Shown: in pieces, positions 1 to 57,385 of the stretch
Numbering within the stretch: position 1 is the first letter of the stretch
How the letters are laid out: every line of letters begins with the position of its first letter
DNA from: a virus
DNA length: 57,385 nucleotides
Reading direction: 5' to 3' (one strand)
Virus record (IMG/VR): IMGVR_UViG_3300021182_000018
Span: 1-57,385 of that record
The notes under the pieces: generated by a model
What the model was told of the DNA's origin: nothing
Seen by the model: the letters and a program-made list of their open reading frames with translations, nothing else
The model's database searches: none
Translations under genes and position numbers: made by a program

Positions 1-94
1 TTTCTAACTTAGAAGCATTAGTCTCTTTCAGAGACAGTCTAGATGCTCTTACTACATCTTCTGCTTGGTTCAATTTTTCATTAACGGTGGTCAT
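1..94 (-). CDS. Partial phage gene, N-terminal 31 codons only
   Basis: An open frame starts with ATG at 94-92 and runs off the left edge of the window. The visible N terminus begins MTTVNEKLNQAEDVVRAS and is polar, with helix-forming composition; I do not recognise the family. A late-promoter-like CTAAATAC lies 4 nt upstream of the ATG, overlapping the stop codon of the recombinase gene, so the gene may be transcribed late. No Shine-Dalgarno site is visible. Confidence 0.45.
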   Translation of the reverse strand, partial: MTTVNEKLNQAEDVVRASRLSLKETNASKLE

Positions 95-108
95 AAAAGT
101 ATTTAGTT
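92..108. repeat. 17-bp direct repeat, left copy
   Basis: CATAAAAGTATTTAGTT, identical to 832-848. Read on the minus strand it contains a late-promoter-like CTAAATAC followed by an ATG. This copy includes the tnpA stop codon and the start codon of the next gene. Confidence 0.8.
99..106 (-). promoter_or_regulatory. Late promoter (CTAAATAC), variant
   Basis: Differs from the T4 late consensus TATAAATA at its ends. It sits 4 nt before the ATG at 94, so a transcript starting at the usual distance would have almost no leader. Confidence 0.4.
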
Positions 109-690
109 AACTTCTTGATTCATGTGAACCAAATCTTTAATTTGTTGAACTTTCTTTTTCGTTCTACGGAGACCGTATAGTCTACAGCAAAATGATGTAA
201 TCACTGAAACTAAATCTTTAATCAAATCTTGTTCATCGTTAGAATTAGGATTCATTACGTCTATGCTGCAACCGTTGCGAAGCAACAGTTTGTCCAAATA
301 GTTAAATCCGAATCTAGTTAGTCTATCTTTATTTTCAATTACAATTCTAGTAGGATTAGAATCTAGCATCTTCCAAAATTCTTTTCTATTATCATTCATT
401 CCAGAAGCAACTTCTTTATAAACTTTATTTACTGATAATCCTTTAGCATTACAATAAGTCAGGCATCTATCAACTTGATAGTTTAATTCTTCCTTTCTAG
501 ACTGATTAGAAACTCTACAATAGACAACTATGTTGTCTTGAGATTGCTTCGCAGAAGCAATCTCATCCTCTACGATTATCGTAGAGGATTCTGTCTGATA
601 CGCCTTACAAGGAAACTTACCATCCTTAAACCACTTATATGCAGTATTATAATGAACGCCCTGCTTTTTTGCCCAGGTGGATAACTTCAT
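103..690 (-). CDS. tnpA: IS607-family serine recombinase (TnpA)
   Basis: A 195-aa serine recombinase that would cut and rejoin DNA for an IS607-type element. The N terminus (MKLSTWAKKQG to about residue 40) is a MerR-like helix-turn-helix; next comes the resolvase domain with VVYCRVSNQS, whose serine is the expected nucleophile (residue 61), then KEVASGMNDNRKEFWKML and the ENKDRLTRFG motif. I choose the ATG at 690 rather than a TTG at 720 because family members begin this way and a late-promoter octamer (696-703) lies just upstream. The stop codon lies in the left direct repeat. Length fits the family (about 190-215 aa). No intact tnpB accompanies it. Confidence 0.85.
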   Translation of the reverse strand: MKLSTWAKKQGVHYNTAYKWFKDGKFPCKAYQTESSTIIVEDEIASAKQSQDNIVVYCRVSNQSRKEELNYQVDRCLTYCNAKGLSVNKVYKEVASGMNDNRKEFWKMLDSNPTRIVIENKDRLTRFGFNYLDKLLLRNGCSIDVMNPNSNDEQDLIKDLVSVITSFCCRLYGLRRTKKKVQQIKDLVHMNQEVN

Positions 691-695
691 ATTTT

Positions 696-703
696 TATTT
701 ATG
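696..703 (-). promoter_or_regulatory. Late promoter CATAAATA for tnpA
   Basis: On the minus strand CATAAATA is followed after 5 nt by the tnpA ATG. The same tight promoter-ATG geometry precedes the HNH gene at 33735, the gene at 35534 and uvsW. Confidence 0.55.
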
Positions 704-738
704 TAGACAATAAAATTCAAGTAGATTCAATTAAATTT

Positions 739-834
739 TCATCGAAATGACTTTACACAACCAAAAGTCTTAGAGAAAATTTCTTTCTGGGCTTTGGTTG
801 GATAGATGCGATATTTGTATGAAAGCATTGACAT
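739..834 (-). pseudogene. Truncated tnpB (N-terminal 31 codons)
   Basis: The short frame MSMLSYKYRIYPTKAQ continues to SKTFGCVKSFR and stops at TGA (739-741). MLSYKYRIYPTKAQ...FGCVKSFR is the characteristic start of IS200/IS605/IS607 TnpB proteins, which normally continue FVWN and run to about 400 aa with a RuvC core and zinc finger. None of the rest is found nearby in any frame, so this is a stump without nuclease domain. It carries its own late-promoter-like site (839-846). Confidence 0.7.
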
Positions 835-848
835 AAAAGTATTTAGTT
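832..848. repeat. 17-bp direct repeat, right copy
   Basis: Identical to 92-108. It starts at the ATG of the tnpB stump and contains its putative late promoter CTAAATAC at 839-846 (minus strand). Confidence 0.8.
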
Positions 849-858
849 CAAAAGAATC

Positions 859-1578
859 TTAAATAGCTCTCCACCCAGTACATAATCTATCTTCTATTCT
901 AAATGCCCCGGCACTAGGACCAAACCAATTTTTAGGGATAATAACATTCTTAGAATCGGATAGATATGCTCCCCACCAAGAGAAAGAAGAGTTTGCGATA
1001 ACTGCACCTTTACATTTCTGCATAAGTTTTAGATCTTCTATTTCGGAAGTATTTTCTATAAAATGTATTCGAGAATCTTTGAGATTTTCCTTGCACCATC
1101 CTATATCATCCGAGAAACAAAAGTAATGATCGTAACCTAAAAGATCCATTCCTTCTTTATAATATTCCCAAGCTAGGTTTGTGTGGTATGAAGAAAGGTT
1201 TAAATAATCACCTCTTCTTAAATGTACCTGACCGCAATTAAAATTCGTCTCGTCTGTCTTAAAAATATCTAGAATATCTTTCTTACAATGGCTAAAATAC
1301 TTCTCTGATTGAAAGTATCCTACAAAGTTTATATTACCCATTTGAGGAAGATAGCTAGGAATTTCAGTATAGTTTAGAGAATCTGCTTCTTGAATTATAG
1401 TATCAATATCACAGGGATGTTCATAATCTTTTAAATTGAAATGTTCATCATACTTCCATTTAGAGAAAGAGTATTGCTGATTATATTTTTTAGCATAACC
1501 TACAACAGCCGCAATTTGATGCATCTGATTTCCGAGTCTTCCCATAGCACCTAAATTTTGAAAAGTCATTGTTCCCAT
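859..1578 (-). CDS. Glycosyltransferase family 11 (alpha-1,2-fucosyltransferase-like)
   Basis: 239 aa. GT11 enzymes move fucose or a related deoxyhexose from a nucleotide sugar to a glycan. Seen: the N-terminal GRLGNQMHQIAA motif, VHLRRGDYL (about residue 120) with the R-R-G-D donor-binding signature, FSDDIGWC, and ANSSFSWWGAYLS near residue 195. The protein is shorter than typical GT11 (about 280-300 aa). It is the last gene of the minus-strand sugar operon, 4 nt after the cupin stop. A second, more distant GT11 lies at 6819-7712. Confidence 0.85.
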   Translation of the reverse strand: MGTMTFQNLGAMGRLGNQMHQIAAVVGYAKKYNQQYSFSKWKYDEHFNLKDYEHPCDIDTIIQEADSLNYTEIPSYLPQMGNINFVGYFQSEKYFSHCKKDILDIFKTDETNFNCGQVHLRRGDYLNLSSYHTNLAWEYYKEGMDLLGYDHYFCFSDDIGWCKENLKDSRIHFIENTSEIEDLKLMQKCKGAVIANSSFSWWGAYLSDSKNVIIPKNWFGPSAGAFRIEDRLCTGWRAI

Positions 1579-1582
1579 TATT

Positions 1583-1906
1583 TCAATCCTTTTCTAGAAA
1601 ATATTTATCTCCAGGAATACTAGGAGTTTTAAGAACTAACAACGCGCAATTTTCTAAACACTCAAAATCAGAATAAGTTTCTCTCGCTACAAATACTATA
1701 TCCTTTCCTTTATATTCTACACCATTCATAAAAACTTTTCCGAAAATTATTATAGTATATTCGTCGGAAATTTTATGAACATGCTTAGGTTCTTTATCTC
1801 CAACAGAATAATATTTAATTCCGACTTCTATATCTTTAGACTTTATTAAAGCTGGAAAAAAATCTCCTACCAACCAACCATTAGTGTATTCATTTAGTTT
1901 CATCAA
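1583..1906 (-). CDS. Small cupin-fold protein
   Basis: 107 aa, single-domain beta-rich protein. The segment KHVHKISDEYTIIIFGK (about residues 41-57) resembles cupin motif 1 with its histidines and glutamate, and the protein ends with VLKTPSIPGDKYFLE. Cupins of this size in sugar operons include sugar isomerases, epimerases and sensors; the activity here is not decidable. It overlaps the upstream HAD-nucleotidyltransferase gene by 17 nt, which implies translational coupling, so it may act on the same sugar phosphate. Confidence 0.6.
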   Translation of the reverse strand: MMKLNEYTNGWLVGDFFPALIKSKDIEVGIKYYSVGDKEPKHVHKISDEYTIIIFGKVFMNGVEYKGKDIVFVARETYSDFECLENCALLVLKTPSIPGDKYFLEKD

Positions 1907-3275
1907 AATTCTCCAAAAAATAATTTAAATCTTCTGGAGTTCCTAATCCAAACATTTTTTTAACCCCATATGTTTTGAAAACTTTCCCGTCTAAAATTGC
2001 TTCATTATAAACTGGAGCAACATAAAATTCTCCTTTACCATTAAAATTAGAGCCGTATCTAATATCTTTTGAAATCATTTGTTCAGCATATTTTACATAG
2101 TCTGAACCTTTAGACCAATGATAAATTCCTATAGTTGCTTGGTTAGATATGACTTCTTTTTCTTTTACTTCGGTTACATTATTATTTTCGTCTAGTTTCA
2201 CATAAGACCATTTCGGATGATTATTTTCAAAAGTTAATATACCACCAGACAAATATTCGCTGTTCATAGAATGATAAAATTCACAAGAATCCCAAACAAC
2301 ATATTGGTCAGAATTTGCTATTAAAAGCTCTTGGTCATTGTCTATAAATTCTTTCGCTAATAACGTAGTGCAAGCGGCTCCATCTGTCAAGGTATCTACG
2401 TCTACTATCTCGCACTCGGGGACTATCTGATTCAATAAAGATTTAATTCCGAATTTCTTATCATGTTCTTTTCTAATGATGAATATAAAATTCGCATCTA
2501 TGTTAAGATTCTCTATGACTAATTGTATCATAGGCTTTCCGAAAACTTCTACTAAAGGTTTCGGAAAAGTATAACCAGCTTTTGAAAATCTAGAACCTTC
2601 TCCAGCCATAGGTATAAGAACATTCAAATTTTTATTTGTCCATTTCATATTAGTTTTTGATTTCCCTAGATAAGATTTGATAAGAGGTGGGGTTAATTCT
2701 GTAGAGTTTTTTACGGGACACACTACTGCACCCGAGTCAAATGCCGCCGTTCTACCCACATAGGAATCCTCTACAACAACAGTATTTTTAGGAGATATTC
2801 CAAATTTATACATACATTTAAGATACATTTGTGGATTTGGTTTCGGAAATTCTACATCTTCATTTGACACGATATAGTCTACGAAATTTGTTATTTCTTT
2901 TTTGTTAAGAATCAAATCTATAGTGGCTTTAATAGAGTTTGACGCAACACATATAATATGGTTTTGTAATTTCAAATAGGAAAATATTTCTATGAGTTTA
3001 TCATCTTTAGCAACTTCAGAAGATAACAAGTCTAAAGTAATTTCTTGTTTTCTTTTCCAAATCTGTTTATGAAAAGTTTTCGGTAATTTCTTATCTATTG
3101 TTAATTTCTCTAATTTTTTGTTCGTCGGTAATCCATCATATATAGATAAATGTTCTTTCAGTGTTATCATATATTTTGAATCGACTTCTTTAAGAGATTC
3201 ATTAAACGCATCGAAATGAAGCTCTCTAGAATCTATCAAAACTCCATCCAAGTCGAATATAATTAGTTTTTTCAA
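1890..3275 (-). CDS. HAD phosphatase - sugar-1-phosphate nucleotidyltransferase fusion
   Basis: 461 aa, two domains. Residues 1 to about 205 are a HAD-type hydrolase: FDLDGVLIDS (nucleophile D8, acid D10), CVASNS as the threonine/serine motif, KPNPQMYLKC and VVEDSYVGRTAA. Residues about 212-461 are a GT-A-type nucleotidyltransferase with VLIPMAGEGSRFSKAG, the G-x-G-x-R loop, and FPKPLVEVFGKPM. The pair would dephosphorylate or isomerise a sugar phosphate and make the NDP-sugar. Such fusions occur in capsule and lipopolysaccharide loci; the sugar is unknown. Followed by the cupin gene with overlap. Confidence 0.8.
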   Translation of the reverse strand: MKKLIIFDLDGVLIDSRELHFDAFNESLKEVDSKYMITLKEHLSIYDGLPTNKKLEKLTIDKKLPKTFHKQIWKRKQEITLDLLSSEVAKDDKLIEIFSYLKLQNHIICVASNSIKATIDLILNKKEITNFVDYIVSNEDVEFPKPNPQMYLKCMYKFGISPKNTVVVEDSYVGRTAAFDSGAVVCPVKNSTELTPPLIKSYLGKSKTNMKWTNKNLNVLIPMAGEGSRFSKAGYTFPKPLVEVFGKPMIQLVIENLNIDANFIFIIRKEHDKKFGIKSLLNQIVPECEIVDVDTLTDGAACTTLLAKEFIDNDQELLIANSDQYVVWDSCEFYHSMNSEYLSGGILTFENNHPKWSYVKLDENNNVTEVKEKEVISNQATIGIYHWSKGSDYVKYAEQMISKDIRYGSNFNGKGEFYVAPVYNEAILDGKVFKTYGVKKMFGLGTPEDLNYFLENFDETK

Positions 3276-3283
3276 TGCTATGA

Positions 3284-4006
3284 TTACTCTTTAATAATAT
3301 ATGCTGTAGGGGCATTAAAATCCAAAGTTTTTATTGTTAGATTTTTTTCGGAAACAAATTTATCTACGCCAACAGATTCTGACCACTGGTGATATCCATA
3401 TTCATCAAAAACAACCATACCACCTTTCGAAACTCTTTCCCAAAAATTATTTAATGCTTCGTATGTAGGCTTTTCCAAATCTAAATCCATGTATAATATA
3501 GAAATTTTTGCTCCGACTCTTTCTTTAACATATTGTTTACTAGTCTCACAAACATCCCCTTCAATTAGTTCAAAATCATAATTCTCATAAAAATTAGAAT
3601 CCTCTAAAGTTTTTTTCAAATCATTTTTAAATATAGAAGTAAATGAAAAATTTCTATTGCTAAACAACTTTCCCATCATTTCTTTATCTTCGTAGTGTAA
3701 CGTATTTAATAATTTAGTATCGTTAAACATATCGAACCCGACGACTTTCTTAAAAGAATTCGGAGATAATATTTTTTTAATTTTTAACCAAGACATTATT
3801 CCGGATCCTTTGAAAACGCCACACTCTAATATATCACCAGGAACATCTAGTGTTTTATTAAATAAATTCACTCTAGCAATTAGTTTAGCCATAATTTTTG
3901 TATCATTGCTAAAAATAAAATCATTAAAACTATCAAATATTTCTTGTTTGGTAGTTACTATTTCTTCTTTATTATTAGCAAATTCTTTATTCATTTTCTT
4001 CTCCAT
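3284..4006 (-). CDS. TylF/MycF-type SAM-dependent O-methyltransferase
   Basis: 240 aa class I methyltransferase. Seen: the SAM-binding stretch PGDILECGVFKGSG (about residues 56-69), KKVVGFDMF (strand 2 acidic residue) and ISILYMDLDLEKPTYEAL with WERVSKGGMVVFDEYG near residues 170-200, typical of the macrocin O-methyltransferase family that methylates sugar hydroxyls with a metal. In this operon a capping or branching methyl group on a glycan is likely. The start overlaps the preceding gene's stop by 1 nt; residue 5 is an alternative Met. Confidence 0.8.
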   Translation of the reverse strand: MEKKMNKEFANNKEEIVTTKQEIFDSFNDFIFSNDTKIMAKLIARVNLFNKTLDVPGDILECGVFKGSGIMSWLKIKKILSPNSFKKVVGFDMFNDTKLLNTLHYEDKEMMGKLFSNRNFSFTSIFKNDLKKTLEDSNFYENYDFELIEGDVCETSKQYVKERVGAKISILYMDLDLEKPTYEALNNFWERVSKGGMVVFDEYGYHQWSESVGVDKFVSEKNLTIKTLDFNAPTAYIIKE

Positions 4007-5034
4007 CAGATAGAATGTTCCGTAATCCCTTCCATTTTATAGCTTCTTAATTTTACAGAACCCAGGTTCATAGATTTTATAAAATCCAAATCCAATGGGT
4101 TGCTAGAGTCATTATATCTATATATGTGTGTTTGATTTAGAGCAACCGCACATTTTAAGTTTTCTGTTCTAACCATATGACAAACATGATGTTCGGATGC
4201 CATTGTTACGTTTTCGGCAACTATGCAATCATTTTTTCCACATCTAGGGCACGCGGGAATTGCTATTAAATTTTTATGAGATTTTTCGTCTACTAAAGAA
4301 TAATTACACCTACTACAACTATACAACCAAGATTCTCCAGCGGCTAATGTATTCCCCAATTTATTATACATTGTTAGATAATGATGCATAGCTTTCCTAT
4401 TTCCAATAGCAGACCAATCGAAATAAACAGGACCCTTAATAAAAGGAACATACAAATCAACCGAATTAAAGTTATACGCGGCTAGATTTATATTAGGAAC
4501 AATAACATTATCAAATCTAGACTTTATTATGACATCATATTTTCCATTTATACTTTCGTAATTACATATCTCATCATATGCCAAAAAAGATTTTCTATGC
4601 TGAGATATTAAAAATTCTGGGATGCTTCCTGCGTTTGTATTTCTTTTTAAGAATTCATATTTGGAATCTTTTGTTACATCATATGGTTCATTTATTATCA
4701 AAGACTTCAAAGAATTTCCGAAAAAGTTTTCCAATTTTGGTTTCAACAATTTATAAGCATCTTCATATTCTATAAATTCTATCTTATTATGAAATCGCAT
4801 ACTATCAAAATTATACGTTTCTAATATTTTTGTTTCTTCTAATTTATCCTTAACATAAAAATATTGAACACCATCCAAATAAAAATTTTCAGTATCCGTG
4901 CTAATATAAACATCGGCATTTGTAGAGGTAACGACATTATTTAACAAAACATCACAAACCCTAATACTAGGATTTTCTCGCAAAGGCATAAAAAATGTCC
5001 GCAAATTCCCAGAAAAGACTACAGCAGTTTTCAT
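4006..5034 (-). CDS. WavE-like putative glycosyltransferase with a zinc-ribbon-like insert
   Basis: 342 aa. The N terminus AVVFSGNLRTFF and the central YDVIIKSRFDNVIVPNI resemble the loosely defined WavE/glycosyltransferase-like family of polysaccharide loci. Unusually, residues about 238-270 contain two CxxC pairs (CSRCNYS and CPRCGKNDC) spaced like a zinc ribbon. The catalytic function is inferred from family resemblance and context only. The gene overlaps its downstream neighbour by 1 nt and follows the next upstream gene by 9 nt, consistent with one long transcript. Confidence 0.5.
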   Translation of the reverse strand: MKTAVVFSGNLRTFFMPLRENPSIRVCDVLLNNVVTSTNADVYISTDTENFYLDGVQYFYVKDKLEETKILETYNFDSMRFHNKIEFIEYEDAYKLLKPKLENFFGNSLKSLIINEPYDVTKDSKYEFLKRNTNAGSIPEFLISQHRKSFLAYDEICNYESINGKYDVIIKSRFDNVIVPNINLAAYNFNSVDLYVPFIKGPVYFDWSAIGNRKAMHHYLTMYNKLGNTLAAGESWLYSCSRCNYSLVDEKSHKNLIAIPACPRCGKNDCIVAENVTMASEHHVCHMVRTENLKCAVALNQTHIYRYNDSSNPLDLDFIKSMNLGSVKLRSYKMEGITEHSI

Positions 5035-5043
5035 AATAAATCC

Positions 5044-5937
5044 TTATATTGTTTCTAAAATTTTTAATAGATTACTTATTCTATTTACGTATGTGTGTTT
5101 TTCTTTAATAAATTTTACTAAAGATTGCAGATGAGTTTTCGAAACACTTGCGTAAGACTGTTTAGAAACTTCATATAAATTGTTTTCAGAAGATACGGGA
5201 ATCTTATATTCAAAAACTTCTGCAACATATTCCGAATTTGTAGCTGTAAATTTTCCGTAGCTTAGATTCTTAAAAATTCTACAAGGAACATATCCACATT
5301 CTTTGTGCCATTCTCCTCTTACATCAGGACACACCAAAGATTTTTGAATTAGTTGTTTATGTTCTTCGTCAGATACATTAACACGGTTTATGAATTGTCT
5401 CCCATCTCTTATGCAACTTTCAGCAAATGGTTTTAATTGATTTATATTTTCGTTCCAAATAGACCCTACATAATAAATTTCTTTAAGATTGTTGTCGAAA
5501 GGAATTACTAAAGTTTCATCGATTTCATTAGGAGTTAAATCAGTTGCCCACATTTGATATAAGAGAATATTTTTAGAATCGTAATATACTTGGCTATCTA
5601 ATTTTTCTAAAGAAGCGCCTGGATAATAATGGTTCTTTCCTTCAGTGCAAAATTTCAAATAGTTTCCAAGTTGAAGATATTTACATCCTATATTTTTATA
5701 CTTTTCTAAATTACAATGATGAAGAATGTAATAAGAATTTTTCGAAAGTGGTATGTTAAAATCTACCTGACCCTCGGTAAAAAATAAACAGTTATCTATA
5801 GAAGATATTTCTAAAGGATTATCTAACCAATACGTTTCATATCCTAGATGTTTAAACGCTCTATAATAACTACTATGAATATGAGAATGAGTATGATTAG
5901 TTTTATGCCCCCAAATAATTACTTTGTCTATTTTCAT
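5044..5937 (-). CDS. CgeB/GT1-like putative glycosyltransferase
   Basis: 297 aa. The N terminus KVIIWGHKTNHTHSH leads into a Rossmann-like fold, and the C-terminal third has GYVPCRIFKNLSYGKFTATN followed by SEYVAEVF, resembling the nucleotide-sugar pocket of CgeB/YkvP-type GT-B proteins (G-x-x-P-x-R-x-F-K/E). No clear acceptor clue. It lies in the middle of the sugar operon, 3 nt from its upstream neighbour. Confidence 0.5.
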   Translation of the reverse strand: MKIDKVIIWGHKTNHTHSHIHSSYYRAFKHLGYETYWLDNPLEISSIDNCLFFTEGQVDFNIPLSKNSYYILHHCNLEKYKNIGCKYLQLGNYLKFCTEGKNHYYPGASLEKLDSQVYYDSKNILLYQMWATDLTPNEIDETLVIPFDNNLKEIYYVGSIWNENINQLKPFAESCIRDGRQFINRVNVSDEEHKQLIQKSLVCPDVRGEWHKECGYVPCRIFKNLSYGKFTATNSEYVAEVFEYKIPVSSENNLYEVSKQSYASVSKTHLQSLVKFIKEKHTYVNRISNLLKILETI

Positions 5938-5940
5938 AAA

Positions 5941-6816
5941 TTATCCTAAAAAGAATTGTGGATAGGTAGCAACATTTTCTCTAATATATTTCGGAAAACT
6001 TTCATCCAAATCTGCCTTGAAATATCTTTCTCCGGGTCGATTAAATATATCTTGAAACGAATTTATCTTCTGTTCTAAATTTTGAAATATATAATCATTA
6101 GCGTATTCTATATGCCCGTAGCTAGAAATCTTAGTTTTAATTTTATCTATTCCACCCAAAAATGTTAAGTGATTTCCACCATTCTCTATTTGAACACCTT
6201 CGTTTTTATGGTTTCTCATATAGTTAGATTCTAGATTTTTTAATAACCCATATCTTAAAACTTTAGTTCCAAACCATCTTTCGTCTTTTCTTACATTGAT
6301 ATAATACTGAGACATCTTCATCATCAAATGTAAGAAAGTGTTATTAGGAACATTTTCGAAAACGTTTCTTAAAATTTCTGGATTTGGTATTTCGTCCAGG
6401 TCTGAAAGCATTATAATGTCTTCATCTTCACAATCCACCAAACCTCTCTTTACGAATTCTCTTTGGCAAAAATCTCTAAGCCATTGGTGTTCGTTTAATC
6501 CCAATTCTCTATTTTTATCTATTGCCAAAATTATCTTATTAAACTGTATATCATCTTTAGAAAGTTCTGGTTTTAACAATGCTGGAATGTTTGAGCTTTG
6601 TTCTGGACAATCTGTAAACATCTTATGAATAATCTTATGATGAAATTTCTTAAATCTTTCTTTATTTTCATTGTAATAAAATGGTTTATCTAATCCTGAA
6701 AATGTTTTATTACATTCAGAAATCACAAAATAGTCTACATATTGGTCGAGAATATTAAGACGTATTTCTAAAAGATCTAATTCATTAAACAACATAAATG
6801 CATCATATACTTTCAT
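5941..6816 (-). CDS. Glycosyltransferase family 17
   Basis: 291 aa. GT17 proteins include beta-1,4-N-acetylglucosaminyltransferase III. Diagnostic features seen: KVYDAFMLFNELDLLEIR at the N terminus, YVDYFVISECNKTFSG, and IIMLSDLDEIPN, the D-x-D metal motif (about residues 134-145). GT17 proteins occur in bacteria, large DNA viruses and T4-like phages. The gene is separated by 2-3 nt from both neighbours. Confidence 0.85.
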   Translation of the reverse strand: MKVYDAFMLFNELDLLEIRLNILDQYVDYFVISECNKTFSGLDKPFYYNENKERFKKFHHKIIHKMFTDCPEQSSNIPALLKPELSKDDIQFNKIILAIDKNRELGLNEHQWLRDFCQREFVKRGLVDCEDEDIIMLSDLDEIPNPEILRNVFENVPNNTFLHLMMKMSQYYINVRKDERWFGTKVLRYGLLKNLESNYMRNHKNEGVQIENGGNHLTFLGGIDKIKTKISSYGHIEYANDYIFQNLEQKINSFQDIFNRPGERYFKADLDESFPKYIRENVATYPQFFLG

Positions 6817-6818
6817 AA

Positions 6819-7712
6819 TTAAACTCCGAACCCATTAGTTATTAGCCAGTTGTTACAATCTTTTCGAGAATCTTCATAATTTTTTAGAACGCCATTTCGA
6901 TCTAAGTATTCCCATCCAGGATAAATGTTTTGAGAAGTCGCCCAATAGCCAGTAGAAATATTCCATCTAGCCCAATAAGCCGGAGCGATAATTTTCTTAA
7001 GATTATTATTCGTGAGTGCTGCGAAAATTGGGAAAGACGAATTACAAAGAATAAGATATTTAGAATGATTTATTAAAGTGTAATCAACAGCTATAGAAAA
7101 ATGATAAGCAGGAATTCCTGGAAGAAATTGATTAGCACATTGGACATCGTCTGTAATAATTATAAATTTTATATTAGAGGTTTCTTCTAACATACATTGC
7201 ATAGCCTTATAATAATATTCAGAACGTATAATCAGATTTCCATAATTTCTATATTCCCCACCTCTAAAATTTATCAAACATGTATTATCATCTAAGTTGA
7301 TGTTATTAGAAGTCGCTATATCGTTAGTTTCTGCTATAGTTTCTTGCTTTATCTTTAGCCATTCTTTTATATCGTCTAGTCTATCATAAAAATAAACAGG
7401 AGATTGAAACACACCAAACAGTTCCGTATTGTCTTGAATAGAAAAAACATCCCAATCAACTGGCCTAATATCTATATTATCTCCCATATGATTAAATCTT
7501 ATGTCTTTCTCTCTAAACTCTTTTTGAATATTTTTCGGAAACTCTCCATAATCAATTTCCATAAAATCCATTTGTCGAGAACCATTATAATAATCATAAG
7601 AAGGGGTAGGATTAAATCCCCAAGCGTATCCTAATCTTTCGGCCATGGCTCTGGTAGAAACATAATAAGCAAGGTGGTTACCTAAGTTTCCTGTAAATTT
7701 TGTAGTTATCAT
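6819..7712 (-). CDS. Glycosyltransferase family 11-like (fucosyltransferase-like), second copy
   Basis: 297 aa. Seen: TKFTGNLGNHLAYYVSTRAM at the N terminus in place of the usual G-x-L-G-N-Q motif, LINFRGGEYRNYGN for the donor-binding R-x-G-D/E motif, FIIITDDVQCANQF, and HSKYLILCNSSFPIFAA near the C terminus. The canonical RRGDY is altered to FRGGEY and the SSFSWW motif to SSFPIF, so it is a divergent GT11 and may use a different donor from the 859-1578 enzyme. Confidence 0.7.
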   Translation of the reverse strand: MITTKFTGNLGNHLAYYVSTRAMAERLGYAWGFNPTPSYDYYNGSRQMDFMEIDYGEFPKNIQKEFREKDIRFNHMGDNIDIRPVDWDVFSIQDNTELFGVFQSPVYFYDRLDDIKEWLKIKQETIAETNDIATSNNINLDDNTCLINFRGGEYRNYGNLIIRSEYYYKAMQCMLEETSNIKFIIITDDVQCANQFLPGIPAYHFSIAVDYTLINHSKYLILCNSSFPIFAALTNNNLKKIIAPAYWARWNISTGYWATSQNIYPGWEYLDRNGVLKNYEDSRKDCNNWLITNGFGV

Positions 7713-7724
7713 TTTATTCTCTTT

Positions 7725-8378
7725 TTATAATTTTTCTTCAAACGCACATGAAAAAATTGTCCAGAGCATTCTTTCAAAAATATATGCCTCTGCTTGATTT
7801 ACATCTTTAGAAAGCATCTCTAAAAGCTTTCTCCACCATTCTTTAGAATAGTGTAATATTCTTTCTTTTTCAACTATATACATTCCACCAGGAGCAAATT
7901 TTATATATTGTGGATAATAAGGATTTTTGAAAACATTATCTAACGCTTGATTATAGGTTTGAAATATGCTTGCATAATTCCTTGGATGTGATATTATCAT
8001 TCCATTATTATTTTCTTCTGTCCACCCAGCAGTAGCATCTTTCATTGCGGTTCTGTGGTCAGCAGCATTTTCGTAAGACTCTAAACAAGTAAAAAATTTG
8101 TTATGAATAATCCTATCTAATTTTTGTTTATTACAATGGTCAAAAGGATGACCTTCTAAGAACGCGACCAAGTTCGGAAGATTATTATAATTGCTGTAAC
8201 AATAGTGAAATATATCATGTAAATTGTGCCCAACGTTTTCGAATTTAATTACTTTAGGTCCTTCTGGAAGAGTATTAGATTTATCATAAATTATGTAATC
8301 GTCTGTATATTCTTCTATCCAACTAACATCATTATTCCACTGGCTTACTACAAAAAATGCTTCTGGTTTCATTTTCAC
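7725..8378 (-). CDS. DUF3431-like protein of the sugar operon
   Basis: 217 aa. AFFVVSQWNNDVSWIEEY, DYIIYDKSN, FENVGHNLHDIFHYC and LVAFLEGHPFDHC match the conserved layout of DUF3431 (a family of uncharacterised proteins resembling glycosyltransferases, known from fungi, bacteria and viruses). Biochemical activity is unknown. It overlaps the upstream DUF5672 gene by 4 nt (ATGA), so the two are probably co-translated. Confidence 0.6.
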   Translation of the reverse strand: MKMKPEAFFVVSQWNNDVSWIEEYTDDYIIYDKSNTLPEGPKVIKFENVGHNLHDIFHYCYSNYNNLPNLVAFLEGHPFDHCNKQKLDRIIHNKFFTCLESYENAADHRTAMKDATAGWTEENNNGMIISHPRNYASIFQTYNQALDNVFKNPYYPQYIKFAPGGMYIVEKERILHYSKEWWRKLLEMLSKDVNQAEAYIFERMLWTIFSCAFEEKL

Positions 8379-9031
8379 CCCACAAAATCTCTATATTTTA
8401 TATGATCGTTATTTCCAAATCCGTGAAAAGCAAAAGATTCTCTACTCAATCCAGGTATCCAAGCTTCTGTAGAAAAATTTGCGGCAAGTTCTTTCGAAGC
8501 ATATTTAATACCATTTTCTAAAAACAGTTTTCTATAATACACACAAAAATTTCCATCATCATTATAAAATCCTTGACGATGTGACAAAGGAATCCCCAAT
8601 TTTGTAGGTAATTCTAAAATCTTTTTCGAACGCAAGCAAACACCACCATTTCCAACTTCTACGTGCTCTCCATCATCTGTTAAATATGAAGAATCTGACC
8701 ATGCCCAAGGTGCCCCGATATAATCAAAATTTAGAAACTCGCTATCCCATAAATCAGGTCTCACTACAAATCCGTCATGATGAACTAATAAACTATGCGA
8801 AGTATCTATGTGTTGCCAAAGTTTTAGAAAAGTATATTCCGAAAATCCATCGTAACTTAATTTATCACAAGGAACATATTCTACGGTTTCTGGAAGATCT
8901 GGTTTAACGTCAGATATAAATTTAACGGCACCATATTTAATTCCTTCCATACTTTTCAACATTGCTTTAACGTTTTGTTCAATTTTTACGGAAGTTACTA
9001 TTGTAAGTGTTACGTCTTTTAAGTCTAACAA
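8375..9031 (-). CDS. DUF5672 glycosyltransferase-like protein
   Basis: 218 aa. LLVHHDGFVVRPDLWDSEFL, NFDYIGAPWAW, EVGNGGVCLRSKKILELP and the C-terminal FAFHG are the conserved elements of DUF5672, a GT-A-like family found in polysaccharide loci. Substrate unknown. ATGA overlap with the next gene and a 7-nt overlap with the preceding GT2 gene. Confidence 0.7.
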   Translation of the reverse strand: MLDLKDVTLTIVTSVKIEQNVKAMLKSMEGIKYGAVKFISDVKPDLPETVEYVPCDKLSYDGFSEYTFLKLWQHIDTSHSLLVHHDGFVVRPDLWDSEFLNFDYIGAPWAWSDSSYLTDDGEHVEVGNGGVCLRSKKILELPTKLGIPLSHRQGFYNDDGNFCVYYRKLFLENGIKYASKELAANFSTEAWIPGLSRESFAFHGFGNNDHIKYRDFVG

Positions 9032-9705
9032 AAATATTTTCTCCTAATATATAATTCTTCATTGTTTCTTAATTCATTATTTGCTATAGTATTTGTGGTT
9101 TGATTTTCATGTATATAATTTACCATGGTATCATTTTCGGAAACATTTGGAAAACTATATTTAAGAAACATTCTTTTATAAAATTCACAATCATACATAT
9201 ATTTCAAATTCTCATCAAACAAAACCCCTAAGCCGTTTTTGATAATCAATGCACTCGGGGTTCCTAAAGTATTTGTCAATTCTATATTATTATTAAAACT
9301 AGGAACATGTCTTCTTTCTAAATTTCTTCTGTCGGTAGAGTGCCAGTAAGAATTGAATCCCCAAACTTTTCCGGAATTTTCTAAATCATTTAAGCAAGTT
9401 TCTAAAGAATTTTTATCTATTAGAAAATCATCTTGACACAATAATTTAATATATTCTCCAGAACAATTTTGTAATCCTAGATTCGTATTGCTTGCAGGAT
9501 TTCCTCTATCCTTTTCATTTCGAATATATTTTACGAAGTGATAGTTCTTAGATAAAATTTCTATATCATTATTTTCCGAATGGTCTGTAACAATTACTTC
9601 GAAATCTTTTAGAGATTGTTTCGAAAGTATATCTAAAGAAATTTTCAAAACATCTTTACCTACACCATTCATACTCCAACAAGGAATTGCTACAGACAAC
9701 TTCAT
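9025..9705 (-). CDS. Glycosyltransferase family 2
   Basis: 226 aa GT-A enzyme. LSVAIPCWSMNG at the N terminus, SLKDFEVIVTDHSENND (nucleotide-binding strand and acidic loop), GNPASNTNLGLQNCSGEYIK and CQDDFLIDKNS, where QDD is the metal-binding D-x-D equivalent (about residues 95-97). The protein ends soon after the catalytic domain, without a membrane anchor, so it would act in the cytoplasm. It overlaps the RmlD-like gene by 4 nt. Confidence 0.8.
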   Translation of the reverse strand: MKLSVAIPCWSMNGVGKDVLKISLDILSKQSLKDFEVIVTDHSENNDIEILSKNYHFVKYIRNEKDRGNPASNTNLGLQNCSGEYIKLLCQDDFLIDKNSLETCLNDLENSGKVWGFNSYWHSTDRRNLERRHVPSFNNNIELTNTLGTPSALIIKNGLGVLFDENLKYMYDCEFYKRMFLKYSFPNVSENDTMVNYIHENQTTNTIANNELRNNEELYIRRKYFC

Positions 9706-10400
9706 AGAGATAAAAATTCCTTCATCTTAGAAAGATTCATAGTAACATCTTTAGGCATTTTTGGATTATTTGGTTCTCCTAAAATCACAAAAGGATTGGT
9801 TCTGTGTGCAAGTACTAACATATTTTTTCTTTCAGTTCCTACGTTAAAAACTCCTTTAGCATCCTTTTCTATCAATTGAATAATGAGTCCTGCAATAACA
9901 TCTACATAATCAAAATTCCCTACTTGAGGAACTGCGGTAGGATATTGAAAAGGAGTCTTCTTAAAGCTGGTTCTAATCACCAAGGAATCGTTTGAGAGAG
10001 TTGAAGCATACATATCGCCAATTTTTTTCGAATGCCCGTAGAACGTATCTAAAGGAAAAATCTCCGAATCGGATTCCTTACCATCTGTTCTAGAATTTGC
10101 GTAAAGATAATCTGTAGAAATATGAACCAACTTAATTTTTTCTTCATTACAAAAATTAACCAAATCTAAAACTCTTCCAGCATTTATAGAAAGATGTTCT
10201 TGTTCATCTCCTCCATAAGTGTCCGTGTTAGCTATGCAATTTATAACAACATCATATTCATTGTAACGAATTATGTTAAAATAATATTCTATATCTGTGC
10301 CGAAATCAAACCCGTGAGACTTTCTTGAAATAAAATCACATCCAGTTTGTTTCCTCAATTCTGTTCCTAGTAATCCATCCCCTAAAATTATTGGTCTCAT
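9702..10400 (-). CDS. RmlD-like NAD(P)-dependent sugar reductase/epimerase (extended SDR)
   Basis: 232 aa. PIILGDGLLGTELRK is the glycine-rich dinucleotide motif (G-x-G-x-x-G variant), VVINCIANTDTYGGDEQE and LVHISTDYLYAN are the substrate and serine motifs, and FYGHSKKIGD contains the catalytic Y-x-x-x-K. This is the architecture of dTDP-4-dehydrorhamnose reductase, but about 60 residues shorter than RmlD. Next to the RfbH-type dehydrase it may reduce a 4-keto or 3,4-diketo deoxysugar. The start codon overlaps the preceding stop (ATGA). Confidence 0.75.
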   Translation of the reverse strand: MRPIILGDGLLGTELRKQTGCDFISRKSHGFDFGTDIEYYFNIIRYNEYDVVINCIANTDTYGGDEQEHLSINAGRVLDLVNFCNEEKIKLVHISTDYLYANSRTDGKESDSEIFPLDTFYGHSKKIGDMYASTLSNDSLVIRTSFKKTPFQYPTAVPQVGNFDYVDVIAGLIIQLIEKDAKGVFNVGTERKNMLVLAHRTNPFVILGEPNNPKMPKDVTMNLSKMKEFLSL

Positions 10401-11701
10401 TTGAAATTCCTAATGGTTTCTTCTATGTATTGTAAGATTTCTTCTGTGTATTGAGGAGAGGATCCTATGAAAAATACGTGAGAAAGAACTTTATTTGCTT
10501 CCGGATAATCTCTAAAGTTTCCTAAGTGTTTATATCCAGGATGTAATAGAAGATTCCCAGCAAAATAGTGTCTAGTCTGAATTTTCTTTTCTTCAAAATA
10601 TGCTACAAGTTTTTCTTTATATTGTCTATCTTTACAAACAATAGGCGTTCCAAACCAAGAAGTTTCCGCTAATGATAATTCTTCTGGGACATGAACATCT
10701 AGATGTTTCTTAAGCATTTTTGAAATAGTTTTCTTAACAAACTTACGCTTTTCGTGTATTTCATCAAATTTTTTCAATTGAACCAAACCAATTGAGCCTT
10801 GCAAATCTAGTGGCTGAAGATTATACCCCATTGTAGAAAACACATACTTATGATCGATTATTCCATCATAATCATCAAGCCATGTATCAAATCTATTTCC
10901 ACAAGCACCGTTAGGAAGTAAATTTCCTGCACCACAACAGTAACACGCTCTCGACCATAGCGCAAAACTTCTAGCTAATTGAATTAAGTCTTTATCATTC
11001 GAAACAACCATTCCCCCCTGTCCGGTCGAGATATGGTGCGATGGATAAAAGCTAAAAGAAGAAACATATCCATACTCATTTAAGAAAATCCCATTCCATT
11101 TACTTCCAAGAGAATCACAATCATCTATTAAAAGTTTAAGATTATGTCTGGTGCAAATGTCTACAAGTCTATCCATGTCAGGAGGATTTCCTAAAACTGG
11201 TGATAAAAAGATTGCTTTAGTTTTTTCGGAAATCTTCTCTTCAATTAGATTCAAATCGAAGTTCAAACTATTCATTTCGATATCTATAAAAACTGGAACC
11301 AAATTATTCTGAACAATAGGAGCAACAGTAGTAGGAAACCCAACAACAGATGTAATTATTTCATCTCCATCATTCCACCCAAGATGTTTTTTTGTTGCGG
11401 CTATTAAAACTAAATTTGCAGATGAACCAGAATTAACCATCAATGCATGTTTTTGATTTATTTTTCTAGAGAATGCTATTTCGAATTTTCTAACTTCTTC
11501 ACCAGACGAAATCCAAGCTCCAGTTAAAAGAGTTTTAGTAGCAGCAATAATTTCTTCATTATCAAAATAAGGACCCGAATAATAAACAGGAGTAACACCA
11601 GGAACAAATTTAGAACCATTGTTATAAACGTATCTTAAAACACTATGTTCCTTTCCTATGTTCTCGATAACTTCTTCTAACTGTTCTTCAATAGTTTTCA
11701 T
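10397..11701 (-). CDS. rfbH-like: PLP and iron-sulfur NDP-4-keto-6-deoxysugar 3-dehydrase (RfbH/E1-like)
   Basis: 434 aa, aminotransferase fold (DegT/DnrJ/EryC1). SFYPSHHISTGQGG has histidine where aminotransferases keep the PLP lysine, as in E1/RfbH and ColD. Downstream, a cysteine cluster (ACYCCGAG then GACGNRFD, about residues 254-271) corresponds to the [2Fe-2S] ligands of RfbH. RfbH/E1 removes the C3 hydroxyl of CDP-4-keto-6-deoxyglucose en route to 3,6-dideoxyhexoses. SGSSANLVLIAA is the phosphate-binding region and DDCDSLG the PLP-ring aspartate motif. No sugar 4,6-dehydratase or E3 reductase gene is visible here, so the host may provide the precursor. Confidence 0.82.
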   Translation of the reverse strand: MKTIEEQLEEVIENIGKEHSVLRYVYNNGSKFVPGVTPVYYSGPYFDNEEIIAATKTLLTGAWISSGEEVRKFEIAFSRKINQKHALMVNSGSSANLVLIAATKKHLGWNDGDEIITSVVGFPTTVAPIVQNNLVPVFIDIEMNSLNFDLNLIEEKISEKTKAIFLSPVLGNPPDMDRLVDICTRHNLKLLIDDCDSLGSKWNGIFLNEYGYVSSFSFYPSHHISTGQGGMVVSNDKDLIQLARSFALWSRACYCCGAGNLLPNGACGNRFDTWLDDYDGIIDHKYVFSTMGYNLQPLDLQGSIGLVQLKKFDEIHEKRKFVKKTISKMLKKHLDVHVPEELSLAETSWFGTPIVCKDRQYKEKLVAYFEEKKIQTRHYFAGNLLLHPGYKHLGNFRDYPEANKVLSHVFFIGSSPQYTEEILQYIEETIRNFK

Positions 11702-12429
11702 TAAAATAACCTCGGATATCTTTGTTTAGCTCTTATCAAATTGGAATACTCTTGTTGCATTCCGCCATTCACTTTAAAATCGTTCAAGTCAGTCTCTACG
11801 TTATACACATAATTTATATCATTTGTAAAGTAGACATTTTCTTTTCCTACCATTTCTAACATAGGATATATAATCGCTTGGTCTCCAGTAACTTCCCAAA
11901 AATTTCCGGAAGGACTTCTCAAATCCTCTTCCAAAATTTTTCGAAAAACCTTTGCCTTAAATGTTCTTAAATGTGAAGTAGTCCAAGCAGAACCTCTCAA
12001 ATTATTAAAATCTGGAGCACATGTAAACCCATTTGAATATTGATTTTCACCATGATACTGAATAAACTGCCCAAAAGACATTAAGAAATTTGTCCGGAAA
12101 TAATATCCGAAAACTCTTCCTAAAGTATTGACCTCGGAAAACCAATCATCGCCGTCAAGGGTCACTAAAACATCTTCATCATCTACAAAAGGAAGTCTAG
12201 AAATTTGCCAGTAGTTCCCAGGTTGATAAAATTTAGTTTGGTTCTCTATTAGAATAAATCTTGGATCATCTTTAATCAAATCTTTTACAATAGCTTTGGA
12301 ATTATCGGAAGAAATATCATCTGTAATTACCATGAGAAAATTTTTGAAAGATTGACACTTAACAGAATCAATACACTTTTGAATGTATTTCTCTGCGTTA
12401 TAAAGGGTGGTCATGATTACTAGTTTCAT
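11701..12429 (-). CDS. Glycosyltransferase family 2
   Basis: 242 aa GT-A enzyme. VIMTTLYNAEKYIQKCIDSV opens the fold, FLMVITDDISSDNSKAIV is the nucleotide-binding segment and LVTLDGDDWFSE contains the D-G-D-D metal motif (about residues 98-101). It is the closest in the cluster to classical GT2. The stop codon shares one base with the start of the RfbH-like gene. Confidence 0.85.
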   Translation of the reverse strand: MKLVIMTTLYNAEKYIQKCIDSVKCQSFKNFLMVITDDISSDNSKAIVKDLIKDDPRFILIENQTKFYQPGNYWQISRLPFVDDEDVLVTLDGDDWFSEVNTLGRVFGYYFRTNFLMSFGQFIQYHGENQYSNGFTCAPDFNNLRGSAWTTSHLRTFKAKVFRKILEEDLRSPSGNFWEVTGDQAIIYPMLEMVGKENVYFTNDINYVYNVETDLNDFKVNGGMQQEYSNLIRAKQRYPRLF

Positions 12430-12435
12430 AAATGT

Positions 12436-12672
12436 TTACTTATAATATAAATAAAAGACATCAACATAATTAGGATGAGAATATTCTATATGATGGCCAC
12501 GAATAACCTTTTCGGAATATTTCCACAAAGTATGCGTTAAGTGTCCATTGTAACTATAATATTGTTTAGGGTCATCATTTACTTCAATAAATCTCTCATC
12601 ATCTGTAGAGTCATTGTCTAATACATTTTCTTTTTCATCTATTAAATTTTGAATTTCGTGTATCTTCATCAT
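12436..12672 (-). CDS. Hypothetical 78-aa protein
   Basis: Small protein with an acidic N-terminal half (DEKENVLDNDSTDDER) and an aromatic, histidine-rich C-terminal half (RGHHIEYSHPNYVDVFYLYYK). No family recognised. ATGA overlap with the upstream glycosyltransferase gene suggests coupled expression. Confidence 0.6.
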   Translation of the reverse strand: MMKIHEIQNLIDEKENVLDNDSTDDERFIEVNDDPKQYYSYNGHLTHTLWKYSEKVIRGHHIEYSHPNYVDVFYLYYK

Positions 12673-13466
12673 ATTTCAAAAACCTCTTTCCATTTGTTTA
12701 CAATTATATCTGGATCTATTTCGTAATAACAATTAACATAATTTTTTCCTTCAATTAAATGCAAATTAGTTCCCGTTATCCTACACTCCCCAAGAACTAG
12801 CGGACAACATTCCATTTTACTTGAAAAATATACGTCAGTGATTGAGTCATACATTTCTTGTTTGTTTTCCGAAAATTTTGGACCTTTAATTTTATATTTT
12901 TGTATCAATGGTTTGACTGCGATTTCAAAATATTTATGATCGGTAATTTTTCCGAAAAGTGTAATATCTTTGAATCCATCTGCTATAGCTTTTTGAATAG
13001 ATACATGAACTTGCTTGTTCTCATCTATAGACCCAATGATTCCTACTGCCTTTTCTTTCGTCTTAGGATTTGGTAAAAGTTTGTCCATAACATTCGAAAG
13101 TATAAAGTAAGGTTTGTTGTAATTTTTAATGTTGTGGTATTCGGATTGGTGCTGACTTACAAAATGTATGGTATCAATTTTCTTAAGATTTGTGGTGGCT
13201 AGATTGAAAAGATTTTGTTCATGTACTGATAATACAATCTTATTAGCTTTAATGTGGTCTGGAATTTGAAGGAAATGAAATATTAAATTGTCATCTTCTG
13301 ATATAGACAATTCAGAAAAGTTTCCGAAATTGCACTTACCACGGCTCCATTCTTGAGGGCCGTAGAACTTTGTTTCAATTCCTCTTTCATTCAAAGCATT
13401 ACAAAGATTTATATGCGCGACTGAACTTCCACCCTCTGCGGACCAGCCTGAAATTATTTTAATCAT
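12669..13466 (-). CDS. GT4-like glycosyltransferase
   Basis: 265 aa, compact GT-B-like protein. KIISGWSAEGGSSVAHINLC is a typical N-terminal donor/acceptor loop, IHFVSQHQSEYH and ILSNVMDKLLPNP correspond to the inter-domain region, and VGIIGSIDENKQVHVSIQKA starts the second Rossmann domain. The C-terminal SSKMECCPLVLGECRITG contains the glutamates expected around the nucleotide-sugar pocket. It is smaller than most GT4 enzymes (about 350 aa). First large gene of the sugar operon, preceded by a 57-aa gene with ATGA overlap. Confidence 0.65.
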   Translation of the reverse strand: MIKIISGWSAEGGSSVAHINLCNALNERGIETKFYGPQEWSRGKCNFGNFSELSISEDDNLIFHFLQIPDHIKANKIVLSVHEQNLFNLATTNLKKIDTIHFVSQHQSEYHNIKNYNKPYFILSNVMDKLLPNPKTKEKAVGIIGSIDENKQVHVSIQKAIADGFKDITLFGKITDHKYFEIAVKPLIQKYKIKGPKFSENKQEMYDSITDVYFSSKMECCPLVLGECRITGTNLHLIEGKNYVNCYYEIDPDIIVNKWKEVFEI

Positions 13467-13636
13467 TCTATTCCCCCATTTATATATTTTTCATAACTCC
13501 CACTAGGTAAATATACAGCCTTAAGAAGAATTTTATCAAAACATGGAGCATTAGATTTGTCACAGATAAAATCAACATCACCAAATAAGTCAATGTGAAC
13601 TTCCAATATTTTTATCAATTCACTAGCTTTCATCAT
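13463..13636 (-). CDS. Hypothetical 57-aa protein
   Basis: A short frame MMKASELIKILEVHIDLFGD ... YEKYINGGIE with a good Shine-Dalgarno site (AAGGAGAT directly before ATGATG) and an ATGA overlap with the GT4-like gene. The N-terminal ELIKILE...FGDVD pattern is a common motif of small phage proteins, but no function can be named. Confidence 0.65.
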   Translation of the reverse strand: MMKASELIKILEVHIDLFGDVDFICDKSNAPCFDKILLKAVYLPSGSYEKYINGGIE

Positions 13637-13643
13637 ATCTCCT

Positions 13644-13973
13644 TTAAAACAGAATTTTCAAAGTATTTTCTAAAATATTCTTAAAATCTTTTTCGAAATG
13701 TTTATCCGAATTCCAATCTCCATGATATGCTAATCCGCTTTTAGTTTCCATTAAAGATGTAGGAATAGAATATACATGATTCCAAGTTAAAGAGTGTTCA
13801 CTAAAAACTTCCGAAACAGCTTTTGATTGCATTTGATAAGAATCAGAAGAAATAATTATCTTGATTTTCATATTTTTAATTTTTCCAATCCATTTCCAGT
13901 TAGCTTTTTGCCCAACATTTGATATACCTGAGACAAACGTTTCGGCACCTTTTGGTAAAAAATCTAAAATCAT
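13644..13973 (-). CDS. Hypothetical 109-aa protein
   Basis: Contains a central basic-hydrophobic strand (KNMKIKIIISSDSY) and a mixed C-terminal region ending KDFKNILENTLKILF. No family recognised. Coupled to the preceding 64-aa gene by an ATGA overlap and 7 nt from the next, so part of the same operon. Confidence 0.6.
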   Translation of the reverse strand: MILDFLPKGAETFVSGISNVGQKANWKWIGKIKNMKIKIIISSDSYQMQSKAVSEVFSEHSLTWNHVYSIPTSLMETKSGLAYHGDWNSDKHFEKDFKNILENTLKILF

Positions 13974-14164
13974 ATGACATCATTATCTATAAAATATTCA
14001 GCACTCCACCCATTTGAACTTCTTGATACTGGACGATATGTATACTTTATAGTAGCAGTCTCCAACCATCTCATTTCTCTATATGTAAAAACAGGAAACC
14101 ATAAAAATTTAGTAACAATCTTTTCGTCCCACAATTCTGGATCTCGTTTCAATTTAATTTTCAT
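13970..14164 (-). CDS. Hypothetical 64-aa protein
   Basis: Basic, aromatic small protein (KFLWFPVFTYREMRW, then SSNGWSAEYFIDNDVI). The W-x-x-K...FLWFPV pattern recurs in small T4-type phage proteins, but no function is assignable. ATGA overlaps on both sides. Confidence 0.55.
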   Translation of the reverse strand: MKIKLKRDPELWDEKIVTKFLWFPVFTYREMRWLETATIKYTYRPVSRSSNGWSAEYFIDNDVI

Positions 14165-14439
14165 CTCTTCATCTCCCGAGAAATTTTAAAAAGTTTCATT
14201 CCAAGTTTACTCCAATGTCCCTCTGTGTTCGGTCTACCAGCCATACAAATATTTCCTTCATAACCTAATATAAGTGTTCTTTTGAAATCTAATATATGTA
14301 ATTCTTGCTCGTTATAATAATACATAGAACTCATTACATCATAATATATTAAATCTTTAATATCAATATGAGTTTTTTCTATATGTCTTTCAGGCTCACC
14401 ATATGAAAAATTAAAATAAGTATATAAATCAGTTTTCAT
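14161..14439 (-). CDS. KIS-motif small protein, paralogue A (92 aa)
   Basis: Member of a tandem family. The segment DFKRTLILGYEGNI and the C-terminal HWSKLGMKLFKISREM align with DFKKTFILGYDENI and NWSIFGKLAYKISQGLS of the protein at 14855-15052. The function is unknown. Small size, high tyrosine content and position in an operon with primase suggest an early host-takeover type protein, which is inference. Confidence 0.6.
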   Translation of the reverse strand: MKTDLYTYFNFSYGEPERHIEKTHIDIKDLIYYDVMSSMYYYNEQELHILDFKRTLILGYEGNICMAGRPNTEGHWSKLGMKLFKISREMKR

Positions 14440-14660
14440 AAAATACCTTGAGAAATTTTGTAAAGATTTTCTGCAAGCATATCTCCAGAAAATCTTGCTA
14501 AATCATTTATAAATCTTTTCTTAAAAATGTCATTACTTTTCATTCCAACAAATTTAATATTTTTATCGTTCATATGTGGATATCCAAATACCGAAGAATA
14601 TTCTAAAAGACTATCTCCAATATAATAAATGTAAAATATATCATTATCTGGAATAATCAT
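14436..14660 (-). CDS. KIS-motif small protein, paralogue B (74 aa)
   Basis: Ends ENLYKISQGIL, the signature of the local tandem family; the N-terminal part (DNDIFYIYYIGDSLLEYS) is aromatic-rich and differs from its neighbours. ATGA overlap with the downstream paralogue and 1-nt overlap with the upstream one. Confidence 0.6.
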   Translation of the reverse strand: MIIPDNDIFYIYYIGDSLLEYSSVFGYPHMNDKNIKFVGMKSNDIFKKRFINDLARFSGDMLAENLYKISQGIL

Positions 14661-14854
14661 TAAGAAAGTCCTTTAGAAATTTTGTAAAGATTCATAGAAA
14701 ATCTATCGCGAATAGTATATGTTCTATGTTTCATAAAATAATTTTCAATATATAATAACGTGATAAATTTCCGATCCTCTAATTGTATAGACCATCTAGT
14801 AGTATATCCTAATAGTTTATTATCTTCCAACCTAGAATAATGCTCTAATATCAC
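14660..14854 (-). CDS. KIS-motif small protein, paralogue C (64 aa)
   Basis: Ends SMNLYKISKGLS. The body (LEDRKFITLLYIENYF) is unlike paralogue A but shares the C-terminal tail at both protein and DNA level (AGAAATTTTGTAA on the plus strand recurs at the 3' ends of paralogues B, C and D). Function unknown. Confidence 0.6.
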   Translation of the reverse strand: MILEHYSRLEDNKLLGYTTRWSIQLEDRKFITLLYIENYFMKHRTYTIRDRFSMNLYKISKGLS

Positions 14855-15052
14855 TTAAGAAAGTCCTTGAGAAATTTTGTAAGCAAGTTTTCCGAAAATG
14901 CTCCAATTAGTTTTTGTTTTCAGACTGTGTATTGTAATATTTTCATCATATCCTAATATAAAAGTTTTCTTAAAATCTAAATCACTTCTATATCTATAAT
15001 AATCCTGATAAAGAATATCAAACATAATTAAATCTGGAATCAATCTATTCAC
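14855..15052 (-). CDS. KIS-motif small protein, paralogue D (65 aa)
   Basis: Closest relative of paralogue A: IPDLIMFDIL, LDFKKTFILGYDENI and WSIFGKLAYKISQGLS. Its start codon overlaps the primase stop by 4 nt (ATGA), so it is translated in the primase operon. Function unknown. Confidence 0.6.
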   Translation of the reverse strand: MNRLIPDLIMFDILYQDYYRYRSDLDFKKTFILGYDENITIHSLKTKTNWSIFGKLAYKISQGLS

Positions 15053-16050
15053 TTAAACCACTCTCCATCGAACGCATCTGCTGTAAAGTATTTCTCTAAG
15101 TCCGAAAAAGACCATTCCAATTTTCCTGTCGCTAATACCAAATCATTTACATCTTTAATCTTATCAGTAATACCAAAATCTCTTAAGAAACGTTCCCAAC
15201 AAAACACATACTTCCCATCATTCAATAATTTCAAACTATTTTTCTTACCATCTTTATCATTGTCTAACAAATAAAAACATCTTAGTTCACGTATTTCTTT
15301 CTTAACCTTTTCTGTGAATTTAAGACCTAAAATAGAAACACAATTCTTTATAAAAAAACTATCTATAGGTCCTTCTACAACTATAACAGGAAGCTTTCTA
15401 TCTATCCCGTAAACGCCGTAAATCTCTTTATCTCCAAATCTTCTGTTCAAATACTTAGGATCGCTCCCTATCAAAGTTCTTCCCTGGTAGTAATAAATCT
15501 TTCCGAAAGTATCGTAGAAAGGTATTATCATTCTTCCTTGAAAGCATCCGCCAGTAGCTACGAAAAACTCTTTCCAAATGTTTTCCGGCAATTTTCTCCG
15601 AATACATTCTTCCCTAGCTTTCTCAAATATTTCCGAATCACCTTTTAAAATTGGTTGGAAATGCTTTACGTCATCTTTTTCTAAAATTATTTTCTCAGGA
15701 ACGTTTCGAGTATTTTTCGGAAAGTTTGGAGAATATTCTTGGAAATAATTCTCTCTGCGGTAATCTTCAAAGAGCGTTGTCCCATATAGATAATCACATT
15801 TCTTGAATAAATTTACTACAGATATTCCCTTATCATTAGCTTCACAATCCCCATTATGACAAATATATACATAAGAATCTATTCGAGAATTACCTTTAAG
15901 AATATACCCACGCTTCTTAGTCTTGTTTGTTTTAGAATCTCCACATAAAGGACAACGACAAGTAATATAATTGTCCTTGTATATTGCCTTTGATGGATAA
16001 TTGGACAACATCTTTTCAATATATTTTTCTAAAACGAAAGTGTTTTCCAT
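15049..16050 (-). CDS. 61: DNA primase, T4 gp61-like
   Basis: 333 aa (T4 gp61 is 342). Makes RNA primers for lagging-strand synthesis together with gp41. Seen: an N-terminal zinc motif TCRCPLCGDSK with C64/C69 (CHNGDC) completing it, then a TOPRIM-type core with VVEGPIDSFF (E226) and YLLDNDKDG (D263, D265). The ATG at 16050 gives the same spacing to the zinc motif as in T4. No Shine-Dalgarno site precedes it; a perfect early promoter ends 6 nt upstream of the ATG, so the transcript may be leaderless. The C-terminal region includes the VFCWERF...DVNDLV segment that aligns with T4 gp61. Confidence 0.9.
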   Translation of the reverse strand: MENTFVLEKYIEKMLSNYPSKAIYKDNYITCRCPLCGDSKTNKTKKRGYILKGNSRIDSYVYICHNGDCEANDKGISVVNLFKKCDYLYGTTLFEDYRRENYFQEYSPNFPKNTRNVPEKIILEKDDVKHFQPILKGDSEIFEKAREECIRRKLPENIWKEFFVATGGCFQGRMIIPFYDTFGKIYYYQGRTLIGSDPKYLNRRFGDKEIYGVYGIDRKLPVIVVEGPIDSFFIKNCVSILGLKFTEKVKKEIRELRCFYLLDNDKDGKKNSLKLLNDGKYVFCWERFLRDFGITDKIKDVNDLVLATGKLEWSFSDLEKYFTADAFDGEWFK

Positions 16051-16056
16051 TTTGAG

Positions 16057-16085
16057 ATTATAACAAATTTAATCTAGGTTGTCAA
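16057..16085 (-). promoter_or_regulatory. Early sigma-70-type promoter upstream of primase
   Basis: -35 TTGACA (16085-16080), 17-nt spacer containing AGATTAAA, -10 TATAAT (16062-16057). This is one of eight copies of the spacer-containing motif in the window. Expected transcription start is at about 16050, the A of the primase ATG. Confidence 0.85.
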
Positions 16086-16300
16086 GAGGAAAGTTTGCTT
16101 ATATGGTGGTAATATTTATCTAGATTATTCCAGTTCCAGTCATAATCTTCACAAATGGATTTGACAAATATATTTATATCACAAGAAATGATTACAAAGT
16201 TATTTCTTGGCAATGTTATGAGATGCTTAAAATTCATAACAGATGTATTTTCATTTTTTACATTATAATAATAAAAATTACCGTTTTTAATTTTACACAT
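16082..16300 (-). CDS. Hypothetical 72-aa protein (possible KIS-family relative)
   Basis: Aromatic, asparagine-rich protein (NGNFYYYNVKNEN), ending DKYYHHISKLSS, which resembles the C-terminal tail of the tandem family at 14161-15052. A short AAAGG lies just before the ATG. A sigma-70-like promoter with a weak -10 is 27 nt upstream. Function unknown. Confidence 0.5.
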   Translation of the reverse strand: MCKIKNGNFYYYNVKNENTSVMNFKHLITLPRNNFVIISCDINIFVKSICEDYDWNWNNLDKYYHHISKLSS

Positions 16301-16326
16301 CCTTTGAAAAGTTCTGAGGAGTTTTT

Positions 16327-16355
16327 AAGATAACACTTCTAGAAAGGTTTGTCAA
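16327..16355 (-). promoter_or_regulatory. Possible sigma-70 promoter upstream of the 72-aa gene
   Basis: TTGACA (16355-16350), 17-nt spacer and TATCTT (16332-16327). The spacer lacks the AGATTAAA block of the other promoters, so this is a weaker call. Confidence 0.4.
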
Positions 16356-16511
16356 GGACTTTTTAGAGAATTTTTCTGGAAAGAAAAGGACCAACTTTCG
16401 AAAAGCCTTTGGAAATAGTTTTTAGCAATCTTCCGACAAAACAAATACTAAGTCGTTTTTCAAAAAATTTATCACATTCTTTTCTAAATCTTCATCTTCA
16501 TTATACAAAAG

Positions 16512-16540
16512 AAAAACGCCTGAGAAATTTCCCAAGCGTT
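16512..16540 (-). terminator. Intrinsic terminator after gene 32
   Basis: On the minus strand AACGCTTGGGA pairs with TCTCAGGCGTT (11 bp, two G-U pairs, 4-nt loop) and is followed by a T-rich run. It lies about 33 nt after the gp32 stop. This is the expected place to separate the abundant gp32 mRNA from downstream genes. Confidence 0.8.
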
Positions 16541-16572
16541 GTATCAAATGAGTCTCCAATTTTAACTATCGA

Positions 16573-17445
16573 TTATCCTTCACGAAGCTTTCTAAGGAAT
16601 TCCTCTTCAGCATCATCTTCTAATGCCTCTTTGACAGGACTAGAAGAACCACTAGAACGTTCTTGTGCCTGACCAGAAGAACTTTGAGTAGTTACACCAA
16701 GAACCCTATCAAGCCTTCCCTGAGCTTTTTCGAAAGTGTCTATGTCATTTTCTAAATATGGGATCAATGAAATAAGTTTACTGTCAATTTTAGCGATTTC
16801 TTCCTCAGTCCCAATCCGTGTTGGTGACGAAAATTCTGAAAGGTCATAATCACGGACGAGGGAGCTATATCCCGGAACTTTCTTAGAACGAATCTTAAGC
16901 TTGAAATTAGACCCCTTTACGAAATCCAAAACAGGCTCAGGACTCTCGCCATCGTCTGGAGGAGGATTCATCTTATTTACGATCTTAGCATAAATTTTCT
17001 TAGGAATTCTCATCACCTTAATGAGACCGTTATTTTCAGGAGTGTTGTTATCCTTTATAATAAGGACGTTAAGGTAATATGACGCCTTCTTAAATTGTTT
17101 TGCTGTTTCCTTATTTTGGAATGATTCGTCAGTTCCTTCGGCAGCATTGCGGTGCCATTTAGAAGATGCATACTGACATATGGGACAGGCATGAGTTCTT
17201 CCTAGTGTCTGGCTACACTTACCTATGTACCATTTTCCATTCACTTCAAAAGAGTGAGAATATACAGTAGCAATCTGAACGGTTTCATTTTCTGGAGCAG
17301 GTAAAAAGCGAATAATTACGTCTGCCGAACCATCAACTAATTTTGGTTCGTAAAGATTGTTGTCAATTACTCTTTCAAATTTCTTCTTTTCTGACCCTGC
17401 CTTAAGTTCAGCACCAATCGCGGTCCAGTCTAATGTTCTAGCCAT
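16573..17445 (-). CDS. 32: Single-stranded DNA-binding protein, T4 gp32-like
   Basis: 290 aa (T4 gp32 is 301). Coats ssDNA during replication, recombination and repair, and recruits gp59/gp41. Seen: an N-terminal basic segment (KAGSEKKKFERV) for cooperative binding, the OB-fold core with a zinc motif (YSHSFEVNG, then GKCSQTLGRTHACPIC, so H-C-C-C), and an acidic, serine-rich C-terminal tail (EALEDDAEEEFLRKL) that recruits partners. A 105-nt untranslated leader precedes it; in T4 the gp32 leader is the site of autogenous repression. Confidence 0.93.
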   Translation of the reverse strand: MARTLDWTAIGAELKAGSEKKKFERVIDNNLYEPKLVDGSADVIIRFLPAPENETVQIATVYSHSFEVNGKWYIGKCSQTLGRTHACPICQYASSKWHRNAAEGTDESFQNKETAKQFKKASYYLNVLIIKDNNTPENNGLIKVMRIPKKIYAKIVNKMNPPPDDGESPEPVLDFVKGSNFKLKIRSKKVPGYSSLVRDYDLSEFSSPTRIGTEEEIAKIDSKLISLIPYLENDIDTFEKAQGRLDRVLGVTTQSSSGQAQERSSGSSSPVKEALEDDAEEEFLRKLREG

Positions 17446-17550
17446 TTTTCATTTTCTCCATTGTTTGTTTTTAGTTGTCTCATCGCAAAATTTCTCGAAA
17501 ATCATTCTAAAAGTTTTCCAAAACCATTATTCAAAGTCTCTCCATCTTAC
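17446..17550 (-). promoter_or_regulatory. gp32 mRNA leader (possible autoregulatory region)
   Basis: About 105 nt between the predicted start of transcription and the gp32 ATG, with no ORF. A GGAG element lies 10 nt before the ATG. The leader is A/U-rich with short complementary runs (TTTTGGAAAA, TTTTCGAGAAA). In T4, gp32 represses its own translation by binding a pseudoknot and unstructured A/U-rich leader; a similar role here is inferred from position only. Confidence 0.4.
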
Positions 17551-17556
17551 CTCCTT

Positions 17557-17585
17557 ATTGTATCATATTTAATCTTAGCTGTCAA
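17557..17585 (-). promoter_or_regulatory. Early promoter upstream of gene 32
   Basis: TTGACA (17585-17580), 17-nt spacer containing AGATTAAATATGA, and TACAAT (17562-17557). It overlaps the 3' end of the gp59-like gene and gives gp32 its own strong promoter. Confidence 0.85.
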
Positions 17586-18111
17586 GAACCTTTTTAAGAA
17601 TTTTCATCAAAGTCACGAAACGTTTGTGTTCGGCAGTTTCCTTGTCATCATCCTTAAAAAATCTAGAGTATTTTGCTATAAAGAACATAGAGACCATTTT
17701 GTTATCGTAGAAGTATTTAGCTAAACTCTCACCATTAGTATTTATATTAAAATAGGTTTCTAAAGATTTCTGGCAAGTTTTCTGAGAAATTTTTAGAATA
17801 GTTTCTTCATCTTGTTTAATCAAAATTTCTACGTCATAATTCTTAACTGTATCTGAAGACCATTTGAAAAAGTTTTCTAAAAATGTCTCATCTTTTATGA
17901 CACTCTCTATGAAAAATATTTGGAAGTCTTTTTCGGAAAAGTGGTGCGAAAGATACTTAGTATAGAATGGTTGAAGAGCTTTTGTAATCCTAGGATCTAA
18001 ACGCTTTCCCAAAAACCCTTTACAAAAACTCCAGTCTACTTTTTTACCAGAGATGCCTAACTTAAGTTTTTTAATGTAAAGATAAAAGCAATCAAAGTCA
18101 CAGGTGTTCAC
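17575..18111 (-). CDS. 59: Probable helicase loader, T4 gp59-like
   Basis: 178 aa (T4 gp59 is 217), mostly alpha-helical, basic. Assigned from position, immediately next to gene 32 as in T4 (33-59-32), and from the general pattern FDCFYLYIKKLKLGISGKKVD near the N terminus followed by hydrophobic-aromatic FFIESVIKDETFLENFFKW, which resembles gp59 family proteins. gp59 loads gp41 onto gp32-coated forks. No catalytic motif exists to confirm it. It is 4 nt from the upstream gene. Confidence 0.6.
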   Translation of the reverse strand: MNTCDFDCFYLYIKKLKLGISGKKVDWSFCKGFLGKRLDPRITKALQPFYTKYLSHHFSEKDFQIFFIESVIKDETFLENFFKWSSDTVKNYDVEILIKQDEETILKISQKTCQKSLETYFNINTNGESLAKYFYDNKMVSMFFIAKYSRFFKDDDKETAEHKRFVTLMKILKKVLDS

Positions 18112-18115
18112 AAAG

Positions 18116-18496
18116 TTATTCCTCTATCAAAAAATTCAGATTAGATTTCTTCTTTTTGCTATACTTAATTGCTAATTCTTCTCTTAACAAAAATAGATTT
18201 TCTTCGTTAAAACAAGAGAGAACAGTTTTCGTATCAAACATATCTTCTTCCATAAAGTAAAAAATATCTTGCATTAAAATTCTACTTTCATACATATCTT
18301 TTACGAACAAATTGAATCTATGAAACTGCTCATTTTTATTCCTTCTACCATTTATTACGACTTCCATATCGAGACCCATTTGAGAAAGACTTTCGAAAAA
18401 CCTTTTCTTTAATACGGAGCGCACTATATCATCTTCAATATTTTTGTAAATTTCTTTCTTCGGGGTTAGAGATTGTGGCATAAATTCTGAGAGCAT
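18116..18496 (-). CDS. Possible late-transcription coactivator, gp33-like
   Basis: 126 aa (T4 gp33 is 112). Charged helical protein; the central MYESRILMQDIFYFMEED has the layout of the gp33 helical core, and the protein ends KKKKSNLNFLIEE, resembling the C-terminal sliding-clamp-binding motif of T4 gp33 (ending L-D-F-L-L). Its place beside the gp59-like gene matches T4 gene order. gp33 bridges RNA polymerase and the clamp at late promoters. The sequence similarity is weak, so this remains a hypothesis. Confidence 0.45.
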   Translation of the reverse strand: MLSEFMPQSLTPKKEIYKNIEDDIVRSVLKKRFFESLSQMGLDMEVVINGRRNKNEQFHRFNLFVKDMYESRILMQDIFYFMEEDMFDTKTVLSCFNEENLFLLREELAIKYSKKKKSNLNFLIEE

Positions 18497-18514
18497 TTTT
18501 AAGAATCCTTTTGT

Positions 18515-19900
18515 TTATTCTATTCCGGTTAATTTTGAGCGAGCTTGTTGAGTGTTGTTCTTAACATTTTTGAGTACTTCTACGGAAGCTTGATCGACTA
18601 TATCTTTTGGTGTTATTACTTGACTTAGATCTTGAGATTCATCTACGTCATAAATTCTCATCTTAAAATAATCGACTCCGACATAAAAGTTGTAAGATGC
18701 TGGCCCATACCTATTTTTAAGAATAGACCACTTATATTTTCCTGCTTCTTTTAATTCAGGATTTGACATAATTCCAACAACAAGATCTGATGTATTGATT
18801 ACACCTATACTCTCGGCAATGTCTACGATTTGGAGGTCAAGAGAGCCATAGCCGCTTCTGGTAGTCTGGACGGAACTTATAATAGGAAACCCATAATCAA
18901 TTGCTAAACATCTAAGCTCTTCCGATATTAACTTCAACTCACTATAAGTATTAGTATCTTTAGTTTTATTATTAGTTGTCATTAACCCTAGATAGTCTAC
19001 AATTAAAATGTCTGGCTTAAAATTTTTCTTTATTTCATATTCTTTTAATATAGACCTAATTTTATTTGAAGAGACTGTTTTAGAACCAAGCTGTAAAATT
19101 TTTAAGTCGGATTTAATAACAGATTTGATAAGATCGAATTTTTTATTAAACTTTTCTTTAGACATATTCTTAAGTTCATTTATATTCTCATCAAAAATAT
19201 TTGCCAAAACTCTTTCCATAATCTTTTGTTCAGACATTTCCAAAGTAATGTATAAAACTTTCTTATTCTTTTTTAAGAAATTACAAGCCAAAGAAGTTTT
19301 AATTAAACTTTTGCCCATATTAGAACTGGCAAGGATTAAATTCAAACTTTTTTCGTGGAATCCGGAATCAATTAAATTATCTAAAGCACTGATTCCACTT
19401 GGAAAAACTAAATCCTTATTATGCATCGAATTAAAAATAGAATCTCGATCATCTAAAAGAGATAATCCAATACTATTATCGAATGTGAAACTTAAGGCAG
19501 TTCTAATATCATCAGAATATTTTTGAAGTTCATTAGATGGTTTATGAAAATTATCCTTCATATCCATTTGTAAATTTAATAACAAACTCTTTCTGTAAAA
19601 CTCCTCGATCTCACCAAGTATAAATTCTCTATCGAACTCGGAAGAATCATAGTTCATTATCTCTACAAGCCTATCATAATCTTCACTAGACTTGATAAAA
19701 AGTTTCAGTTCATTCATTCTAGGAAAGTGCGTATGTCTTTCCATAAATGATAAAATGTGACCAACAATATGACTGTTAATAGTATTAGAAAAAACCAAAG
19801 GATTCAAATAAGGAACTAGTCTATCTCTTACTTCTTCATCTTTGAATAAGAATTGAATCAACAGATTTTCATACAAAGTTTTAGTTAATGTTTCTTCCAA
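18515..19900 (-). CDS. 41: Replicative DNA helicase, T4 gp41-like
   Basis: 461 aa (T4 gp41 is 475). DnaB-family hexameric helicase that unwinds the fork 5'-3' and activates the primase. Seen: a helical N-terminal domain to about residue 150, PSGISALDNLIDSGF, Walker A ASSNMGKS (191-198), KKVLYITLEMSEQKI (H1a-like glutamate), Walker B DILIVDYLGLM (297-307), and SSVQTTRSGYGS as the H3 sensor glutamine. Downstream of a 133-aa gene in the operon started by the promoter at 20327-20355. Confidence 0.92.
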   Translation of the reverse strand: MEETLTKTLYENLLIQFLFKDEEVRDRLVPYLNPLVFSNTINSHIVGHILSFMERHTHFPRMNELKLFIKSSEDYDRLVEIMNYDSSEFDREFILGEIEEFYRKSLLLNLQMDMKDNFHKPSNELQKYSDDIRTALSFTFDNSIGLSLLDDRDSIFNSMHNKDLVFPSGISALDNLIDSGFHEKSLNLILASSNMGKSLIKTSLACNFLKKNKKVLYITLEMSEQKIMERVLANIFDENINELKNMSKEKFNKKFDLIKSVIKSDLKILQLGSKTVSSNKIRSILKEYEIKKNFKPDILIVDYLGLMTTNNKTKDTNTYSELKLISEELRCLAIDYGFPIISSVQTTRSGYGSLDLQIVDIAESIGVINTSDLVVGIMSNPELKEAGKYKWSILKNRYGPASYNFYVGVDYFKMRIYDVDESQDLSQVITPKDIVDQASVEVLKNVKNNTQQARSKLTGIE

Positions 19901-19909
19901 AGATATCTC

Positions 19910-20311
19910 CTAAACCCTATCAACCAAGGTCGTTTGAAACTCATAAGAATTATTATAAAAAGCTTGCAGAAAGATCGAATTAAACTCCGGCAAACCTTGA
20001 GCAAATTTGTAACCATGTTTCTCTAAATTTTCTACAATAATCTTTCCTATATCATTCCTGTTCAAATTGTCTACATCAAAAATCTCTGAAAGTTTAACCG
20101 AATCATTTCCAATTTTTATTTCAAAGTTTACACCAATCTTCAAAGACTTTTCCGAATAGATTTCCTTTACCTTAGAAGGCTTTTGGAAAACATTTGGAAA
20201 CATCGGATTATTTTTCTCTACGGTAGGCCAGATTCGGAAAACGTTTGGAGAATCTTTTCGGAAAAATCTCCACATAGCTATTTCAGAATCTTTTCTTAAA
20301 AGTTCTATCAT
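19910..20311 (-). CDS. Hypothetical 133-aa protein of the helicase operon
   Basis: N terminus rich in aromatic and basic residues (MWRFFRKDSPNVFRIW), then an alpha/beta C-terminal part. Not recognised. It is the first gene after the early promoter and is followed after 9 nt by gene 41, so a role in replication or its regulation is plausible. Shine-Dalgarno AGAGGA lies 4-9 nt before the ATG; the ATG overlaps the endonuclease stop (ATGA). Confidence 0.6.
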   Translation of the reverse strand: MIELLRKDSEIAMWRFFRKDSPNVFRIWPTVEKNNPMFPNVFQKPSKVKEIYSEKSLKIGVNFEIKIGNDSVKLSEIFDVDNLNRNDIGKIIVENLEKHGYKFAQGLPEFNSIFLQAFYNNSYEFQTTLVDRV

Positions 20312-21981
20312 AAGTCCTCTAGAGATATTGTAACATCTTTAATGTAGACTGTCAAGGAAGATTTGGTCAACCTTGACAGACTGTTTTTCGAAGGATATTT
20401 CGGAAAAGGTTTTAGAAAACTTTCAAGATAATATTCTCTAACGTTTAAGTAATTTGATTCTTTATTTTGTTCAATGTTTTCCGAAACATCTAATTCAATT
20501 TTTAAAGTATTTTTCAAAAAATCTATAAGCATATTTTCTGGAGATTTTTCGAAATATGGTATACAAAGAAGAGGTATTTGATTGGTTCCGCAATATGTCT
20601 TTTTGATGGTGTCTCTTGCCTGTCGTTCTTTTAATTCCTCTTCCATTTCTTCTAAGGTCATGCTAGAAGTAAAATCGGTAGGAATATAATGTTGTTCTCC
20701 ATGATATTCAACAAGTCCTAATAATTTTTCGCGATCATCTAAAATACCAAAATCAAACGGCAATGGAAGTATATTTTTACAGTCTAGGAATTTATATTGT
20801 GGTTCGTTTTTCATATTATACTTTTTTAATAGTTTTAATATCTTTCGTTCGCCCTGAGACATATTACAAGTAGGACATCCACAGCCGGCTAAATGGTCAT
20901 GTGGAACTTGCCAGAATGGACCATGTTTTTCGCAAATTATCATTAAAGGAGTTTTTGAATTTACATAAGTTGCAGAAATATACGAATAACCCTCTCCATG
21001 TTCTTCAATAGCATCGTCTATAAATTCCAGAGTAGTTTTTAATTGATTCCCATAACATTTTCGACAACCAGCACCTTGACTAGTATGAGAATTCGGAGTT
21101 TGATAAAAAGCACCATGATCTGGGCATATAATTTTAATTTTTGTTTTGCTTCCAACATATTCATCAGGATACTCATATTGGTCACCATGAACTTTCCTAG
21201 CTTCTGTTAAAAACGATTTAGTATCAAAAATTGGTCTAGAGCACTGCGAACAACCTTCGCCAAATGTGTGTTTGCTTGGAGCTTGATAAAATGGGCCATG
21301 CTCAGGACATATAATTTTAATTTTTATTTCCGAACCTTTGTATTCTTCTGGGTATTCGTATTTGTCTCCGTGTTCTTCTCTAGCATCTATTAAAAATTCT
21401 TCGTGAGTTTTCTTTTTTGTTCCGCCACATTCATCGCAACCATGTCCTCTTAAGTGATCGCTTGCTGTTTGTAAAAATGTTCCGTGTGTTGGACATTCAA
21501 TTTCTATTTTATTATTCGCACCAGTGTATAATCCAACATATTTATATTTGTTTTCGTGTTTATCGCTGGCCTGTTTAACATATTCTTCGTGAGTTTTCTT
21601 TTTTGGTTTTGCGCAAAAAGGGCATCCACAACCATTGGTATGCATATATGGTTTTAGAAAAAACTCACCATGTTCTGGACATATGATACGAATTGGTTTA
21701 TGAGAACCTAAATAATCATCAGGATATTTATATTTGCTATCATGAACAAAATTAGCATCTATTATAAACTGCTCTGTAGTTTTTCTTAAATTTCCGCCAC
21801 AAACTTGACAACCATGTCCTGCTAAATGATGCCCGGCGTTACATAAAAATTCTCCATGATCTGGACAAATTATTTTAATATATTTCGAAGAACCTTGATA
21901 TTCCTCTGGATATGAATAAAAGAAATTAAATTTATTGTTAACTCTTTCTAAAAATTCAATGTTAGTTATTTTCTTAGCCAT
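20308..21981 (-). CDS. Homing-type endonuclease with six DUF723-like zinc repeats and Vsr-like nuclease domain
   Basis: 557 aa. Six tandem modules of about 60 residues (to about residue 375) each have the form C-x-x-H-G-x-F ... H ... G-C-x-x-C (for example CPDHGEF then HGCQVCGG), as in DUF723, and presumably bind zinc and DNA. The C-terminal domain begins GERKILKLLKKYN and has LPFDFGILDD and LVEYHGEQHYIP, the D/E-x-H arrangement of Vsr/EDxHD-type nucleases used by phage homing endonucleases. It sits as a free-standing insertion between uvsX and the helicase operon. Its last codons contain the early promoter of the downstream operon. A structured 93-nt leader lies upstream. Confidence 0.75.
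   Translation of the reverse strand: MAKKITNIEFLERVNNKFNFFYSYPEEYQGSSKYIKIICPDHGEFLCNAGHHLAGHGCQVCGGNLRKTTEQFIIDANFVHDSKYKYPDDYLGSHKPIRIICPEHGEFFLKPYMHTNGCGCPFCAKPKKKTHEEYVKQASDKHENKYKYVGLYTGANNKIEIECPTHGTFLQTASDHLRGHGCDECGGTKKKTHEEFLIDAREEHGDKYEYPEEYKGSEIKIKIICPEHGPFYQAPSKHTFGEGCSQCSRPIFDTKSFLTEARKVHGDQYEYPDEYVGSKTKIKIICPDHGAFYQTPNSHTSQGAGCRKCYGNQLKTTLEFIDDAIEEHGEGYSYISATYVNSKTPLMIICEKHGPFWQVPHDHLAGCGCPTCNMSQGERKILKLLKKYNMKNEPQYKFLDCKNILPLPFDFGILDDREKLLGLVEYHGEQHYIPTDFTSSMTLEEMEEELKERQARDTIKKTYCGTNQIPLLCIPYFEKSPENMLIDFLKNTLKIELDVSENIEQNKESNYLNVREYYLESFLKPFPKYPSKNSLSRLTKSSLTVYIKDVTISLEDL
20327..20355 (-). promoter_or_regulatory. Early promoter of the 133-aa/41/33/59 operon
   Basis: TTGACA (20355-20350), 17-nt spacer with ACATTAAAGATG, TACAAT (20332-20327). 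It lies wholly inside the 3' coding end of the endonuclease gene; transcription would start at about 20320, 9 nt before the next ATG. Confidence 0.82.
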
Positions 21982-22001
21982 TTTAATATAATCCTAAGAG
22001 A

Positions 22002-22046
22002 TTGGTTTGTTTTCTATAGCGCGAGATTTCTCTCAAAACAAACCAA
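22002..22046 (-). promoter_or_regulatory. Long-range hairpin in the endonuclease leader
   Basis: On the minus strand TTGGTTTGTTTT and AAAACAAACCAA form a perfect 12-bp stem. The loop holds a nested GAGA-GAAA-TCTC hairpin with a GNRA tetraloop. There is no T run after it, so it is not a standard terminator. It lies between uvsX and the endonuclease, ending 11 nt before the AGGA-type ribosome-binding site, and may regulate the endonuclease or protect the uvsX mRNA end. Confidence 0.65.
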
Positions 22047-22074
22047 CCTGCTATAGAAGATCTGTTTCTATTAT

Positions 22075-23226
22075 TTAGGGTTCTTCTCCTTCATCGACAA
22101 ATACAAGATTCTGAGCAACTACAGTATTATCCTCTTCTACATTTAGAGAATCTTTTGAATGTTTTCCTAATTGATACATACATTCAATTCTATAAATTAA
22201 ATCGGTTTCCTTAAAAATAGTTTGCCAAAATTCTTCAGCATCATCAATATCCTTTTCTAACACTTTCAAAACATTTCCTGAAATAGTTTGATATTGATAA
22301 GCATTTCGTTTCCCTTCTTTAGCCTTATCTATGATGCCCAAATCAACTGCAATAACATCTAATCCAGAATACTTTGACATACTCCCATCCCACTTAATCG
22401 AAAATGGTATTACGGTTCCTTCTTTAACGTCTCTAGATTTATTAACTTTAAGAAGAAATTTATATCCAACATGGGTTTCTCCTTCCTTAAGCTTTTGTTT
22501 AGTCGTTACGAAAATACTATTACTAGCCAAAACCGAACCTTGACCCCCTCCAATAACGACGCTGGGATAAAAAGTTGAAATATCATTGTAAATATGGTTA
22601 ATTACTATTGTCGGAATTTTCTTCAAACAAATTTTTGGAGTAATTATTCTAAATAATGACTTCAAACTTTTTGGTCTCGATAAATCAAGAGCTGACTTCA
22701 TATTTTCTGCATCATTTAATTCTTTTAGAGAACTAGAAAGTCCCAAAGAATCAATACCAAAAATCACTTTATCGTCAATAGTTAACATGTCTAATTGTTT
22801 TACCATTTCAAATTTTAATTCTTCTATTGATTGAAATGGAAGATGCACCACAGAATTTGGGTCTATATCAAATAATTCGAAGTAAGATTTTCTAGTTCCA
22901 AATTCATTATCAAAAAATAAAAATAACGACCCTGGATTTGCTTTCAAATATGCACTAGCCAAAAGTAACATAAACGAAGACTTAAACGTTTTAGATACCC
23001 CACAAAATTGAATAATTCCAGGAGTAATCCCACCATCTAGCAATTTTCCCTTAAGAGCAACATTCATCATGGGGTAGTCTGTTGGAATTGGCTTATCTTC
23101 ATCTAATATTTGAGACTCTGATAATTTACAAGCCAGAGGTATACTACTATTCTTCAAAATACGATCCATCAAACTCGCAGCTTTCCCCATTCCACCGATT
23201 TCTTTTTCTTTCTTTTCTTTAGCCAT
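22075..23226 (-). CDS. uvsX: Recombinase, T4 UvsX-like (RecA family)
   Basis: 383 aa from the preferred start (T4 UvsX is 391). Forms the presynaptic filament and promotes strand exchange for recombination-dependent replication. Seen: CGVSKTFKSS as Walker A (about residues 75-84), SLFLFFDNEFGTRKSYF, KVIFGIDSLGLSSS as Walker B, SLKSLFRIITP and IVINHIYND, followed by GGGQGSVLASNS. The ATG at 23226 has AAGGAG 9 nt upstream and is preferred over a TTG at 23256. Confidence 0.93.
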   Translation of the reverse strand: MAKEKKEKEIGGMGKAASLMDRILKNSSIPLACKLSESQILDEDKPIPTDYPMMNVALKGKLLDGGITPGIIQFCGVSKTFKSSFMLLLASAYLKANPGSLFLFFDNEFGTRKSYFELFDIDPNSVVHLPFQSIEELKFEMVKQLDMLTIDDKVIFGIDSLGLSSSLKELNDAENMKSALDLSRPKSLKSLFRIITPKICLKKIPTIVINHIYNDISTFYPSVVIGGGQGSVLASNSIFVTTKQKLKEGETHVGYKFLLKVNKSRDVKEGTVIPFSIKWDGSMSKYSGLDVIAVDLGIIDKAKEGKRNAYQYQTISGNVLKVLEKDIDDAEEFWQTIFKETDLIYRIECMYQLGKHSKDSLNVEEDNTVVAQNLVFVDEGEEP

Positions 23227-23313
23227 TTCGAAAATTCTCCTTAAAAGTTTACGCAAAAGTTTTCACAAAAATTTCTCTAAAAACAATTCAAATTATGATT
23301 CCATTTGTTTATA

Positions 23314-23457
23314 TTCATATGGTCTTGACAAAGCATATGCTAAAGCCATTGGTGGTTGCATTGCAGAAACACCAACAATAGGTAAAGCAAATTCCGGAAA
23401 ATAAAAATTTACATTAACGTTAATTCTCTTTTCTTTTGTTCTGTATTTTTTGCTCAT
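23314..23457 (-). CDS. Hypothetical 47-aa protein
   Basis: Frame MSKKYRTKEKRINVNVNFYF ... MQPPMALSICFVKTI. Starts with an ATGA overlap on the preceding 79-aa gene and has AGGA at a suitable distance, so translation by coupling is likely. Basic N terminus, hydrophobic C terminus. No family recognised. Confidence 0.5.
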
Positions 23458-23693
23458 TTTCTATTTCCTACAGTTATTATTTCTTTAACTCCAAATTCTT
23501 TCAAATATTTTCTAAACATATTTCCAGCATGTGTCAAATACTGTTGTTCTTTTTGTGGTGGGAAGTTTGGAAGAGGGATTTGAACTATTAGAACATCACC
23601 AACTTTTTCAAAAAACCATTTAGAATAATTTTCAGAAATCTTATTAGCAAGGTTTTCGAAAAGATTATCTAAAAGTTTTTCAAATATTTTCAT
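23454..23693 (-). CDS. Hypothetical 79-aa protein
   Basis: N-terminal amphipathic helix (MKIFEKLLDNLFENLANKI), then beta-type segment GDVLIVQIPLPNFPPQ. No family recognised. Start codon shares one base with the DNA polymerase stop codon (TAATG), so it is co-translated with gene 43. Confidence 0.6.
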   Translation of the reverse strand: MKIFEKLLDNLFENLANKISENYSKWFFEKVGDVLIVQIPLPNFPPQKEQQYLTHAGNMFRKYLKEFGVKEIITVGNRK

Positions 23694-26122
23694 TAATCAT
23701 CCTCAATCATTTTTAAAAGTTTACTATCTTTTAAAGTAATGGTTCCAAATTTTAGTGTATCAAACATTCTTTGTGCAGGAGCTAAATATTGTTTTTCGAA
23801 TTGTGTTTCGTAATCTATTTGAAAAAGTTTATCGAAAGCCGCTGGCCAATTTCCTATGTATCCTATAGCATTTGTTTTATATTTGTTGTTTGGATTTACG
23901 TATACATATTTCATTTTAGTTCCGTTTACAATTTTAGTCAATGGTAAATTGTTATCTTCTACTACATGATTATAAATTATAGATGCACGATTATATATTG
24001 GAGTCCCTTTATTAAAGTCTGTGAAGCCTTCTACTGAATATTTATCATAATCGTTAATACCTTTTGGTGCGGAAATGTCAGAAATTTTTTGAAGTTTGAA
24101 CTCTTTATATGCCTTCCTAATGTGAGTTAACATGTTTTCTCTATTAGGAAGTTCATCAATTTTTCCAGCAAACATAATGTGTAGAAGTTGTTCAAGATTT
24201 TTTCTAGAGAACATACACAAATCTGATTTCTTAATTTCCAGTCCGGTAATTGCGAAGTCTGGTGTTTCATAAATTTCTTCTTCATTTGCTAAGTTTAATG
24301 TAGCATATTTCTTCTTTTGTTGAACATAAATCTTAGCAATAATCTTTTCTCTTTTGAAATGGATTAGGTTCTTTGTATTGTATTTTTCGGCAAACTCTTC
24401 CATAATAACTTTCAAAAATGGTTCTAAAACTTTTTTCTGAAAGTCTAAAGAAAACTCTAGGAATGATTTTTCTGGTGCTAGACTACTATAAAGATAGGAT
24501 AAATCGAAAAACCGAGAATCTGTGTCGCAGAGGATGGACAAAGACTTTTTAATTTTTGTATGATTGAATGTATTATTTGGATAAATTTCGTCTGCAAGTT
24601 TCTTAAAATCTTTCTTAATATATTCATCAAATTTTGTTTTAACGTGAACAATTGCTTCTCTTCCAACTGCCGTAATTACCGAACCATTATCGAAATCATA
24701 GAAATGAAAATGAGCTTCCAAACAACTTCCAAAAACACCATTCGCCAAAATTTTTATAATTGCTTGTTGTGAGTTATAAAATTCTGCTTTTACTAAATCT
24801 TTTTCTTTCTTTGCTTTCTTTCCAGCATCCTTTAATGCCTTTCTATCATCAAACAATTTTTTAACAACAATTGGCAAAATTCCTTTAACGTTTTTTCTAT
24901 AATATATTCCAGGAAATTGTGTTTTAATTAGGTTAGGTATTTCTTCTTCTTTTGGATTTATTACTTTTGTTTCTGTAGATATATTAAACATCATAATAAT
25001 ATGCGGATAAAGAGCAGTAGCATCTATAGACAAAGAGTTTAGATAAAATCCAGGTTCAGTTTCTACCCATCCTCCTTTAATAGATCGCTCTTGTTCTGCC
25101 TTTATATCATGAGAAATATCAGACATTACAATATTGTTTTTATGCATATGTCTTAAAATATATCCTTCAATAACAGCAATTGTAGAAGATATTTTCGAAA
25201 AAGGAGTCCTAGTATGTGTGCAAAGGTCTATTGCAAGTTTTATAAATTTTTTCTTATCGTCTATCTTTTTAACTAATCGCAAATCTTGAAAATTATAATC
25301 TACAAATCTATTCCAATCGGCTTTCCAAAAATCGTTAATTGTTCCTTCGTATTCTAGCTTTCCTTCATTTACTTCCAACATTCCGATATAATTCAAAGAA
25401 AAAGATGGTTGGCTTTTTGCAGTAAACTTTTTATAAATATCCATACAATCTAATATGTCTATTCCTGGTATTACTATTTCTCCGTCATATTTTCTAATGA
25501 TTTTTCCAATAGAGGACAAACAACATTTAAGATTTAATGCATCAATTCTTTCTTGAATTTTCGGAATATCATACTTTGTCAAATTCCACCCAATAAGAAC
25601 GTTAACATGTTTTAGATGAAGAAATTTACAAAGTCTTTCTAAAAGAACTGATTCAGAATCGCAGTGTATATACTTTGTTTCTTTATTGTCTCCTGTATAT
25701 GGTTTAAGTCCTAATTGAAAGATTTCTCCAGTATGAAAATCTTCTAACCCAACTAGATTTATGGTTTCTGATTCTGGATATTCTGTTTCTATATCTATAT
25801 TAAAAATTGAATAGTCTTTTATATTAACTATATGTTCTTGGTCACCATATCTTTTATGAAGAAATTTTACCTCTTCTGATAAATCGGATTCGAATAGTTT
25901 TTCTCCAGAATCTCTAAGATCTTTCAAATTTTTCTTTGAATCTGTTATCTTTTTTGTAACAGAATTTCCGAAAATATCTTTAATAGGACTCTTACCACTC
26001 TTGTCTAAAACGTAATACTCAATATCATGCTTAAAAACATTATAAACAGTTTTACCATCCTCTCCAATTTCCCAGAGGTGCATTTTGTTATTCCAAGAGT
26101 CGTAATAAATATTCTTAAACAT
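23693..26122 (-). CDS. 43: DNA polymerase, family B, T4 gp43-like
   Basis: 809 aa (T4 gp43 is 898). Replicative polymerase with 3'-5' proofreading. Exonuclease motifs: FNIDIETEYP (D110, E112) and IGWNLTKYDIP (178-187). Polymerase motif A SIDATALYPHII (about 365-376), motif B KILANGVFG (457-465) and motif C ILCDTDSRFF (DTD at 533-535). Motif A has Asp-Ala-Thr-Ala-Leu-Tyr-Pro rather than the common D-x-x-S-L-Y-P, and motif C has C-D-T-D-S instead of G-D-T-D-S. Key acidic residues are intact. Overlaps a 75-aa gene upstream by 8 nt. Confidence 0.95.
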   Translation of the reverse strand: MFKNIYYDSWNNKMHLWEIGEDGKTVYNVFKHDIEYYVLDKSGKSPIKDIFGNSVTKKITDSKKNLKDLRDSGEKLFESDLSEEVKFLHKRYGDQEHIVNIKDYSIFNIDIETEYPESETINLVGLEDFHTGEIFQLGLKPYTGDNKETKYIHCDSESVLLERLCKFLHLKHVNVLIGWNLTKYDIPKIQERIDALNLKCCLSSIGKIIRKYDGEIVIPGIDILDCMDIYKKFTAKSQPSFSLNYIGMLEVNEGKLEYEGTINDFWKADWNRFVDYNFQDLRLVKKIDDKKKFIKLAIDLCTHTRTPFSKISSTIAVIEGYILRHMHKNNIVMSDISHDIKAEQERSIKGGWVETEPGFYLNSLSIDATALYPHIIMMFNISTETKVINPKEEEIPNLIKTQFPGIYYRKNVKGILPIVVKKLFDDRKALKDAGKKAKKEKDLVKAEFYNSQQAIIKILANGVFGSCLEAHFHFYDFDNGSVITAVGREAIVHVKTKFDEYIKKDFKKLADEIYPNNTFNHTKIKKSLSILCDTDSRFFDLSYLYSSLAPEKSFLEFSLDFQKKVLEPFLKVIMEEFAEKYNTKNLIHFKREKIIAKIYVQQKKKYATLNLANEEEIYETPDFAITGLEIKKSDLCMFSRKNLEQLLHIMFAGKIDELPNRENMLTHIRKAYKEFKLQKISDISAPKGINDYDKYSVEGFTDFNKGTPIYNRASIIYNHVVEDNNLPLTKIVNGTKMKYVYVNPNNKYKTNAIGYIGNWPAAFDKLFQIDYETQFEKQYLAPAQRMFDTLKFGTITLKDSKLLKMIEDD

Positions 26123-26342
26123 TGTATCCTTTAAGTTGTTTATATAAAAAGTTTATGTAATTTGGTCTTTGTAAAATCTTTTCTAATTTATCTATTTTAG
26201 AAAGTTTTAAGAAATTATTTTGAAAATCACTTTCGAAAGATCTTACATAATTTTCAGAAATTAGTTGTATGGTTGTATAAAAAGTGTCAGAAACATATAT
26301 TGAATATAGATATAATAAAGTTTTATGGTTGATTTTTATCAT
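26115..26342 (-). CDS. Hypothetical 75-aa protein (tiny-gene row)
   Basis: Last of six consecutive tiny genes upstream of gene 43. Aromatic-rich, ending KLEKILQRPNYINFLYKQLKG, which resembles LLEKILGKPSYEKWIKNN of the 26552 protein. Function unknown. Overlaps the polymerase start by 8 nt. Confidence 0.55.
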   Translation of the reverse strand: MIKINHKTLLYLYSIYVSDTFYTTIQLISENYVRSFESDFQNNFLKLSKIDKLEKILQRPNYINFLYKQLKGYNV

Positions 26343-26344
26343 AA

Positions 26345-26551
26345 TTATTCCAAAAAAGTCGCACTAAATTTTTCATGTATGTCTAACCATTCTTTATTAG
26401 TTTTTTCTAAAATTATATTTACGTCTGGAATCCAAATATCTCTTTTAAGTATATAATTAAAAACTGAAGAAAATATTCTATTAGGATTTTTGTAATAATT
26501 TTTCAAAAATAGAATCCATAAATTTCGTCTTTTATATTTAATTCCACCCAT
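26345..26551 (-). CDS. Hypothetical 68-aa protein (tiny-gene row)
   Basis: Basic and aromatic (KYKRRNLWILFLKNYYKNPNR is split by no clear domain). NIILEKTNKEW near the C terminus is comparable with the LEKIL segments of its neighbours. Function unknown. Immediately abuts the 26552 gene. Confidence 0.5.
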   Translation of the reverse strand: MGGIKYKRRNLWILFLKNYYKNPNRIFSSVFNYILKRDIWIPDVNIILEKTNKEWLDIHEKFSATFLE

Positions 26552-26758
26552 CTATCTACCATTATTTTTTATCCATTTCTCATAAGAAGGCTTTCCTAAA
26601 ATCTTTTCTAAAAGTTTATCAGAATGCTTGTAAAAATCCTTAATTAAAGCATTTTCGAAATATTCTCTTAAAATATATTTGAAGCAATGTGCAGGAACAT
26701 AGTAGGAATACCAATTATCAGATATGTTTATAGTTCCAAAATTTTTAGGATAATTCAT
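26552..26758 (-). CDS. Hypothetical 68-aa protein (tiny-gene row)
   Basis: Aromatic-rich N terminus (INISDNWYSYYVPAHCF) and a C-terminal SDKLLEKILGKPSYEKW. Probable relative of the 26115 protein through this C-terminal motif. ATGA overlap with the upstream gene. Confidence 0.55.
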   Translation of the reverse strand: MNYPKNFGTINISDNWYSYYVPAHCFKYILREYFENALIKDFYKHSDKLLEKILGKPSYEKWIKNNGR

Positions 26759-26943
26759 TTGTAGATTCTTCTTAAAATAATATTAACTTTATAAACATCT
26801 CTAAATTTTAATATATAATTGTCTCCACCTCTGTCCGTAAAAATATAAAGATTTTTCATATCATTAGGATTCGGAAAATAAGAATAACCATAATTCCAAC
26901 TATTATAAAAATCCACATAAACAAATTTAGGAAGATAAATCAT
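26755..26943 (-). CDS. Hypothetical 62-aa protein (tiny-gene row)
   Basis: Aromatic-rich beta-type protein (FVYVDFYNSWNYGYSYFPN) ending in a short basic tail VNIILRRIYK. It lacks the full C-terminal LEKIL-like segment. ATGA overlaps on both sides indicate coupled translation. Confidence 0.5.
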   Translation of the reverse strand: MIYLPKFVYVDFYNSWNYGYSYFPNPNDMKNLYIFTDRGGDNYILKFRDVYKVNIILRRIYK

Positions 26944-27101
26944 ATATAATAAAAATCTTTCTTATATGTTAAATTCAAAATTTTCTCTATAGATTCTGTA
27001 TAATACCTTTTCAAAAATATATGGTCATAAACATTCAAAATAAGAGTTCCATGATTCTTAATTTTTATATATTGATAAAAAGGATTAAAATCGGTGGTCA
27101 T
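26940..27101 (-). CDS. Hypothetical 53-aa protein (tiny-gene row)
   Basis: Frame MTTDFNPFYQYIKIKNHGTL ... SIEKILNLTYKKDFYYI. ATGA overlaps with the genes on both sides leave exactly this frame open. The SIEKIL segment again resembles the C-terminal motif of neighbouring tiny proteins. Function unknown. Confidence 0.6.
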   Translation of the reverse strand: MTTDFNPFYQYIKIKNHGTLILNVYDHIFLKRYYTESIEKILNLTYKKDFYYI

Positions 27102-27331
27102 AGATAATCGTAAGTTCCAAACTTGTTCATAGACTTGTGTATTTTGAATCCTTTATAAGACTTTTCTAAAACTATTTCTAAAAATGTCACTATATTTTTA
27201 TTACAAATTTCATTATATTTTTCCGAGTATAGTTTCCATTGGCTGTTCGGTTTTAATTTAGACAGATCAAAATTTCTTTCATATCCAGTAGAAAATGAAC
27301 CACCTTGAAATAAAATTAGTCTAGAATCCAT
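27098..27331 (-). CDS. Hypothetical 77-aa protein (tiny-gene row)
   Basis: First of the row. Contains RLILFQGGSFSTGYERNF and a C-terminal TFLEIVLEKSYKGFKIH comparable with the LEKIL-K-x-Y segments downstream. Located 7 nt after the DHH phosphoesterase gene. Function unknown. Confidence 0.5.
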   Translation of the reverse strand: MDSRLILFQGGSFSTGYERNFDLSKLKPNSQWKLYSEKYNEICNKNIVTFLEIVLEKSYKGFKIHKSMNKFGTYDYL

Positions 27332-27338
27332 TAACCTT

Positions 27339-28253
27339 TCATCTTCTTATTTCAGGAAAGTTTTTGAAAAGATATCGTTCAACTTTCTCTATACTTTCTT
27401 GAATGTCATCGTATTCTTTTAATTTAAAGGCCCCACTAGCATGATGTCCACCACTTCCCGGAAAAATGCTTTGTAAAACATTTCCAATATGTATTTTTTC
27501 ATTTCTATTTCTAACGGAACAACTATTAGTCCTAGGATTTATGCAGAAAACCATATCTAAATTCTTATCTATCATTAGTCTGTGGCAGATATCGTTTATA
27601 AAATTTCCTCCAATATAAAACCCAGACTTAATAGATTCTAATTCATAAAATGTAACACTCTTATAAGTTTTTTCTAAAAGTTTTCTTTGTTCTAATATAT
27701 ATTTTATTTCTATATCATTAAACTTTACGTCACCATTTCCGAAACGTTTTCTAAAATCATTCGAAAAGTAATAATAATACAAGCAATTAAATGACCAAGA
27801 CTTTTCGAAAAACTTTAATTCCCACATATCAAAATCATTTATATATTTGCAAAGTTCATCGAGATATGATAAGTCTAGATTAAAAAGATTTTCGAAAAAG
27901 TTTTTGCAAAGTAAGCAAGCAGATTTTCCGGCAATTACGATTTGATTCTTTTCAGGATTATTGAAACGAACCGCAGTGTCATGATGATCGAGAAGAAATA
28001 GTTTATCAGAAAGATTAAAAACTTCCTCTGTCTCTGGAGAAATGTCTGTCATCAATACTACATCATATTCCGAAAAGTCTAAGTTCTTTAAGAAAATATC
28101 TACTTGTCCGTATTTCAAATCTATGAAGGAAACGTTTTTAAAAACATTCTTTACAACTATGCTAGAACCAACTCCATCTAAATCGAAATGGCAGATATTA
28201 AGTATTTTCGCATCTCTTCTCAAAATTTGCTGATATTGTTTTGTTAAATTCAT
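27339..28253 (-). CDS. DHH-family phosphoesterase (NrnA/RecJ-like)
   Basis: 304 aa. DHH proteins hydrolyse phosphodiesters such as nano-RNA, cyclic dinucleotides or ssDNA using two metal ions. Seen: motif I CHFDLDGVGS (H22, D24, D26), motif II VLMTDISPE (D70), motif III LLDHHDTAV (D89-H90-H91) and the C-terminal DHHA1 signature PGSGGHHASGAF (about residues 270-281). Substrate cannot be told from sequence; both a nucleotide-recycling role and degradation of host signalling nucleotides (cyclic dinucleotides) fit. It has its own early promoter. Confidence 0.85.
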   Translation of the reverse strand: MNLTKQYQQILRRDAKILNICHFDLDGVGSSIVVKNVFKNVSFIDLKYGQVDIFLKNLDFSEYDVVLMTDISPETEEVFNLSDKLFLLDHHDTAVRFNNPEKNQIVIAGKSACLLCKNFFENLFNLDLSYLDELCKYINDFDMWELKFFEKSWSFNCLYYYYFSNDFRKRFGNGDVKFNDIEIKYILEQRKLLEKTYKSVTFYELESIKSGFYIGGNFINDICHRLMIDKNLDMVFCINPRTNSCSVRNRNEKIHIGNVLQSIFPGSGGHHASGAFKLKEYDDIQESIEKVERYLFKNFPEIRR

Positions 28254-28274
28254 TTAGTTCTCTTTTCTTAAATC

Positions 28275-28303
28275 ATTGTAGCATCTTTAATCTATGGAGT
28301 CAA
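28275..28303 (-). promoter_or_regulatory. Early promoter upstream of the DHH gene
   Basis: TTGACT (28303-28298), 17-nt spacer containing AGATTAAAGATG, TACAAT (28280-28275). The -35 overlaps the stop region of the preceding gene; start of transcription about 28268. Confidence 0.82.
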
Positions 28304-28569
28304 GGAAAAATTTCGGACCATTTCTTCCTGGGGCATTTCACATTTTTCATACCGCATTTGTTTCTTAATTCTGCATCTGGCCAAAATTTAGTTTCAGGGC
28401 AAAAGCAAGCTCGACAATAGTTTCGAGTATCTTTCTGAATATTCCAAGAACAATCTTTACAAACGATTAAACGATTTATAAAAACATCTAAAGAAACTCT
28501 TGGTCCAAACTTTGCGGAAAGATATGACCAAACATATTGAAAAGGTTTCTTAAAATTTATCTTATGCAC
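28300..28569 (-). CDS. Small cysteine-rich, probable zinc-binding protein
   Basis: 89 aa from a GTG start. Two or more cysteine pairs: CKDCSWN, then YCRACFCPETK, NKCGMKNVKC, giving a treble-clef or rubredoxin-like zinc site. I choose GTG at 28569 because an AAGGG element lies about 10 nt upstream and it overlaps the preceding stop by 8 nt; the longer frame from 28605 would run far into the upstream gene. Similar zinc proteins occur in T4-type phages without known function. Confidence 0.6.
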   Translation of the reverse strand: MHKINFKKPFQYVWSYLSAKFGPRVSLDVFINRLIVCKDCSWNIQKDTRNYCRACFCPETKFWPDAELRNKCGMKNVKCPRKKWSEIFP

Positions 28570-28960
28570 TATAAATAACCCTTGCGAAGATTTGGATAGC
28601 GTCATTATCTTCGTCAGGATTCATTATTCCAACGCCTTCGAAAATCTTTCTTACGTCAATTTGCATACGTTTTTTCGAAAGATGTTCTGGAAGTTCTAAT
28701 ATATCTACACCAATAAAATATCCTTTATCAAAATCTTCTTCTGGATAAAACACACAATTTTCTGTAGATAACATAATAACATTTTTCATATAAGGAACTT
28801 CTTTATAATCAAATGCTTGAAAAAGTGCTGACAAGAAATCCAAAAGATTCATCTTGTCGTCATGTTCTTCCATAGCGGCTTTTTTTATTTCTAGAAGCAA
28901 ATCTTCCGGAAAATACGTTCCACACATAACAACTGGATAATAAGTTTTCTTTTTAGTCAT
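28562..28960 (-). CDS. Hypothetical 132-aa protein
   Basis: Acidic alpha/beta protein, with LLLEIKKAAMEEHDDKMNLL as a long helix and EEDFDKGYFIGVDILELPE. No family recognised. Good context: 14 nt after the glycosyltransferase gene, with AAGGAGA before the ATG. Confidence 0.6.
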   Translation of the reverse strand: MTKKKTYYPVVMCGTYFPEDLLLEIKKAAMEEHDDKMNLLDFLSALFQAFDYKEVPYMKNVIMLSTENCVFYPEEDFDKGYFIGVDILELPEHLSKKRMQIDVRKIFEGVGIMNPDEDNDAIQIFARVIYSA

Positions 28961-28974
28961 TTCGGAAAATCTCC

Positions 28975-30177
28975 TTAAAAATAATTATCAACTAGTTTTT
29001 GAACATATTGTGGAGATTCGAGATATCCTCCAGTTCTATCTAAAAATTCATATTGCTTTCTTACAACGTCATTATATTTCTCAGGATTTTCCGAAAGACT
29101 GAACACAATTTTCTCAATATCTTCTACAGAGCAAACGTCCTTAACGGTAAGTTCACAAGTATCATAAGGACTTGGCTTACCATTTGTGAAAACGCTTCCT
29201 ATAAAAGGAATTCCTTCACAAGCAAGTTCCTGATACTTAATGTTTGATTTAGAGTAGTTGAAATTGTTTCTTACAAGTGGTCCAATTCCAAAATCAGCAT
29301 TTACAGACTTTACTCCAAGATGGTATTGATAAGAATTTAACCAACCCAACACTTGAACCTTTGTCTTAATACCTTCGAAAAACCACGGCAAATCTCCCAT
29401 ACAAACGAAATCAATTTTATCATTTAAGACATTTTGAATAACGAAATCTTTGAAAGAGTTTTCGAAATCTCCTAACATTCTTTCCTGATTAGAATAATGA
29501 GTAGGAGAACCAGTATAGATTACTTTAGGTTTCTTGATAGGATTTTTCTTAGGAGCTTTCCGTTTGTTTCCCCAAAAATACATAGGAATAGAATTAGGAA
29601 GAACTGAAATAGAACATGTAATTCCTAATTCATTTATCATATAATCTTTTAAGAATTGGCTTGTAACAGTAACGTGGTCCATTAGTTTAATAATTTCTAC
29701 AGAGTATTTCTTAACTGGTTCTGTAATTCCATGCCAACCAAAGTTATAACTAGGAACGCCGTCTTCCTTATCTCCACCCTGTTTTTCGTTATGTCCCCAA
29801 ATAAAATCATCTATATCATAAACCATTTTATAACCATACTTAGCTTGGTTCTGTTTATACCACTGGACATGTTGATGATGTTCTGGAGCCATGTTTCTCT
29901 GAAATAGGATTGCCTTTGCCTTGACTAAAATGTCTTCTTGTTTAATAAAAATTGGAGAAATGATAGGAATACAAACTTGTTCTTTTCCGAAAAGTGCGTT
30001 CAAATAAGTCATCGGGAACACGTTTCTAATATGTCCACAACCAGTAGCATCAGAAACGAAACTCAATAATACATTCTTTTTAATTTGAACTACATTAGAC
30101 AAACTTTCTGGTCTAATTACTTCTACATTTTTCGTAGCAAGTTCTTCAATAGATTCCTTAAACTTTTCAAAGTCCAT
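28975..30177 (-). CDS. GT4-type glycosyltransferase within the replication operon
   Basis: 400 aa, GT-B fold. KIMVYDIDDF-like segment (YKMVYDIDDFIWGHNEKQ), VTVTSQFLKDYMI, VLPNSIPMYFWG, KVIYTGSPTHYSNQ opening the second domain, FVCMGDLPWFFEG and YQELACEGIPFIGS, the C-terminal donor-pocket motif. Unlike the other sugar genes it lies among DNA-metabolism genes, which raises the option that it glycosylates modified DNA bases or another intracellular target. No base-hydroxymethylating enzyme is in the window, so this is open. Confidence 0.75.
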   Translation of the reverse strand: MDFEKFKESIEELATKNVEVIRPESLSNVVQIKKNVLLSFVSDATGCGHIRNVFPMTYLNALFGKEQVCIPIISPIFIKQEDILVKAKAILFQRNMAPEHHQHVQWYKQNQAKYGYKMVYDIDDFIWGHNEKQGGDKEDGVPSYNFGWHGITEPVKKYSVEIIKLMDHVTVTSQFLKDYMINELGITCSISVLPNSIPMYFWGNKRKAPKKNPIKKPKVIYTGSPTHYSNQERMLGDFENSFKDFVIQNVLNDKIDFVCMGDLPWFFEGIKTKVQVLGWLNSYQYHLGVKSVNADFGIGPLVRNNFNYSKSNIKYQELACEGIPFIGSVFTNGKPSPYDTCELTVKDVCSVEDIEKIVFSLSENPEKYNDVVRKQYEFLDRTGGYLESPQYVQKLVDNYF

Positions 30178-30190
30178 TCATTTATTCCTC

Positions 30191-30379
30191 TTAAATTTTT
30201 TCAAGACTGTTTCTATCTTCTCTGTCAAGTATTCGTTCAATTTTTCGAAAATCTTTGTTCATATCTAGATTCTTTTCTTTAGCAACTTTCTTAAATCTCT
30301 CTAACCAAGCGTTAGCCTTAGCTTCTGCAACATCTTTATTTACGAAATCTTCTTCAGTTTTTACTTTTGCGTGAATCAT
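30191..30379 (-). CDS. Hypothetical 62-aa charged protein
   Basis: Highly charged helical protein (AEAKANAWLERFKKVAKEKN, then FRKIERILDRED). I prefer the ATG at 30379, which has AAGGA 8 nt upstream, to an ATG at 30409 inside gene 47. Function unknown. Confidence 0.6.
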   Translation of the reverse strand: MIHAKVKTEEDFVNKDVAEAKANAWLERFKKVAKEKNLDMNKDFRKIERILDREDRNSLEKI

Positions 30380-30390
30380 ATCAAGGTTCC

Positions 30391-31428
30391 TTACATTGAG
30401 TTTTTGCATTCATTATAAAATTCAAAAACCATTTCTAAAATTTCTTCTTTGTTTTCTATCGTTTGAGCATTTACATATTCATTTATCAGTTCTGGTATAG
30501 AGGCTCCCTGCATTTCATCTGGAGCGTTCAAGTCTATTTTATTAACTGTTTTCTTGTTTATAGGAAACGCTGGTTCAAATTTCTCAAGCCTTTCGAAATA
30601 TTTATCTACAAGCTTTTCGTCAGTCTTCTCGTCAATGTTTATGAAAATATCGACATGATTTCCTTTGATATGATGTTCTTCCAAAGGTTGAGGATAAAAA
30701 TATTTCACAAACTTTATAGACTGTGTATTTTCTACAAACTCCAAACTAAGATCGTCAGTGTTAAGTATAGAATATCCTCTAGGGTCATCTATATCATTCC
30801 TAGTCATGTGGAACGGATTACCTATGTAAACGATCCTAGAGCTTCCCAAAACCTTTTCTGAACGTGTATGAAAGTGTCCGGAGATCGTGAGCTTAAACTT
30901 TTCGAAAAATGGGGCGGAAGGGAGACCGTGTTCGCATTCTTGCCCTTTGTGCATTAAGAAAGATGAGAAGTTGAAATGCCCTACGCAGATGTCATGTTTT
31001 TTAATTTGAGAAAGTTCTTCTAAAAACTTTTCGGAATTTGTAACCCAAGGAACAAAATAGAATGACTTGTTTGCTAGTTTAATTGAATTAGATTTTTCGA
31101 AAACAGTTACATTAGAAAAGTGTTCTAAAACTTTCAGAGAATTTATATGAATAGAACTTTCCAAATAAGAATCATGATTTCCTACTATGATATAAATTTT
31201 AAAGTCTTTGAAATCGTTTTCGAAAAGTTCTAACACACTATCTAAAATTCTGGAGTCGAGTGCTAGGCGATTATCGAAAAAATCTCCTGGAATTATTATG
31301 GTGTCTATCTTACGCTCTTTCAAATCAGGTATGAACTGGTTTTTGAAAAACTTTAAGTGAGATTTTAGAAAAACTTCCGAACCTCTACGGCAACCCATGT
31401 GGATGTCAGTTACAAAAGCTATTTTCAT
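30391..31428 (-). CDS. 47: Recombination nuclease subunit, T4 gp47-like (Mre11/SbcD family)
   Basis: 345 aa (T4 gp47 is 339). Metallophosphoesterase nuclease that with gp46 resects DNA ends. Phosphoesterase motifs in order: VTDIHMG (D8, H10), IIPGDFFDNR, IIVGNHDSYLES, CVGHFNFS and ISGHFHTRS. The C-terminal region has the capping domain. ATGA overlap with gene 55 upstream. Confidence 0.93.
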   Translation of the reverse strand: MKIAFVTDIHMGCRRGSEVFLKSHLKFFKNQFIPDLKERKIDTIIIPGDFFDNRLALDSRILDSVLELFENDFKDFKIYIIVGNHDSYLESSIHINSLKVLEHFSNVTVFEKSNSIKLANKSFYFVPWVTNSEKFLEELSQIKKHDICVGHFNFSSFLMHKGQECEHGLPSAPFFEKFKLTISGHFHTRSEKVLGSSRIVYIGNPFHMTRNDIDDPRGYSILNTDDLSLEFVENTQSIKFVKYFYPQPLEEHHIKGNHVDIFINIDEKTDEKLVDKYFERLEKFEPAFPINKKTVNKIDLNAPDEMQGASIPELINEYVNAQTIENKEEILEMVFEFYNECKNSM

Positions 31429-31847
31429 TCCCCTGCTCCATCATCTCCAGCTTCCATGTTCTCTATATGTGACAATGGAAGAATCAATCCAGAACGTTTT
31501 TTCAAATTTTTAATATTCAAGATAAAAGCATTCCAAGAAATTTGCGTAAAGTATGCATGAGGCTTATCAAACTTTACGTCGTAATTATCACCAGCTTTAA
31601 GACAATTATAAACTGCATCAGAAATCATCTCGGACTTTGTAGCAATATCATAATTACAAAAGTTAGGTCTACGCAAAAGTCCTTCGGAAATCTTGAAATA
31701 TAGAACTCCCAACTTTTCTTTAATCTTGAATAACTCTCTATCTTCTTGAAATGTTCTTGTTTCGAGAGACTTTAAGAAATTTCTTCTCTTAAAAAATTCT
31801 AAAACTTCTTCATTATTAAAATACCCTTCTTTCTTTTTCTTAGCCAT
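31425..31847 (-). CDS. 55: Late-transcription sigma factor, T4 gp55-like
   Basis: 140 aa (T4 gp55 is 185). Redirects host RNA polymerase to late promoters of the TATAAATA type. The segment FKISEGLLRRPNFCNYD, KSEMISDAVYNCLKAG and FDKPHAYFTQISWNAF aligns well with T4 gp55 (IAEGLSKRFNFSGY, KQEMIADGIEASIKGL, NPHAYITQACFNAF), i.e. the sigma region 2-like -10-binding core. The C terminus stops about 45 residues early and lacks the S-L-D-F-L-Y clamp-binding tail. Nested between 46 and 47 with overlaps on both sides. Confidence 0.9.
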   Translation of the reverse strand: MAKKKKEGYFNNEEVLEFFKRRNFLKSLETRTFQEDRELFKIKEKLGVLYFKISEGLLRRPNFCNYDIATKSEMISDAVYNCLKAGDNYDVKFDKPHAYFTQISWNAFILNIKNLKKRSGLILPLSHIENMEAGDDGAGE

Positions 31848-33600
31848 TCGTTTTTACCTCAACTTTGGAAAACCCATTCACTTTCTTTATCTCTATAATC
31901 CTATCATATAAATCTTGCATAGACTCACGATGAGAAACTACATAAGAACAAATGTTAGAATCTTTCAAAGTAATTTCTTTAATAGACCCTAACAACTTTT
32001 CTAAACCATCCGCATCCGTAGCGGAATCAAGAATTTCGTCGAATACTAAAAGATTACAATTCCAATTAGAAATAGTCTTCATGGTGCTTATAAAGGAAAG
32101 AAGAATAGCAATATCTATACGTTTCTTCTCACCTTCAGAAAAACTCATGTAAGAAACTCCCTTCTCAGATGAACCCACAATATCTATAGACTCTTCCATG
32201 TTTTCATTAAAATTTATCACAACTGGAAGATCAAATATATTTAGTTGTTCGTTTATCTTAGCGTTGAGAACAGGAACCAACCTTTTGAAAAAATAACTTT
32301 TAATACCTTCTTCGGAAAGCATCTTAACAACCATCTCAAGCTTCTTCATTTCTTTGGAAAGGTTTTCGAAATTTTCCGCATATTCTTTGTAAGTCTTTTT
32401 CTTTTCTTCAAACTCTTTCTTAATGTTTGTAGAGTCTAAATTAAAAACTCTTTCTTCTACATTTTTAATTTGTTCTTCTAAATCTTTCTTATTCTTTTCT
32501 AAATTCTTAATCTTCAAATTCGTCATAGAAACATTTGAATTAGTTTCTTCGGAAAGTTTTTTAATTTCCTTTTGCTTAGTAATTTTCAAAAGAATTTCCG
32601 AAAGTTTTTTCTTCAACCCGTCAATCTTTGTTTGAAGTTTAGTATTGTTGTCATTTAATTTTTTCAACTCTTCTTTCTTATGTTCTTCTGTTAACTCATG
32701 TTTGCATAGAGGACATTCAGTATTCTTTTCTAAAAACTTTATCTGTGTTTTATTCTCTTTAATCTTAGCTTCGGAAACTTTTATATCAGTGTCTATTTTA
32801 ATTTGTTCAGATACATAATCATTATTATCTAATTCAATTTTGATAGATAACATTTCCTTAAGTTTTTTGGAAAGTTCTTTAATATCCTTTTCTATAATTT
32901 CTTTCCTAGTCTTTAATGATTTAATTTCTTCGTCTTTCTTAGAATCAAAATCTTTAATCGAATCATCTATTTCTTTAATCTGAGAATTCAATGTTTTCAA
33001 AAGACTTTCCAAATTCTTTACATTATTTTGATAGATAGTCTTGTCAGTTTTTGTAGTGTTAAGTTTCTTCCGAGCTTTTGAAAGCATCTCTCCGAAAATG
33101 TTTATAGAAAAAATAGACTCCATTACTTTACGTTTTTCAGGAAGTCCTAAAGAAAGAAATGGAGGATTTGTAGAAGTAGCTATTGCGATTACAAGTTTGA
33201 AAATATCGTAATTGATTCCTATTAAAGTTGTGATTTCGTCTTGGTCTAACTTTTTCGAAGAGGCTGATTCTAAAGGAACTGTTTCTTCGTTTTTGTAAAT
33301 TTCTAATTTTTGTGGAGCATATGTTCTAATAATTCTGTAAGTATCTTTTCCGTCAATTGTGTAAGAACCTTCTGTATACAATCCTTTACCATTTTTACGG
33401 TTTACTAGTTCTGCTATCTTAATATTTCTATAAGGCTTTCCGTAAAGATTGTAAGAAACTGCATCTAAAAACAGAGTAGACTTTCCACCTCCATTTTTAG
33501 CAGTCACCAAAGAAAGCCCTGGTTCAAATTCTAACTTAGTTTCAGAATTTCCATAACTAAGGAAGTTCTTTACAATTTGATAATTTACGCGAACATACAT
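31840..33600 (-). CDS. 46: Recombination nuclease ATPase subunit, T4 gp46-like (Rad50/SbcC family)
   Basis: 586 aa (T4 gp46 is 560). SMC-like ATPase partner of gp47. Walker A VTAKNGGGKST (about 32-42), long antiparallel coiled coils on both sides of a zinc hook NTECPLCKHEL, signature MSFSEGEKKRIDIAI and Walker B NLLVFDEILDSATD near residue 515, then a histidine switch VVSHRESM. Starts 20 nt after an early promoter and overlaps gene 55 by 8 nt. Confidence 0.93.
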   Translation of the reverse strand: MYVRVNYQIVKNFLSYGNSETKLEFEPGLSLVTAKNGGGKSTLFLDAVSYNLYGKPYRNIKIAELVNRKNGKGLYTEGSYTIDGKDTYRIIRTYAPQKLEIYKNEETVPLESASSKKLDQDEITTLIGINYDIFKLVIAIATSTNPPFLSLGLPEKRKVMESIFSINIFGEMLSKARKKLNTTKTDKTIYQNNVKNLESLLKTLNSQIKEIDDSIKDFDSKKDEEIKSLKTRKEIIEKDIKELSKKLKEMLSIKIELDNNDYVSEQIKIDTDIKVSEAKIKENKTQIKFLEKNTECPLCKHELTEEHKKEELKKLNDNNTKLQTKIDGLKKKLSEILLKITKQKEIKKLSEETNSNVSMTNLKIKNLEKNKKDLEEQIKNVEERVFNLDSTNIKKEFEEKKKTYKEYAENFENLSKEMKKLEMVVKMLSEEGIKSYFFKRLVPVLNAKINEQLNIFDLPVVINFNENMEESIDIVGSSEKGVSYMSFSEGEKKRIDIAILLSFISTMKTISNWNCNLLVFDEILDSATDADGLEKLLGSIKEITLKDSNICSYVVSHRESMQDLYDRIIEIKKVNGFSKVEVKTNG

Positions 33601-33626
33601 TTTGGAAATCTCTCTATTATATTCTT

Positions 33627-33655
33627 ATTGTATCATATTTAATCTCCATTGTCAA
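33627..33655 (-). promoter_or_regulatory. Early promoter upstream of gene 46
   Basis: TTGACA (33655-33650), 17-nt spacer containing AGATTAAATATGA, TACAAT (33632-33627). The 13-nt spacer block and -10 are identical to those of the gp32 promoter. Confidence 0.85.
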
Positions 33656-33720
33656 GTAGCAGTTTAGAGAAATTTTAGAGAATATTACTAAGAAAGTTTT
33701 CGAAAACGAGACAGGACCGA

Positions 33721-33728
33721 CATAAATA
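33721..33728 (+). promoter_or_regulatory. Late promoter CATAAATA before the HNH gene
   Basis: CATAAATA followed 6 nt later by the ATG at 33735; there is no room for a conventional leader and no Shine-Dalgarno site. Confidence 0.55.
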
Positions 33729-33734
33729 AATTCA

Positions 33735-34208
33735 ATGAACAACTTGAAGCTCTACAATAAACTGATAGAACATGCCAAGGAACAAAACCGAAAGAAAGGC
33801 TCAGACTATTTAGAAAACCATCACATCATTCCTAAGTGTTTGGGTGGGTCTAATAAAAAAGAAAATTTAGTTTTGTTAACTGCTAGAGAACATTTTCTTG
33901 CACATAAATTATTATCAAAAGCCTATCCTGAAAATAAAAGTTTGTTCATGGGCTATCATAAGATGTCTCTAAGTTCTTCCGAAAATCAACAAAGAATAAA
34001 ATTAAGTTCTAAAGAATACGAACAACTAAGAATTAAAAATGCATATTTCAACACTGGAAAATTAAATTGGAAAAGTCGCCCTGTAAAAATATATGATAGA
34101 GTTTTCGAAAGTGTTTGCTTGGCATGTATCGAAATGAGTATACCAGACACTACGATGAGAAGAAGGCTAAATAAAAAGATGAACGGATATATTTACCTTG
34201 ACACATGA
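33735..34208 (+). CDS. HNH homing endonuclease
   Basis: 157 aa, free-standing. HNH core ENHHIIPKCLGGSNKKENLV, then LLTAREHFLAHKLLSKA supplies the remaining metal-binding histidines. The C-terminal segment KIYDRVFESVCLACIEM...RRRLNKKMNGYIYL is a NUMOD-like helix-turn-helix for target recognition. Located at the divergence point between replication and structural genes. Its last four codons form the -35 of an early promoter. Confidence 0.88.
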   Translation: MNNLKLYNKLIEHAKEQNRKKGSDYLENHHIIPKCLGGSNKKENLVLLTAREHFLAHKLLSKAYPENKSLFMGYHKMSLSSSENQQRIKLSSKEYEQLRIKNAYFNTGKLNWKSRPVKIYDRVFESVCLACIEMSIPDTTMRRRLNKKMNGYIYLDT

Positions 34209-34226
34209 GATTAAATATGATATGAT
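34198..34226 (+). promoter_or_regulatory. Early promoter at the HNH gene 3' end
   Basis: TTGACA (34198-34203), 17-nt spacer with AGATTAAATATGA, TATGAT (34221-34226). No ORF of useful length follows for nearly 900 nt, so its transcript is either noncoding or a long leader for uvsY. Confidence 0.8.
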
Positions 34227-35108
34227 GGAAAAGTTGAAGAAAACTATCGGAAAATGTTTCTGAAAAGTTTTCTAAAACACAAATCTGAAAATGGTTTGGG
34301 TAGAAGTTTCTCAATAAGGTGTTGGCTCTGAAAAAAAGACCAAAAGAAAGCCTCTAGCAAATAATAAGTCTTCTGGAGAAATGGAAGAATAAAATTGTTA
34401 AAGAAATGAGAGAAACTTCGAAGAAATGTTACGGTTTACGTTTCTTGCAAATTTGAAATTCTTATAATTTATTTTCTAGGATTTCAAATAAAAAGAGTAA
34501 AACATTTCTTGGGTCTAGATATTCCTTAAATTGTCTTCTAAAAATTTTTATATTTTTTGGGAGGGATTTAGGGTGGGTCTGTCAGAAATTTTTCGAAAGT
34601 TGAACTGAAACGGAACCATGAATTAGAAAGGACTTGAGCGAAGCGATTCAATCGAGGAACGAGATTGACTGAAAGACCATGAACAGAATTGTAATTAAAC
34701 TTTCTAGAAAATGATTATAAATTGAACTGCATTGAACCATATTGAAGTGAAGTTTTTAGAAAATATAAATCACAATCTATTGAAGTTAAAGATTTCTATA
34801 AATTCGAACCTATAGGACCATTGTAATTAAATCTATCTTCAATAAGAAAATTATAATTCAATCGAACCATTTTTAATTCATACGGTTCAAACTTTCTAAA
34901 CAATGAATAATTATGCTCATTTTGAAATTATCATTTTTAGAAAAAACTTAATCACAATATTAAAGTTCGTCCTTCGGACTCAGAAATGGCTCCCTACGGT
35001 CTCCATTTCAATTACTTTTATTGAATTAGAATTAACAGCAATTTAATCTTAAAAATCACGGTTCATCATTAACTTCAAAGCTAAATAACTATAGAGGAAA
35101 TTTAATTC
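34209..35108. other. 900-nt noncoding, hairpin-rich region at the divergence point
   Basis: No convincing ORF on either strand. Contains five GAACCAT-like heptamers (near 34613, 34676, 34734, 34822 and 34866, two of them GACCAT variants), inverted copies ACGGTTCA near 34899 and 35059, and hairpins TCAATC-GAGGAACGA-GATTGA (about 34648-34670), GTCC-TTC-GGAC (about 34969-34979) and GAAATGG/CCATTTC (about 34985-35010). It lies between leftward replication genes and rightward structural genes. Candidate for a replication origin, packaging-related site or structured RNA. Confidence 0.5.
35080..35087 (+). promoter_or_regulatory. Late promoter (GCTAAATA) upstream of uvsY
   Basis: GCTAAATA is followed by AGAGGA as ribosome-binding site and the uvsY ATG at 35109. 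Confidence 0.5.
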
Positions 35109-35522
35109 ATGACTAAACTTGAACTTCAAAAATTGAAACCATTGATAGAAAAGGAACTGACTTTCAATGAAGATTCTATTCAATCTAAACTTCAAGAGTT
35201 AGTCATTAAGAGATGTTTCTATCTAGATATATTCACTAAGGAAACAACTAAACTGAAAGACCTACGGCTCGATAAAGAAGTCCTCTATGGAGAACTTTAT
35301 GAAAAAATTAAATTTTACTCAGATATCAGAAGAGAGAAGCGGGATGAGATTGAGTCTCAAATGTATAAAGACCCAAGATTCTTCAATATTTGTAAAGAAA
35401 TAAATTTTCAAGAAGAGGTTGTAATATATCTCGAAAACACTCTACAAAATTTTAGAGACTTAGGATTTCAAATTAAAAATTCAATTGCTCATATGCGTTT
35501 CAAAGCTGGTTTAGATTTCTGA
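35109..35522 (+). CDS. uvsY: Recombination mediator, T4 UvsY-like
   Basis: 137 aa, exactly the length of T4 UvsY. UvsY helps load UvsX onto gp32-covered ssDNA. Mostly helical and highly charged; the C-terminal FRDLGFQIKNSIAHMRFKAG matches the conserved RGFAIKHIQDMRAFEAG of T4 UvsY, and the middle has the same pattern of charged helices. It heads the rightward genes with an AGAGGA ribosome-binding site. Confidence 0.85.
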   Translation: MTKLELQKLKPLIEKELTFNEDSIQSKLQELVIKRCFYLDIFTKETTKLKDLRLDKEVLYGELYEKIKFYSDIRREKRDEIESQMYKDPRFFNICKEINFQEEVVIYLENTLQNFRDLGFQIKNSIAHMRFKAGLDF

Positions 35523-35528
35523 TAAATA
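35521..35528 (+). promoter_or_regulatory. Late promoter GATAAATA at the uvsY stop
   Basis: Overlaps the uvsY stop codon and is followed 5 nt later by the ATG at 35534. Confidence 0.55.
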
Positions 35529-35533
35529 ATTTC

Positions 35534-35839
35534 ATGCGATTTAAAAAATTTATTCAAGAAAATTCCGAACAAACTCCTAAACCAGACATGTCAGTTTCCG
35601 ATGATATTTTAGAAATAGCTCGGGAATTATACTCTCAAAATCAATATCAAACTGCCGAAGACCTTTATATGGTAGCTTCCGAAATTTATGCGAAAAGAGT
35701 TTTAGAAGAAGTTAAGAAAAAAATTCAAGATGGTCTTGTATATACTACAGATTTGATTAAACAAAAATATCCGCAAAAAGATTTGAATAGTTTTATAAAT
35801 AAAGATAAAGAGGAATCAGAAAATGACTCAGAAAAATAG
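35534..35839 (+). CDS. Putative internal head protein (101 aa)
   Basis: The N terminus MRFKKFIQE followed by N resembles the T4 capsid-targeting leader (M-K-T-Y-Q-E-F-I-A-E), with an I-x-E protease site at residues 7-9. The rest is acidic and helical (EIARELYSQNQYQTAEDLYM could be a short TPR-like hairpin) and ends in a run of charged residues. I infer packaging into the head and cleavage by gp21. No homologue recognised. Overlaps the next gene by 17 nt. Confidence 0.5.
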   Translation: MRFKKFIQENSEQTPKPDMSVSDDILEIARELYSQNQYQTAEDLYMVASEIYAKRVLEEVKKKIQDGLVYTTDLIKQKYPQKDLNSFINKDKEESENDSEK

Positions 35840-36347
35840 TATTGGAAGTTTGGTAGAATCTTTGCTTTCAAAAAACACACTCACAGAAACTGAACGATTC
35901 GGTATTGTAGATGTGGCACCGACTTTCATTCAAAATGAACCTAAAGGACTTCAAGACCCAGATGAAGTTGAAAAAGAAAATGATAAGACTGAAGTTTGGG
36001 TAGTTATGAAAGATGGTGAAGTAAAGTGGGAAGGTCCTGCTGCCGATAAGGGTGACGCTCTAAAGAAAGCTGAAGCCGAACTTGGATATGATCTTGGTGG
36101 CAATCTTAAAATTGAAAAGAGAGAAGCAACTGCGCCAAAAGCTCTTAAAGAAGATTTCGTAAAGCTTTCTCCAAAGTCTGTCAGAAGTCTTTATAATGCA
36201 CACTTGGCAGAACGTATGGTAAATGAGGAAATTGTTGCCGATGATGACTTGGTTCAACATGGTCTCCTAACTGAAGAAGATAAAAAGCTTACTAAGAAAG
36301 GAAGAGCTTGGTTAGCTGGATACTTACCAACGATTTATAATTCATAA
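35823..36347 (+). CDS. Putative internal head protein (174 aa)
   Basis: Leader MTQKNSIGSLVESLLSKN then TLTE (residues 19-22) gives an L-x-E site for the prohead protease. Downstream are an acidic linker, a small beta-rich module (VWVVMKDGEVKWEGPAADKG) and a C-terminal helical module (DDDLVQHGLLTEEDKKLTKK). The function after ejection, if any, is unknown. A strong terminator follows at 36369-36402. Confidence 0.5.
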   Translation: MTQKNSIGSLVESLLSKNTLTETERFGIVDVAPTFIQNEPKGLQDPDEVEKENDKTEVWVVMKDGEVKWEGPAADKGDALKKAEAELGYDLGGNLKIEKREATAPKALKEDFVKLSPKSVRSLYNAHLAERMVNEEIVADDDLVQHGLLTEEDKKLTKKGRAWLAGYLPTIYNS

Positions 36348-36368
36348 GTTTAATTTTATTATGTTTTA

Positions 36369-36402
36369 AAAAGGCTCTTCGAAAGTTGGGCCTTTTCTTT
36401 TT
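36369..36402 (+). terminator. Intrinsic terminator
   Basis: AAAAGGCTC (36369-36377) pairs with GGGCCTTTT (36388-36396), 9 bp with one G-U, followed by TTTTCTTTTT. Ends the uvsY transcript unit. Confidence 0.85.
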
Positions 36403-36412
36403 GATAAACTTT

Positions 36413-36420
36413 GATAAATA
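36413..36420 (+). promoter_or_regulatory. Late promoter GATAAATA
   Basis: Followed by AAAAGAGG ribosome-binding site (36426-36433) and ATG at 36440. The T-rich tail of the preceding terminator (36394-36401) can pair weakly with this ribosome-binding site, with the promoter in the loop. Confidence 0.7.
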
Positions 36421-36439
36421 TTTCTAAAAGAGGTTTACT

Positions 36440-36862
36440 ATGGATTTTTCAGAACTTGTAGAAAATGAAATAAACAAAAAGAGAATATTGAATGAAGCTA
36501 CTGAAACAGAACTTTCGAAAGAGATTATAGAACTTTATGTAGCATTAACCGACAATCTTTCAGACGCTTTTAGAGACACAGCATCAAAAGCTACTCTAGA
36601 TGGTAATGGAAAAGTCTCGGAAGATTTAAGAACAGCCGAAGTAACTATTCAAAAGATTAAGAAAATTTTGAAAACAGTTTCCGGAAGTAAGACTAAAGAA
36701 AAGCTTGGTTCCGATGTTAAGAAAATTTTCGGAGAAATTGCTAATAGTTTAGAGAAAGTCAGAGATAGATTTCAAAACGAATTGTTACCTAAGTTCGAAA
36801 TAGATACTACAGAACATGAGTTTAACCCTAGCGAAGAAATTCCAACCGAGGACGAAGAATAA
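36440..36862 (+). CDS. Putative internal head protein (140 aa)
   Basis: Leader MDFSELVENEINKKRILNE then A, with an L-N-E site at residues 17-19, matching the pattern of the neighbouring proteins and MDFKDLANKILNE of the 50461 protein. The body is a charged coiled-coil-like helix (IQKIKKILKTVSGSKTKEKL) with an acidic tail EIPTEDEE. Late promoter and good ribosome-binding site; stop overlaps the next start. Confidence 0.5.
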   Translation: MDFSELVENEINKKRILNEATETELSKEIIELYVALTDNLSDAFRDTASKATLDGNGKVSEDLRTAEVTIQKIKKILKTVSGSKTKEKLGSDVKKIFGEIANSLEKVRDRFQNELLPKFEIDTTEHEFNPSEEIPTEDEE

Positions 36863-37206
36863 TGAAATTTCCAGAATATATGAAGATGTTAACTGAAGCA
36901 AAAAATGATTATGATTTTTCCGAAAAAGTTGAAGCAGACCTTAAGAAAATTGGGATCGTTTCTAAAAATGATTTCGGAAAGTATAAAGATTTCTTTGGGG
37001 GTGGTAAGGTCCAGAAAACTCTTTATGTTAAGCCTACAGAAGACGAAGATGTAGTAGAGGTTTCAATCGTAGATAAAGCCGGAAAAGTTTTTGATACTAC
37101 TGAATTAAATGTTTCTGAATTTTTTAAACTAAAGGCTTTTCTAAAAGATGTAGAAGAATTTGTAGAAGCTGAAGACAAGTTCTACAAGTCCTGGCATAAT
37201 CTATAA
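36862..37206 (+). CDS. Putative internal head protein (114 aa)
   Basis: Leader MKFPEYMKMLTE then A (L-T-E at residues 10-12) is close in form to the T4 internal-protein targeting sequence. The remainder has mixed alpha/beta character (KDFFGGGKVQKTLYVKPTED, then SIVDKAGKVFDTTEL). Unrecognised. Start overlaps the previous stop by 1 nt, so the two are made together. Confidence 0.5.
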   Translation: MKFPEYMKMLTEAKNDYDFSEKVEADLKKIGIVSKNDFGKYKDFFGGGKVQKTLYVKPTEDEDVVEVSIVDKAGKVFDTTELNVSEFFKLKAFLKDVEEFVEAEDKFYKSWHNL

Positions 37207-37214
37207 GTTTCTTC

Positions 37215-37243
37215 TTTACAACCTAGATTAAATTTGTTACAAT
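37215..37243 (+). promoter_or_regulatory. Early promoter of a short transcription unit
   Basis: TTTACA (37215-37220), 17-nt spacer containing AGATTAAATTTG, TACAAT (37238-37243). Same design as the primase promoter. Confidence 0.8.
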
Positions 37244-37249
37244 AGATTT

Positions 37250-37331
37250 GAAGTAAGGAGTTTATTCTTTATTAGCTGTTTTTCTCCTCCTATAAAACGA
37301 TCTGAAGTTTACTTTGGGTCGTTTTTCTTTT
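37250..37331 (+). ncRNA. Candidate small RNA of about 80 nt
   Basis: Delimited by the early promoter at 37215-37243 and the terminator at 37294-37331. No ATG-started ORF fits. It contains AAGGAG near its 5' end and CTCCTCC about 25 nt later, which can pair with each other. May be a regulatory RNA or an attenuated leader of uvsW. Confidence 0.45.
37294..37331 (+). terminator. Intrinsic terminator
   Basis: AAAACGATC (37294-37302) pairs with GGTCGTTTT (37317-37325), 9 bp with one G-U, followed by a T-rich run. Confidence 0.8.
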
Positions 37332-37332
37332 T

Positions 37333-37340
37333 GATAAATA
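37333..37340 (+). promoter_or_regulatory. Late promoter GATAAATA without a following ORF
   Basis: Followed by AGAGGTTTACC, nearly identical to the ribosome-binding region before 36440, but no start codon or ORF follows; the next ATGs hit stops at once. Nothing else is seen up to uvsW. Confidence 0.5.
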
Positions 37341-37499
37341 AAATTGACATTAGAGGTTTACCTTTAGTCGGCTTATTTTATGCTCATGTAATTCATACTG
37401 GAACCTTTCGGAAGTTTTTCTGGAAGGTTTTTTATTGTCTTTTCCGAAAATATTTCTTAAAGTTTTCTTATAATTTCTCTTGACTTTTCTTAAATGTTT

Positions 37500-37507
37500 G
37501 ATAAATA
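37500..37507 (+). promoter_or_regulatory. Late promoter GATAAATA at uvsW
   Basis: GATAAATA ends 6 nt before the uvsW ATG; no Shine-Dalgarno site. In T4, uvsW is expressed late and this control matters for switching replication modes. Confidence 0.6.
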
Positions 37508-37513
37508 GTTAAT

Positions 37514-38995
37514 ATGGACAAGATACATGTAAGAAAGTTTTCGGAAGTTTTTCTTCAAGCGAATTTAGATAAGTCTCAATATAATGAATTGAAACCTTTA
37601 ATGGAATTTTACGCAAAGGATTATAAGTTTTCTCCAGCGTATAAGTGCTCTCAGTGGACTGGAAAGATATCATTTCTAACAAGAGATGGTCTATTTCCAA
37701 TTGGCCTTCTATCAAAGTTTTTAAAATTTTGTGAAAGTTATTCTTATGAGCCTGTATTAGAATTTAAGGTATCAGAGTTTGGAGAAAAGGTTTCCGAAGA
37801 ATTTTTGCAAAAGTTTTTAGAAGTAGTTTTTCCACCTTCTGTAAATATTTTTCCATATGACCACCAAATAGAAGCAATATCTAGAGCTATAACTTTCGGA
37901 AGAGGTGTATTAAATCTTGCTACATCTTCTGGAAAATCTTTAATAATATATTCTTTAGTGAGATATTTAATTGCTAAAGGGAAGAAAGTTATATTGATAG
38001 TTCCTTCTATATCTTTGGTAGAACAGCTTTACTCTGATTTTAAGAATGACTACTCCTGGAATAATGTTTTAGATAATGTTTGTTTGAATTATGGTGGAAA
38101 AATTCTAGACCTATCTAAGAATGTTTTAATAACTACATGGCAAAGTGTTTACAAAAATGATGAGAGATTTTTCGAAAAGTATGATGCGTTGATTGTAGAT
38201 GAATGTCACCAGATGCAAGGAAAATCCATTTCGGAAATTGGTAAGAAATGTTCTAAAGCAAAATTTAGAATTGGTCTTACTGGTTCTATGCCTGATAATG
38301 AAGCAGATTTTAATACAGTTGTAGGATATCTTGGTCCAGTTATTCATAAAGTTATGTCGAAAGAATTGATAGACAAGGGAATCATTTCTCAGATTAAGAT
38401 TAAAAATTTGATTCTTAGATATCCAGAAAGCATGAAGATTGCTAGAAGTTCTTATCAAAAAGAAGTAGATGATATAAATTCATATGCTAACAGAAACTTG
38501 GCTTTAGACCACATTGTTAAAAATTCTAAAGATACTGATAACATTCTAATACTTGTAACTAAGATAGAACATTTGAGAAGTATTAAGATATACCTTGAAA
38601 AAAAGTTTCCTAAAAAAGTTGTTCATGAGATTTACGGAAAGACTGAAGCAGATGTTAGAGAAAATATTCGGAAAGGTTTAGAAAACGAATCTGGCTCAAT
38701 TTTGGTGGCATCTTATGGAACATTTTCTACAGGTGTTTCCGTTAAAAAATTGCATCATATTGTATTATTCTCTTCATACAAATCTCAGATAAAAATTTTA
38801 CAAAGCATTGGAAGAGGTTTGCGAAAACATGAATCGAAAGAATATGTAACAATACATGATGTGGTGGATGATTGCCGTTATTCTGATGGAAAAAAAACTT
38901 ATAATAATTTCTGTTATAATCATTGGAAAAATAATAGGCTCCATTATTATGAGGAGCAACAGTTTGATTATGAGAATGAAACAATAAATATATAG
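37514..38995 (+). CDS. uvsW: Recombination helicase, T4 UvsW-like
   Basis: 493 aa (T4 UvsW is 502). Superfamily 2 helicase that regresses forks, branch-migrates Holliday junctions and removes R-loops. Seen: small N-terminal domain to about residue 110, FPYDHQIEAISRAI (Q-motif-like), motif I LATSSGKSLI, Ia LIVPSISLVEQL, II LIVDECHQMQG (DECH), III GLTGSM, and the C-terminal helicase domain with QSIGRGLRKHE (motif VI). Expressed from a late promoter directly at its start. Confidence 0.93.
   Translation: MDKIHVRKFSEVFLQANLDKSQYNELKPLMEFYAKDYKFSPAYKCSQWTGKISFLTRDGLFPIGLLSKFLKFCESYSYEPVLEFKVSEFGEKVSEEFLQKFLEVVFPPSVNIFPYDHQIEAISRAITFGRGVLNLATSSGKSLIIYSLVRYLIAKGKKVILIVPSISLVEQLYSDFKNDYSWNNVLDNVCLNYGGKILDLSKNVLITTWQSVYKNDERFFEKYDALIVDECHQMQGKSISEIGKKCSKAKFRIGLTGSMPDNEADFNTVVGYLGPVIHKVMSKELIDKGIISQIKIKNLILRYPESMKIARSSYQKEVDDINSYANRNLALDHIVKNSKDTDNILILVTKIEHLRSIKIYLEKKFPKKVVHEIYGKTEADVRENIRKGLENESGSILVASYGTFSTGVSVKKLHHIVLFSSYKSQIKILQSIGRGLRKHESKEYVTIHDVVDDCRYSDGKKTYNNFCYNHWKNNRLHYYEEQQFDYENETINI
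38983..38990 (+). promoter_or_regulatory. Late promoter (AATAAATA) at the end of uvsW
   Basis: Overlaps the uvsW 3' end; followed by AAAGGA ribosome-binding site and ATG at 39011. Confidence 0.5.
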
Positions 38996-39010
38996 AAAGG
39001 ATATTAAACT

Positions 39011-39514
39011 ATGTCTTTAGAAAACATTGAAAATCTAATAGCATCACTAATTAAGTCTGGTGATAAAGATACTATTTCGGACTGTATTAGCCTTCTTGAA
39101 GAGATAAGAGACTATAAAAAGCCTGTTAAATCTTCTCATCATTCTTCAAAACATTCCGAAAAACCTTCTCAAAAAGTTTCCGAAAAATCTCAGAAAAAAC
39201 CTTCAAGTCCACTTCAAGAAGAATTAGGAACTGCCGCGAGTCTTTTAGATTATGATTGGAAAGAAGGACAATTAACAGAAAGACAACAATATCATCAACC
39301 ATTATACACTCCAGGAATGAGTAGACAACCTCAGTATTCTCCCCCTGGCCCATCTCAAGATTATCAGAGAGGGTTTGGAAGTCTTAATGGAGCGCCACAA
39401 CAGCCAGATTACGGAAACCCTGCTACAAACCTTCCGCAAGATGACCTAGTATTTTCGAAAAATCCTAATCCAGTTTTAGATGATATGACTAGTTTTGCGT
39501 CTAACTTGCTTTAA
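39011..39514 (+). CDS. Hypothetical low-complexity protein (167 aa)
   Basis: A short helical N-terminal domain (LENIENLIASLIKSGDKDTI), then a Ser/Lys/His-rich linker (SSHHSSKHSEKPSQ) and a Pro/Gln/Tyr-rich disordered region. No enzyme motif. Lies in the late structural region just before the neck protein with a 8-nt gap, so a virion or assembly role is plausible. Confidence 0.55.
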   Translation: MSLENIENLIASLIKSGDKDTISDCISLLEEIRDYKKPVKSSHHSSKHSEKPSQKVSEKSQKKPSSPLQEELGTAASLLDYDWKEGQLTERQQYHQPLYTPGMSRQPQYSPPGPSQDYQRGFGSLNGAPQQPDYGNPATNLPQDDLVFSKNPNPVLDDMTSFASNLL

Positions 39515-39522
39515 GGAAAATA

Positions 39523-40101
39523 ATGAACTATAACGAATTCGGATTTATGCCTAATGGATTCTTTGTAAAATGCACTTCGGCTTATGACAGTGAACGAAGT
39601 CTTTATGAAGTTTTACAAATGGAAGGCTTTAACGAACGTGGGGTTCAAATGATTTATTATCCTGTAGACCTTGTAAATCCGGATTATCTTTTTGGCGAAA
39701 CTAACAACCTTGTAATAAACCGAAAATTCGAATATATGGGTTATTATGAATTACCGAATGAAGGAAGAAATGTAGGGATTTTAGGAATAGTAGGAACAGA
39801 TAATTTTCCGATATATGTTTCGAAACTTCATTATGATTTTGTTTCTACATATGATTCTTCAGGAACTTCGGCAGTTTTTCCGACATATCTTCCGAAAATT
39901 GGAGACCTTGTTTACGCAAAATATAATCAACAATTTTATAGAATCAATATGGTGAAATTAGAAGACGTAATATTTCTTCAAGGGAAACATACATATACAT
40001 TTTATCTAGAGAACTTTAGAAACAAAAATTATACATTAGGTCCAGCATTTGACAATCTTCCAAATGATCCTATACAATTGGTTGCTGGACAATGCAGTTA
40101 A
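39523..40101 (+). CDS. 14: Probable neck/head-completion protein, T4 gp14-like
   Basis: 192 aa (T4 gp14 is 256). SERSLYEVLQMEGFNERGVQ followed by IYYPVD, the LFGE segment, and the C-terminal PKIGDLVYAKYNQQFYRINM with FLQGKHTYTFYLENF fit the layout of T4-type neck protein gp14 (E-G-D-L-I-Y, then L-G-x-x-Y-T-F). gp14 with gp13 closes the head and connects it to the tail. No catalytic motif to verify. Followed by a 91-aa gene with overlap. Confidence 0.55.
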   Translation: MNYNEFGFMPNGFFVKCTSAYDSERSLYEVLQMEGFNERGVQMIYYPVDLVNPDYLFGETNNLVINRKFEYMGYYELPNEGRNVGILGIVGTDNFPIYVSKLHYDFVSTYDSSGTSAVFPTYLPKIGDLVYAKYNQQFYRINMVKLEDVIFLQGKHTYTFYLENFRNKNYTLGPAFDNLPNDPIQLVAGQCS

Positions 40102-40367
40102 TTATTCCTAGTAATGTTAAGGTAGCTTGTGGTGATTTATTTCAAGATAATTGTGAAGTAAATTTTGAAAAAGTTTCTTATCTATATGTTCCAGGGTTGA
40201 CTGAATGTCTTCCGAACGATCCTTTTAATAATTGGACTTTAGATAATTGCATAGTAATAATTTATATATATTCTGATTTTGTGGATGGAATAATAACAGA
40301 TCCGGAAGAATTAGATTTTTACGACCAAACTTTGGAATATGACGGCAACGAATTTATAGATGTTTAA
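40092..40367 (+). CDS. Hypothetical 91-aa acidic protein
   Basis: Beta-type, acidic protein with two to four cysteines (VACGDLFQDNCEV, TECLPNDP). Overlaps the neck-protein gene by 10 nt, so co-translated. No family recognised; virion component or assembly factor is plausible. Confidence 0.5.
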   Translation: MQLIIPSNVKVACGDLFQDNCEVNFEKVSYLYVPGLTECLPNDPFNNWTLDNCIVIIYIYSDFVDGIITDPEELDFYDQTLEYDGNEFIDV

Positions 40368-40401
40368 TTTTCCATAAATATTTCTAAACGTTAAGGAAAA
40401 T
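40367..40401 (+). promoter_or_regulatory. Late promoter within a ribosome-binding-site hairpin, first fibre gene
   Basis: ATTTTCC (40367-40373) pairs perfectly with GGAAAAT (40395-40401), which contains the ribosome-binding site of the fibre gene. The late promoter CATAAATA (40373-40380) lies in the loop. Read-through mRNA would mask the site; mRNA starting at the promoter would lack the 5' arm. Confidence 0.65.
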
Positions 40402-40403
40402 AA

Positions 40404-43400
40404 ATGCCATCAGCGATTCAGGGTAGATTTTATTACAAACAAGATACTAGAACTAATCTAAACGCAAATATTAGGACAAATTCTCTAGTTTTTGATTTAG
40501 ATAATAATAGAATTTTATATTCTCCAAGTGCGACTGGTTATTTCGAATTCTATCCTGGTCAAACCGTATTAAATGTTAGTTCGACTTCATTATCGGTTTT
40601 GTCTACGTCTTCTAGAAATATTTCCGTAGAATTATCTGCAACTGGTGTAACTCCTGGATTATATGGTTCTTCTACACAGATCCCGCAAATAATTGTAGAT
40701 AATTTTGGGAGAATTGTTTCTGCAAATTTTATTACAATTTCTGGTGGTTCTGGAACAAGTGGAACCGGAACTGTTACATCTGTCGGGGTTTCTTCAACAA
40801 CATTAACAATTTCAAATACTCCAATAACTGTCGCTGGAAATATAAATGTAAATCTTTCTGCGGTATCTACTCCAGGAATTTATGAAAAAATAGTTATAGA
40901 TAGTTTTGGTAGAGTTCTTTCCGGAAGTCTTTTAACAAGTGCTGACATACCTTTATTAAATTATCTTCCATCTTCAGGAACATCTTTACAAACAATTAAA
41001 TTAGCTACTTCTCAAAATTTTTCTATAATTGGTGATATATCTGCCGCAAACGTTTCTTTTAATGGAACGTCGGGAGTAATATTAAATTCTATTCTTTCTG
41101 CAACTGGAGTATCTGCTGGAACGTATGGAAGTTCGAATCAAATACCGCAATTAGTAATAGATTCTAAAGGAAGAATTTTATCGGCGTCTTATGTTTCTAT
41201 ACAAATTCCTACTACTTCTGGAACAGTTACTTCAGTAGGAATTACTTCAAATACATTAAATGTAGGTTCAAGTCCTATAACATCTTCGGGAAATATTTCG
41301 GTAAATTTGAATTCGTTTGGAACATCCGGAACTTTTTCTAAAATATCTTCGGATCCTTATGGCAGGGTTATTTCAGGAACAACTTTAACTTCGGGAGATA
41401 TTCCTCAACTTCCGTATGATGCTATTTCTGCGTCATTGGCTTGGTCTAGAATTTCTGGAACGCCGACAACTTTGTCCGGATACGGAATCACAAGTTCTGA
41501 TACACTATTTGATAAAAAATATCTATCAGCGATTCCATCATTAAATTACGGTTCCGTATCTTCAGTAGGTGTATCTTCAACAACCCTGATAATTGGATTA
41601 AGTCCAATCACCACATCAGGAAGCATTTCCGTAAACCTTTCAGCGACTGGTGTAAGCGGTGTATATATTAAAGTTCAAACTGATACCTTTGGTAGAGTAA
41701 TTTCCGGAACAACTTTAACATCTGCTGACATTCCAGTTCTTCCATATATTTCCGCAATTGGGACTTTACAATGGTCTCAAATTTCTGGAACTCCTACAAC
41801 ATTATCTGGTTATGGAATAACGAGTTCAGACCAGCTTTTTAATAACAAATATGCTCAAATTTCGGCAATACCTTCTTTATCTGGATTATCTTTGTATCTT
41901 CCTTTGAGTGGTGGAACATTAACAGGAAATTTATCTGGTCAGAACATTTCTGGGATACATTTCGGAAATCTTTCAGGAACGGCCAACCAATCTAACCAAT
42001 TAACTACTCCTCAGAATTTTGGAATAACTGGCGATGTATCTGCTGTAAATATTTTTTTCAACGGAACATCTTCAGTTACTTTTAATTCCGTTCTTTCGGC
42101 AACTGGCGTAACTCCTGGAATTTTTGGAAACGGGGTTAATGTTTCACAATTTCAGGTAGATGCTAAAGGAAGAATAATTTCCGCGTCAAATGTTGCAATT
42201 CAATTTCCGGGTGGTTCCGGAGGGGGTTCAGTTTCTTCCGTTGGAGTATCTTCTACTACATTAACTGTTGGGTTAAGTCCTGTAACAACTTCTGGAAATA
42301 TTTCCGTAAATCTTTCTGCCACTGGTGTAACTCCTGGTTCTTATGGAACAACTACACAAATTCCAGTATTAAATATAGATTCTTTCGGAAGAATTTTGAA
42401 TGCGTCTTTCGTAAATATTTCTGGTGCTGGTTCTTCAGGAACAGGAACCGTAACCTCTGTAGGATTAACATCAACCACGTTGACAATAGCTGGTTCTCCT
42501 GTCACGTCTTCTGGAGTTTTAACTGCTAATTTAAGTCCTTTTGGAACATCTGGAACATTTACAAAATTTTCTTCAGATCCTTATGGAAGAGTTATTTCAG
42601 GAACTACTTTAACCTCTGGAGATATTCCGGTTCTTCCTTATATTTCCGCAATCGGGACTTTACCATGGTCTCAAATTTCCGGAACTCCTACAACTCTTTC
42701 TGGGTATGGAATTGTTTCCGGGGATGTTTTATTTAATAACAAGTATGCTCAAATCTCAGCAATACCGTCTTTGTCTGGATTATCTCTGTATCTTCCTTTA
42801 AGTGGTGGAACATTAACTGGACCATTAACAGGAACCAACATATCTGCCAATAATATTTCTGGAACACATTTCGGAAATCTTTCTGGAGTATCTTTACAAA
42901 GTCTTACTGCAAACCAATTATTAAATTCTCAAAATTTTGGAATAGTCGGTGATATAGTAGCTTCAAACATTTCTTTCAATGGAACCGGATCTGTAATACT
43001 TTCTTCATCACTTTCTGCGGTTGGGACATCTGGCATATATACTAAAGTTCAAACGGATTCGAAAGGCCGCGTTATTTCCGGGACTACTTTAACATCTGGT
43101 GATATTCCTGCTCTTTCTTATCTTTCTGTAATACCTTCATTAAATTATGGTTCGGTTTCTTCCGTTGGTATTTCATCAACCACGTTAACAATAGGGTTGA
43201 CTCCGGTAACAACTTCCGGAAATATTTCTGTAAATCTTTCTCCCATTGGAACTAGTGGAGTTTATACAAAGATCCAATCAGATACTTTTGGTAGAGTAAT
43301 TTCAGGATCTACTTTAATCGTTTCTGATATACCTTCTTTATCTACTCTATATATTTCTACAACACTTTCTGGAACGGCTAATGGTGTAGCTCCTTTAGAT

Positions 43401-45056
43401 TCTACAGCGAAAGTCCCTACATCATTTTTACCATCTTCAGTATTTGGTCAAGTCCATTATTTAGGAACTTGGAACGCTTCTTCTGGGGCCACTTTACCTG
43501 CGGCTTCTGCTGTATCTGGTGGGTATTATATAACACAAATTTCCGGAAGTTCTATTCCAACTGGTGGTTTTAGTTCTGCCACATCTATTATAATTTCGGC
43601 TGATGCTTTTGCCGGCCTTCCATATTTTCAGGTTGGGGATTGGATAGTCTCTAATGGAATTACTTGGGATAAAATAGATAACACCGATTCGATCTATACT
43701 TGGAATGGTAGAAATGGTTCCGTATTTCCAGTTTCTGGAGACTATTCGGCAACTCAAATAAATTTTACTCCGATTGGAAGTATTACGGCAACAAATGTTC
43801 AAACAGCGTTACAAAATTTAGATGCAAATAAATTAGCATCCTCCGCATTATTCGGATTTACCTCGGCATATCTTCCATTATCTGGTGGGGCATTAACTGG
43901 AAGCATATCTGTTCCGAACATTTCCGCAAGCAATTTTTATGAAGGCGGACAGCTTCTAGTTAATAGATATGTAACCGTTTCTGGTGATATTATGACTGGT
44001 GGATTGGTCTCTCCATTCGTATCGGCAACTAATATTTCAGGAACACATTTTGGAAACCTTTCGGGAACGGCGAATCAAGCTAATCAATTAACTATCTCTC
44101 AGAACTTTAATATCGTTGGTGATGTATCTGCCGCAAATATTTCCTTCAATGGAACATCTTCTGTTACATTAAATTCGGTTCTTTCTGCCACGGGAGTTTC
44201 TTCTGGAATATATGGAAATAATATAAATGTTCCTCAATTTCAAGTTGATTCTAAAGGAAGAATAATTTCAGCATCTAATGTGGCTATTCAATTTCCTGGC
44301 GGTTCTGGCGGAGGAAGTGTTTCAAGTGTCGGTATTGCTTCCACCACATTAACAATTTCGAATACTCCTATAACAACTTCTGGAACTATTTCCGTAAACC
44401 TTTTTCCGTTTGGGACTTCAGGGACATTTCCGAAAATTTCTACAGACCCTTTCGGGAGAGTAATTTCAGGAACTACTTTAACTTCTGGAGATATTCCGAC
44501 TCTTCCATATTATCCTTCAAGTGCTTCAATTTCTTGGAATAACATTTCAGGCTCGCCTACCACACTTTCGGGATATGGAATCACAAGTGCGGATCCGCTT
44601 TTCAATTCTAAGTATGCTCAAATTTCGGCAATACCTTCTTTATCTGGATTAAGTCTTTATCTTCCTTTATCTGGAGGAACTTTATCTACTCCCGGAAATC
44701 TAAACATTTCCGGAACTACTATTTTCGGTGGATTGTTATATTTAACTCCTCCAATAACAACTACAGCATCAACTAGTGGATACATACAAATTGATTCTCA
44801 AGGAAAACTTTTTGCAAATACTGGATTAACTGACCATAAAACATATACGACATCAGCTATAATTTCAGCAACGTCTTATTTGTTGTCTGCTACACACAAT
44901 CTCAATTATCAGTATGTTAATGTTTTTATGTTTGACTTTACAAATAATGTGGAAATACTTCCAGATGTTAAATACAATTTATCTACCAATAATGTTGTGG
45001 TCATAAATATCGTTAATGGTAATCAATTTAATTCAAACATTATTGTTCAGTCTTAA
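40404..45056 (+). CDS. Giant repetitive fibre protein (1550 aa)
   Basis: A unique N-terminal domain (about residues 1-60, MPSAIQGRFYYKQDTRTN) for virion attachment is followed by at least four repeat types: VSSVGVSSTTLT with a following SGNISVNLSATG; DTFGRVISGTTLTS with DIPVLPY; SGTPTTLSGYGITS; and LYLPLSGGTLTG with HFGNLSGTANQ. A non-repeated insert near residues 1010-1130 (GDWIVSNGITWDKID) resembles fibre knob domains. Low-complexity Ser/Thr/Gly composition and lack of cysteine are typical of trimeric beta-structured fibres. Likely receptor-binding tail or head fibre. The repeats align at DNA level. Confidence 0.85.
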   Translation: MPSAIQGRFYYKQDTRTNLNANIRTNSLVFDLDNNRILYSPSATGYFEFYPGQTVLNVSSTSLSVLSTSSRNISVELSATGVTPGLYGSSTQIPQIIVDNFGRIVSANFITISGGSGTSGTGTVTSVGVSSTTLTISNTPITVAGNINVNLSAVSTPGIYEKIVIDSFGRVLSGSLLTSADIPLLNYLPSSGTSLQTIKLATSQNFSIIGDISAANVSFNGTSGVILNSILSATGVSAGTYGSSNQIPQLVIDSKGRILSASYVSIQIPTTSGTVTSVGITSNTLNVGSSPITSSGNISVNLNSFGTSGTFSKISSDPYGRVISGTTLTSGDIPQLPYDAISASLAWSRISGTPTTLSGYGITSSDTLFDKKYLSAIPSLNYGSVSSVGVSSTTLIIGLSPITTSGSISVNLSATGVSGVYIKVQTDTFGRVISGTTLTSADIPVLPYISAIGTLQWSQISGTPTTLSGYGITSSDQLFNNKYAQISAIPSLSGLSLYLPLSGGTLTGNLSGQNISGIHFGNLSGTANQSNQLTTPQNFGITGDVSAVNIFFNGTSSVTFNSVLSATGVTPGIFGNGVNVSQFQVDAKGRIISASNVAIQFPGGSGGGSVSSVGVSSTTLTVGLSPVTTSGNISVNLSATGVTPGSYGTTTQIPVLNIDSFGRILNASFVNISGAGSSGTGTVTSVGLTSTTLTIAGSPVTSSGVLTANLSPFGTSGTFTKFSSDPYGRVISGTTLTSGDIPVLPYISAIGTLPWSQISGTPTTLSGYGIVSGDVLFNNKYAQISAIPSLSGLSLYLPLSGGTLTGPLTGTNISANNISGTHFGNLSGVSLQSLTANQLLNSQNFGIVGDIVASNISFNGTGSVILSSSLSAVGTSGIYTKVQTDSKGRVISGTTLTSGDIPALSYLSVIPSLNYGSVSSVGISSTTLTIGLTPVTTSGNISVNLSPIGTSGVYTKIQSDTFGRVISGSTLIVSDIPSLSTLYISTTLSGTANGVAPLDSTAKVPTSFLPSSVFGQVHYLGTWNASSGATLPAASAVSGGYYITQISGSSIPTGGFSSATSIIISADAFAGLPYFQVGDWIVSNGITWDKIDNTDSIYTWNGRNGSVFPVSGDYSATQINFTPIGSITATNVQTALQNLDANKLASSALFGFTSAYLPLSGGALTGSISVPNISASNFYEGGQLLVNRYVTVSGDIMTGGLVSPFVSATNISGTHFGNLSGTANQANQLTISQNFNIVGDVSAANISFNGTSSVTLNSVLSATGVSSGIYGNNINVPQFQVDSKGRIISASNVAIQFPGGSGGGSVSSVGIASTTLTISNTPITTSGTISVNLFPFGTSGTFPKISTDPFGRVISGTTLTSGDIPTLPYYPSSASISWNNISGSPTTLSGYGITSADPLFNSKYAQISAIPSLSGLSLYLPLSGGTLSTPGNLNISGTTIFGGLLYLTPPITTTASTSGYIQIDSQGKLFANTGLTDHKTYTTSAIISATSYLLSATHNLNYQYVNVFMFDFTNNVEILPDVKYNLSTNNVVVINIVNGNQFNSNIIVQS
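41440..44700. repeat. Fibre-module DNA repeats
   Basis: The module encoding SGTPTTLSGYGI recurs at about 41452, 41788, 42676 and 44545; the module encoding LYLPLSGGTLTG at about 41889, 42788 and 44658, with a variant at 43867; the module encoding HFGNLSG at about 41958, 42868 and 44046. Copies are similar enough to support recombination. Boundaries are approximate. Confidence 0.75.
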
Positions 45057-45065
45057 TGGAGATTT

Positions 45066-47747
45066 ATGAAAATTGTAAGTAATTTAGAAGTAGATGGTAA
45101 TTTTAATATAGGGGTAACATCTGCAACCATATCCTCTGCTGGTAATGCGTCTTTTCAAACAGTTTCCGGAACACATTTCGGAAATCTTTCTGGCACCGCC
45201 TCCAATTCAGTTCAATTATTAAACACGCAACCATTTTCTATAATTGGTGATGTGTCCTCATCTTCTATATCTTTCAATGGAACTGGTGGGGTCTCTTTAG
45301 TTTCTGTTCTTTCTGCAACTGGTGTAACTCCTGGAATTTATGGAACAAATACTTCCGTTTCTCAATTTCAAGTAGATTCTAAGGGGCGAATTATTTCGGC
45401 GTCGAGTATATCAATTCAATTTCCCGGAGGAGGGTCCGGTGGATCAGTTTCTTCCGTGGGAATTTCATCAACAACGCTAAACGTCGGCTTGAGTCCAATA
45501 ACAACTTCCGGAAATATTTCTGTAAATCTTTCCGCAACTGGTGTGTCTGCTGGTTCATATGGTTCTACAAATAATATACCAGTAATATCTTTAGATTCTT
45601 TTGGAAGAGTAATTTCCGCATCAACTATATCGTCTGTATTTTATCCGGCATCCACTTATTATTCTATAACAACTCCTCAAATTATTTCTTCTTCTGTTAC
45701 ACTAACTTCTATACTTCCAGGGATGCCTTCGTTTAGTGTATTAACACAATCTCCCGGAAACGTAATATATATTAAAGGTAGTGGAAACATATCTTGGGCA
45801 AATTTAGCAAACACATTAACTTGGAATTTTGTGGATGGGTTTAATACTTTGGTTTCTTTTGGAGTTTCTGGAAACGATATTTCAAATTCCATAATCAATA
45901 CTTTATACAATTGGGAAATAGATGCTAAATTAGAACCACAAACATCTGCTGGAACATCTGCAACTGTTATTTTAGTCGGGACAATGAAATTTTATGATTC
46001 TTCTACATTTACTTTAATAAATTTGAATGAATCCGCAACCGTAAATACAACTATCCAAAACTCTTTGAATATTTCTGTCCAGTGGTCTAATGCTGCTACA
46101 AACAATAAAGTAACAGTAAACGAAATGACTGTTTCTCAAGCATCCTCTAATTCCGGGATAATATATACTGGAGTCGGTGTGTCCTCCGTTGGAATTACAT
46201 CGACCACATTAACGATAACTGGGTCTCCGGTTACTACTGCCGGATATATAAATGTAGATTTGAATACTTTTGGAACGTCAGGAACATTTACTAAAGTGAC
46301 GACAGATATATATGGTAGAGTTGTTTCTGGAACATATTTGACTAGTGGTGATATTCCGGTTCTTCCATATTTGTCTGCTATTCCGTCATTAAATTATGGT
46401 TCTGTTTCATCTGTAGGTATTTCATCAACCACATTAACAGTTTCCAACACGCCTATAACAACTTCTGGAAACATTTCCGTAAATCTTTCGGCAACTGGTG
46501 TTTCGGCTATAATTGGTGCTCCAAATTTCTTTCCTATATTTACTGTAGATACTTTTGGAAGGGTTATTTCCGCGACATCAGCATTCGATTATGATCCATA
46601 TTTTCCTTTATCAGGAGGAACTTTATCTGGGACAGGTAATATATATTCTCCTGGATATATTTCTGGAACTTCTGGTAATTTTAATTTATTGTATTCGAAT
46701 GATATTAATATAATTCTTACTAGTGCCATATATAAAGCTTTTCCAGGATCACCTTTAGAAATGGACGGGTATATTAATTCATATTTTCAAACAATTTCTC
46801 AAAATCAATCATCTGGTATTTCTAATTCTACAGATTTTGTTGCTACATCTGATATTGGAAATGATACTAATTTTTATATAGATTTTGGAATAAATGGTTC
46901 AAAATATTTACAATCTGCTAATAATTGGTATGTAAATGGTCCGAATGATGGATATATTTATACACAAGGAAGCAATTTATCTATTGGATCTATAGGAAAC
47001 TCCGCAACATCTGGAAACTCGATAAACTTTTTCGTAAACTCTACGTCTGCCCAAAATATAATAGTGAATATAACATCTTCTGGTATTTCTGCTACAAATA
47101 TTTCGGCGAATTCTCAAACATTAACATCTACAGTAGATTCTCCATTAACAATAAACATGTCTGCTACTGGTGGGTTTATACATCCTATTATTGCTTTGAA
47201 TACTGGAATGTCCGCCACTGTTGGTAATCGATTTAATTTCGATTTTGGTTTACAGGAAGCTACAAATAATGCTGCGAACTTTGGTTTTTGTTATCAAGGA
47301 AATGGTTCTTCGAATAATTTTATAACATTTGGAGTTTTCGGAACAAATGATTTATTAACAATTTCTGCGAACAAAACCGCGACATTTTTAGGACCTGTTT
47401 ATGGGTCCTCGGGAATAGGTTATAATATTGGTTCTGGTGGTCAAATTGTTCAAGCAACCAATAAGGCGACCGGCGTTACTTTGAATAAGCTAACCGGAAA
47501 TATTATAATGAGTAGTGCTGCATTAGCTTCTGCAACTACAGTAAACTTTGTTCTTACGAATTCGTTTATAGGCGCAAATGACTTTGTAAATATAAATCAC
47601 ACATCTGCTGGAACTTTAGGTGCATATGGTTTCGCTGTGACTCCTGCAAATGGTTCAGCAACAATATTCATTAGAAATAATACGAATGCGTCATTATCAG
47701 AAGCTATAGCAATAAAATTCATGGTTTTCAAGGCGGCAATTTCCTAA
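45066..47747 (+). CDS. Second fibre protein (893 aa) sharing modules with the first
   Basis: Begins MKIVSNLEVDGNFNIG and soon enters GTHFGNLSGTAS and VSSVGISSTTLNVG modules like those of the upstream fibre. Between residues about 210 and 380 there is a distinct domain (SGNISWANLANTLTWNFVDG), and the last third is unique (ATNKATGVTLNKLTGNIIMS, then NDFVNINHTSAGTLGAYGF), a known type of C-terminal fibre tip. GGAG 7 nt before the ATG. Probably part of the same fibre or an alternative adhesin. Confidence 0.82.
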   Translation: MKIVSNLEVDGNFNIGVTSATISSAGNASFQTVSGTHFGNLSGTASNSVQLLNTQPFSIIGDVSSSSISFNGTGGVSLVSVLSATGVTPGIYGTNTSVSQFQVDSKGRIISASSISIQFPGGGSGGSVSSVGISSTTLNVGLSPITTSGNISVNLSATGVSAGSYGSTNNIPVISLDSFGRVISASTISSVFYPASTYYSITTPQIISSSVTLTSILPGMPSFSVLTQSPGNVIYIKGSGNISWANLANTLTWNFVDGFNTLVSFGVSGNDISNSIINTLYNWEIDAKLEPQTSAGTSATVILVGTMKFYDSSTFTLINLNESATVNTTIQNSLNISVQWSNAATNNKVTVNEMTVSQASSNSGIIYTGVGVSSVGITSTTLTITGSPVTTAGYINVDLNTFGTSGTFTKVTTDIYGRVVSGTYLTSGDIPVLPYLSAIPSLNYGSVSSVGISSTTLTVSNTPITTSGNISVNLSATGVSAIIGAPNFFPIFTVDTFGRVISATSAFDYDPYFPLSGGTLSGTGNIYSPGYISGTSGNFNLLYSNDINIILTSAIYKAFPGSPLEMDGYINSYFQTISQNQSSGISNSTDFVATSDIGNDTNFYIDFGINGSKYLQSANNWYVNGPNDGYIYTQGSNLSIGSIGNSATSGNSINFFVNSTSAQNIIVNITSSGISATNISANSQTLTSTVDSPLTINMSATGGFIHPIIALNTGMSATVGNRFNFDFGLQEATNNAANFGFCYQGNGSSNNFITFGVFGTNDLLTISANKTATFLGPVYGSSGIGYNIGSGGQIVQATNKATGVTLNKLTGNIIMSSAALASATTVNFVLTNSFIGANDFVNINHTSAGTLGAYGFAVTPANGSATIFIRNNTNASLSEAIAIKFMVFKAAIS

Positions 47748-48133
47748 TGAATAAAATACAAGTCGTCTCCACAAATTCCATAAACAACATAACATACCAA
47801 ACTTTATATCTTGTTAGTGCCGCAACATCTTCTACTTCGTCTGCAACCTCCGCAAGTTTACAAACATTTCGATATGTAGTTCCAAACTTAGTAGCATTTC
47901 TCGTAAGTGGAACTTCTGGAACGTCTTCTACTTCATATACTGCTTCTTTTAATATATATTCTGGAGTAAATTCTACATTATCGAACATATCATCAGGTTC
48001 TATATCAAATAATTCTAATGTAGATAGCATAGTTATTATAAACGCATTTGGTGTTAATTCTTTTGCAGCGGATCTAACTGTCTCTGGAACATTATCTGGA
48101 GCAAATATTTCTATAATTGCTAAAAACTCTTAA
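47747..48133 (+). CDS. Small fibre-like protein (128 aa)
   Basis: Ser/Thr-rich beta protein (AATSSTSSATSASLQTFRY), ending LTVSGTLSGANISIIAKNS. The ATG shares a base with the preceding stop (TAATG). Could be a fibre tip, trimerisation unit or a split C-terminal piece of the fibre. No chaperone motif visible. Confidence 0.6.
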   Translation: MNKIQVVSTNSINNITYQTLYLVSAATSSTSSATSASLQTFRYVVPNLVAFLVSGTSGTSSTSYTASFNIYSGVNSTLSNISSGSISNNSNVDSIVIINAFGVNSFAADLTVSGTLSGANISIIAKNS

Positions 48134-48152
48134 GATAAATACTTCAAAAGAG
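48127..48152 (+). promoter_or_regulatory. Late promoter within a ribosome-binding-site hairpin, 173-aa gene
   Basis: CTCTT (48127-48131) can pair with AAGAG (48148-48152), the start of the AAGAGGG ribosome-binding site, with late promoter GATAAATA (48134-48141) in the loop. Stem is only 5 bp. Confidence 0.45.
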
Positions 48153-48162
48153 GGTTTGCCAA

Positions 48163-48684
48163 ATGCCTACAGGACTAATGAAATCGCTTGCAAAACAATC
48201 TGGGAAGAAACCCAAGACTGTAGAAAATCTTTGGAAAAAATGTGAAAAAATTGTAAAGAAAGAATATGATATAGATGAAAAGTCGGAAAGATTTTACCCT
48301 TTAGTTGTAGGATGTCTTAAAAATCTATTAGATATTAAAAAAGAAGAGCAGAAAGATGTTCCTATGGCTCCTGGTGCTGCTCCTCAAACGACTACATTAA
48401 CTATGGGGAATTATGTATTTGCACCAAAAGCTGCAACATTTTCTAGACAGCCAATTAGTCCTATGTCAGTTGAAGATAGTAAGTTAGAAAAAAAATTAAA
48501 GAAGATTAAGAAAACAATAGATGAAGATTTGACACAAGTTAAGACTTTGGATGAATTACTTTCGGAAAATTTGAAGTATTTTTCTGAAAAATTTGACGAA
48601 AGTAATAAAATAATCAACTCCTCAATATCTATGGTAGCTAAATATTTGAAGTTGGAAGAATCAAATCTTAATGACTTGAAATAA
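48163..48684 (+). CDS. Conserved-type structural region protein (173 aa)
   Basis: N terminus MKSLAKQSGKKPKTVENLWK and YPLVVGCLKNLLD resemble a helical domain common in phage head-region proteins (L-A-K-x-x-G-K...V-E-x-L-W...Y-x-x-V-x-G-x-L-K). Middle is Pro/Ala-rich, C-terminal part a coiled coil (SKLEKKLKKIKKTIDEDLTQ). No known function. Directly upstream of the portal gene. Confidence 0.55.
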   Translation: MPTGLMKSLAKQSGKKPKTVENLWKKCEKIVKKEYDIDEKSERFYPLVVGCLKNLLDIKKEEQKDVPMAPGAAPQTTTLTMGNYVFAPKAATFSRQPISPMSVEDSKLEKKLKKIKKTIDEDLTQVKTLDELLSENLKYFSEKFDESNKIINSSISMVAKYLKLEESNLNDLK

Positions 48685-48695
48685 TAAGGAACTTC

Positions 48696-50390
48696 ATGAA
48701 CATCGGCATAAACCCATTTAGTCACAATTTCTTAAAAGCTAGAAACAAGTTTGACCAAGATACAGATGATGCTATTGTAAGAAATTCTCAAGGTGTTTCT
48801 CAAGAAGAGTCTATGCTTATAGATGCTTCTCAAAATCTTTATGGGTCTTATTCATCTAGTCCTAATGCGATGTTTACTTCTAATCAAGCTGCCTTCAAAT
48901 CAATTTTCGCATCAAAGGCTCAAAAAATCGCTACTTATAGAGACATGTCTTTTTTCCCAGAAATTTCTAACGCTCTAGATACCATTTGTGACGAAGCCAT
49001 TACTCCAGACGAACATGGTAAATATGTAAAACTAATAATCAAAAAAGATTTACCTACAAGAGATGAAAAACATATTAGAAAAGTTTTTGATTATATTGTA
49101 GATGAAGTGATAAAATTTGACCAGCGTGGATGGAATCTTTTCCGAATGTGGTTAATAGATTCTGAATTGTTTTTAGAAAAAGTTATGAATGACCAAGGCA
49201 CAAGAATTATAGGAATGAAAGTTCTTCCCGCCGTAAATACATATCCAATTTATAACGGAACAACTATAGAAAAATACGTTCAGTCTACAAAAAGATTTGC
49301 TTTGTCTACTCTTTATTCTCAAAATCAAGATACTGCATTTGAAACCAATCAAATTTGCTATGTCCATTGGAATAATTATTCTCAATCTCGTTTAGACGTA
49401 AGAGGATACTTAGAAGGAACTATCAGAACTTGGAATCAATATAAAAATCTTCAAGACTCTTTGGTTATTTACCGACTAGTAAGAGCACCTGAAAGAAGAC
49501 TTTGGAACGTAGAAGCTGGAAGACTACCTCCTGGAAAGGCTGAAGAATATTTGAAAGGTTTGATTGCAAGATATAGAAAAAACTATACTTACAATTCTGA
49601 ATCCGGCACTGTTGACTCTACAAAAATGTTTCAGGCTCTTACTGATGATTACTGGTTTATTAAAAGAGAAGGGCAAGGAACAGACGTAACTACTTTGCAA
49701 TCAGGAATGAATCTTGGTGAGATAGAAGATGTAAATATGTTCTTAACCGCTTTATATACATCTCTAAAAATTCCTAAAAATCGCTGGGCGGATAATCTTA
49801 ATTCAGTAGTTTCTAATACTGCTCCAGGAGAAATCACTAGAGAAGAATTAAAGTTCGAAAAAATGATTAGAAGATTTAGAGGAATGTTTAAGAAAATTTT
49901 CATAGATTTTCTCTGCACACAATTGGTTCTTTCTAATCAAGTAGATTCAAAATTTACTAGAGAACATTGTTTTGATATAGAATTCTGTAATGATAATGCC
50001 TTCGCTGAACAAAAGAAACTTCTAAACTTAAAATCTCGCTTGGAAGTAATTAACATGGCATCTTCTCTAATTGCTAGTAAAGATAATCCAAACGGTCTCT
50101 TCCCGGTTAAATATGTTATGACAGAAATTTGGGGAGATAATGAAGAAGAATATCAAGAAAAGAGAAATCAAATTGCTGAAGAACTTTCCGAAAATGCAGA
50201 AAAAGAGGAAGATAAAGAACCAGAAGATAATGCCGAAGAAGAAGAACCTACACCAGACCAAGAAATGAATCAGCAAAACCAAGAATCTAATGCTGAAGAA
50301 ACTGGTGCGGAAAAAGAACAAACACCTGAAGGATCTAAAGAACAACCTCCTCCAGAAGAAGCAGAAACAGGCGCAATACAACTTCCTTAA
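48696..50390 (+). CDS. 20: Portal protein, T4 gp20-like
   Basis: 564 aa (T4 gp20 is 524). Dodecameric DNA gate and nucleator of head assembly. Seen: KIATYRDMSFFPEISNALDT, CDEAITPDEHG, FRMWLIDSELFLEKV, RLVRAPERRLWNVEAGRLPP (strongly conserved in T4-type portals), KKNYTYNSESG-type segment and SVVSNTAPGEITREELKF. The C-terminal tail (from about residue 500) is extremely acidic, Glu/Gln-rich. AAGGA ribosome-binding site. Confidence 0.95.
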   Translation: MNIGINPFSHNFLKARNKFDQDTDDAIVRNSQGVSQEESMLIDASQNLYGSYSSSPNAMFTSNQAAFKSIFASKAQKIATYRDMSFFPEISNALDTICDEAITPDEHGKYVKLIIKKDLPTRDEKHIRKVFDYIVDEVIKFDQRGWNLFRMWLIDSELFLEKVMNDQGTRIIGMKVLPAVNTYPIYNGTTIEKYVQSTKRFALSTLYSQNQDTAFETNQICYVHWNNYSQSRLDVRGYLEGTIRTWNQYKNLQDSLVIYRLVRAPERRLWNVEAGRLPPGKAEEYLKGLIARYRKNYTYNSESGTVDSTKMFQALTDDYWFIKREGQGTDVTTLQSGMNLGEIEDVNMFLTALYTSLKIPKNRWADNLNSVVSNTAPGEITREELKFEKMIRRFRGMFKKIFIDFLCTQLVLSNQVDSKFTREHCFDIEFCNDNAFAEQKKLLNLKSRLEVINMASSLIASKDNPNGLFPVKYVMTEIWGDNEEEYQEKRNQIAEELSENAEKEEDKEPEDNAEEEEPTPDQEMNQQNQESNAEETGAEKEQTPEGSKEQPPPEEAETGAIQLP

Positions 50391-50430
50391 ATTTGGTATA
50401 AAGTTTTCGTAAAATTTTTCAGAAAGTTTT

Positions 50431-50438
50431 TATAAATA
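50431..50438 (+). promoter_or_regulatory. Late promoter TATAAATA (exact T4 consensus)
   Basis: Followed by AAAAGAGGA ribosome-binding site and ATG at 50461. Only exact consensus octamer noted in the window. Confidence 0.8.
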
Positions 50439-50460
50439 ATTCTAAAAGAGGACCCTAAAA

Positions 50461-51297
50461 ATGGATTTTAAAGACCTTGCTAATAAGATTTTAAACGAAG
50501 GAGCCGAAACTCCTAAAGCAAAAGATGTAGATTCTGTAGAAAGTATTCTAGAATCACTTGACCAAAAAATGAACGAGGAAGCTTCTTCAACATCTGACGA
50601 AACTTCTGACGAAAAAGAATTTAAGAAAGATGCTAAGAAAGCTGCCGCATATGTTAAGTCAGATCCTAATGAGCTTGTAGTAGATATGGGCAAGGGAATG
50701 AAAGCTCCTAAAAACGTAAATGTTTCTCCAAAGTTTTTAGGAAAGCTGAATTATATGCCTAATCCTTTGGAACATACTCCTGGAACTACTTTCAAACACG
50801 TTAATGAAGGTGTTGTTTATATTAGAACCGAAGGCGAGAATCTTTGGGAATCTCTAGTATCTGATGGAAAGCCCGGAAAGAATGCTTATCCTTCAGGTGG
50901 TGGTGGACTTGGGTTGAGAGATGTTAATAAGGCTATCTCTGATTCTACTGGTGGTGTTTCCGTATACGTTTCCGGAGCTACTTCAGGAACTTTGTTTACT
51001 AATAATCTTATCGTTAACAACATCATTTATCAAACTACTATCACATCATCCTCCGTTCAGTTGGATCCTTCATATGATAATCAGGTTGTTATAAATGCTT
51101 CAGCGGTAACAATTAAACTTCCTAATCCCCCTATTACTGGTCTTGAATATACATTTTTCAATAGAAACTTTGCATATACTCTTTCCGCCGCACAGTCAAT
51201 CTATTATAATGGAACAGTTGCCAATACTCAGTCTATAGTTTCTGGAACAAATATACTATTTTGCGCATATGATGGTTTGGTCTGGGCTGCAAAATAA
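50461..51297 (+). CDS. Head protein with targeting leader and fibre-like C-terminal domain (278 aa)
   Basis: Leader MDFKDLANKILNE then G (L-N-E at 11-13) fits a prohead protease site, followed by an acidic scaffold-like stretch to about residue 65. A middle region (PNPLEHTPGTTFKHVNEGVV) and a glycine hinge SGGGGLGL lead into a beta-rich C-terminal domain (VINASAVTIKLPNPP, ending AYDGLVWAAK) that looks like the tip of phage fibre proteins. Position between 20 and the 67-like gene suggests a head component. I do not know a named homologue. Confidence 0.55.
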   Translation: MDFKDLANKILNEGAETPKAKDVDSVESILESLDQKMNEEASSTSDETSDEKEFKKDAKKAAAYVKSDPNELVVDMGKGMKAPKNVNVSPKFLGKLNYMPNPLEHTPGTTFKHVNEGVVYIRTEGENLWESLVSDGKPGKNAYPSGGGGLGLRDVNKAISDSTGGVSVYVSGATSGTLFTNNLIVNNIIYQTTITSSSVQLDPSYDNQVVINASAVTIKLPNPPITGLEYTFFNRNFAYTLSAAQSIYYNGTVANTQSIVSGTNILFCAYDGLVWAAK

Positions 51298-51338
51298 TAG
51301 ATTAGAAAGTCTTTAATAAAACTTTTTAAAAAATCTCT

Positions 51339-51375
51339 AAACCCTCTATCATAAATACTTTGAAAGAGGGTTTTT
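51339..51375 (+). promoter_or_regulatory. Promoter-in-hairpin switch (terminator-like) before the 53-aa core gene
   Basis: AAACCCTCT (51339-51347) pairs perfectly with AGAGGGTTT (51365-51373), followed by T residues, so it can terminate or attenuate upstream transcripts. The late promoter CATAAATA (51350-51357) is in the loop and the ribosome-binding site GAGGG is in the 3' arm. Late transcripts starting near 51363 would lack the 5' arm. Confidence 0.8.
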
Positions 51376-51379
51376 AAAT

Positions 51380-51541
51380 ATGTCTAAGAAAATTATCGAA
51401 ATGGTTAACGAAGGTGATTATGTCTCATTAAAGCCAGTTCTTGAAGAAATGGTTGCTAAAAAAATTGTAGAAAAGATTGGTAAGAAGAAAGAAGAATTTA
51501 TCGCAGACCTTAAAGAAAAACGGGCCGGAAAGAAAGGATAA
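51380..51541 (+). CDS. 67: Small prohead core protein, gp67-like (53 aa)
   Basis: Frame MSKKIIEMVNEGDYVSLKPV ... FIADLKEKRAGKKG. T4 gp67 occupies the same place between 20 and 21 and has a comparable N-terminal helix (I-x-x-N-D-L...A-x-x-L-F-x-E-x-M-A). The acidic tail of T4 gp67 is missing here and replaced by a basic end. Assigned mainly on position and helical pattern. Ribosome-binding site GAGGG is in the switch hairpin. Confidence 0.6.
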   Translation: MSKKIIEMVNEGDYVSLKPVLEEMVAKKIVEKIGKKKEEFIADLKEKRAGKKG

Positions 51542-51603
51542 TTTTTAATCGGGATTTTTAGAGAAAGTTTTAGAGAAAGTTTTCGGAAAACTTTGGGGGA
51601 ATT

Positions 51604-52266
51604 ATGGCGGAAGAAAGATTAAAATTACTGACTGAGTTCGTGAATTCTTCGGATTTGGATTATCTGGTTGAAGAGAAAAATGATGGTTCTAAAGATAAAA
51701 CTTATAGAATTAAGGGGCCATTTATAATGTGTGAACAAAAAAATCAAAATCAAAGAATTTATAGAAAGAGAGTAGTTGCCCCAGAAGTTGAAAGGTATAC
51801 TAATACACATATAAAAATGAGAAAATCTATAGGAAATCTTTCACATCCTGAATCGCCCGTATTAAAATTTGAGGACAGTTGTATATTAACAGAGAGTTTA
51901 ACAGAAGAGGGAGATAATTATATTGGAACTGCTTTGGCTTTAGATACTCCGAATGGGAAAATATTAAAAGCACTTATGAATGACCGTATTTTAATCTCCT
52001 GTAGTACGCGTGGTCTTGGTTCAGTTTTATCAAATGGTGAAGTGAATGACAATTTTAAACTTATTGCTACTGATTGTTGTGTAGATCCTTCAGCAACAAT
52101 CGCAGTAACCGAAAGCTTGGTAGAACAATTTGATTGGATTGTTGATGGTGACTCTTTTAGACAAGTTGCTGTAGAAAATTTTCAGAAAGATCTTTCGAAA
52201 AATGGAACCAGAAATTTAGAAGTTGATTTAAGAAAGTTTATAGAAAATTTTCGAAAAACTTATTAA
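51604..52266 (+). CDS. 21: Prohead protease, T4 gp21-like
   Basis: 220 aa (T4 gp21 is 212). Serine protease that cleaves head proteins after L/I-x-E during maturation. GPFIMCEQKNQNQRIYRKRV is the conserved early strand, GNLSHPES supplies the catalytic His (81) and ISCSTRGLGS the catalytic Ser (134). TESL and other L-x-E sites could allow self-cleavage (ILTES at about 94-98). Followed by a strong terminator. Confidence 0.92.
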   Translation: MAEERLKLLTEFVNSSDLDYLVEEKNDGSKDKTYRIKGPFIMCEQKNQNQRIYRKRVVAPEVERYTNTHIKMRKSIGNLSHPESPVLKFEDSCILTESLTEEGDNYIGTALALDTPNGKILKALMNDRILISCSTRGLGSVLSNGEVNDNFKLIATDCCVDPSATIAVTESLVEQFDWIVDGDSFRQVAVENFQKDLSKNGTRNLEVDLRKFIENFRKTY

Positions 52267-52327
52267 AAAATTATAGTAGACATCCGAAGGGTTAAACTAC
52301 CTATGAATTATTATACTATAATTTTTT
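52265..52327 (+). terminator. Intrinsic terminator after gene 21 (bidirectional look)
   Basis: AAAAAATTATAGTA (52265-52278) pairs perfectly with TACTATAATTTTTT (52314-52327), a 14-bp stem with a 35-nt loop and T run. Separates gene 21 from the GIY-YIG insertion. Confidence 0.75.
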
Positions 52328-52328
52328 A

Positions 52329-52357
52329 TTGACTATTAAGATTAAATATGATAAAAT
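52329..52357 (+). promoter_or_regulatory. Early promoter of the GIY-YIG gene
   Basis: TTGACT (52329-52334), 17-nt spacer containing AGATTAAATATGA, TAAAAT (52352-52357). It is the only early promoter inside the late structural block, so this endonuclease can be made early. Confidence 0.82.
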
Positions 52358-52383
52358 TATTTTAAGAAATAAAGGAGTTCGTC

Positions 52384-53865
52384 ATGGCTAAAAAGAAAAT
52401 ATGTGGAATATATAAATTTACGAATAATATTAACGGAAAATTATATATTGGACAAAGCAATGATGTTTGGAAAAGATATAAATCACATAGTCATTTTAAT
52501 GATGATTGTCCTTTTCATAAAGCTATTAAAAAATATGGATTTGAAAATTTTTCATTTGATATTTTAGAAGAATGTGTTCCTGAAAGATTAGATGAATTGG
52601 AAATAAAATATATAAAGGAATTAGATTCAACCATACAAAATAGAAATGGCTATAATTGTGATGGTGGTGGGCAATTTTTTCAAGATTATGATTCATCTAA
52701 AGAAAAATGGAAGGCGCATGCGAATTCTGATAAAAATCCTTGGAAACAAAAAGATGGTGCCTGGAGATTAGGTGGAAATAATTACAATGCTAGAAAAGTT
52801 GCCGACAATACAGGAAGAATCTGGAGTTGTGTAAAAGAATGTGCAGATGCGTTAGGAATAAAATCGCATTTTCATGACATGCTTGGTGGTTTAAAACCAA
52901 TGAGTAGAACTATAGTTCATTTAGATTTACATTATGAAGATGATATATATTGGGTCCCAAAACCTATAGACGAATTGGAACGATTATCAAAAATAGAATA
53001 TAAAGGAATGAATACGCCAAACAATAAAGAAGTATTTGATAGATATGGAAATAGTTTAGGTTGTATTATAGATGTCGCTAGAAGATATAATATTGTTCCA
53101 TCAACATTTTATAATATGATGAATGGAACTTTAGATTTTCCAAAAGCCTTGGCATTATTAGATTTTCATATATTTTCCGAAAATTATATACCAAAACCAA
53201 TAGATGAAATTGAAAAATATTACAATGAAAAAGAATTAGAGAAATATCATGTTGCTAGTAATGATGGAAGATTTTGGAAATATGTAGAAGATGCTGCAAA
53301 AGAATTAAAAATACAATATAATAACCTATGTTCTATGTTATCTGGAAGAATTAGATTTAGAAAAGATTTGTATTGTTTAGATTTACACTATACAAATAAA
53401 GAACATATAAACAAAAATAAAGAAGAATTAGAAAAAGAATATAATGAAATAGAAAGAATTGTTTATAGAGGAGGAGAATCACCAAGAGCAAGAAAAGTTG
53501 CCGACAATACTGGAAGAATTTGGGGATCGATTGGTGAAGCTGCTAAAGACTTAAAAATGAATACATCAGATTTAACATCTACGTTAACTGGCAAATTAAA
53601 AACAAGAAAAGATTTATATTACTTAGATTTACATTATGCTGATGATATAAATTATATTTCGAAAACTCCTGAGCAAATATTAGAAAAGATTAAACAAGAC
53701 AATCCTAAAAAAATTGTTTATGATAATTCTGGAAGATTTTGGATGTCTGCTAAAGAATGTTCTAGAGAACTTGAAATATCTTCTAGTAATCTTTTAATTT
53801 ATCTTAAAGGAGAACGAAAATTTCCAGACAAAATCAAACACTTAGGTCTTCACTACAAACCCTAA
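52384..53865 (+). CDS. GIY-YIG homing endonuclease with repeated NUMOD-type modules
   Basis: 493 aa. N-terminal nuclease: CGIYKFTNNINGKLYIGQS (GIY...YIG), catalytic R at VWKRYKSH, then the KYGFENFSFDILEEC and ELEIKYIKELD (metal-binding Glu) segments. Residues about 135-493 hold about five repeats of the type RKVADNTGRIW...A-x-x-L...LYYLDLHY, like NUMOD1/DNA-binding modules. Strong AAAGGAG ribosome-binding site. Free-standing insertion between genes 21 and 22. Fewer TTTCGAAA-type words than neighbours, consistent with foreign origin. Confidence 0.88.
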   Translation: MAKKKICGIYKFTNNINGKLYIGQSNDVWKRYKSHSHFNDDCPFHKAIKKYGFENFSFDILEECVPERLDELEIKYIKELDSTIQNRNGYNCDGGGQFFQDYDSSKEKWKAHANSDKNPWKQKDGAWRLGGNNYNARKVADNTGRIWSCVKECADALGIKSHFHDMLGGLKPMSRTIVHLDLHYEDDIYWVPKPIDELERLSKIEYKGMNTPNNKEVFDRYGNSLGCIIDVARRYNIVPSTFYNMMNGTLDFPKALALLDFHIFSENYIPKPIDEIEKYYNEKELEKYHVASNDGRFWKYVEDAAKELKIQYNNLCSMLSGRIRFRKDLYCLDLHYTNKEHINKNKEELEKEYNEIERIVYRGGESPRARKVADNTGRIWGSIGEAAKDLKMNTSDLTSTLTGKLKTRKDLYYLDLHYADDINYISKTPEQILEKIKQDNPKKIVYDNSGRFWMSAKECSRELEISSSNLLIYLKGERKFPDKIKHLGLHYKP

Positions 53866-53938
53866 AAAATTCCAACCACCTATTTATCAAAATTCTCTAA
53901 AAACTTTTCCGAAGCTTTCCAAAAAAATTCTTTCAAAT

Positions 53939-53964
53939 TTCCTAAATAATTTAAACAAGAGGAA
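53939..53964 (+). promoter_or_regulatory. Late promoter of gene 22, weak hairpin
   Basis: Late-promoter-like CCTAAATA (53941-53948). TTCCT (53939-53943) can pair with AGGAA (53960-53964), part of the ribosome-binding site; a 5-bp version of the switch seen at 51339-51375. Confidence 0.4.
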
Positions 53965-53972
53965 CATATAAA

Positions 53973-54950
53973 ATGGCTAACAAAATCCTAGAAAAATTTA
54001 AAGACGGACTTTCTCCAGAATCATACGCAGAACTTGAAGAATCCGTAACTACACTAATTGAAGATAAAGCAAAGATAAGGGCCGAAATTCTTATTGAAGA
54101 GGAAAAGGCTCGTCTAGAAGAACTTGCCGAAAGCTTTTGCGAACAGGAAGTCAAAACTCGTCTAGAACTTGCCGAAAAGACTTTGAAAGAATCTTACGAA
54201 ACTAAGACTAACGAATTTAAGGAAACTGCTGTAGAAAAGCTTCAGGCTCTAGCTGATAAGTATGTGGCAGAACAATTGACAGAAGCCGTTGCAAAAGAAA
54301 CCGAAAAGCTAGAAGAAAAGTATGCAGAGAAATTCGAAAAGCTAGAGGAATCTGTTTTAGACAATCTTGATAAATGGCTAGACATGGAAATCACCAACAA
54401 AATTTCAGATGAAGTCCTAAAGGAACACGCAATTCATCAGGCTTACGCTCCTATTGTAGATGGTATTTTCAAGCTTTTCGAAACATCTCTCGTAGGGCTT
54501 GATACAGATGGAGAGAAGACTATTAAAGAATCTGAAGAGAAGACTACCGAACTGACTAAGAAACTAAACGAATCCTATCAGGCTACTATCAATCTCCAGA
54601 AGAAGAATGACGAACTAAAGACTGGTCTCCTAATTGCTTCTAAGATTGACGGACTTTCTAACAAACAGAAGAGTCGCGTAATCACTATGTTCGAAGGAAA
54701 GTCTTTTGATGAAGTTGCTTCTAAGATTGATACTTTCGTTCAAGTATTAGAAGAAGCTGAATCACCTTTTGGAGAAGAGAATGAAAAGCCTTCTAAGTCT
54801 TCTAAGAAATCATCTAAGAAAGAAGAAATAAACGAAGATATTTTTGCCGAAGATACTTTAGATACCCTGGAAGAAGATAAGAAAGAAGAGAAAGATGAAC
54901 GTAGCCAAGATGAAATTAGATTGGGTCGCGTTGCAGATCTTTTGAAGTAA
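53973..54950 (+). CDS. 22: Prohead scaffold protein, T4 gp22-like
   Basis: 325 aa (T4 gp22 is 269). Major core protein that shapes the prohead and is degraded by gp21. Almost entirely charged alpha-helix with heptad-like coiled coils (KARLEELAESF, then EKLEEKYAEKFEKLEESVL), a short conserved stretch LLIASKIDGLSNKQKSRVI near residue 215, and an acidic tail. Many L-x-E sites (LEES, LEEL) for the protease. Late promoter upstream, terminator downstream. Confidence 0.9.
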   Translation: MANKILEKFKDGLSPESYAELEESVTTLIEDKAKIRAEILIEEEKARLEELAESFCEQEVKTRLELAEKTLKESYETKTNEFKETAVEKLQALADKYVAEQLTEAVAKETEKLEEKYAEKFEKLEESVLDNLDKWLDMEITNKISDEVLKEHAIHQAYAPIVDGIFKLFETSLVGLDTDGEKTIKESEEKTTELTKKLNESYQATINLQKKNDELKTGLLIASKIDGLSNKQKSRVITMFEGKSFDEVASKIDTFVQVLEEAESPFGEENEKPSKSSKKSSKKEEINEDIFAEDTLDTLEEDKKEEKDERSQDEIRLGRVADLLK

Positions 54951-55000
54951 GTTTTTGATTGTTTTCTGATTGTTTTTGAGAAAGTGTTCGGGAAATTTTT

Positions 55001-55034
55001 AAGAGTTCTGATTTAATTATCAGGACTCTTTTTT
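55001..55034 (+). terminator. Intrinsic terminator between genes 22 and 23
   Basis: AAGAGTTCTGAT (55001-55012) pairs with ATCAGGACTCTT (55019-55030), 12 bp with one G-U, 6-nt loop and a T run. Gives gene 23 an independent transcript. Confidence 0.9.
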
Positions 55035-55127
55035 AATTGTTTTCGGAAATACTTTGTGAGGATTTTTCGGAAAATCTTTTAAAGTAGTTTTTCGAAAACC
55101 TTTGAGAAAATTTTTTTAATACTTTCT

Positions 55128-55135
55128 AATAAATA
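55128..55135 (+). promoter_or_regulatory. Late promoter AATAAATA of gene 23
   Basis: Followed by AAAGGAG ribosome-binding site and ATG at 55166. Confidence 0.7.
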
Positions 55136-55165
55136 TTTTTAATAACTCTAAAGGAGAAATTAAAA

Positions 55166-56458
55166 ATGAGTAAACTAAGTAGAGATCAGATTTTAGAAAA
55201 GTGGATGCGTATGCCCGGAAAGCTCTCCGTTGCCTCCATCCCCAATCCAGAGCTTCGCGCTAATCTTGCCGTTCTAATGGAAAACCAAGTTTCTCAGGAA
55301 TCTTTTAGCCTTACCGAAAGCGTAACTGGCGAAACTACCACTGGTAACTACGGTTCAAATAACGGCGCCGGTGCTCAGTTCCAACCTATCGCCCTTGCCC
55401 TCGTTCGCAGAGCTTACTACGAACATTTCGCTCACCGCGTAGTTGGTCTTCAGGCTATGAATGGACCTGTCGGACTTGCTTATGCTCTTCGTCGTGCATA
55501 TGTTCAGGCCGGTGTTCCTGGTGCTGGAACAACTGGTGGAAACGATCTTTACGAAGCCGGTTTCCGTGCTCTTAACGAATTCTCTGGATATTCAGGTTCA
55601 CAGGCTGGATCTGCTCTTACCACTGCTACTTCTGCCATCTATACCCTCTCCGGAGCGTCTGCTGGTCAGTTCGGTACTGGTATTGCTACCTCCGCCGCTG
55701 AAGCTTGGGGAATTGGAAATGGAATGCCTCAGCTTACTCTATATCTTGACAAGGTTGCTATTCAGGCAAACGTTCGTATGCTTGGAGCCAGCTTCTCACT
55801 CGTAGCCGCTCAGGATCTAAAGGCGATGCACAATCTAGATATGGAACGTGAGATGCTTGACATCCTATCCATTGAAGTGCCTGCCGAACGTGACCGCGAA
55901 ATTATCGGTCGTATGATTCAAGCCGCCGTAAACGTTTCTAATGGTGGAGCAGTCCCCGTTACATTCGATGCTTTCAATAGCGACGGTCGTTGGTCTCAGG
56001 AAAAGTTCTCTAATCTAGTTAACGTAATCACTAAGGCTTCTAATGACATTGCAACTGCTACTTTCCGTGGAGCCGGTAACTTCGTTATCGTCAGCCCTCG
56101 CGTAGCTACTGCTCTACAGTCTGCCGGGCCTCAGTTCACCGCCAACACTGCCGAAGTAAATGCAACTACCACCGTTACTGAAGTAGGTAAGATCAATGGA
56201 ACTATCACCGTTTATCGTGACGCTCTCGCTCCTCTAGACTATGCTCTTGTTGGTTATAAGGGTCCTAGCATTAATGATGCCGGTATCATTCTTTCCGACT
56301 TTATCACTGGTCTGTTTAACTCTGCTGTTCGCCCAGATGACTTCGGGAGAAATATTGGAGTTATGTCGCGCTATGCTATCACAGATTCCCTTTTGGGTTC
56401 TGGTCGTTACTATCGTGCTATCCAGGTAGTAAATCTAGACAAGGTTATTGGTTCATAA
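55166..56458 (+). CDS. 23: Major capsid protein, T4 gp23-like
   Basis: 430 aa (T4 gp23 is 521). HK97-fold shell protein. Seen: N-terminal delta-like segment to residue 51, where SFSLTE then S is the likely gp21 cleavage site; NGAGAQFQPIALALVRRAYYEHFAH and GLQAMNGPVGLAYALR (strongly conserved in gp23); PQLTLYLDKVAIQANVRMLGA, ending near the conserved HNLDMEREMLDILS. Codon use differs clearly from neighbours, with more C- and G-ending codons (CGC, GCC), as expected for a very highly expressed gene. Much shorter insertion domain than T4. Confidence 0.95.
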   Translation: MSKLSRDQILEKWMRMPGKLSVASIPNPELRANLAVLMENQVSQESFSLTESVTGETTTGNYGSNNGAGAQFQPIALALVRRAYYEHFAHRVVGLQAMNGPVGLAYALRRAYVQAGVPGAGTTGGNDLYEAGFRALNEFSGYSGSQAGSALTTATSAIYTLSGASAGQFGTGIATSAAEAWGIGNGMPQLTLYLDKVAIQANVRMLGASFSLVAAQDLKAMHNLDMEREMLDILSIEVPAERDREIIGRMIQAAVNVSNGGAVPVTFDAFNSDGRWSQEKFSNLVNVITKASNDIATATFRGAGNFVIVSPRVATALQSAGPQFTANTAEVNATTTVTEVGKINGTITVYRDALAPLDYALVGYKGPSINDAGIILSDFITGLFNSAVRPDDFGRNIGVMSRYAITDSLLGSGRYYRAIQVVNLDKVIGS

Positions 56459-56484
56459 TAAAAATCAATAGTCGCTAAATTTTT

Positions 56485-56515
56485 AAGAGAGATTCTGCAA
56501 AGGGTCTCTCTTTTT
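56485..56515 (+). terminator. Intrinsic terminator after gene 23
   Basis: AAGAGAGATTC (56485-56495) pairs with GGGTCTCTCTT (56502-56512), 11 bp with two G-U pairs, followed by TTTTT. Confidence 0.88.
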
Positions 56516-56571
56516 ATTTGTAAAAATATTGTAAAACTTTGTAACATCTTCGTGATTTAGGGGCGAACATG

Positions 56572-56579
56572 CATAAATA
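56572..56579 (+). promoter_or_regulatory. Late promoter CATAAATA
   Basis: Precedes the HNH gene at 56608 with GGAGA ribosome-binding site at 56596-56600. Confidence 0.6.
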
Positions 56580-56607
56580 AAAGAAAGCTAAACATGGAGA
56601 ATTGAAA

Positions 56608-57270
56608 ATGAATTACATGAGAATTTATAACAAAATTATTAAAAATGCTCAGACAAAATATCGAGTAAAAAGGCAAAGGAGAATATTTGAGAAACATCAT
56701 ATTATTCCTAAATGTCAAGGAGGAACTAATAACCAAAACAATTTAGTTTTATTAACAGCTAGAGAACATTATCTCTGTCATAAACTTTTGCAAATGGCTA
56801 ATCCGCATAATAGAGAACTTGCTTTTGCTTATCAATGTATGATTACTAGAAAGACAGGGGAACGAAAAGTTGCAACTGCTAAAGAATATGAATATTGTAG
56901 AATAAAAATTGCAAAGTTGAACGAAGAATATTTTAAACATAATCCTGGAAATAGAAAAGGTTCTCACCAATCTCAGGAAGCAATAGAACAACAAAAAGCA
57001 AAACTAAAAATATATTACGAAAACCTTTCTCCAGAGGATAGACAATTATGGGTAGATAAGTTTTCTGGAGAAAATAGTCCAACATACGGAATCCCTAGAA
57101 CGGAAGAGGTCAAAGAAAAAATTTCAGATGCAACTTCGTCGGAAATTATATACGCTGGAGAAAAATATTCTTCAGTAAAAGTTGCAGCAAGAAAATTAAA
57201 TATGAACGAAAAGGCTATTAGAAGCAAAATTATTAGAGAAGAAGAAAAAGGAAATCCAGATTACAAATAG
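56608..57270 (+). CDS. HNH homing endonuclease, second copy
   Basis: 220 aa from the ATG at 56608, which has GGAGA 7 nt upstream; a TTG at 56602 is less likely. HNH core FEKHHIIPKCQGGTNNQNNL then LLTAREHYLCHKLL closely matches the 33735-34208 protein. A long middle helix region, a GIPRTEEVKEKISDA NUMOD3-like motif and the C-terminal EKYSSVKVAARKLNMNEKAI helix-turn-helix give DNA specificity. Free-standing insertion after gene 23. Confidence 0.88.
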   Translation: MNYMRIYNKIIKNAQTKYRVKRQRRIFEKHHIIPKCQGGTNNQNNLVLLTAREHYLCHKLLQMANPHNRELAFAYQCMITRKTGERKVATAKEYEYCRIKIAKLNEEYFKHNPGNRKGSHQSQEAIEQQKAKLKIYYENLSPEDRQLWVDKFSGENSPTYGIPRTEEVKEKISDATSSEIIYAGEKYSSVKVAARKLNMNEKAIRSKIIREEEKGNPDYK

Positions 57271-57385
57271 TTTCCTAGCCCATAGAAGAATGTAGAACAT
57301 TCGACTTTTTAGGTTTCGGTTGGCCCGAAGGGGCAGACGGAGTTAAGCGTCTTGGGCTAACTACAAAGCCCTTTATCCTGTTTTC
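57271..57385 (+). other. Tandem hairpins at the right window edge
   Basis: No ORF. Four consecutive short hairpins: GAATGT-AGA-ACATTC (about 57288-57302), GCCC-GAAG-GGGC (about 57324-57335), AGACG/CGTCT (about 57336-57353) and GGGCT/AGCCC (about 57354-57372). The GC content is higher than in surrounding DNA. May be a structured RNA or a composite terminator; the window ends before this can be told. Confidence 0.45.

Follow-up and report, generated by a model that had tools for sequence, protein, structure and literature searches.

In an uncultured phage, the start of a small gene among the head genes is preceded by a hairpin with a candidate late promoter in its loop and the ribosome-binding site (RBS) in its 3′ arm. 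This locus raises the question of whether it works like the promoter-in-loop leaders of phage T4 and, if so, which RNAs are silenced. A reading of the sequence alone had proposed such a device. We analysed it in the virus record IMGVR_UViG_3300021182_000018, all 57,385 bases of which are called the window here.

The 53-aa gene and its predicted late promoter

The window comes from an uncultured phage, distantly related to T4, with T4-type head genes (Table 1). The best matches of its capsid and portal proteins among deposited phages, mostly cyanophages, are just about 29–34% identical. A GIY-YIG endonuclease gene with its own early-type promoter occupies the protease/scaffold interval (52329-53865), inside the late region, and a Transposase/DNA-invertase-like gene (103-720; phrog_6620) lies at the edge of this T4-type phage record.

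The small ORF of 53 aa is 98% identical in L008, and five of the six codon changes between the window and L014 are synonymous, a pattern that points to coding constraint. It had been called a core gene. The genome position agrees with that name, as T4 gene 67 (pip), also short, fills the same slot between portal and protease. The sequence match to gp67 was not significant by BLASTP, and no Pfam or PHROG hit was found. T4 gene 67 further differs in starting at the end of gene 20, without a leader hairpin.

Table 1 Features of the hairpin leader and neighbouring head genes in the window.
Feature	Position	Strand	Remark
Portal gene	48696
Late promoter TATAAATA	50431..50438	+	Nearest upstream of the hairpin; likely source of long RNAs entering it
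278-aa gene	50461-51297		Upstream neighbour of the 53-aa ORF
5′ arm AAACCCTCT	51339..51347	+	Only in RNAs coming from upstream
Late promoter CATAAATA, T4-type, in loop	51350..51357	+	Invariant in three strains
Predicted late transcription start	51363	+	From T4 late-promoter geometry (PMC2988020); leader of 17 nt without 5′ arm
3′ arm AGAGGGTTT	51365..51373	+	Invariant in three strains
RBS GAGGG	51366..51370	+	9 nt before ATG
T run	51371..51375	+	Three of five T within the stem
53-aa ORF	51380..51541	+	Between portal/278-aa gene and head protease; slot of T4 gene 67
Head protease gene	51604		phrog_207; Pfam Peptidase_S77
Scaffold gene	53973		T4_CASP
Major capsid protein gene	55166		phrog_138

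The hexamer TAAATA was located 20–38 nt upstream of 11 of the 22 plus-strand genes (0.6 expected for random positions) versus one of the 49 minus-strand genes. Because the box alone is no more frequent in the window than expected by chance, the evidence for promoters lies in its position. In T4 late promoters, an 8-bp box precedes the transcription start by about one helical turn (PMC2988020), and the placement of TAAATA in the window agrees with this box-to-start geometry. CATAAATA is a credible T4-type late promoter by its sequence and placement.

The hairpin and predicted masking of the ribosome-binding site

The leader reads AAACCCTCT-ATCATAAATACTTTGAA-AGAGGGTTT-TTAAAT-ATG. As the sequence-only reading had it, the two arms form a perfect 9-bp stem, CATAAATA is enclosed by both of them, and GAGGG lies inside the 3′ arm; the end coordinate given for the hairpin, 51375, takes in two T of the T run beyond the stem. 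The RNA folds at -14.6 kcal/mol (z -3.6), and none of 200 shuffles was equally good. In the minimum free energy structure, three extra pairs (TCA/TGA) form past an A·A mismatch and leave an innermost loop of 9 nt (TAAATACTT). A search of Rfam gave no match.

According to the folding prediction, GAGGG in the long RNA with the 5′ arm has an unpaired probability of 0.01 and an opening cost of 12.9 kcal/mol. In the short RNA from an assumed start at 51363, the predicted values are 0.61 and 0.6 kcal/mol. Folding prediction, sequence and comparison support the view that read-through RNA would hide the RBS, and an RNA started at the promoter, lacking the 5′ arm, is predicted to leave it free. The ten other late leaders of the window, in their long form, cost 0.2–7.1 kcal/mol, and the 51339 leader has by far the strongest masking of the eleven. 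With the same code, opening costs in kcal/mol were 12.8 for mobE, 12.1 for I-TevII, 11.2 for I-TevI, 9.4 for segB, 3.3 for T4 gene 9 and 1.7 for T4 soc, whose SD sequence was 0.75 unpaired. Because soc is a literature case and costs so little, the calculation is an imperfect predictor that misses some literature cases.

In the proposed mechanism, late RNA polymerase would start at about 51363 and make an mRNA with GAGGG single-stranded, from which the 53-aa protein would be translated. RNAs derived from upstream would carry the 5′ arm and fold into a 9- to 12-bp hairpin, and translation of the 53-aa gene only would be poor. Ribosomes translating the upstream ORF would terminate about 42 nt short of the 5′ arm and so would not open the hairpin. 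The 53-aa head gene would then depend on its own promoter, even within a continuously transcribed late region.

Alternative explanations and the likely source of long RNAs

Such a hairpin could also arise by chance, if an RBS leader that recurs in this phage happened to be complementary to an upstream stretch rich in A and C. When the downstream part from the promoter on was held fixed, 1.3% of dinucleotide-shuffled and 0.3% of random upstream stretches masked the RBS equally well. These leader-wise values (p 0.003–0.013) become about 0.03–0.14 after correction for the eleven leaders tested, which is not negligible. The 3′ half of the hairpin is moreover a shared late-leader sequence, nearly the same at 48134, and hairpin loops as a whole show no enrichment of TAAATA over permuted hexamers. 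Against chance speak the masking itself, the strongest of the eleven leaders by far, and the retention of the 5′ arm. Two related contigs carry the hairpin. In one (L006/L009) it is identical, and 5 of the 42 columns directly preceding it differ. In the other (L014), C51346T (C-G to U-G) and A51348T (A·A mismatch to U-A) both preserve pairing and yield 13 continuous pairs. The structure is thus kept across three closely related strains, with just two informative substitutions. At 48134 and 56572, weak hairpins with marginal chance probabilities lose their arms in relatives, and the 51339 hairpin stands out for this reason. In light of this evidence, we consider a chance origin quite unlikely.

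The hairpins at 48134 and 56572 were not retained as further cases, nor was a weak hairpin at 36413, which was not significant. Behind the capsid gene, the leader of a gene for an HNH homing endonuclease (56547-56600) forms a weaker hairpin with CATAAATA in the loop that masks the RBS (p 0.005/0.018); its 5′ arm is present in L016 and missing in L009, L013 and L014. A genome-wide class of promoter-in-loop hairpins was rejected, as TAAATA loops were not enriched over permuted hexamers in 11 genomes. They were also not clearly enriched in an arm-only sample from IMG/VR, a biased sample in which about half of the TAAATA loops came from a prior TAAATA search. Searches for further relatives with gene 21, the 53-aa ORF, the portal and the capsid gave the same few contigs, and a capsid search of genome contigs gave none. 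A leader-pattern search of genome contigs gave chance-like matches in unrelated bacteria and archaea.

The T run had also been credited with terminating read-through. This part was not supported: the hairpin scored -10.5 (d'Aubenton-Carafa score), below the threshold, and its L014 version scored -6.8. Among the other hairpins scored, those at 55001, 56485, 36370, 37296 and 57354 gave +18.1, +19.8, +3.8, +11.1 and -20.7, respectively. The terminator scans, which had a loop limit of 8 nt, did not call the 51339 hairpin. Some weak terminator activity may nevertheless be present. The hairpin might even serve the late unit upstream as its intrinsic terminator: hairpin and T5 would end the transcripts from 50431, and the overlap with the next promoter and RBS would reflect compaction. 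Its A-rich/GC/T-run layout fits this explanation, and no other terminator-like hairpin was called from the 278-aa gene to the promoter. Arms of the form AAACCCTYT...ARAGGGTTT are common among viral hairpins, and three cyanophage-like contigs (L019, L022 and L024) each have TAAATA in the loop of a strong terminator-like hairpin. The long loop, the T residues taken up by the stem, and a score far from the +3.8 to +19.8 reached by all but one of the phage's five scored terminator-like hairpins argue otherwise, and we regard a terminator function as unlikely. The hairpins of the three cyanophage-like contigs (L019:1012-1041, L022:5895-5924 and L024:2698-2727) lie 3′ of a MazG-like gene, and the sequence behind them differs between L022/L019 and L024.

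The inverted repeat is centred on the promoter and could, as a DNA operator, bind a repressor. A precedent is I-TevI, which represses its own late promoter by binding there (PMC2988022). C51346T in L014, however, breaks the DNA palindrome and keeps a G-U pair in the RNA, and the arm takes in the RBS and runs into the neighbouring T. An operator is thus a very improbable explanation. To the reading as a T4-style promoter-in-loop leader we assign a probability of roughly 0.7.

The origin of the long RNAs bears on what such a leader would be for. The early-type promoter pattern (TTGAC-N6-GATTAAATATGATA-N2-AT, with at most three mismatches) had just three plus-strand matches, at 34198, 37215 and 52329. 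The last is downstream of the hairpin. The two upstream ones are more than 14 kb away from it, and terminator-like hairpins follow them at about 36369, 37294 and 37400. Because these promoters are far upstream with terminators behind them, early RNA is unlikely to reach 51339. In the region 37215-37325, the early-type promoter is followed about 50 nt on by a strong terminator-like hairpin, which suggests a possible early RNA, about 80 nt long and containing CTCCTCC. Unlike in the T4 precedents, no early or middle promoter feeding long RNA into 51339 was seen; the pattern searched for was of the early type. Any long RNA would probably be late as well, started at 50431 or farther upstream, and no terminator-like hairpin was called between the 50431 promoter and 51339.

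The promoter map therefore does not appear to support the T4 rationale, the silencing of early transcripts, for this hairpin. In a purely late region, the hairpin might instead free one head gene from the read-through of its late neighbours and so set late-gene stoichiometry, not early/late timing. We offer this use as a tentative and rather doubtful suggestion; in the reviews consulted, none of the T4 genes listed was found to be credited with it. The purpose, that the 53-aa gene should go untranslated from its neighbours' messages, is the least certain step of the proposal. Should the long RNAs prove to be late, the device would adjust the relative amounts of late proteins and not timing alone.

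Comparison with leaders of T4 and other phages

To look for like sites, we scanned for perfect stems with TAAATA in the loop, an SD sequence in the 3′ arm and an ORF behind. The scan found six sites in T4 (soc, I-TevII, segB, gene 9, gene 26 and I-TevI), five of which are in published lists, and recovered mobE in the Aeromonas phage Aeh1. In the window, the 51339 hairpin was the one site found. A stricter count gave 1 in the window versus a mean of 0.07, and 4 in T4 versus 0.86, for 15 permuted hexamers of TAAATA composition in the full arrangement of loop hexamer, 3′-arm SD and downstream ORF. The one other window count of this control, ATAAAT, overlaps TAAATA within ATAAATA.

Literature cases of the leader device are e, soc, 49, I-TevI, segB, mobE, 25 and 26 (PMC3014915, PMC2988022), and what the T4 cases have in common is a gene carried by long early or middle RNAs (PMC2988022). 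The sequence-only reading had invoked the logic of e, soc and I-TevI. Sequence, folding and comparison agree with it as to design; the silencing of early or middle read-through was not supported here. As at 51339, the T4 leaders of I-TevI, I-TevII and segB have a late promoter between the arms, the RBS in the 3′ arm and a short late RNA without the 5′ arm (PMC2988022), and their RBS opening costs are similar (9.4–12.1 kcal/mol). They belong to homing endonuclease genes with early/middle read-through, whereas the gene here is a small head-region gene amid late genes. The Aeh1 mobE leader shares the core arms CCCTCT/AGAGGG, a late-type TAAATA at the loop and a high opening cost (12.8), but has a longer stem (13 bp) and precedes an endonuclease gene beside nrdA. 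A similar hairpin lies directly before an annotated endonuclease gene in cyanophage S-SSM7 (L226:286-318; NC_015287.1, 167285 on); TATAAATA spans the end of its 5′ arm and the loop, and its 3′ arm contains GGAG.

The leaders of T4 e and soc follow the same logic in non-endonuclease late genes, and soc is likewise a small head gene. The e leader differs: it has a second late promoter, and its stem is imperfect, for which reason the perfect-stem scan missed it. Both genes are reported on early/middle read-through transcripts, a feature in which the 53-aa gene probably differs. The 51339 leader is, by folding models and comparative analysis, a probable further case of this T4 device, at a gene in the prohead-core position. 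The device is already known from several T4 genes, and what is new is the gene where it is found; its presence here would extend a T4 post-transcriptional device to a head-region gene and to an uncultured lineage as distant in capsid and portal as the present one.
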